Below are positions 1-25,478 of a stretch of 25,478 nucleotides of DNA, one piece after another. Numbering within the stretch: position 1 is the stretch's first letter; the number at the start of each line of letters is the position of its first letter. A program made the translations under genes and the position numbers. The stretch spans positions 1 through 25,478 of IMG/VR virus record IMGVR_UViG_3300027232_000017; one strand, 5' to 3'. This stretch comes from a virus. The notes beneath the pieces were generated by a model. It did no database searches. It had not been told where the DNA came from and saw only the letters and a program-made list of their open reading frames with translations.

Positions 1-1
1 G

Positions 2-202
2 ACAAGTGCTGGGCAACAGCGTGATTTTGGCGCACTGGCAGCGGCAAGACCAGGGCTTGTTCAAACGATAGTAAATACAGCGACACAAGATGTGTTTAAG
101 TGTTTTGAACAAATTTCAGGCGCTAACGTGGAGACTGACAGTGACTTATACAAAAATTGCGATAGCATTAGTAGCAGCACTAACACTAACGGCGTGCAGT
201 AA
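2..202 (+). CDS. Putative inner-membrane spanin (Rz-like), C-terminal fragment
   Basis: The reading frame is open from the left edge and ends at TAA 200-202, giving the last 66 residues of a protein whose start lies outside the window. The visible part contains QQRDFGALAAARPGLVQ, followed by an amphipathic stretch (TATQDVFKCFEQI) and a polar tail. The RDFxxLAxxxPGL pattern is one I associate with the periplasmic ends of phage i-spanins (Rz-type), which join inner and outer membranes in the last step of lysis. The main support is architectural: the next gene is a small lipoprotein overlapping it in a different frame, the classic Rz/Rz1 arrangement. The N-terminal membrane anchor and coiled coil cannot be seen, so the call depends on the unseen part. 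An unrelated virion protein is possible. Confidence 0.5.
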   Translation, partial: TSAGQQRDFGALAAARPGLVQTIVNTATQDVFKCFEQISGANVETDSDLYKNCDSISSSTNTNGVQ

Positions 203-494
203 ACCTGTTGAGCCAATAGTTGTTGATCAGCGACCAATTGAGAAGCCTGTGATAGTTCTGCCACCTGTTGATGAATTTAACTCTAGAACTGTAGAATGGA
301 TTGTTGTTACACCAGACAACATAGAGCAAGTATTTAAAGATTTAGAAGACTCTGGACAGCACATAGTATTGATAGCTCTAACCAGCGATGGTTATGAACA
401 CCTATCGCTGAATATGGCAGACCTGTTAAAATTAGTTCAACAACAGCGCGCCATAATAGCAGCCTACCAAAAATACTATGAAGCACAATCGTAA
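141..494 (+). CDS. Putative outer-membrane spanin lipoprotein (Rz1-like)
   Basis: From a GTG at 141 the protein begins [19 protein letters not shown], a short lysine-bearing n-region, a hydrophobic core and a lipobox (LTAC, cysteine at residue 19). It should therefore be exported, lipidated and sorted to the outer membrane. The mature part starts proline-rich ([15 protein letters not shown]) and ends in a conserved-looking segment with [18 protein letters not shown] and a helical [15 protein letters not shown] tail. An ATG at 90 in the same frame would add 17 residues ahead of the signal peptide. I prefer GTG 141 because it gives a normal signal peptide. The gene overlaps the upstream i-spanin candidate out of frame and overlaps the J-domain gene by 17 nt. 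Role inferred: fusing the outer membrane with the inner membrane during lysis, with its overlapping partner. Confidence 0.6.
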
Positions 495-1158
495 TCCCTG
501 GGACATTTTAGGAATATCAGAAGACGCTTCACAGGAAGAAATCCGTGAGGCGTTCAAGCGTCTTGCGATGAAGTATCACCCTGATCGTGACAGTGGTGAT
601 CTGGAAACATTTAAACTCATAAACTCAGCCTACAACAAGTTGAAAAACAATCAGATGGTGCCCATTGTAAAAGCCCCCGAAACAAAGATGGTAAATCTAA
701 AGCTAACACTAAAACAGCAAATTGAAGGTGTTAACGACTATGTTGATGTGGAAGGTGTGCTACTTAAAGTGAAAATACGCCCAGGTGCTCAAGTGGACGA
801 GAAGATAAAAGTTCGCGGTGACAATCAAAATTTTATATTAAATATCAAAGAACAAGCACATGAAGACTTTACAAGATACGGATTTAGTCTTATAATGGAG
901 TATGATTTGGACATATTGGAAGCCATGACAGGCGGTACGATAAGTATAATTAGTCCAACTGATGAACCATTAGAAATACCAATTCCAGCAAGTGTAACCA
1001 CAGGATATATCTTGACAATACCGGGCCAAGGCCTGTATAATAGAAGAACAAACAAACGCGGTAATCTTAACATACATTTACGTTTAAGGGTGCCAATACT
1101 AGATACAAACGATAAAATAGAAGAGTTTATTACAAGGTTAAAGAATGTCAGAAATTGA
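478..1158 (+). CDS. J-domain co-chaperone (DnaJ/CbpA-like)
   Basis: The 226-aa protein opens with a compact J domain (about residues 5-58). It has the helix II-loop-helix III signature: basic helix II ([11 protein letters not shown]), the HPD tripeptide at residues 34-36, then [13 protein letters not shown] is the residue set that stimulates Hsp70 ATPase. The rest (about 70-226) resembles the beta-rich C-terminal substrate-binding region of DnaJ ([37 protein letters not shown]). The Gly/Phe linker and Cys4 zinc fingers of DnaJ are missing, so it is closer to a short CbpA-type protein. No DnaK is in the window, so it probably uses host Hsp70. It overlaps the ClpA-like gene by 14 nt, implying translational coupling and a shared task such as feeding substrates to the unfoldase or assisting virion assembly. 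Confidence 0.85.
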
Positions 1159-3538
1159 AAACATTGTCCTACAGTCGATCAACTTGGCTAAAAAACTACG
1201 TCACCAATACGTAACAATCGAACACTTGACAATCGTTGTCATGGACGATGTTTCAGTACGTGCTATGTGCTATGAAGTTCAAGCAGATTGTGTGGGTATT
1301 CAGGAATCTCTTCTAGAGTATTTGAAGCAAGATTGTACTGAGCTAAAAGGCGCACCTGATGAAGAAGTACAACCGCGAAAAACACAGATGCTTGAACGTG
1401 TGTTTAATCGTGCGTTAACACAAGCACTATTTCAAGGTAAACAAGCTATCAATCAGATAGATTTGCTACAAAGTATTTTGAGTGAAGAAGCCAGTGCCGC
1501 AAGTCTGTTCAGTGGTGAAATGGGATTGGACAAACATGTAATTACTGAATGGCTTATGGACGTTCGTATGGAACAGCAAGCTGAGTTTGAAGAACGTATG
1601 AGTCAGTTGACTGACGAAGAGCGTGAGGAACAAGACGAGTTTGGGCCTCCGGAATACCGAAAAGTAGTTTCAAACAATAAGCAACAGCAACGTGCTCGTA
1701 ATACAAACAAAACAAGTCAAGCCTGGGACGTACTATCACAATTCACAGTTAACATGAATCAAGTAAGTCCTGAATACGACGATGTTGTTGGTCGTCGTGA
1801 AGAACTACGTGATCTTGTACAAACACTTTCCCGTAAGAAAAAATCCAACGCTATCCTTGTCGGCCCAAGTGGGGTAGGTAAAACTGCTATTGTCGAGGGA
1901 CTTGCTAAACTTATCGTTGAAGGCAATGTTCCAGAAGTAATGGAAAAGTATACTGTACTATCACTAGATATGGGAAAGCTAGTTGCTGGAACAAAATATC
2001 GTGGTGACTTTGAAGAACGTATGAAGAACTTGGTCGAGGCACTTGAACTAGTTGACGATGTGATCCTGTTTATTGATGAAATTCACATGGTTATTGGTGC
2101 TGGCTCGACTGGCGGCGGTGCTATGGACGCTGGCAACATGATTAAACCAGCACTAAGCGGCGGCACACTAAAAGTAATCGGTGCAACTACAGATGAAGAA
2201 TTCCGTAAGATTTTTGAGAAGGAAAGCGCACTTGCCCGCCGCTTTACTAAAATCAACGTTGGTGAACCAAGTGTAGAAGAAGCAAAAGAAATCCTACGTA
2301 ATACTATTGTGAGTTACGAAGTACACCATGGATTTGATATTGATCCTGAAGCATGTGACTTGGCAGTTGACCTGACCGCTGAATATGTGTTTAACAAAAA
2401 ACTACCAGACAAAGCATTTGATATCATTGACCGTGCGTGTGCGTATAATAAGATTCTACCAAGTGATCAACAAGTATCAATTATTAGTGCTACAGAAATT
2501 CGTAATGAAGTAGCACGTACAGTTGGTATTCCAGCAGAGCATTTGGGTAACCAAACTGAGGAGCATACCATTAATAAGCACGGACACGTTGAGGACTATC
2601 TCAAAGGCACTGTATTTGGACAGGATTCTGTAATTATGCGTGTATGTGATTCTATCACTGTTAGCATGGCTGGACTTAAAGATCCTACTAAGCCAGTTGG
2701 CTCATTCTTGTTTACTGGACCTACTGGTGTTGGTAAAACAGAACTCGCAAAACGTTTGGCACAAGCTATGGGTATGAAACTTGTGCGTTACGACATGGCT
2801 GAATATCAGGAGCGTCACACTGTAAGTAAACTTATCGGTAGCCCTCCAGGATATGTAGGACATGGTGACGGCAAAGCTGGCGATGGTTTGCTTATCAGCA
2901 ACCTTGAAGATAGTCCAAACTGTGTGTTGCTACTAGACGAAGTTGAAAAAGCACACCCAGACATTATGACTGTTCTACTGTCACTACTTGATGAGGGTGT
3001 TATTACCAGCAGCACAGGTAAAAAAGTAAGTGCCAAGAACGCTATCATTATAATGACCAGTAACCTTGGCGCTCGTGAAGGCGCGACAAAGGCTATTGGC
3101 TTTAGTGACAAGACATACAACTCTAAAGCAGTTGACGATGCAATCAACAACTTCTTTGCTCCTGAATTCCGCAACCGTTTGGATGCTATTGTTCGTTTTA
3201 ATGCACTACGTCCAGAGAACATGCAACGTATTGTTGTTAAGTTCTTGGGACAGATTGAAGGCTTGACAGCAGGCCGTAACATTGAACTAACCTGGACGCA
3301 GGATTTGAAAAACTATTTGGAAAAAGAAGGCTTTGATCCAGCAATGGGCGCTCGCCCACTAGCACGACTAATTAATGAGAAAGTTAAACTACCACTGGCC
3401 AAGTTTATGATGGAACATGGAGAAATCCATAATTCAAAGTTTACTGTAAACTGGGATGGCACCCAGACTATTATCACTGTGAAGAGTGATAGAAAACCAG
3501 AGGCTTTAATTGATGCAAGACCTGACCCAACATCCTAA
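1145..3538 (+). CDS. clpA-like: ClpA-type AAA+ unfoldase
   Basis: A 797-aa Hsp100 protein. Residues about 1-140 look like a Clp N-domain ([14 protein letters not shown]), followed by an acidic linker (about 140-190). D1 has Walker A GPSGVGKT (240-247), Walker [10 protein letters not shown] (306-314) and an ARRF arginine-finger segment. D2 has Walker A GPTGVGKT (525-532), Walker B VLLLDE (594-599), sensor-1 MTSN and FRNRLD. The C-terminal [14 protein letters not shown] is typical of the family. No long coiled-coil middle domain separates the modules, which argues for ClpA rather than ClpB or ClpC. An IGF tripeptide lies at residues 651-653, where ClpA carries its ClpP-docking IGL loop (ClpX uses IGF), so docking to host ClpP is plausible. 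No ClpP gene is in the window. The gene overlaps the upstream J-protein gene by 14 nt and the downstream gene by 26 nt. Confidence 0.93.
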
Positions 3539-4193
3539 ATGGGTGCAAAGTAATAAACTATATTACGGAAAATATGAGTGTGCGATTACTATTGGACCGT
3601 ACACTCAATATAACTATGTAAATTTACAACACTATATTATTCCAAATCGCAAAGCAAGTGATGATATTAGTCATAGAACACGCCGTCTTATGAACTTAAA
3701 TTTTTCTCATACACAGCAAAGCGATGATATAAAGTTTCACTACATGCTAACAGTGTATACAAGTCACCGCGGGTTTGTAGATTGGATTGTATACCAAAGC
3801 GGATATCCTATTGCAAGCGTTGTTTCACCAGCTAACGCAGACCATGCCAAGATTATGCACAGTTTGGATGAAAAGAGCGAATTTAGAAAACGTTTATATC
3901 ACGGCAAATACAAGTTTAGAGTAAATGCAACTCGTCCTTGGCGTAGTAATACCACTGATGAGGAAATGATTGCAGCCTATGACTGGGCAATGGATCAATT
4001 TGATACCACTGATAATAAAATACTGCGCCGCGCTGGGGGATATTATAATTATAGATACACAGGACGCCGTATATCTGCAATACCGTATATCTACACTAAT
4101 GACGAAGCAGCTATCATGCTGTTTAAAATGGCGTTCAGTAACACACTTAGCATTAAAGTAACACGTGCAATAACACTAGACAATATAGACTGA
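3513..4193 (+). CDS. Phage protein of unknown function with ExAxxxFKxxF C-terminal motif
   Basis: Unrecognised 226-aa protein. I start it at ATG 3513 ([10 protein letters not shown]); a TTG lies immediately upstream in frame at 3510. It is rich in aromatic residues (YNYVNLQHYIIP, HYMLTVYTSHRGFVDWIVYQ) and lacks a signal peptide or membrane segment. Near the C-terminus is YIYTNDEAAIMLFKMAFSN, which resembles the end of the small protein at 11146-11361 (ELYVFLENSEDAMIFKLKFG). The two may share a short domain. The start lies inside the end of the ClpA-like gene, so it is probably translated from the same message. It is followed directly by a late promoter, so it probably closes the J-protein/ClpA transcript. 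No function is assigned. Confidence 0.75.
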   Translation: MQDLTQHPKWVQSNKLYYGKYECAITIGPYTQYNYVNLQHYIIPNRKASDDISHRTRRLMNLNFSHTQQSDDIKFHYMLTVYTSHRGFVDWIVYQSGYPIASVVSPANADHAKIMHSLDEKSEFRKRLYHGKYKFRVNATRPWRSNTTDEEMIAAYDWAMDQFDTTDNKILRRAGGYYNYRYTGRRISAIPYIYTNDEAAIMLFKMAFSNTLSIKVTRAITLDNID

Positions 4194-4229
4194 GCTTTTT
4201 TAATAAATACTATTATTAAAGGAGAGCTC
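4192..4229 (+). promoter_or_regulatory. RNA hairpin covering the ribosome binding site, late promoter in its left arm
   Basis: Bases 4195-4206 can pair with 4213-4224 in a continuous 12-bp stem (ten Watson-Crick, two G-U) with a 6-nt loop. After a 2-nt bulge, three more pairs form (4192-4194 with 4227-4229). The right arm contains the Shine-Dalgarno AAGGAG (4219-4224). A message reading through from upstream would hide this site. A message starting near 4215 lacks the left arm and leaves the site open. This is the same logic as the RBS-occluding hairpins of T4 gene e and soc. Confidence 0.45.
4202..4209 (+). promoter_or_regulatory. T4-type late promoter (AATAAATA)
   Basis: AATAAATA matches the T4 late consensus TATAAATA at seven of eight positions and lies 24 nt before the ATG of the next gene. 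If, as in T4, the box spans -13 to -6, transcription would start near 4215. It lies inside the hairpin at 4192-4229. Confidence 0.6.
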
Positions 4230-4233
4230 ACGA

Positions 4234-4410
4234 ATGGCAAAAATTAACGAGTCTATTATCGTTGTTAAAGTCAGTAAGCTAGTAAAAGATTCAGATGCTA
4301 GTCGTCCAGCCTTAGATGCAGACGTAATAGCACAGCTAGAAGAAGTTATTAGAACTCTAGCTGATGAAGGTTCACTGGTTGAAATTGAGACTATGGATAA
4401 CAACGGATAA
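4234..4410 (+). CDS. Small protein of unknown function (58 aa)
   Basis: A 58-aa ORF preceded by a good Shine-Dalgarno (AAGGAG, about 10 nt before ATG) and by a late promoter. The product begins MAKINESIIVVKVSKLVKD and ends DEGSLVEIETMDNNG. A predicted beta strand is followed by an acidic helix (ADVIAQLEEVIRTLADEG), which would suit a small alpha/beta fold. It is the first gene of the late cassette that continues into the small virion-type protein at 4417 and the tail fibre at 4804, so a virion or assembly role is likely, but no family is recognised. Confidence 0.75.
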   Translation: MAKINESIIVVKVSKLVKDSDASRPALDADVIAQLEEVIRTLADEGSLVEIETMDNNG

Positions 4411-4416
4411 CAAGAC

Positions 4417-4788
4417 ATGGCAAACAGCACAATAATTTTATCAAATCAAACGCAGATGTCGTACACTGGGGAGAAACACCGCGGTGACGGCTTTTATGGC
4501 TTTGCGGATGGTTTACACACAGTAAGTTTCCACGTAACAAACTTCACTGGCCGTATTTGCTTACAGGCAACACTGTTAGAAAATCCTACAGAAGCAGATT
4601 GGTTCTTCATTCAATTACAGCAAGATACTGTGCATATTGAGTGGGACAACGAATCAGAAACACTTGGTACAAGTTTTATTGGAAACTTCGTTTATATTAG
4701 AGCTGTTGTCGATAGAAGCTACTTAATAGATCAAAACTATAACCCATCAGTTCATGGATTAGTTGACAAAGTAGTATTAATGATTTAA
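4417..4788 (+). CDS. Probable virion structural protein upstream of the tail fibre
   Basis: A 123-aa protein (MANSTIILSNQTQMSYTGEK) with alternating hydrophobic/polar strands and almost no obvious helix. The pattern GEKHRGDGFYGFADGLHTV followed by VTNFTGRICLQATLLENP and a DWFFIQL segment is one I have seen in small structural proteins next to tail-fibre genes of T4-like marine phages. It is most likely a beta-sandwich tail or fibre accessory protein. It starts 6 nt after the 58-aa gene stop and ends 15 nt before the tail-fibre start, so the three genes are probably one late transcript. Confidence 0.7.
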   Translation: MANSTIILSNQTQMSYTGEKHRGDGFYGFADGLHTVSFHVTNFTGRICLQATLLENPTEADWFFIQLQQDTVHIEWDNESETLGTSFIGNFVYIRAVVDRSYLIDQNYNPSVHGLVDKVVLMI

Positions 4789-4803
4789 TGGGGGTAGTAA
4801 AAA

Positions 4804-6954
4804 TTGGCAATTAAGGCGTATAATAGTAATACTGGCAATAGTATTATTGATACTAGTATTAAATTTGTTGAGGGCGACATGCTGGCATTTGATGCTAGAA
4901 AAAACTTGTTTGTTCGCACAACACGGGCAGAAATAGCAACCGTAGACTTAACTGGATACGCTACACTTGCACAAGTACAGTCACTGATAGACAATATAGA
5001 TGGTGGCACTGCTACTACTATAGATTGGGCAAATGTTACTACCAAACCAACAATCCCAAGCATTGATGGGTTAGCAAGTGAAGCATATGTAACACAACAA
5101 ATTGCGCTAAGTCAACCAGACTTAACTTCATATTCTACTAAAACATATGTTGACACGGCTATCGCCGCAGCACTGGCTAGTGCGGGCAGTGGTGATCTTT
5201 CAACCTATTACACTAAAACCGAAGTAGACAATCTGTTAGCAAATTATCAGCCATCAATAGATCTATCAGGATATGCTACCACTGGTTATGTTACAAATCA
5301 ACTAACTGCCTACCAACCAAAATTTGATCTATCACAATACGCTACAAAGGCATATGTTGCTGGCGAAGTATTCAGCGGCGATTATAACGATTTAACAAAC
5401 AAACCAACACTATTCAGCGGCAGTTATAATGATTTAACAAACAAGCCAATTATCTTCAGTGGCAACTACGCCGACCTTTATAATCAGCCAATCATTCCAA
5501 GTATTGACGGATTGGCAAGCATTGCGTATGTTGATCAACAGATTGCAAACGTAGCCAGTGGTGGCAGTATTGATTTAAGTAGTTATGTAACTGAAACTGA
5601 ACTAGCAACTGCCCTAGCTGGTTATCAACCAAGTGTTGACCTAACATCATACTACACAAAGACTGAAGTAGATGGTTTAATAACACCACACTTTAGTGGC
5701 GATTATACTGATCTAACCAATACGCCAACTATCCCAAGTTTAACTGGATATGCTACACAGGCATATGTAGATAGTGCAGTTGCAAACAGCAGTGGCGGTG
5801 GTAGTGTTGATTTAACTGGATATGCCACACAAACATATGTGCAACAGCAAATCAGTGCAGCAACACTTGGAGTAATTGCAAACGTTGGCGACTTAAATGA
5901 TGTTGCCATTGATACTAATCTTGACGCATTGCACCAAGCATTAATATGGAACGGTGTTAACAATCTCTGGGAAAACGTTGACCTAGAAGATACATTTGCT
6001 ACAAAGGTTTATGTTACTGAACAGCTAGCAAACATTCTAAGTAACGGACAGATAACACTTGACGGTTATGCCACTGAGTCTTATGTAACACAAAAGCTAC
6101 TGGAACGTGGTGATCACTTTAGTGGTAACTATAACGACCTAGTCAACCGTCCAATTCTTTTCAGTGGTGATTATCGTGATCTAATTAACGCACCAGCAGA
6201 CAACAGCGATCTGAGACTTATGTTAGTTGGTGATGAACTACAGTTACTAAACATTGAGCCTGAACCAGATACCGTTATTAGTAGAATTACACTAGATGAT
6301 CTAGGTACAGCGGTGTCAGCTTATATTGACTACAATCAAGTAAGTAACTTACCAGACATTTTTAGTGGTGACTACAATGATCTAGTTAACCGCCCAATAC
6401 TATTCAGTGGTAACTACAATGACCTAGCAAACAAGCCATACATTCCAAGTATTGCTGGCTTGGCTACTGAAACATATGTTAACAACAAACACGCTGAACC
6501 AACTATCTATGGTGATAAAACATTCAAAGGCAGCGTAACATTTGAAAGTTTCACACTGCAAAAAATTAGTACTGTTAGCCATACTGCCGCTATCAAGAAT
6601 ATGGTTATGGCGATCCGCACAACTAATGCTATTCCAACAGAAGTACTATTAAATGGTGGCAGCAGAATTACTATTGCCAGTGGCACAACTGCGATGTTTA
6701 AAATTACGTTTGTTGCAACCAGCGGGGCTGACTCAGCAAGTTTTGTTGTACGTGGTATTATTGACAACAACAGTGCTGGCCTAAGGCTAATTGGTTCAAA
6801 CATTACAGAGACAATTGCTGACAGCGATCAAACTTGGTCAGGCGCGGCAAGTGCTAACATTGTAAACGATAGCTTAAAAATTGTAGTCACAGGCAGCGAT
6901 GCAACCACAGTTGACTGGACAGTGTTTGTAGAACTAAATGAAGTAGTAAGATAA
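4804..6954 (+). CDS. Repetitive tail-fibre protein
   Basis: A 716-aa fibre. I place the start at TTG 4804 (MAIKAYNSN): two in-frame stops (4795-4797 and 4798-4800) exclude any upstream start, and GGGGG at 4790-4794 is a suitable ribosome binding site. Residues about 45-590 consist of two interleaved repeats. One is FSG[DNS]YxDLxNxP, eight copies. The other is LxGYATxxYVxxQ[IL]-type, about a dozen copies, some in the YYTKTEVD form common in phage fibres. After the repeats a non-repetitive region (about 600-716, from GDKTFKGSVTF) is rich in Thr/Ala/Ser and beta strands and is probably the terminal or trimerisation/receptor domain. The protein should project from the baseplate and contact the host surface. 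Its stop codon lies within the next late promoter. Confidence 0.88.
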   Translation: MAIKAYNSNTGNSIIDTSIKFVEGDMLAFDARKNLFVRTTRAEIATVDLTGYATLAQVQSLIDNIDGGTATTIDWANVTTKPTIPSIDGLASEAYVTQQIALSQPDLTSYSTKTYVDTAIAAALASAGSGDLSTYYTKTEVDNLLANYQPSIDLSGYATTGYVTNQLTAYQPKFDLSQYATKAYVAGEVFSGDYNDLTNKPTLFSGSYNDLTNKPIIFSGNYADLYNQPIIPSIDGLASIAYVDQQIANVASGGSIDLSSYVTETELATALAGYQPSVDLTSYYTKTEVDGLITPHFSGDYTDLTNTPTIPSLTGYATQAYVDSAVANSSGGGSVDLTGYATQTYVQQQISAATLGVIANVGDLNDVAIDTNLDALHQALIWNGVNNLWENVDLEDTFATKVYVTEQLANILSNGQITLDGYATESYVTQKLLERGDHFSGNYNDLVNRPILFSGDYRDLINAPADNSDLRLMLVGDELQLLNIEPEPDTVISRITLDDLGTAVSAYIDYNQVSNLPDIFSGDYNDLVNRPILFSGNYNDLANKPYIPSIAGLATETYVNNKHAEPTIYGDKTFKGSVTFESFTLQKISTVSHTAAIKNMVMAIRTTNAIPTEVLLNGGSRITIASGTTAMFKITFVATSGADSASFVVRGIIDNNSAGLRLIGSNITETIADSDQTWSGAASANIVNDSLKIVVTGSDATTVDWTVFVELNEVVR

Positions 6955-6957
6955 ATA
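6950..6957 (+). promoter_or_regulatory. T4-type late promoter (GATAAATA)
   Basis: GATAAATA matches TATAAATA at seven of eight positions. The TAA stop of the tail-fibre gene (6952-6954) is embedded in the box. The next ATG is 44 nt downstream with its own AAAAAGGAG ribosome binding site. Confidence 0.6.
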
Positions 6958-7001
6958 AGCATAAGCGTAACAACGCAGATTTTTAAAAAGGAGTCATTAT
7001 A

Positions 7002-7307
7002 ATGGCAACACGTAACCCAGCAAACGTTATCCGGTTTAATGTAGGTAACTTTGGCGCACCAGTAAGCGTTTATTTAATTGGAAATGCAGCAGGCGCAGAC
7101 GCACAAGTAGCACCGGGCGAAGACATGGAAGCATTTGTAGAAGCAGTACAAAAGCGTGGCATTACGCTAGCTATTGGTGCATACAATGCAGGCGCATTCC
7201 GCATTTATGTTGAGAACTCAGGATGGGACGCAGCAACACTTGAAACAGCAGTACAAGCAGTTGGCGGTGTTTTTGCAGCAGCTACAGTAGCAGACGCAAC
7301 ACTGTAA
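7002..7307 (+). CDS. Small probable virion protein (101 aa)
   Basis: A 101-aa protein with a strong Shine-Dalgarno (AAAAAGGAG before ATG 7002). The product begins MATRNPANVIRFNVGNFG and is unusually rich in Ala, Gly and Val (GNAAGADAQVAPG, AAATVADATL) with few charges. The composition and high-quality translation signals suggest an abundant particle protein. It sits alone between a late promoter (6950) and a strong rho-independent terminator (7335-7360), so it can be made as a monocistronic late message. It also follows the tail fibre, so it may be a fibre-associated or decoration protein. No family is recognised with confidence. Confidence 0.78.
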   Translation: MATRNPANVIRFNVGNFGAPVSVYLIGNAAGADAQVAPGEDMEAFVEAVQKRGITLAIGAYNAGAFRIYVENSGWDAATLETAVQAVGGVFAAATVADATL

Positions 7308-7334
7308 TAATTGCTCTCCAACTGAGAGTGGCCC

Positions 7335-7360
7335 AAGCCCAGTGTTTCCACTGGGCTTTT
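7335..7360 (+). terminator. Rho-independent terminator
   Basis: A perfect 10-bp stem, AAGCCCAGTG (7335-7344) with CACTGGGCTT (7349-7358), has a TTTC loop and ends in TTTT. It closes the transcript of the 101-aa protein. Confidence 0.9.
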
Positions 7361-7372
7361 CCATGGATATCA

Positions 7373-7380
7373 GCTAAATA
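7373..7380 (+). promoter_or_regulatory. Late promoter variant (GCTAAATA)
   Basis: GCTAAATA differs from TATAAATA at its first two positions. It lies just after the terminator and 29 nt before the ATG at 7410. The position between a terminator and the next gene supports a promoter role. Confidence 0.5.
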
Positions 7381-7409
7381 CATATAATTACGGGGGTAAC
7401 ACATGCATT

Positions 7410-7823
7410 ATGGCAATACGAGATCTAGGTCCAATGGATTTGAATAAAGACGGAACGATAAGTAAATGGGAACTATTCCCATATTGGTTTGATAGACTGC
7501 GTCTATTTCCACGTGCATTTATCACAATGTACATGTATATGTTCTATCGTGTAGTAGAATGGTTTATGGCATTGCCAGACCCAACTATGGAACAAGCTGG
7601 ACTTGTAAGCGTAGTAACTGGCGCAGGTGCAGCATGGTTTGGACTTTATGTAAATAGTGGTAATATCACCCCTGGACCAATTGTAGTACAATCAACTACA
7701 ACACCAACAGTTGCAGCAAGATCAACTAATAGTACTAGAAGTCAGTCAAATAGATCAAGAACAACAGAGCCAGCAATTGCTCCACTTGATGACGACGACA
7801 TAACGGAAAACCCACACGGTTAA
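7410..7823 (+). CDS. Two-TM membrane protein with an EF-hand loop; holin candidate
   Basis: The 137-aa product begins MAIRDLGPMDLNKDGTISKW. Residues 10-21 (DLNKDGTISKWE) fit the 12-residue EF-hand calcium loop exactly (D1, N3, D5, G6, I8, S9, E12). Two hydrophobic segments follow, about residues 33-54 (rich in M, Y, F) and 64-81 (GLVSVVTGAGAAWFGLYV). Then comes a Ser/Thr/Arg-rich linker (94-120) and an acidic end (LDDDD). Small size and two TM segments suit a class II-like holin, and the spanin candidates at the start of the window show that lysis genes are present in the region. A virion membrane protein is an alternative. GGGGG at 7392-7396 is 13 nt from this ATG; a closer ATG at 7403 opens only a 14-codon frame. 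Confidence 0.65.
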   Translation: MAIRDLGPMDLNKDGTISKWELFPYWFDRLRLFPRAFITMYMYMFYRVVEWFMALPDPTMEQAGLVSVVTGAGAAWFGLYVNSGNITPGPIVVQSTTTPTVAARSTNSTRSQSNRSRTTEPAIAPLDDDDITENPHG

Positions 7824-7836
7824 AAAAGGATTATCA

Positions 7837-8400
7837 ATGTTTTATCAAAATCACATACAACTAAAGACTCCAGAAATGCTAGACGCTGATACTGCTAAAC
7901 AGTGGTATCAGACAGTGAAAAGTTTTGGGCCTGAAAATATAACATACAGTTATCAGATGGGAGAAAACTTTATTGCTATGGAGTACGGTACATGTGAAGA
8001 TTGTGAATTTCAACACGCATATGTTGTTCCACTAGTTCGTAACTTAACAGAGACAGAAGCAGCGTTTATTGTGCAAGCATGGGAATATTTGTACGATGGT
8101 GACTTTGATGTTGAACTAAGCAGCAACTATGATGCTGGTATGCTGGGTAACGATGGTGTTGAGTTAAGTGTAGATGAAGAAACAAGAGCTCAGGCTGTAG
8201 CGGAGATGAGCAAATGGAATCACAATCGTTGGGTTGACAGTATGGTAAACGAAGGTTGGCGCCATGGTCCATATTTTAGCAATACTGGTAAAACACATCC
8301 AGCATTGCGCAGTTGGGATATGCTGCCAGAAAGCCATCGTAGAAGTCCATCATTTACAGATGCTGAAGTTATCCAGTGGGTAATGCGTAATAAATCTTGA
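7837..8400 (+). CDS. RyR-domain protein
   Basis: A 187-aa protein. Residues about 118-183 look like a RyR domain: WNHNRWVDSMVNEGWRHGP, then GKTHPALRSWDMLPESHR, and a final helix (DAEVIQWVMRN). This fits the family pattern of a helix with W, then GWxxG, a KxHP turn, a (D/E)xLP motif and a closing helix. RyR domains occur four times in ryanodine receptors and singly in many bacterial and phage proteins, where the ligand is usually unknown. The N-terminal 110 residues contain CEDC (53-56) and a helix/strand mix that I do not recognise. AAAAGGA lies just before ATG 7837. It is probably co-transcribed with the EF-hand protein 13 nt upstream. The job in the phage is unknown. Confidence 0.8.
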   Translation: MFYQNHIQLKTPEMLDADTAKQWYQTVKSFGPENITYSYQMGENFIAMEYGTCEDCEFQHAYVVPLVRNLTETEAAFIVQAWEYLYDGDFDVELSSNYDAGMLGNDGVELSVDEETRAQAVAEMSKWNHNRWVDSMVNEGWRHGPYFSNTGKTHPALRSWDMLPESHRRSPSFTDAEVIQWVMRNKS

Positions 8401-8424
8401 CAGTCTATGCATATATGCTATAGT
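8397..8424 (+). promoter_or_regulatory. Sigma70-type promoter before uvsE
   Basis: TTGACA (8397-8402) and TATAGT (8419-8424) are separated by 16 nt in the 63-nt gap before the UvsE-like gene. The -35 element is perfect and overlaps the end of the RyR gene. It suggests host-polymerase (early) transcription of the repair cassette. Confidence 0.7.
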
Positions 8425-8463
8425 TAAGTATGTGCAATACTATCATCAAGGATCTATAGGACT

Positions 8464-9492
8464 GTGTTCAATCAATCAATTAAACGTGTAGGCTTTGCCT
8501 GCAAATATATGCATCATGATCAAAGCCTCAAGAAAAAATTACTTGAGGAGATTCAACGTGAATATAGTGAACGTAGCACTACTATTACGTGGTTAAATAG
8601 ACAGCAGCGTGATGTAGCTGAAGAACGTCTTTACGATATTTCACTACACAACGTAGCAGCACTGGAAAGGATGATTCGTTATGTGGGTAACTTACCTCCA
8701 ACACAACGTATGGTACGCATTGGGTCCAATCAGCTTCCTGCTTATACTGAGCGTAGCTGGTCTTATTTTTATAGGCAGTCAGATATCCAGGAACGGCTCC
8801 AGCGAGCATACGCGAATGTGGGCGAAGTCGCTCGTAGCCTTGATGTACGCCTGTCTATGCACCCTGGGCAGTTTACTGTGTTGGCTAGCGATAATCCAGA
8901 AATTGTAAATAATAGCATAGAGGAGTTTGAATACCATGCGGATCTCATCAGGTGGATGGGCTACGGTAAAAGTTGGCAAGACTTCAAGTGTAACGTCCAC
9001 ATCTCAGGACGCCAAGGTCCAGCCGGTATCAAAGCCGTCCTTCCAAGACTGTCTCCAGAAGCACGAAACTGTATTACTATCGAAAACGACGAAAACGCCT
9101 GGGGTCTCGAAGCTAGCCTAGAACTAGAAAAAGATGTTGCACTGGTTGTAGACATCCATCACCATTGGGTAAACAGTGGAGGAGAATATATTGAACCAAC
9201 GGACGATAGGGTTAAACGAGTTATTGATAGCTGGCGTGGTGTTCGGCCTGTTATTCACTACAGCGTATCTAGAGAGGATTTACTGGCCGGCGAAGCAACA
9301 GATGTCCGTCCAGACTTTGGATCCCTAATTAATAGAGGATTTAAAAAGGCAAAACTTCGCGCACACAGCGACTATATGTGGAACAGCGCAGTCAACGAAT
9401 GGGCCGCTACTTTTAGATCACAATTCGACATCATGGTAGAGGCAAAGTGTAAAAACTTGGCTAGTATACCGTTCGAGGAATCAGCAGGTTAA
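8464..9492 (+). CDS. uvsE: UV damage endonuclease (UvsE/UVDE family)
   Basis: A 342-aa TIM-barrel repair enzyme. Family signatures are visible in order: KRVGFACKYM near the N-terminus, RLSMHPGQF (residues 129-137), then NVHISG, TIENDEN, VVDIHHHWV and HYSVS. The His/Glu/Asp residues of these motifs form the metal-binding site of UVDE enzymes. The reaction is incision of DNA 5' to UV photoproducts and some other lesions, starting excision repair. T4 itself uses the unrelated DenV glycosylase, so this is a different solution to UV damage, useful in sunlit water. Start: GTG 8464; the first residues FNQSIKRVGFAC put the barrel's first strand in the usual place. Driven by the sigma70-type promoter at 8397. 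Its stop overlaps the next ATG (TAATG). Confidence 0.93.
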   Translation: MFNQSIKRVGFACKYMHHDQSLKKKLLEEIQREYSERSTTITWLNRQQRDVAEERLYDISLHNVAALERMIRYVGNLPPTQRMVRIGSNQLPAYTERSWSYFYRQSDIQERLQRAYANVGEVARSLDVRLSMHPGQFTVLASDNPEIVNNSIEEFEYHADLIRWMGYGKSWQDFKCNVHISGRQGPAGIKAVLPRLSPEARNCITIENDENAWGLEASLELEKDVALVVDIHHHWVNSGGEYIEPTDDRVKRVIDSWRGVRPVIHYSVSREDLLAGEATDVRPDFGSLINRGFKKAKLRAHSDYMWNSAVNEWAATFRSQFDIMVEAKCKNLASIPFEESAG

Positions 9493-10064
9493 TGAGCAGA
9501 GATATTTGGGTAATCAGTGACACACATTTTAATCACGCCAATATGTTAAAGTTCACAGACTGGACAGGGGAGTTGACCCGTCCGGGATTTCGTGATGTTG
9601 AGCATATGGATGAAATGCTGATGGACAACTGGAATAGTGTTGTCAAACCTGGTGATAAAGTTTATCACTTGGGTGATGTCGTAATGGGTCCAGATCCTGA
9701 AGGTTGGATGAAAAAGAACTGGAATAAACTAAACGGTCAAAAGCGTTTGATTGTTGGCAATCATGATAACATCAAAATGCTAAGTAGTGGCGGATGGTTT
9801 AGCAAAGTGGAACTATGGCGTCCTTTCATATCATTCGGCCTACTGTTCAGCCATGTACCACTACACGAAGGTAGTCTAATACGCCCTAAGAGTGCAGATG
9901 GTGATACACCAGTAGATAAAGACAACCCTGAACTGTGGACATCTGTAATTAATGTTCATGGGCATATACACAGCAATCCCAGTCCAGCGGGACCTTATCG
10001 GTGTGTATGTGTGGAACAGATTAATTATACGCCAATCAATATTGAAGAATTAAGGATTTGGTAA
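9492..10064 (+). CDS. Calcineurin-like metallophosphoesterase
   Basis: A 190-aa protein with the complete metallophosphoesterase motif series: ISDTHFNH (D10, H12), YHLGDVV (D62), VGNHD (N90, H91), SHVPLH (H121) and NVHGHIH (H158, H160). These residues bind two metal ions and hydrolyse phosphomono- or diesters. Size and motif spacing resemble the small phage/bacterial phosphoesterases often annotated as phosphatases or 2',3'-cyclic phosphodiesterases; the substrate cannot be read from sequence. The gene overlaps uvsE by one base (TAATG) and the next gene follows its stop with no gap, so the three are one operon and may share a nucleic acid repair or turnover theme. Confidence 0.9.
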   Translation: MSRDIWVISDTHFNHANMLKFTDWTGELTRPGFRDVEHMDEMLMDNWNSVVKPGDKVYHLGDVVMGPDPEGWMKKNWNKLNGQKRLIVGNHDNIKMLSSGGWFSKVELWRPFISFGLLFSHVPLHEGSLIRPKSADGDTPVDKDNPELWTSVINVHGHIHSNPSPAGPYRCVCVEQINYTPINIEELRIW

Positions 10065-10430
10065 ATGAGTGAATGGATAAAAAGAGTAATGAATAATTCA
10101 GCAGATACTCTATTTAAAGAGTACATTGATGCATGGAATGATCGTGATACATTTGAACTTGGGCGTATGTTCCATGACAATGTAACATTGCGTGATTGGG
10201 AAGTAGAAGTCACTGGTCGTGACAGCGTGATTGGTGCAAACGCAAATATCTGGGCGGCTGTTCCTGATATTAAAATCCGTGTTAAGCATACAGCATTTAA
10301 TCCAGATACTAAAAAAATCTTTGGACGCATTCAAGTGTATAGTGCGCAACAAAACTTTACAATTAATGTTATTGACGTATTGACACTTGAAGATGGTAAG
10401 ATTATTCAAGTAAGTGCGTATAAACAGTAA
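10065..10430 (+). CDS. NTF2-like (SnoaL-type) small protein
   Basis: A 121-aa protein that reads as a cone-shaped NTF2-like fold. N-terminal helices (LFKEYIDAWNDRDTFELGRM) are followed by FHDNVTLRDWEVEVTGRDSV, a helix (GANANIWAAVPDI) and a series of beta strands (IKIRVKHTAF, KIFGRIQVY, FTINVIDVLTLEDGKI). The phrase DVLTLEDGKI is typical of SnoaL-type members. Such folds act as enzymes, ligand binders or dimer modules, so no reaction can be given. The ATG directly follows the metallophosphoesterase stop. It is therefore translated with uvsE and the phosphoesterase, and it starts the AT-rich end of that cassette. Confidence 0.75.
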   Translation: MSEWIKRVMNNSADTLFKEYIDAWNDRDTFELGRMFHDNVTLRDWEVEVTGRDSVIGANANIWAAVPDIKIRVKHTAFNPDTKKIFGRIQVYSAQQNFTINVIDVLTLEDGKIIQVSAYKQ

Positions 10431-10432
10431 CT

Positions 10433-11149
10433 ATGAAATATATTTTAAATTGGCCCAGTGGTGGAGGTGGTGATTTTATACTTGCCTTGATATCTATCGC
10501 CAAAGGATGGAATACAGAAATAATACATTTGCACAGATTAAATGCATGGAACCATATGTCTAGCAGTGTATTAAAATATCGTACATTTAAATATTACGAT
10601 GATCTTGAAAAGCATCAAGAACTTTATGATAATATGCCAGATGAACATGTATTGCAGACACATACATTGCGTGAATTAAAAATAAACACTGACGATAATA
10701 CAACCGCCGTCAATATATACGTTGATGGCATCTTTCAAGAAACGTTTATTGGAGTATTATGGAAATTTAAGACAGAGCCGATAGATGAAAACGAAGGTAT
10801 CAATCACATTTACAAAGAGAATGGGTTCATTGAAGGCGCTGTTAATCTTAGTTATGAAAAATTAATAGTTCAACAAGATGAAACGGAAATAATGCGATTA
10901 TTTAAAGCATTTAATACTGATATCGTCAATATTGATATTATCAAACACGCATTGTATCTATACCATAACAAAAATATTAAACTATTACAAATAGCACATA
11001 ATGAAAACAATATTAATAGGAAAGCATTTAGTGATATATTAAACATGGATGATTTAATATTTTCCCTTGAACAGCCCATGCGTAAAACATTAGAAGATCA
11101 AATATCACTGCGTGAGTATTTGCCAAGCACAGGATTTAAAATTAAATGA
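10433..11149 (+). CDS. AT-rich unknown protein, glycine-rich N-terminal loop (sulfotransferase-like group)
   Basis: A 238-aa protein of unknown function. It starts MKYILNWPSGGGGDFILALI: a hydrophobic strand, a glycine-rich turn and a hydrophobic helix, the layout of a P-loop-like nucleotide-binding start. The same layout begins the proteins at 13234, 13937, 16983 and 22472. The rest is rich in N, I, K and D with predicted helices, and no further motif is clear. Codons are strongly AT-rich (ATA, AAT, TTA, AAA), unlike the uvsE and phosphoesterase genes before it, suggesting a different history. It begins two nucleotides after the NTF2-like stop and overlaps the next gene by ATGA. Membership in a degenerate sulfotransferase-like group is inference only. 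Confidence 0.7.
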   Translation: MKYILNWPSGGGGDFILALISIAKGWNTEIIHLHRLNAWNHMSSSVLKYRTFKYYDDLEKHQELYDNMPDEHVLQTHTLRELKINTDDNTTAVNIYVDGIFQETFIGVLWKFKTEPIDENEGINHIYKENGFIEGAVNLSYEKLIVQQDETEIMRLFKAFNTDIVNIDIIKHALYLYHNKNIKLLQIAHNENNINRKAFSDILNMDDLIFSLEQPMRKTLEDQISLREYLPSTGFKIK

Positions 11150-11361
11150 GACGCCCTGGCTGGACATTTAATATTAAAGACAAGATACGGGTGTATCCTG
11201 ACAGAACCAGGATAATCGAAAAAGAAATTACCACATGGCTTCATAATAATACGTCTGGTTATTATGATTATAATTTTCCTGAACTTTATGTTTTCTTGGA
11301 AAATTCAGAAGATGCTATGATCTTCAAACTAAAATTTGGCGAATATATCGAGTCAGTATAA
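11146..11361 (+). CDS. Small protein (71 aa) with ExAMIFKLKFG motif
   Basis: The 71-aa product begins MRRPGWTFNIKDKIRVYP. Its C-terminal half, ELYVFLENSEDAMIFKLKFG, resembles the last 30 residues of the protein at 3513-4193 (YIYTNDEAAIMLFKMAFSN). I recall similar short C-terminal motifs in small proteins of marine T4-like phages. The start overlaps the stop of the preceding gene (ATGA), so translation is coupled. The TAA stop (11359-11361) is part of the next late promoter TATAAATA. No function is known to me. Confidence 0.72.
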   Translation: MRRPGWTFNIKDKIRVYPDRTRIIEKEITTWLHNNTSGYYDYNFPELYVFLENSEDAMIFKLKFGEYIESV

Positions 11362-11387
11362 ATACCCATAGCAGAGGGTGTATCGCC
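11338..11387 (+). promoter_or_regulatory. Possible RBS-occluding RNA structure spanning the late promoter
   Basis: Bases 11362-11367 (ATACCC) can pair with 11376-11381 (GGGTGT, one G-U), covering part of the GAGGG ribosome binding site (11374-11378). Outside this, GGCGA (11338-11342) is complementary to TCGCC (11383-11387), just before the ATG. Both left arms lie upstream of the predicted late start near 11370, so only read-through messages could fold this way. It is weaker than the hairpin at 4192. Confidence 0.3.
11357..11364 (+). promoter_or_regulatory. T4-type late promoter (perfect TATAAATA)
   Basis: A perfect match to the T4 late promoter box, 23 nt before the ATG at 11388. The stop codon of the preceding gene is inside it. 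Expected transcription start is near 11370. Confidence 0.75.
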
Positions 11388-11612
11388 ATGAAAATAGACG
11401 AAATCTATAAACTAAAGCGTTTAGCTGGTATTATTGACAAAGAAGGCAATACTGTTGACGGTGACGACGAGTCAAACATCAGTATTGTTGGTTCTGAAAA
11501 GGGCCGCTATCAGCGTGAGAAAAACATTAGGCCAGGAACTCCTGAGTGGTTTAAGCTCTGGTTCTCAAAGCCTTATCTGACAGGCGAAAAACCAATGGAT
11601 AAAGATAAATGA
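11388..11612 (+). CDS. Small late protein (74 aa) with MKI-type leader
   Basis: A 74-aa protein starting MKIDEIYKLKRLAGI, first gene after the perfect late promoter at 11357. The N-terminal MKI[SDN][DE] pattern recurs in the proteins at 14585, 14903, 17754 and 22058 and recalls the N-terminal capsid-targeting peptides of T4 internal head proteins. The body is polar (GNTVDGDDESN, GSEKGRYQREKN) and ends PGTPEWFKLWFSKPYLTG. The next gene starts inside its last codons (ATG 11609; overlap of 4 nt), so it is translationally coupled to the 541-aa protein. A small internal or assembly protein is the best guess; no domain is recognised. Confidence 0.75.
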   Translation: MKIDEIYKLKRLAGIIDKEGNTVDGDDESNISIVGSEKGRYQREKNIRPGTPEWFKLWFSKPYLTGEKPMDKDK

Positions 11613-13234
11613 GAATTACAGAAGTAGACACTCCAGTAACACAGCCACAACTTGATGCACTTGAAAAAGTGTTGGATCGAGTATTTTCTCAACTAGGAAT
11701 TGATGTTGAATTTACACGACACTTCCTAGACCGTGTTAATGATGAACGTAACATTAAACAAATTACACTTAGTGAGCTTGGACAGCTATTTAAAAAAGAA
11801 TTTATGAAATGGGGTAAACCCATTGCACGTCTTGGCCCAGATGCTGAAGCCGTTATGAAGGACTTATCTAGCGATATTAATATTCCCTTCGCGCTAAACT
11901 GGAACAAGGGAAGCGGTATGCTTGAACTGGTAGCCAAGACTGTAATGCGCAAAAAGAACTTCCGTACACCAAACAAAGAGTTTCCTGTTGAAAGTGTCAT
12001 GGAAGCTGAAGGTAAAAATACACACCTTGAGCATTTGGAAGATGAAATTATTAATGCTGGCCATGATGGAGCACAGCGCATTATCGCTTACCTAAAAAGT
12101 TTAGAGAGTATGCTACAAGGACACGGTGGTAAAGGAACAAACGTTACCGTTAAGTGGGATGGCGCACCAGCAATTATTTGTGGTATTGATCCAGAAGATG
12201 GCAAGTTCTTTGTAGGCACCAAGGGCGTGTTTGCTAAAAGTCCAAAGCTAATCAAATCAGTGCAAGATGTTGAACAGTTCTTCCCAGATCAACAGGAACA
12301 AGGCGATCGTGCAAATCTACGTAACAAACTAAAAATTACGTTTACTAGCCTAAGCAAGCTAGGCATAGAGGGCGTTATGCAAGGCGATCTATTGTTTACT
12401 CCAGACAGTTTAAAAACAGTTGATATTGCTGGTGATTCATACGTAGCATTTAAGCCAAACACCATTACATACGCAGTACCACTGGGTAGTGATTTGGCGA
12501 CACGTATTCAAAACAGTGCAATGGGTATTATTTTCCATACACGTTACAGCGGCGGTGAAACACTGGCTGACATGAGTGCAAGTTTTGATGTAGATGTTAA
12601 CAAGTTTAAAAATGCATCTGGTATCTTTGTTGACGATGCTTATTACAAAGACTTAACTGGCGTTGCTACACTAACGACACAGGAAGATGCTGCACTGCGT
12701 AAAGCTATCGCAGATGCTGAAAGTTATTTAAGCACACTTGATGATCGTACATTTGGTCTACTAAGCAACAGTCCAATCCAAAGTATTGGGGTTGAGCTAA
12801 AAGCACACATCAACAGCTATGTACGTGGAGGTAGTTTTGAACAGGATCCACAGAAATTTGTTGCTGACTTTGTAAAGCGTGTAAACGAAAAAGCAGCGAA
12901 GAAAATGGCTGGACTGAAAACAGGTCCAGAGGGTGCCGCAGGCCAGCGCCTGGCACAAGCAACAGAACAATCCGTACAATGGGTTAACGACAACACTGAA
13001 CAACTTGTCGCTATGTATGGATTGTATATGAGAATTATTGCCGCAAAATTGTTAATTGTTAAAAAACTACGCGGTATTGGTAGTATTGAAAGTTTCTTGC
13101 AACAGGGAGACGGCAGCTACAAAGTGACATCACCAGAAGGTTATGTCGCAATTGACCATATGGGTAATGCAGTAAAGCTCGTTGACCGACTAGAGTTTAG
13201 TGCAGCCAACTTTGGTGATAAAGAATTTGGTTAA
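11609..13234 (+). CDS. Large late protein with ligase-like KxDG motif
   Basis: A 541-aa protein of a kind I recall from many marine T4-like phages as a conserved hypothetical. Residues about 35-125 form a separate module (FTRHFLDRVNDERN, ARLGPDAEAVMKDL, LELVAKTVMRKK). After a linker ending VMEAEGKN, residues about 135-350 contain VTVKWDGAPAIICGIDP with K182-W-D-G185. That resembles motif I (KxDG), the covalent lysine of ATP-dependent ligases and capping enzymes. It is followed by FVGTKGVFAK, EGVMQGDLLF (254-263) and YVAFKPNTITYAVP (from 278), plausible equivalents of motifs III and IIIa. The C-terminal 170 residues are helical. It may be a nucleotidyltransferase-fold protein; activity is unproven. 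It overlaps the 74-aa gene by 4 nt and the next gene by one base. Confidence 0.82.
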   Translation: MRITEVDTPVTQPQLDALEKVLDRVFSQLGIDVEFTRHFLDRVNDERNIKQITLSELGQLFKKEFMKWGKPIARLGPDAEAVMKDLSSDINIPFALNWNKGSGMLELVAKTVMRKKNFRTPNKEFPVESVMEAEGKNTHLEHLEDEIINAGHDGAQRIIAYLKSLESMLQGHGGKGTNVTVKWDGAPAIICGIDPEDGKFFVGTKGVFAKSPKLIKSVQDVEQFFPDQQEQGDRANLRNKLKITFTSLSKLGIEGVMQGDLLFTPDSLKTVDIAGDSYVAFKPNTITYAVPLGSDLATRIQNSAMGIIFHTRYSGGETLADMSASFDVDVNKFKNASGIFVDDAYYKDLTGVATLTTQEDAALRKAIADAESYLSTLDDRTFGLLSNSPIQSIGVELKAHINSYVRGGSFEQDPQKFVADFVKRVNEKAAKKMAGLKTGPEGAAGQRLAQATEQSVQWVNDNTEQLVAMYGLYMRIIAAKLLIVKKLRGIGSIESFLQQGDGSYKVTSPEGYVAIDHMGNAVKLVDRLEFSAANFGDKEFG

Positions 13235-13944
13235 TGGAACATTATTTGGTTGTATACATGACAGGCCATTCTGGGCAATGGCTTACGTGGTTTATTGATC
13301 AACATAAAAATTTTCCAAAATATAAAACATACCTTGAGTGTAATGAAAACGGCGCCTGTGATTATAAATCTCCTGGCACACATTGGCTTAATTCTACAGT
13401 TGATAGCTATCCAGATCATGAGTCAGATGGTGAGTTTGATGTATCAAATTTTGATAGTAGTTTTGAAACATATACAAAAAGTTGGATACCATTATATACA
13501 CAGGATATATCGTCTACAAAAAATGCACTTCAGTTAATTGAATATCACGAATTGTGGATGAAGTCTAAAGACGAAATATCTGCTATCGTCAATGAGATAA
13601 ATCCTGCAGGAATAATTGTTGTTTATATAGATCCCAGCAACACATGGACGACCCCTATTGAAAATAGATCACATAATTTATTTAAAAATGTAGCGCCCGC
13701 ATGGGCTACGATAGAAACAACAAAAACTATAACATGGGAATGGTATTCAGAGATTTATGTTGGTAGATTTTTTGATTTTCTTTCTGACAAATATAGATTA
13801 CATTATTTGAATATTGGTAATATATTAGATTGTGATATTAATGAATATAAGTCATTATTGGAATTCATTGATGAGGAACCTATTAATAATTACGAGTATC
13901 TTACTAAGGATATGATAGAAAAGGTTTATAAAAAATATGTCTGA
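13234..13944 (+). CDS. AT-rich sulfotransferase-like protein (degenerate)
   Basis: A 236-aa protein. The N-terminus, YLVVYMTGHSGQWLTWFIDQ, is a hydrophobic strand, a GHSG turn and a helix. It matches GHGGNYFAW in the protein at 16983 nearly residue for residue (GH[SG]G[QN][WY][LF]xW). The C-terminus EYKSLLEFIDEEPINNYEYL matches EYHKMLDFLGLKPLENW in the next gene, and the ExxxLLxFLxxxP form is common at the ends of sulfotransferases. The middle has GIIVVYIDPSNTW, which could be the second core strand. The classical PxSGTT loop is absent, so catalysis is doubtful. Very AT-rich compared with the 541-aa gene, with which it overlaps by one base (TAATG). It overlaps the next gene by 8 nt. Confidence 0.68.
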   Translation: MEHYLVVYMTGHSGQWLTWFIDQHKNFPKYKTYLECNENGACDYKSPGTHWLNSTVDSYPDHESDGEFDVSNFDSSFETYTKSWIPLYTQDISSTKNALQLIEYHELWMKSKDEISAIVNEINPAGIIVVYIDPSNTWTTPIENRSHNLFKNVAPAWATIETTKTITWEWYSEIYVGRFFDFLSDKYRLHYLNIGNILDCDINEYKSLLEFIDEEPINNYEYLTKDMIEKVYKKYV

Positions 13945-14572
13945 AATTTTTATTTTAGGTTGTTACAGCGGATCTCCTATTAGACAACTTACACATTTTG
14001 TTAATAGGCACGAAGGAATGTTTTGCGCTGAGATAGAAGCAACCGGTATATATGGAAACACTGAAACAGTGTGGTATTATGGTCGTGACACTTTTGAAGA
14101 ATATACTGCTTCAATAAATTACGACAACAGTAAATCTTTAGCAGTATCACTTCGCCCTGAACCGGACCTATGGGCTGATATTTTTGCTGAAGAATTTAGA
14201 CCAATTGGAGTTGGAAGTAATGTATCAAAAATACTAATATTTACTATCCCAAACTCGCCAGAATCAGATGCTATGTTTGACCGTATCTGGAAAATATCAG
14301 AAGTATCAGATGTATTGTATTATGAATCTATACCTATAATGATATCAACAAATGCTGAGTATAATTTAGAAATACCTGAACGATTTGAAATATTTCAGTC
14401 AGCACACCAATTTGAGTACGGGTTCGTTGATATGATAAAGATTTTAAACAAGGACGAAACTGAATATCATAAAATGTTAGACTTTCTTGGATTGAAACCT
14501 TTAGAAAACTGGACTAAGATAATTGATTATGTCAACGATCAATTCTTTAATACAAGTTTAAAAACATTTTAA
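13937..14572 (+). CDS. AT-rich sulfotransferase-like protein (degenerate), second copy
   Basis: The 211-aa product starts MSEIFILGCYSGSPIRQLTH, the same strand-turn-helix layout as its upstream neighbour. It ends with EYHKMLDFLGLKPLENWTKI, clearly alike the neighbour's C-terminus. The internal KILIFTIPNSPESDAMF would be the second core strand. The two genes overlap by 8 nt and share AT-rich codon use, so they probably arose as divergent relatives that travel together. Intact PAPS-binding residues are not visible, so function is open: sugar or surface modification, or a derived structural role. The TAA stop abuts the next late promoter. Confidence 0.66.
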   Translation: MSEIFILGCYSGSPIRQLTHFVNRHEGMFCAEIEATGIYGNTETVWYYGRDTFEEYTASINYDNSKSLAVSLRPEPDLWADIFAEEFRPIGVGSNVSKILIFTIPNSPESDAMFDRIWKISEVSDVLYYESIPIMISTNAEYNLEIPERFEIFQSAHQFEYGFVDMIKILNKDETEYHKMLDFLGLKPLENWTKIIDYVNDQFFNTSLKTF

Positions 14573-14579
14573 ATAAATA
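14572..14579 (+). promoter_or_regulatory. T4-type late promoter (AATAAATA) with leaderless geometry
   Basis: AATAAATA begins at the last base of the preceding stop codon and ends 5 nt before the ATG at 14585. With the T4 geometry (box at -13 to -6), +1 is the A of that ATG. No Shine-Dalgarno lies between them. Confidence 0.55.
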
Positions 14580-14584
14580 GTAAT

Positions 14585-14785
14585 ATGAAGATTAGTGATA
14601 TCATATCAGAAGGTGTGGGTCGAATAGTGAGTGGAGTAAACACTACTGTAGACGTTAAGCCAGGTGAGACTGAACGCCAAGCCAAGAAGTTTTTTGGCGG
14701 CGATGGTAAACCAAAGTTGCTGGGCGGCAGTAGCGTTCACAAGCTATACAATATGGGATTAGCAGAGCAGCGTAAAGGAACCTAG
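14585..14785 (+). CDS. Small late protein (66 aa) with MKISDIISE|G leader
   Basis: The 66-aa product starts MKISDIISEGVGRIVSGVNT. The first nine residues end in ISE before G, matching the [IL]xE|[AGS] cleavage consensus of T4 prohead protease gp21, so the leader may be a head-targeting tag removed in the capsid. The remainder (TTVDVKPGETERQAKKFFGG, then DGKPKLLGGSS) has a wording I recall from small proteins of marine T4-like phages. There is no Shine-Dalgarno and the late promoter is only 5 nt upstream, so a leaderless mRNA is likely. It is the first gene of the cassette with the 39-aa and 483-aa proteins. Confidence 0.75.
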   Translation: MKISDIISEGVGRIVSGVNTTVDVKPGETERQAKKFFGGDGKPKLLGGSSVHKLYNMGLAEQRKGT

Positions 14786-14786
14786 C

Positions 14787-14906
14787 ATGTATACAGACGC
14801 ATTTGTAGAGTTTTATGTAGCAAAGATTAAAGAACACGAAGCAGCGAGGATGTCTACAAATGATCGAAATATGTTTTGGCGAGAATACTGGGAAAATAAA
14901 AAATGA
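14787..14906 (+). CDS. Very small protein (39 aa)
   Basis: ATG 14787 opens a 39-aa frame: MYTDAFVEFYVAKIKEHEAA and on to EYWENKK. It follows the previous stop by one nucleotide, has AAAGGA about 8-13 nt upstream, and its TGA overlaps the next ATG (ATGA at 14903). That fully coupled position supports a real gene in spite of its size. The peptide is amphipathic and helical, rich in E, K and aromatics. No function is known; it could be an adaptor or simply keep ribosomes moving into the 483-aa gene. Confidence 0.62.
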   Translation: MYTDAFVEFYVAKIKEHEAARMSTNDRNMFWREYWENKK

Positions 14907-16354
14907 AAATAAATGAATTTACTGAGGGCAAGAACCCACTATTTAAGATTAATAAGTTTCTGGACGATAAAAAGAAACGTGAAGAGTATGCTCGCAAACT
15001 ACAGCAACAGTCAGTGAAAACGGATAATAACGTCAACGAAGACTTTGGTTCAATTCCAGCACTCACCGACCTTATTGTTATGGCGGTTGTTGGGCAGACC
15101 ACAGTAGCAGCATTGAAGGCAGCATACAAGACAGGAAAGTATGCTCTAAAGTTGAAGCGACTTGCCGACAAAGCAGGTGTAAAACTCAACAATGCTGTTA
15201 TGGGTGAATCAAATCCATTTACTGATGCCAGAATGAATGCTATTAAAGCAGGTAAAAAAGAGTTTACTGTAAACGGTAAAAAGTATCAGGTAACTGGTGA
15301 TACAAGTGATGAACGAGAAGCTATAGAATTAGACGAAGACATACCAGACATGGCACCGGTATATAGAAACATAAAATCAGGTATAAATGATGCATATGGT
15401 ACAATAGACGAACTTGATTTTATAATCTTAAAATTACAAAAAACCATTGCAGAAGAATATGGGGAAGATGATGTACCAGATGAGTATCTAAAACCATTGA
15501 ATTTCATTACTAATACGAGACAAAAAATTACTAGTGCATTACGTCATATTGCAGATATTGCAAAAAATGATGAAATATTTGAAGCAGTAAACCGTGATGA
15601 ATATATAGCAACCCTAGCAGCAAAACAAAACGATAAATTCTTTGCGGCAGCACTAGCAGCACTAGATCGTCTTGTAAAGAGCGATCCACGTGGTCAAGAC
15701 GTTGGCGGTTATGCTTTTGATATTGCACGTGCATTTAATGGTGTTAATGGTAAAGAACTAGTAGCGGCGTACAGTGCAAGTGCAATGAACGAAGAAAGCG
15801 GTAAAACTATCCAAGTAAGTGAATTAGACACTCTTAAACTTCCAGATATTGCAGTTGGCGACGAAGTGATGGTGGGTAAGTTTAAAAATCGTAAAGCAGA
15901 AGTCAAAGGCTTTAGCAAAGATGCCCATAATCAACCAGTATTAAAAACAACCAAGGGTGATCAAAAACTATTTAAACCTAGATTATCTAAACTAACCTCA
16001 ATGAACGAGGAAAACGGTAAAGAGATGCTGCAAATCTTTAGAGGTATGCATCACGATGCTGGCATGAATAAAAATATGGATCGTTACATACAATCCCATG
16101 ATTGGAAACTAGGGGATTTTACGCCCGACATGTTCCCAAGCGAAGAAGAGTTTTTTGATTACGACGATCCATTTGATCGTATTATTGATATTGACTACAG
16201 CCACCGTGTAAATCTATCACAACCAATTATTGTTGGTCCACAGTTTAGCGATGGCAAGTATAGTGTTATTGATGGCAATCACCGTGCAGCATCAGCACAA
16301 AAGATGGGTAAAACTATCCAAGCATATTTTCCTATTAATACAAAAGAAAAATGA
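14903..16354 (+). CDS. Modular late protein with ParB/sulfiredoxin-like C-terminus
   Basis: A 483-aa protein that reads as joined modules. The leader MKINEFTE|GK resembles a head-targeting peptide. It is followed by a helical, Ala/Lys-rich region with a short hydrophobic stretch (about 50-75) and KEFTVNGKKYQVTG (119-132), a short repeat-like unit. A helical block follows (150-290), then linker SAMNEESGK. Next is LPDIAVGDEVMVGKFKNRK (313-331) in a small beta domain to about 364, and a second linker SMNEENGK. Residues about 430-480 contain YSVIDGNHRAASAQKMG, the strand-DGxHR-helix signature of ParB/sulfiredoxin-like folds. It overlaps the 39-aa gene and the GNAT gene by ATGA. A cleaved internal head protein is a plausible role; the ParB-like end might bind DNA or nucleotide. 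Confidence 0.78.
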   Translation: MKINEFTEGKNPLFKINKFLDDKKKREEYARKLQQQSVKTDNNVNEDFGSIPALTDLIVMAVVGQTTVAALKAAYKTGKYALKLKRLADKAGVKLNNAVMGESNPFTDARMNAIKAGKKEFTVNGKKYQVTGDTSDEREAIELDEDIPDMAPVYRNIKSGINDAYGTIDELDFIILKLQKTIAEEYGEDDVPDEYLKPLNFITNTRQKITSALRHIADIAKNDEIFEAVNRDEYIATLAAKQNDKFFAAALAALDRLVKSDPRGQDVGGYAFDIARAFNGVNGKELVAAYSASAMNEESGKTIQVSELDTLKLPDIAVGDEVMVGKFKNRKAEVKGFSKDAHNQPVLKTTKGDQKLFKPRLSKLTSMNEENGKEMLQIFRGMHHDAGMNKNMDRYIQSHDWKLGDFTPDMFPSEEEFFDYDDPFDRIIDIDYSHRVNLSQPIIVGPQFSDGKYSVIDGNHRAASAQKMGKTIQAYFPINTKEK

Positions 16355-16731
16355 AACTAGAGTTACGTAGGTTACATCAACGAGACTTTTATAAACTAAC
16401 GGCGATTGTAGACCAAAATATAGCAACTGCTGCGAGTCTGGAATGGCCGTTCGTTCGTGATGCAGCTAATATGTTTATAAATGATTACTACACCTGGGGA
16501 ATATGGTTAAATAGTGGTATACTAGTAGGGGCGCTGGAAATCAAAGAGGATTGCGAGACAGCATATTTTGTAGCTAAACAATGGCAGGGCCAGGGTATTG
16601 CTACATGGGCAGTAAAACGTGCTAAAGAATTATTTGCTGATCGTCAACTTTGGTGCTTGATTCATCCAGCCAACCGTGCTAGTTTACGTGTAGCACAGAA
16701 GGCTGTTATGCGTATACAATACCTACAGTGA
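16351..16731 (+). CDS. GNAT-family N-acetyltransferase
   Basis: A 126-aa GNAT protein. The acetyl-CoA binding motif A is visible as TAYFVAKQWQGQGIATWAVK, with the QxxGxGxA turn (QWQGQGIA) followed by a helix. The end fits motif B (LIHPANRASLRVAQKA), where an Asn before a helix is typical. The N-terminus LRRLHQRDFYKL resembles Rim-type acetyltransferases. At 126 aa it is slightly shorter than usual (about 140-170). It transfers acetyl from acetyl-CoA to an amine; the target (protein N-terminus, lysine or a small molecule) is unknown. Coupled by ATGA overlap to the 483-aa modular protein. Confidence 0.85.
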   Translation: MKLELRRLHQRDFYKLTAIVDQNIATAASLEWPFVRDAANMFINDYYTWGIWLNSGILVGALEIKEDCETAYFVAKQWQGQGIATWAVKRAKELFADRQLWCLIHPANRASLRVAQKAVMRIQYLQ

Positions 16732-16740
16732 GGCTTAATC

Positions 16741-16983
16741 ATGTCACGCAAAAAATTTAATCCAGACGACCTTGACGAAACAGTTGGTCCTATGAATCAT
16801 GTAGCAAAGGAAGACGCTATGGTTTGGGCAGGCGTTAAAAATCCAGACAACATGAACGAATACGAAAAGCGTACAGTAGTAGTCAAAAAGCAAAATATTA
16901 AGAAGTCTACAGTTAAAAATGAACGTAGACTAAGTAAAAACATAATCAAAAATTTAGACGACAGTAATAATGATAGAAAATAA
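16741..16983 (+). CDS. Small charged protein (80 aa)
   Basis: An 80-aa protein starting MSRKKFNPDDLDETVGPMNH. It is highly charged, turning strongly basic after residue 50 (VVVKKQNIKKSTVKNERRL), with no membrane segment or known motif. The last codons lie inside a 13-bp tandem repeat that also creates the start of the next gene; the stop TAA (16981-16983) and ATG 16983 share one base. The C-terminal NNDRK and the next protein's MIENNDRQ are read from repeat copies. A nucleic acid or tail/capsid contact is possible from the charge alone; no family is recognised. Confidence 0.68.
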   Translation: MSRKKFNPDDLDETVGPMNHVAKEDAMVWAGVKNPDNMNEYEKRTVVVKKQNIKKSTVKNERRLSKNIIKNLDDSNNDRK

Positions 16984-17003
16984 TGATAGAAAATAATGAT
17001 AGA
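16969..17003 (+). repeat. 13-bp tandem repeat at a gene junction
   Basis: The unit AATGATAGAAAAT occurs twice exactly (16969-16981 and 16982-16994) and a third time in part (16995-17003). Because 13 is not a multiple of 3, each copy presents ATG and TAA in a different frame. The upstream stop and downstream start are both made from the repeat. Confidence 0.85.
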
Positions 17004-17735
17004 CAAGTAATATTTGTATCTAACCCAATTGGTCATGGCGGTAACTATTTTGCATGGGCGTTACAGGACGCGATGGGTTATGATTACTATATATTAAAAG
17101 CAGGTCCTAACCGAGATTTTACCGCAGGAGAAAAAGACGATACTACTTTATCATTGGATAGGGATCCTTATTGGACAAATTCAGGTGTTGTTGGAAACAA
17201 TTTACGTTTAATGAGTTTTCTATTAGACCCTTACAAACACGAAATATTTGAAAGAGAAAAATACGACAATGAGATAGCTGGTGCTGATGATTCTAATCGT
17301 ACATCTAGAATTTATAATTTCGTAATAGAACAAATAAAATTGATGATAAATTCTAAAAAATTTATATTTTTAGATAATATTAAAACAGTAATAATACAAA
17401 ACGAGCATTTTATACTAATGCCAGAAATAGAGAATAATGATATGTTATTCTTTATTACAGATGCTGACAGTTATTTAAAACGTTTTAATATTGAACGATT
17501 TAATAGTGAAAGACCACAGCAGTATTTAGAAACTATGATAGGCTGGTTTAATCATATAGATAAAGATAATATGAATCCATATCATTTCATAATTAATATG
17601 GAGGATATGATTTGTAATAAAAACTATGACTTTATTGAACATCTTAAAGAAAAAGATCGTGTAGACGTGGACAAATTACACAAAAATATGCTCGTATGGC
17701 ATGAGTTTATACTCGAAAAGAACTTAAATAAGTGA
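16983..17735 (+). CDS. AT-rich sulfotransferase-like protein (degenerate), third copy
   Basis: A 250-aa protein. After MIENNDRQ it reads VIFVSNPIGHGGNYFAWALQ, a strand, GHGG turn and helix that align with GHSGQWLTW in the protein at 13234. The middle has DNDMLFFITDAD-like strand segments (NNDMLFFITDADSYLKRF) and the C-terminus is helical (VDKLHKNMLVWHEFILEKN). Codons are strongly AT-rich against the neighbouring GNAT and late genes. Inserted between a small charged protein and a late promoter, it has no obvious tie to its neighbours. The classical PAPS loop is missing; function unknown. Confidence 0.66.
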   Translation: MIENNDRQVIFVSNPIGHGGNYFAWALQDAMGYDYYILKAGPNRDFTAGEKDDTTLSLDRDPYWTNSGVVGNNLRLMSFLLDPYKHEIFEREKYDNEIAGADDSNRTSRIYNFVIEQIKLMINSKKFIFLDNIKTVIIQNEHFILMPEIENNDMLFFITDADSYLKRFNIERFNSERPQQYLETMIGWFNHIDKDNMNPYHFIINMEDMICNKNYDFIEHLKEKDRVDVDKLHKNMLVWHEFILEKNLNK

Positions 17736-17740
17736 GTTAG

Positions 17741-17748
17741 CATAAATA
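17741..17748 (+). promoter_or_regulatory. T4-type late promoter (CATAAATA) with leaderless geometry
   Basis: CATAAATA ends 5 nt before ATG 17754, the same spacing as at 14572/14585. The predicted +1 is the A of the ATG and there is no Shine-Dalgarno between them. Confidence 0.6.
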
Positions 17749-17753
17749 CATAC

Positions 17754-17966
17754 ATGAAGATATCTGATATTTTAAACCTAAACGAAGACGCATCTGCGGG
17801 TGCTACTAGCGCAGGCAACATTGCTAGCGTAAATTTTCCTTTATTCGGTGATAAAAAAATGATACGACGAGCTGTTGACCCTAACGGATACTTGGGCAGC
17901 GGTAAACAAAAAAAGCGTAGCACAGGCTACGTACACCCAGTTAAAGTTAGAGGTAACGACAAATGA
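17754..17966 (+). CDS. Small late protein (70 aa) with MKISDI leader
   Basis: The 70-aa product starts MKISDILNLNEDASAGATSA. It shares MKISDI and its promoter spacing with the 66-aa protein at 14585. LNE before D (residues 9-11) is an LxE site near the cut position expected for a T4-type prohead protease, though D is not the favoured next residue. The rest is small and basic: GNIASVNFPLFGDKKMIRR, then GSGKQKKRSTGYVHPVKVRG. A basic, head-targeted peptide that contacts packaged DNA is a reasonable inference. The TGA overlaps the next ATG (ATGA at 17963). Confidence 0.75.
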   Translation: MKISDILNLNEDASAGATSAGNIASVNFPLFGDKKMIRRAVDPNGYLGSGKQKKRSTGYVHPVKVRGNDK

Positions 17967-19051
17967 ACGTAGGCAAAATTGATAGAACAATTATGAAAGC
18001 CCTAGACATGGTTGAGAAGTTAGAAAAACTTTTCGCTAACAACGGTGCTTTTGAAAACGCAGTCATGGAAATAGACGGCGACATCAGCTACTTTGGCGAT
18101 GTAAGAAAAAAGTTAGCACAACTATATGTAGACATTGAAGACCTACATATGGGTGCAGTAGGACACAACATGGATGAGAGTGTAACAGAGAGTGTTAAGC
18201 TAACAGAAGGTGTATTGGACGGCGATGATGAAGATGGCTTTATGGCTCGCAGTCAACTATACTTCCTGGCAAAAGATGCTATCAGCCTACACGGCATGAT
18301 TAGCGATCGTGATAATCTAGAACCATGGGTGCAGTCAAAGATTACCACAGCAGCAAATGATATGGAAGCAGTTCGTCGTTATACTGAATACAATAAATCA
18401 CAAGCAGACAGTCAACTACCAGTACCAGTTGAACAGCCAGCTGAGCCAGAGATGGATGTAGAAGAAGGTTGGGAAACACTTCCAGCAGTTGATGCAGACC
18501 GTTATGGTGAGCGGCCTGGTCTAGAAGGTCCATTTCAAACACGTGTTGGCAAAGTAGTATACTACGATCCAAAAGCTGGCAAGTATTATGACCCAGACAG
18601 TGATCACTATCTAGAGTATGATGAATGGCGTCAGCTAGACATGCCAGATACTCCACTGCGTAATGAATCTGTCGCAGAATCAAAAGAACGTCCTTACGTT
18701 TGCGTTCATGCTAAAAAAGGCAAGCATAGTTGCACAGCAGGATCATCATACGAAGCAGCGCAAAAAGCAGCTAAAGCATGGGGTCTAAAATCAACAGCAG
18801 GTATCGACGCACACTTAGCGGATGTTGAAAAAGTGGCAGAAGGCAAGAAAAAGCAAATCGATCGCAACGGCGATGGCAAAAACGATTGGGAAGATGTAAA
18901 ACTTGCTCGTAAGGCAGCAGCCGCAAAAGCACAAAAGAAACCAGTTGAAGAAGGCATGAACTTTGATGATAATCGTGATGGCGATCTAAAGCAGACAGCC
19001 GCTGATATGTTTTCACATGCTAAAAAAGCAGCAGCTAAGAAGGTGAAATAA
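17963..19051 (+). CDS. Modular late protein with LTE|G site and EF-hand-like loop
   Basis: A 362-aa acidic/basic mosaic. Residues 1-70 are helical. At 80-83 lies LTEG, a good T4 prohead protease-type site, just before a conserved-looking helical module (about 88-147: EDGFMARSQLYFLAKDAISL, then EPWVQSKITTAAN). A Pro/Glu linker follows, then KVVYYDPKAGKYYDPDSDHY (197-216). Next is RPYVCVHAKKGKHSCTAGSS (243-262) with AAQKAAKAWGLKS, and VAEG. D300-R-N-G-D-G gives an EF-hand/excalibur-like loop (300-311), and the C-terminus is Lys/Ala-rich. I remember several of these modules in different orders in marine T4-like phages. Probably a virion or internal head protein matured by cleavage. Starts by ATGA overlap with the 70-aa gene. 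Confidence 0.78.
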   Translation: MNVGKIDRTIMKALDMVEKLEKLFANNGAFENAVMEIDGDISYFGDVRKKLAQLYVDIEDLHMGAVGHNMDESVTESVKLTEGVLDGDDEDGFMARSQLYFLAKDAISLHGMISDRDNLEPWVQSKITTAANDMEAVRRYTEYNKSQADSQLPVPVEQPAEPEMDVEEGWETLPAVDADRYGERPGLEGPFQTRVGKVVYYDPKAGKYYDPDSDHYLEYDEWRQLDMPDTPLRNESVAESKERPYVCVHAKKGKHSCTAGSSYEAAQKAAKAWGLKSTAGIDAHLADVEKVAEGKKKQIDRNGDGKNDWEDVKLARKAAAAKAQKKPVEEGMNFDDNRDGDLKQTAADMFSHAKKAAAKKVK

Positions 19052-19052
19052 G

Positions 19053-20648
19053 ATGCGTTTTGATAATATTAATGAGGGCGTAGCAAAAATTGCTTGCACA
19101 AAGTGTGACGAGGTTTCAACTGCAAAGGCATGGGAAAAGAACAATGGGTTTTGTCCTAAGTGCAAGACATCTTCTCAAGGTGTTGCTGAATCAACAATTG
19201 TTGAAGTTTCAAACGCAGTAAAGGATCAGTTGGGCAACATCGACTTGTCAATTCGTGATTGGACAAGACGTTGGAAAAATAAGAGTGCTGGCAATCCAAA
19301 CGATATGAAAGCACCTCAGAAAATCCAGGATCTGAAAGCTCAAAAAGCTGCGCTCATGAAAAAGCATGGCATCAGTGAAGATGTTAAACGTATGGCAGGC
19401 AATCAGCAATTGTATCCACAGCAAGGTATAACAGAAGCAAAACTTTCAACAGAACAACGAGACAGACTTGATGATTTAATAGATGAGCTTCGTTATCTAA
19501 CTATGCCCTACATTGATTGGGATGACTTTGATAATGTAGAAGCTGCGCGTAAAGTTATAGATACTATTCGTAGTGAGTTTGGCGACAAGATTGCAGCTGA
19601 AATTGAAAAAGGATCAGAAGAAATTTGGCATGGTTATAGACCTAATGTTAGACAAGGATACGATAAACTAGATAATAAGAAAAGCACTAGAGTTACCAAG
19701 TCAGGCAAAGCCAACAAAGCAGATATCAGCGCACTAAAAAGTCAAATTAAAAGACATAGAGGTTACTCAAAAGATCCAAGCAGACTGCCAGAATCTGACA
19801 ATGTACAAGAATCACTGACACTAGACTATTCACGTTATATGCGTTCACATGGTAAAAAGCCACGCCCTGGTTCAGGGGTGTGGATGTTTACAACAAAAGA
19901 CATGGGTGAACCAGACGAAAAAGAGATTTTCCAATTCCAAGGCAACTTGGCTGACGCAAAACGTGCAGCGGCCAAATGGGCAAAAAGCCAAGGTGCATAT
20001 CGTTTTTACGTAATGGAAAAAACCGTTACTGAAGATGACTGCCAGTGTGCAAATGGAGAAACAACACGAGATCAACTGCTAGATATGTTAGAAAATGCTA
20101 TGATCAGTATTGAGCAGGATCTAGAAAGCGGCAAGCTAATGGATGCACACCAGCTAGCATTGGGTGAGCAATATTTGGTATATGAAGCACTGTATAACAA
20201 AATTAGCAGTGGCGCTGATTTAGGCGAAAGTGCAAATCAAAAACTAGACGAGATTGATTGGGGTACTGTTGCTAACGTTGGTATGACAGTGGCACCACTG
20301 CTACTAGGTCCAGTTGGTATTGGCGGCGCACTTGCGGGAATGGCTGGCCGTGCAGCACTTGGCGCACTAGCACGTCGCGGCGGTATGGCGCTTGCAAAGC
20401 GTGGACTACAAAAGGTAGCACCAAACCTAATGCAGCGTTTGGGACAGACAAAAGCTGGTCGTGCTGCAACTACAGCAGGCGGACAAGCCGCAGTAGGTGT
20501 ATTAAATCCAGCAGCGGATGGTCCAGATGTAGATCGTCCAGATTCAAACGCTGCCGCAGGGCAGGATTTACTGGGCCTAGCGGCGAAGTCAGGTTTAAGT
20601 TCAACAGACTTGGAACTTGTAAAAAAAGCAGTAGCAGCTCGCAAGTAA
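19053..20648 (+). CDS. Modular late protein with zinc ribbon and glycine-rich hydrophobic C-terminal region
   Basis: A 531-aa protein. The leader MRFDNINE|GV contains an IxE|G site. A zinc ribbon follows (C15xxC18 and C34xxC37). Helical modules are separated by VAE, GISED (106-110), GITEA (125-129) and LPESDNVQES; GITE|A fits the prohead-protease consensus. Residues about 255-325 form a small alpha/beta unit (SGVWMFTTKDMG, DAKRAAAKWAKSQGAYRFYV). Residues about 405-450 are hydrophobic and glycine/alanine-rich (MTVAPLLLGPVGIGGALAGM), then basic, and could insert into a membrane. The end (DLLGLAAKSGLSSTDLELVK) is a short helical tail. It may be an ejected internal virion protein. Starts 1 nt after the previous stop, with AAGAAGG upstream. 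Followed by a terminator. Confidence 0.75.
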   Translation: MRFDNINEGVAKIACTKCDEVSTAKAWEKNNGFCPKCKTSSQGVAESTIVEVSNAVKDQLGNIDLSIRDWTRRWKNKSAGNPNDMKAPQKIQDLKAQKAALMKKHGISEDVKRMAGNQQLYPQQGITEAKLSTEQRDRLDDLIDELRYLTMPYIDWDDFDNVEAARKVIDTIRSEFGDKIAAEIEKGSEEIWHGYRPNVRQGYDKLDNKKSTRVTKSGKANKADISALKSQIKRHRGYSKDPSRLPESDNVQESLTLDYSRYMRSHGKKPRPGSGVWMFTTKDMGEPDEKEIFQFQGNLADAKRAAAKWAKSQGAYRFYVMEKTVTEDDCQCANGETTRDQLLDMLENAMISIEQDLESGKLMDAHQLALGEQYLVYEALYNKISSGADLGESANQKLDEIDWGTVANVGMTVAPLLLGPVGIGGALAGMAGRAALGALARRGGMALAKRGLQKVAPNLMQRLGQTKAGRAATTAGGQAAVGVLNPAADGPDVDRPDSNAAAGQDLLGLAAKSGLSSTDLELVKKAVAARK

Positions 20649-20671
20649 AGATAAATTTTAAAAGATACATC

Positions 20672-20697
20672 AGGGGGGCCTATTGGTCCCCCTTTTT
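20672..20697 (+). terminator. Rho-independent terminator
   Basis: GGGGGGCC (20673-20680) pairs with GGTCCCCC (20685-20692; one G-U) around a TATT loop and is followed by five T. It ends the long late cassette that began at 17754. Confidence 0.93.
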
Positions 20698-20706
20698 ATT
20701 AGGATT

Positions 20707-20714
20707 ACTAAATA
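20707..20714 (+). promoter_or_regulatory. Late promoter variant (ACTAAATA)
   Basis: ACTAAATA lies directly after the terminator and 23 nt before ATG 20738. It is the same CTAAATA variant as at 7373, which also follows a terminator. Confidence 0.55.
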
Positions 20715-20737
20715 TCCGAAAGAAGGGGTATTAAAGT
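20707..20737 (+). promoter_or_regulatory. RNA hairpin covering the ribosome binding site, late promoter in its left arm
   Basis: AATATCC (20711-20717) pairs with GGGTATT (20726-20732, one G-U) around an 8-nt loop. After a small internal loop, ACT (20707-20709) pairs with AGT (20735-20737). The right arm holds the 3' part of the GAAGGGG ribosome binding site. The whole left arm lies upstream of the predicted late start near 20720, so only read-through RNA would fold. Confidence 0.42.
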
Positions 20738-21001
20738 ATGTCCTATTGCAAAAATTGTGGCCATCCAAGTCACTGTGGAATTCCATTATACAGTGAAAAT
20801 CATTTTAGTTTAAAAGACGAAATCCAGCAAGGTATAAAACTATGCGACAGTTGTAGCTGTGAAGAATGTTGTAAGCATAAATGTTCTAAATGTAAAGAAA
20901 ATAAAGTGTGCAGTCAATTTGATTACAGAGACTACTGGGGCAAGTTGCGAGGTCAGATGTGGATTTGCAAGGATTGCCAAGATGACATTAGCCAGCACTG
21001 A
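20738..21001 (+). CDS. Cysteine-rich zinc-binding protein (87 aa)
   Basis: An 87-aa protein with 13 cysteines: C4, C7, C13, C36, C39, C41, C44, C45, C49, C52, C58, C77 and C80. The N-terminal YCKNCGHPSHCGIPLY belongs to a family I recall from marine T4-like phages (CxxCGxxSHCGxPL followed later by CxxCxCxxC). The paired CxxC sets suggest two or three zinc sites. The central CSCEECCKHKCSKCK cluster looks denser than in the versions I remember. A GAAGGGG site lies upstream. It shares 20 nt with the next gene in another frame. Role unknown; small zinc proteins of phages often bind nucleic acid or host regulators. Confidence 0.75.
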   Translation: MSYCKNCGHPSHCGIPLYSENHFSLKDEIQQGIKLCDSCSCEECCKHKCSKCKENKVCSQFDYRDYWGKLRGQMWICKDCQDDISQH

Positions 21002-21587
21002 AGACGATGTATGGAAAAACATAGATCCAGATGATATCTGGATTCTTGACAAACTTATACTTAGTCGTAAATTAGGATACAACTGTGGACCAATTGGATT
21101 AGATGTTCCGTACTCAGGGTATTACATTGTACGTCCATGCGTTAATATGCTAGGGCTAGGGTTAGGCGCAAAGAAAATGTGGCTTGAAAAAGACACTTGC
21201 GATTTGCCCTACGGTTACTTTTGGTGCGAGTGGTTTACAGGATTTCATCACAGTGTAGATTATTACAACGGCACACAGATACTGTGTGTTCAAGGTAATA
21301 AACCCGAAGACACATTCATAAAATGGAGTGAATGGATAAGATCTGATAAAAGATTTAAGTTTCCAACCTTTTTAAATAGTTTAATTGAACGGCACCCATG
21401 GATTAATTGTGAGTTTATTGGTGACAAATTAATTGAAGTACACTTTAGGCGCAATGAAGATTTTGATGGCAATACAAATCATTTTATTCCGGTCTGGGAA
21501 GGACAAGATACTACTCCGCCCCCAGGATACAAGTATCGAGAATACCCAGACGTACACGGCAGAATCGGCGCATTTGTCAACAAATAG
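20982..21587 (+). CDS. Conserved phage protein, possibly ATP-grasp-like
   Basis: A 201-aa protein. I start it at ATG 20982 (MTLASTEDDVWKNIDPDDIW), inside the end of the Cys-rich gene, with AAGGA about 10 nt before; the frame is open further upstream but that part overlaps the zinc protein. Motifs in order: DIWILDKLILSRKLGYNCGP, YYIVRPCVNMLGLGLGAKKM, GYFWCEWFTGFHHSVDY and FIGDKLIEVHFRRNEDF. I recall this motif series as a conserved protein of T4-like marine phages. The pattern (RPxxNxxGxGxGA loop, then a Trp/Glu strand, then ExHFRxN) is reminiscent of a small ATP-grasp enzyme, but this is a weak inference. It ends PPPGYKYREYPDVHGRIGAF. Confidence 0.75.
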   Translation: MTLASTEDDVWKNIDPDDIWILDKLILSRKLGYNCGPIGLDVPYSGYYIVRPCVNMLGLGLGAKKMWLEKDTCDLPYGYFWCEWFTGFHHSVDYYNGTQILCVQGNKPEDTFIKWSEWIRSDKRFKFPTFLNSLIERHPWINCEFIGDKLIEVHFRRNEDFDGNTNHFIPVWEGQDTTPPPGYKYREYPDVHGRIGAFVNK

Positions 21588-21596
21588 ATAAAATAG

Positions 21597-21604
21597 CATA
21601 AATA
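21597..21604 (+). promoter_or_regulatory. T4-type late promoter (CATAAATA)
   Basis: CATAAATA, 20 nt before ATG 21625. The predicted start near 21610 leaves a short leader with AAGGAG (21610-21615). Confidence 0.62.
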
Positions 21605-21624
21605 GTGGTAAGGAGATCTTTACA

Positions 21625-22056
21625 ATGAGTGATATGAGAAAATGGATTGATGCTGTCAATGAAAAGAAGGATGATCCATGCTGGGACGGTTATCGTCAGC
21701 TGGGTATGAAGAAAAAAGGCGGCAAAAAAGTCCCAAACTGTATTCCTGAAGATGTTGAAGAGTTTACACTAGAAGAAGCTGAGGAAATCTTTGGCGATCT
21801 AGATGAGACACTAACTGAAGCAGAATATCAGGGACGCACTGTTAAACTAAACAAGCCTATGCAGGGCGATGTAAAGAAATTCAAAGTATACGTAAAGAAT
21901 GAAAAGGGCAACGTAGTTAAAGTTAACTTCGGTGATCCTGACATGCGTATTAAAAAATCAAATCCAGCACGCCGCAAGAGTTTCCGTGCGAGACACAACT
22001 GTGACAATCCTGGACCAAAGACCAAAGCACGTTACTGGAGTTGCAGGGCCTGGTAA
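21625..22056 (+). CDS. Conserved late protein with an LTE|A site before its C-terminal domain
   Basis: A 143-aa protein in two parts. The N-terminal 65 residues include MSDMRKWIDAVNEKKDDPCW and GMKKKGGKKVPNCIPED, then a strongly acidic stretch (EEFTLEEAEEIFGDLDETLTE). The C-terminal part (66-143) has KFKVYVKNEKGNVVKVNFGD and a basic end with RKSFRARHNCDNPGPKTKAR and WSCRAW, a region I recall as highly conserved in marine T4-like phages. LTE|A at 63-66 fits the T4 prohead protease consensus exactly at the boundary, so the acidic half may be a propeptide removed in the head. Late promoter and AAGGAG are directly upstream. It is followed by the Cys-containing 78-aa gene. Confidence 0.82.
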   Translation: MSDMRKWIDAVNEKKDDPCWDGYRQLGMKKKGGKKVPNCIPEDVEEFTLEEAEEIFGDLDETLTEAEYQGRTVKLNKPMQGDVKKFKVYVKNEKGNVVKVNFGDPDMRIKKSNPARRKSFRARHNCDNPGPKTKARYWSCRAW

Positions 22057-22057
22057 T

Positions 22058-22294
22058 ATGAAAATTAGTGAAATTACTTCTTGCTGTGACGATTGTGTCA
22101 ATGAAGCCGTTGGATTAATGTTTAAAGGTTATCCATGTACAAAAGACTGTGGCGGTCACAAGGCAGGCTTCCGCTATGCGGCACTTAAAATGCCCAATAG
22201 AACACAAGCTGACTGGCAAAGAATAATGAGCGGAATAGGAACAGCGCACAATAGCTTCTGGGAAGGCGCTAAATCTTTCCTAGAAGGAAGATAA
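22058..22294 (+). CDS. Small Cys-containing late protein (78 aa)
   Basis: ATG 22058 (one base after the previous stop) gives MKISEITSCCDDCVNEAVGL. This carries the same MKIS[DE]I start as the proteins at 14585 and 17754, and I prefer it to the longer open frame that runs back through the previous gene. The core GYPCTKDCGGHKAGFRYA and the end NSFWEGAKSFLEGR match a pattern (PCxxDCxGHxAGxxWA) I recall in many phage small proteins. Cysteines at 9, 10, 13 and in the CxxxC core could bind a metal. It probably has a late or virion role through its leader and neighbours. Confidence 0.75.
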   Translation: MKISEITSCCDDCVNEAVGLMFKGYPCTKDCGGHKAGFRYAALKMPNRTQADWQRIMSGIGTAHNSFWEGAKSFLEGR

Positions 22295-22309
22295 CAAAGG
22301 AATAATATT

Positions 22310-22462
22310 ATGGCAAAAATATCAGGCGGAGCAGCAACAAAGCGTAAAGCTGCACTACACAAAGGCACGAGCCAGGGTAACACAAACAGCTCACTAAAAT
22401 TTAGTTCAATGAATAAGAGCAAAAAGCGTAGCTTCAAAGCATATAGAGGGCAGGGCCGTTAG
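22310..22462 (+). CDS. Small basic protein (50 aa) ending YRGQGR
   Basis: A 50-aa protein (MAKISGGAATKRKAALHKGT to MNKSKKRSFKAYRGQGR) with about a quarter Lys/Arg. AAAGGA lies before the ATG. The combination of GGAxTKRKAxLHKGTSQG and the ending MNKSKxRxFKxYRGQGR is one I recall as nearly invariant in marine T4-like phages, so this is a real gene despite its size. The charge suggests contact with nucleic acid, perhaps with packaged DNA in the head. It follows the 78-aa gene by 15 nt on the late transcript from 21597. Confidence 0.8.
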   Translation: MAKISGGAATKRKAALHKGTSQGNTNSSLKFSSMNKSKKRSFKAYRGQGR

Positions 22463-22471
22463 GCATTCATT

Positions 22472-23299
22472 ATGATCATTAATATTATAGGTTTGCCTAG
22501 AACTGGAACCACTGTATTGTATCAGTCAGTTTTTTCCGGAATAAACAAATGTGATATGTTAGTTAAGCGAGATACATTTTTAGATAGATGGGATGAACCT
22601 TGGATATTTAGTAAACAGGATAGAGGTAATCCTGAATTTATTAAAAATTTGTCATTGAAAATAGATGAAGCAATAGAGTTGGGCACAACTGGCCATTTGG
22701 TAATCAAAACACACTATGGACACTTGTCTGATCTCAAAAAATATGTTCCAGAGTCGTATGAAAAGCTATTATCTGTAGAAACGTACAACATAAAGATATT
22801 TAGAGCCAACATATTTGATTCAACGTTGAGTAATATGATACTTACAAAAGCAAATATAGAAGGACCTGAAAAATTCTTAACCGTTCTAAATTCAGCAATA
22901 CCAGACATGTCAGAGGAACAGGTCATAGAATCTATCAAATCTATATCTTATGAAATCGACGAGGCGGAGTTTTTAAAGTTTTTTGACGGTTATATCTTTT
23001 CCCATTGTGAGATGTTGAGAAATCATTTAAATTTATCTGTAGATGATTATGTTCTATATGAAAATCTTCCTAAAACAATCAAGGGCATCTGGGAAAGTTT
23101 AAAGCTATCATTAGATGACAGATTTAAATTTGATATAAATGATAGTTTTGATGTGGTAACAAAAAAATCTTTCTACAGTAAAAAAGATCTGATCAAAAAT
23201 TATGACAATTTACACGCCGCCGTCTCAAAATATAATGGTGAGTATAGTTCAATGACATTGACTGATGGATTCTGGACTACTAAAGTTGTTGACTTTTGA
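22472..23299 (+). CDS. Sulfotransferase-like protein
   Basis: A 275-aa protein with recognisable sulfotransferase signatures. The N-terminal 5'-phosphosulfate loop is IIGLPRTGTTVLYQSVF (GLPRTGTT at 7-14). VIKTHYGHL (KTH at 79-81) is a typical core strand. IFRANIFDSTLSNMI (R111, S120) resembles the 3'-phosphate binding RxxxDxxxS segment, with one extra residue. Such enzymes move sulfate from PAPS to hydroxyls of sugars, lipids or proteins; the acceptor is unknown. Codons are AT-rich like the degenerate relatives at 10433, 13234, 13937 and 16983, of which this is the best preserved. It sits alone between the basic 50-aa gene and the dsbA promoter. Ribosome binding site is weak. Confidence 0.78.
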   Translation: MIINIIGLPRTGTTVLYQSVFSGINKCDMLVKRDTFLDRWDEPWIFSKQDRGNPEFIKNLSLKIDEAIELGTTGHLVIKTHYGHLSDLKKYVPESYEKLLSVETYNIKIFRANIFDSTLSNMILTKANIEGPEKFLTVLNSAIPDMSEEQVIESIKSISYEIDEAEFLKFFDGYIFSHCEMLRNHLNLSVDDYVLYENLPKTIKGIWESLKLSLDDRFKFDINDSFDVVTKKSFYSKKDLIKNYDNLHAAVSKYNGEYSSMTLTDGFWTTKVVDF

Positions 23300-23317
23300 T
23301 ACACATCATTGTATAGT
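23289..23317 (+). promoter_or_regulatory. Sigma70-type promoter before the dsbA-like gene
   Basis: TTGACT (23289-23294) and TATAGT (23312-23317) are separated by exactly 17 nt, at the end of the sulfotransferase-like gene and 45 nt before ATG 23363. Confidence 0.72.
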
Positions 23318-23362
23318 ATTAGAAGTTAGTATACTGACTACAGATTGTACCGGAGATTATAT

Positions 23363-23617
23363 ATGACACAATTTTCAGATTCTGATATTAATAAGCTAAA
23401 ACGACTGGTTACTGAAGGTATCCAAGTTAAAGAAGAAGTTAAAACACTAAACGAAGGACTGCGCGATACTGTCAAGTCTATCGCAGAAGAGCTTGGCATT
23501 AGTCCAAAAGTTCTTAATAAAGCTATCGCTATTGCACATAAAGCAGAATTCGACAAGAATCGTGAAGAATTCGAAGAGCTTGAAAGTATCCTTGCGTCAG
23601 TGGGCCGTAATCATTAA
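23363..23617 (+). CDS. dsbA: dsDNA-binding protein, T4 DsbA-like
   Basis: An 84-aa protein from ATG 23363 (CGGAG about 8-12 nt upstream); six in-frame codons before it are not needed. GLRDTVKSIAEELGIS then VLNKAIAIAHKAEF and REEFEELESILASVG follow the order and spacing of T4 DsbA (DIRIRAKDELGVDGKMFNRL, then ALYHKDNRDVFEAETEEVVEL). T4 DsbA is a small dsDNA-binding protein linked to late transcription. The gene has its own sigma70-type promoter and lies two genes before the DNA polymerase. The N-terminal KRLVTEG contains an xTE|G pair but this protein need not be a head protein. Confidence 0.85.
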   Translation: MTQFSDSDINKLKRLVTEGIQVKEEVKTLNEGLRDTVKSIAEELGISPKVLNKAIAIAHKAEFDKNREEFEELESILASVGRNH

Positions 23618-24382
23618 ATGATATTAAATCCTATTTTTTCAATAGACAACTATCACCAAGAAAAATTTGGCTGCAAGCATCCTAAAATTCAAAGAGGATG
23701 GGGCCAGATCTATGATGTTATCTTTAACGAGTTAGGTGATAAGATTGATGTTATTACTGAAATAGGTATAGGCAATGCATCATGCCAACTAGCGTGGGCA
23801 AGAACATTTCCAGGTAAAAAAATTGTTGGTATTGATATTGCAAGTCCAAGCATACAGCTATGCGATGAAAACGACAGTTATACAAAGCAATTTACAAATG
23901 CTATGAACGGGGTATATAATTTGCACAGATTACCTATGAAAGAGATTTGCAATATTGACCTTTATTATAATAAAAATGCTTATGAAATGGACGTTGCTAA
24001 TCAATATCTAGAAATTTATGGAAAACAAATTTTTTTCATCAATGATGGTAAACAAGACGGAATAGCACACCACAAATTTAAAGAGTCTTGGAGTCCACTA
24101 CTACTACCAGGGGGAGTTCTTCTTCAAGAACGTATAGCCCGTAAAGGATACGATGGCATCAGAATAAATCAGATGAGAAAAGCAGTCCAGGGAGAATGGC
24201 TAGTGTATGATTGTAGAGAATATGTACAATTTGAAAACCCAAATGCTAATGGATTTTTAGGAATTTGGTCACGCAGCCCTGATTTCTGGATAAATGTTTT
24301 AAAAGACTTCAAACGTGTGACGGATCCCGAATCACAAATTGAACCCAAATACCAACTTCCAGATGACGATAACATATTATAA
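23618..24382 (+). CDS. SAM-dependent methyltransferase-like protein
   Basis: A 254-aa protein starting at the base after the dsbA stop. ITEIGIGNASCQLAWARTF (46-64) fits SAM motif I (ExGxGxG) and KIVGIDIA (D73) its motif II. Later QIFFINDGKQDGIAHHKF and LLPGGVLLQERI read like the motif IV and post-IV strands. The DG-IAHH segment resembles CmcI/macrocin-O-methyltransferase-type proteins, which methylate small molecules or sugars. The substrate is unknown. Codon use is AT-rich, more like the sulfotransferase-like group than the flanking dsbA and polymerase genes, so it may be another accessory gene gained between core genes. Read-through from the dsbA promoter should transcribe it. Confidence 0.72.
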   Translation: MILNPIFSIDNYHQEKFGCKHPKIQRGWGQIYDVIFNELGDKIDVITEIGIGNASCQLAWARTFPGKKIVGIDIASPSIQLCDENDSYTKQFTNAMNGVYNLHRLPMKEICNIDLYYNKNAYEMDVANQYLEIYGKQIFFINDGKQDGIAHHKFKESWSPLLLPGGVLLQERIARKGYDGIRINQMRKAVQGEWLVYDCREYVQFENPNANGFLGIWSRSPDFWINVLKDFKRVTDPESQIEPKYQLPDDDNIL

Positions 24383-24411
24383 TAGACATATCTGTAGTGA
24401 CGTGTTATATT
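24383..24411 (+). promoter_or_regulatory. Sigma70-type promoter before DNA polymerase
   Basis: TAGACA (24383-24388) and TATATT (24406-24411) are 17 nt apart, 20 nt before ATG 24432. AAGGA (24421-24425) is the ribosome binding site. Confidence 0.55.
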
Positions 24412-24431
24412 ATAAAAAATAAGGAAAATTT

Positions 24432-25478
24432 ATGAGTTACGTAGACGGCTTTCTTGATAGGGAAGCTGACAAAATTCACATCGTAGAACGTGTAAACGGC
24501 AGGCGCGAATATCGCGAATATCCTGCACGTTACACGTTTTATTACCCTGATCCACGCGGTAAGTTTACCAGCATTTTTGGTGACAAGCTAGAGCGTGTAG
24601 TATGCAATACTGGCAAGAAGTTTCAAGCTGAAAAGAAAATCCACGGACACAAAAAGTTATTTGAGAGTGATATCAATCCAGTGTTCCGCTGTTTGGCTGA
24701 CAACTATATGGATGTGGAAGCCCCAGAACTACAACTAGCATTTTTCGACATTGAGGTTGACTTTAACAAGGATTTGGGTTTCGCCAATCCAGAAGATCCT
24801 TTCAATGCCGTTACTGCTATTGCAGTACATCTAAGCTGGCTAAAGCGCACAGTATGTTTAACTATCAAGCCCAAAACACTCACCAAAGAAGCAGCACAGG
24901 CTATTGTTGATAAGTTTGACGACACAATTCTGTTTGATACTGAGGCCGAACTACTTGAATCGTTTATTTCATTAATTGACGATGCTGACGTACTCAGCGG
25001 TTGGAACAGCGAAGGCTTCGATATTCCATATATTGTTAACCGCATTCAACGTGTACTGAGCAAAAGTCATACGCGGCAGCTATGCTTGTGGGATAAGTTT
25101 CCAAAGCCAAAAACAGTTACCAAGTTTGGTAAAGAAAGCGGCACATATGAACTCATGGGCCGTGTACATTTGGACTATTTGGAACTGTATCGCAAATACA
25201 CATATCATGAAATGCACAGCTATAGTTTGGATGCGATTGGTGAGTATGAACTTGACGAACGCAAAGTAGAGTATGAAGGTACACTTGATCAGCTATACAA
25301 CAATGACTATGAAAAGTTTATTGCGTATAACAGACAGGACGTTGATCTACTGGTAAAGCTGGACAAGAAGCTACAGTTTATTGACCTTGCAAACGTGCTA
25401 GCACATTCCAACACAGTGCTACTACAAACAACTATGGGCGCTGTTGCACAAACTGACCAAGCTATTGTTAACGAAGCA
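24432..25478 (+). CDS. 43: DNA polymerase, family B, T4 gp43-like (N-terminal part)
   Basis: The frame runs from ATG 24432 to the right edge (349 codons, no stop), so the polymerase palm/fingers/thumb are outside the window. The visible part is the N-terminal domain and 3'-5' proofreading exonuclease. Exo I is AFFDIEVDF (D106, E108), Exo II is GWNSEGFDIPYIVNR (190-204, D197) and Exo III is YNRQDVDLL (Y299, D303). The order, HLDYLELYRKYTYHEMHSYS and the Exo II wording follow T4 gp43 (GWNIEGFDVPYIMNR). All catalytic acids are intact, so proofreading should be active. It would copy the phage genome with the clamp and loader encoded elsewhere. It has its own sigma70-type promoter. Confidence 0.96.
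   Translation, partial: MSYVDGFLDREADKIHIVERVNGRREYREYPARYTFYYPDPRGKFTSIFGDKLERVVCNTGKKFQAEKKIHGHKKLFESDINPVFRCLADNYMDVEAPELQLAFFDIEVDFNKDLGFANPEDPFNAVTAIAVHLSWLKRTVCLTIKPKTLTKEAAQAIVDKFDDTILFDTEAELLESFISLIDDADVLSGWNSEGFDIPYIVNRIQRVLSKSHTRQLCLWDKFPKPKTVTKFGKESGTYELMGRVHLDYLELYRKYTYHEMHSYSLDAIGEYELDERKVEYEGTLDQLYNNDYEKFIAYNRQDVDLLVKLDKKLQFIDLANVLAHSNTVLLQTTMGAVAQTDQAIVNEA

Follow-up and report, generated by a model that had tools for sequence, protein, structure and literature searches.

A J-protein gene overlapping a ClpA-type unfoldase gene in T4-like phages: probable components of a phage-encoded Clp protease system

Among the closest described systems is the Clp set of the Agrobacterium jumbo phage Atu_ph07, which comprises ClpA (gp292), DnaJ (gp293), ClpX, ClpB, a ClpP subunit and ClpS, with proposed roles in virion assembly, replication and aggregate clearance; the available text of that paper lists these genes and describes neither a J-ClpA module nor the docking loop of the unfoldase (PMC6102473). 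Rki, a J-protein of the T4-related phage RB43, depends on host DnaK, to which it binds, and stabilises sigma32, an example of a phage J-protein that can act on host DnaK; it was reported as an early-expressed ORFan without generic co-chaperone activity, and the abstract mentions no pairing with ClpA (PMC3486835). A review of jumbo phages mentions ClpP, ClpS, ClpA and DnaJ one by one and predicts recruitment of host Hsp70 by the phage DnaJ (PMC7824862); in moraphages, ClpA is a core gene, and some members encode both DnaJ and DnaK (PMC12619734). A literature search spanning few subscription papers and no preprints found no description of a J-ClpA operon, of the docking-loop pattern, or of smaller T4-like phages with all components; while the parts were already known, the conserved operon, the co-occurrence of loop type with J, ClpX and Hsp20, and the presence of the whole set in T4-like phages of smaller size are new here.

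The window, i.e., the whole stretch of DNA analysed, is the entire 25,478-base viral record IMGVR_UViG_3300027232_000017, a T4-like fragment of a larger genome; profile matches (Pfam/PHROG) place a T4-type family B polymerase at 24432 and DUF6267 at 11609. The J-ClpA module and its surroundings comprise the following features:

90..494, + strand: Rz-like spanin with lipobox LTAC (phrog_812, E = 2.5e-8), at the head of the conserved spanin-J-ClpA run
478..1158, + strand: J-protein, 226 aa, with J domain and DnaJ C-terminal substrate-binding domain (Pfam; model)
577..585, + strand: HPD motif, J-protein residues 34-36, invariant in 27 aligned J-proteins
1145..3538, + strand: ClpA-type double AAA+ unfoldase, 797 aa (NCBIfam, PHROG and PDB matches; structural match)
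1862..1885, + strand: Walker A of ring 1, GPSGVGKT, residues 240-247 (alignment)
2717..2740, + strand: Walker A of ring 2, GPTGVGKT, residues 525-532 (alignment)
3095..3103, + strand: IGF tripeptide of the ClpP-docking loop, residues 651-653 (aligned on E. coli ClpA I617-G618-L619)
3510..4193, + strand: conserved gene with no assigned function that shares 29 nt with the end of clpA; T4-like relatives have a homologue at this position
4417..4788, + strand: virion structural protein family phrog_13657; the PA5oct homologue is annotated as structural and was seen by mass spectrometry
4804..6954, + strand: large, fibre-like protein with repeats, encoded after the module in conserved synteny

The spanin ORF and the J gene share 17 nt, and a spanin homologue also lies upstream of J in T4-like relatives, in Atu_ph07 and in the Sinorhizobium phage Phosso. 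The T4-like relatives preserve the order spanin, J, ClpA, gene of unassigned function, structural protein, large fibre-like protein, and parts of it recur in Atu_ph07, Phosso and the Pseudomonas phage PA5oct; the 4804..6954 product had no match in a Pfam search, and its designation as a fibre is putative. The T4 late promoter TATAAATA was rejected as a candidate ahead of the module; its single match in the window lies at 11357, which is below chance expectation. Elsewhere, the window encodes a UvdE-type UV endonuclease (8464-9492, Pfam E = 1e-36) that is also conserved downstream in several relatives, and five ORFs of 210-275 aa with zero Pfam matches (10433-11149, 13234-13944, 13937-14572, 16983-17735 and 22472-23299); some of these begin with a short hydrophobic, Gly-rich stretch (e.g., NWPSGGGGDF, NIIGLPRTGT), and the five are possibly a sulfotransferase-like paralogous set. 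As J-proteins and every Clp component are common bacterial genes, one might suspect bacterial DNA wrongly assigned to a virus; yet the window carries the polymerase and DUF6267 genes named above, its longer relatives contain gp23 and gp21, and the phage ClpAs are distinct from bacterial ClpAs. Since the same J-ClpA pair occurs in the cultured phages Atu_ph07, Phosso and PA5oct, misassignment is already refuted, its residual probability being negligible.

The J-protein matches Pfam DnaJ at residues 7-59 (E = 1e-15) and DnaJ_C at residues 72-206 (E = 4e-18), and its model (pLDDT 87) has T. thermophilus DnaJ (4j80, Z 16.9) as best structural match. In the alignment it has neither the G/F-rich linker of classes A and B, its linker being short (about residues 60-71), nor the zinc finger of class A, a cysteine motif being absent. 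The best NCBIfam family of the unfoldase is TIGR02639 ClpA (E = 4e-230), at 766 bits against an equivalog cut-off of 993; because this cut-off is missed, the protein is called ClpA-type, a divergent phage branch and not bacterial ClpA proper. It also matches phrog_4871, "ATP-dependent protease" (E = 6e-232). In alignments, Walker B is intact in both rings (residues 307-312 and 595-599); against E. coli ClpA 160-740, no insert of ~120 aa corresponding to the ClpB coiled-coil middle domain was found between the rings, and residues 10-126, a candidate ClpS-binding domain, align with the E. coli ClpA N-domain (E = 2e-7). Structurally, the model (pLDDT 78.5) comes closest to the ClpAP complex 6w20 (Z 40); the docking loop is of low confidence and flexible in this model. 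The initial annotation, which had described a J-domain protein with HPD at residues 34-36, encoded in a 14-nt overlap with a ClpA-like double AAA+ protein that keeps the Walker motifs of both rings, lacks the ClpB middle domain and has an IGF docking tripeptide, is borne out in each of these elements: the ORFs run from 478 to 1158 and from 1145 to 3538, profile and structural matches agree with the alignments on the architecture, and the tripeptide coincides exactly with IGL 617-619 of E. coli ClpA. Homologues might have been found to lack the tripeptide consistently; instead, each of the 31 distinct ClpAs that do not belong to the Rak2-like phages retains [I/V/L]GF.

The pairing of the two genes extends well beyond the window. 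A scan of viral contigs gave 34 ClpA loci, and a look for the adjacent pair, as proposed in the initial annotation, found a J gene upstream of clpA in 33 of them; the remaining contig (L032) starts too near clpA to show an upstream gene. With J genes this rare in phages (the J-protein of the window was matched by 9 of 50,697 records), such a pairing does not arise by chance. The genes overlap or lie 22-54 nt apart in most loci, and about 890 nt apart in L033 and L038; in all T4-like relatives they overlap by 4-14 nt. In PA5oct, J lies 9 nt upstream of clpA and the same structural-protein family follows, but the C-terminal part of its J-protein is divergent and its genome measures 287 kb. Atu_ph07 resembles the window lineage in that J adjoins ClpA and that ClpP, ClpX, ClpS and Hsp20, but not Hsp70, are its own; it differs as a 490 kb jumbo phage with a longer J linker and a gap of 34-73 nt in place of the overlap. 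In Phosso, a peptide deformylase is annotated between the J gene and clpA (L002:4439-4957), with a possible effect on the N-terminal processing that matters for ClpS substrates. Phylogenetically, the phage ClpAs form a single clade apart from the bacterial ClpAs (support 100/99). The phage set shares with E. coli ClpAPS the domain plan, both Walker pairs, the IGL/IGF loop, the ClpP triad and the ClpS pocket motif, but it is divergent and places J beside clpA with clpS elsewhere, whereas no bacterial Clp locus had an adjacent J gene (0 of 37).

Conserved adjacency may reflect operon sharing only, with the J-protein acting alone on host DnaK in the manner of RB43 Rki and ClpAP working independently. 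Rki, which binds DnaK and is no generic co-chaperone (PMC3486835), offers a precedent, and gene contact is not obligatory, given the intervening deformylase gene in Phosso and the ~890 nt gap in the two contigs. Against this, J is co-inherited with ClpA across deep divergence, the overlap is universal among the T4-like relatives, and the full DnaJ C-terminal substrate-binding domain is retained; the reading is possible though somewhat unlikely, and it is compatible with a proteolytic function of the module, competing only with a hand-over of clients from J-protein to ClpA.

The initial annotation had suggested that the pair may borrow ClpP and Hsp70 from the host, or works alone as a chaperone in assembly. 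No ClpP gene occurs within the 25 kb window, nor was a ClpX or ClpS gene seen in this fragment; elsewhere, 20 of 24 records of relatives encode a ClpP (E down to 1e-82). The four others are fragments that stop short of where the gene would be expected, with J only 5-29 kb from their upstream end; as the nearest contig has ~31 kb between ClpP and the downstream J gene, these absences are not evidence of loss. This contig of 38,274 bases, whose ClpA and J-protein are 97% and 89% identical to those of the window, carries ClpP-ClpX-IF3-Hsp20-ClpS together with spanin-J-ClpA; by the locus ranges, the distance to the downstream J gene is about 25 kb from ClpS and about 31 kb from ClpP, so that clpP and clpA do not belong to one operon. 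The ClpP catalytic Ser/His/Asp triad is retained, and the ClpP of the nearest lineage passes the NF001368 cut-off for the Clp proteolytic subunit (253 vs. 249 bits) and misses the stricter TIGR00493 equivalog. Identity with a T4-type prohead protease was rejected: the head maturation protease cut-off is failed (88 vs. 120 bits), and the nine long genomes in which gp21/S77 could be detected encode it separately. ClpS, with its NDD or NDE, TP and His signature, is present in 21 of 24 relatives; ClpX exceeds its equivalog cut-off in 18 of 24 and has its own IGF loop and zinc finger; Hsp20 occurs in 17 of 22. Hsp70 is encoded by none of the 24, which eliminates a phage Hsp70 as partner of the J-protein, and no Aat transferase was found in the relatives searched, so that N-degron generation would need the host.

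Several further observations concern these Clp regions. In L113, the nearest relative, translation initiation factor IF-3 (6768-7301) and Hsp20 (7658-8086) both lie between clpX and clpS, the former suggesting control of translation initiation; between clpP and clpX, a zeta-toxin-like P-loop kinase (2431-3126) is followed by an SNase-like nuclease (3192-3608). Relative to the G005/G006 type, the ClpP of the window lineage (L113:1796-2413, L115:3662-4288, L072:15489-16103) carries an insert of 10 residues within the handle region. A second, more divergent ClpP-like protein (E ~1e-31 to 1e-32) is encoded at G009:C1:93196-93642 and G015:C1:31442-31909, possibly for a mixed ClpP ring.

With regard to the host partners, one half of the initial proposal stands: in the absence of a phage Hsp70 from the relatives, the J-protein would have to use host DnaK. 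The other half is not the best reading, since close relatives carry their own matching ClpP, ClpX and ClpS; the phage probably brings its own protease and need not borrow ClpP, and the case for host ClpP as a necessary partner is weakened. Docking on host ClpP, with the phage ClpP serving ClpX or another partner, nevertheless has some points in its favour. The xGF tripeptide is a generic ClpP-docking motif that would also suit bacterial ClpP, and host ClpP is widespread in the control genomes. On the other side, a bona fide phage ClpP is present in every relative long enough to show one, and the Rak2-like jumbo phages (GAP32, 121Q, XbC2 and Vibrio 2.275.O) combine a much more divergent ClpP (E ~1e-43) with a changed tripeptide, LGM, MGM, IGM or IGV, which suggests that the loop adapts to the phage's own ClpP; docking on the host enzyme appears distinctly improbable. 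The Rak2-like phages resemble the window lineage in having ClpA beside virion genes and ClpP and ClpS of their own, but they lack J, ClpX and Hsp20 (three phages searched). As a caveat, the four Rak2-like ClpAs form one subclade (support 100/100), so that the association between loop type and J may go back to just one event in evolution.

The Rak2-like phages also bear on a non-proteolytic alternative, in which J and ClpA would form a virion-assembly or disaggregation chaperone for the adjoining large fibre or structural proteins. The virion structural neighbourhood is conserved in several lineages and fits an assembly role as well; the Rak2-like clpA adjoins a tail sheath stabiliser and structural genes, and in its product the docking tripeptide no longer ends in the canonical residue. 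In the group of the window, however, the docking loop is strictly conserved and ClpP and ClpS co-occur, and the ClpB middle domain, the element that connects Hsp70 to disaggregases, is absent; a purely chaperone function is unlikely.

Taken together, the J-ClpA pair is likely part of a phage-encoded ClpAP(S)/ClpXP protease system in which the J-protein uses host DnaK. Points against this reading are the lack of a clpP gene in the window fragment, the ~31 kb between clpP and clpA, the virion structural neighbours and the need for the host in N-degron generation. The genes, their intact motifs, the docking loop, the conserved order and the co-occurrence are observed directly in the sequences; from these we infer that a phage ClpAP assembles, that host DnaK is used, that J/DnaK passes clients to ClpA and what these clients are. 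ClpA, produced together with the J-protein from overlapping genes, would act as ATP-driven unfoldase and dock by its IGF loop on a phage ClpP whose gene would lie in another part of that genome; ClpS would supply N-degron substrates to ClpAP, and ClpX would be a second, alternative ATPase on the same ClpP. The J-protein would recruit host DnaK, probably keeping misfolded or aggregated host or viral proteins soluble and handing them to ClpAP, possibly with Hsp20 helping to hold these clients. The known bacterial hand-over from Hsp70 goes to the non-proteolytic ClpB; a virus-specific route from Hsp70 to ClpAP, with a dedicated J-protein whose amounts are coupled to ClpA and which steers DnaK clients to viral degradation, is proposed only tentatively and is rather doubtful.

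Phages are usually viewed as exploiting or inhibiting the proteases of their hosts. What this lineage appears to bring into the cell is an entire regulated protease that includes an adaptor for N-degrons, a second ATPase and helper chaperones and lacks only Hsp70. With a J-protein coupled to a ClpP-type unfoldase, one could test directly whether a degradative Hsp100 can receive substrates from Hsp70, and the divergent docking loop of the Rak2-like phages offers a natural comparison for the co-evolution of ATPase and peptidase.
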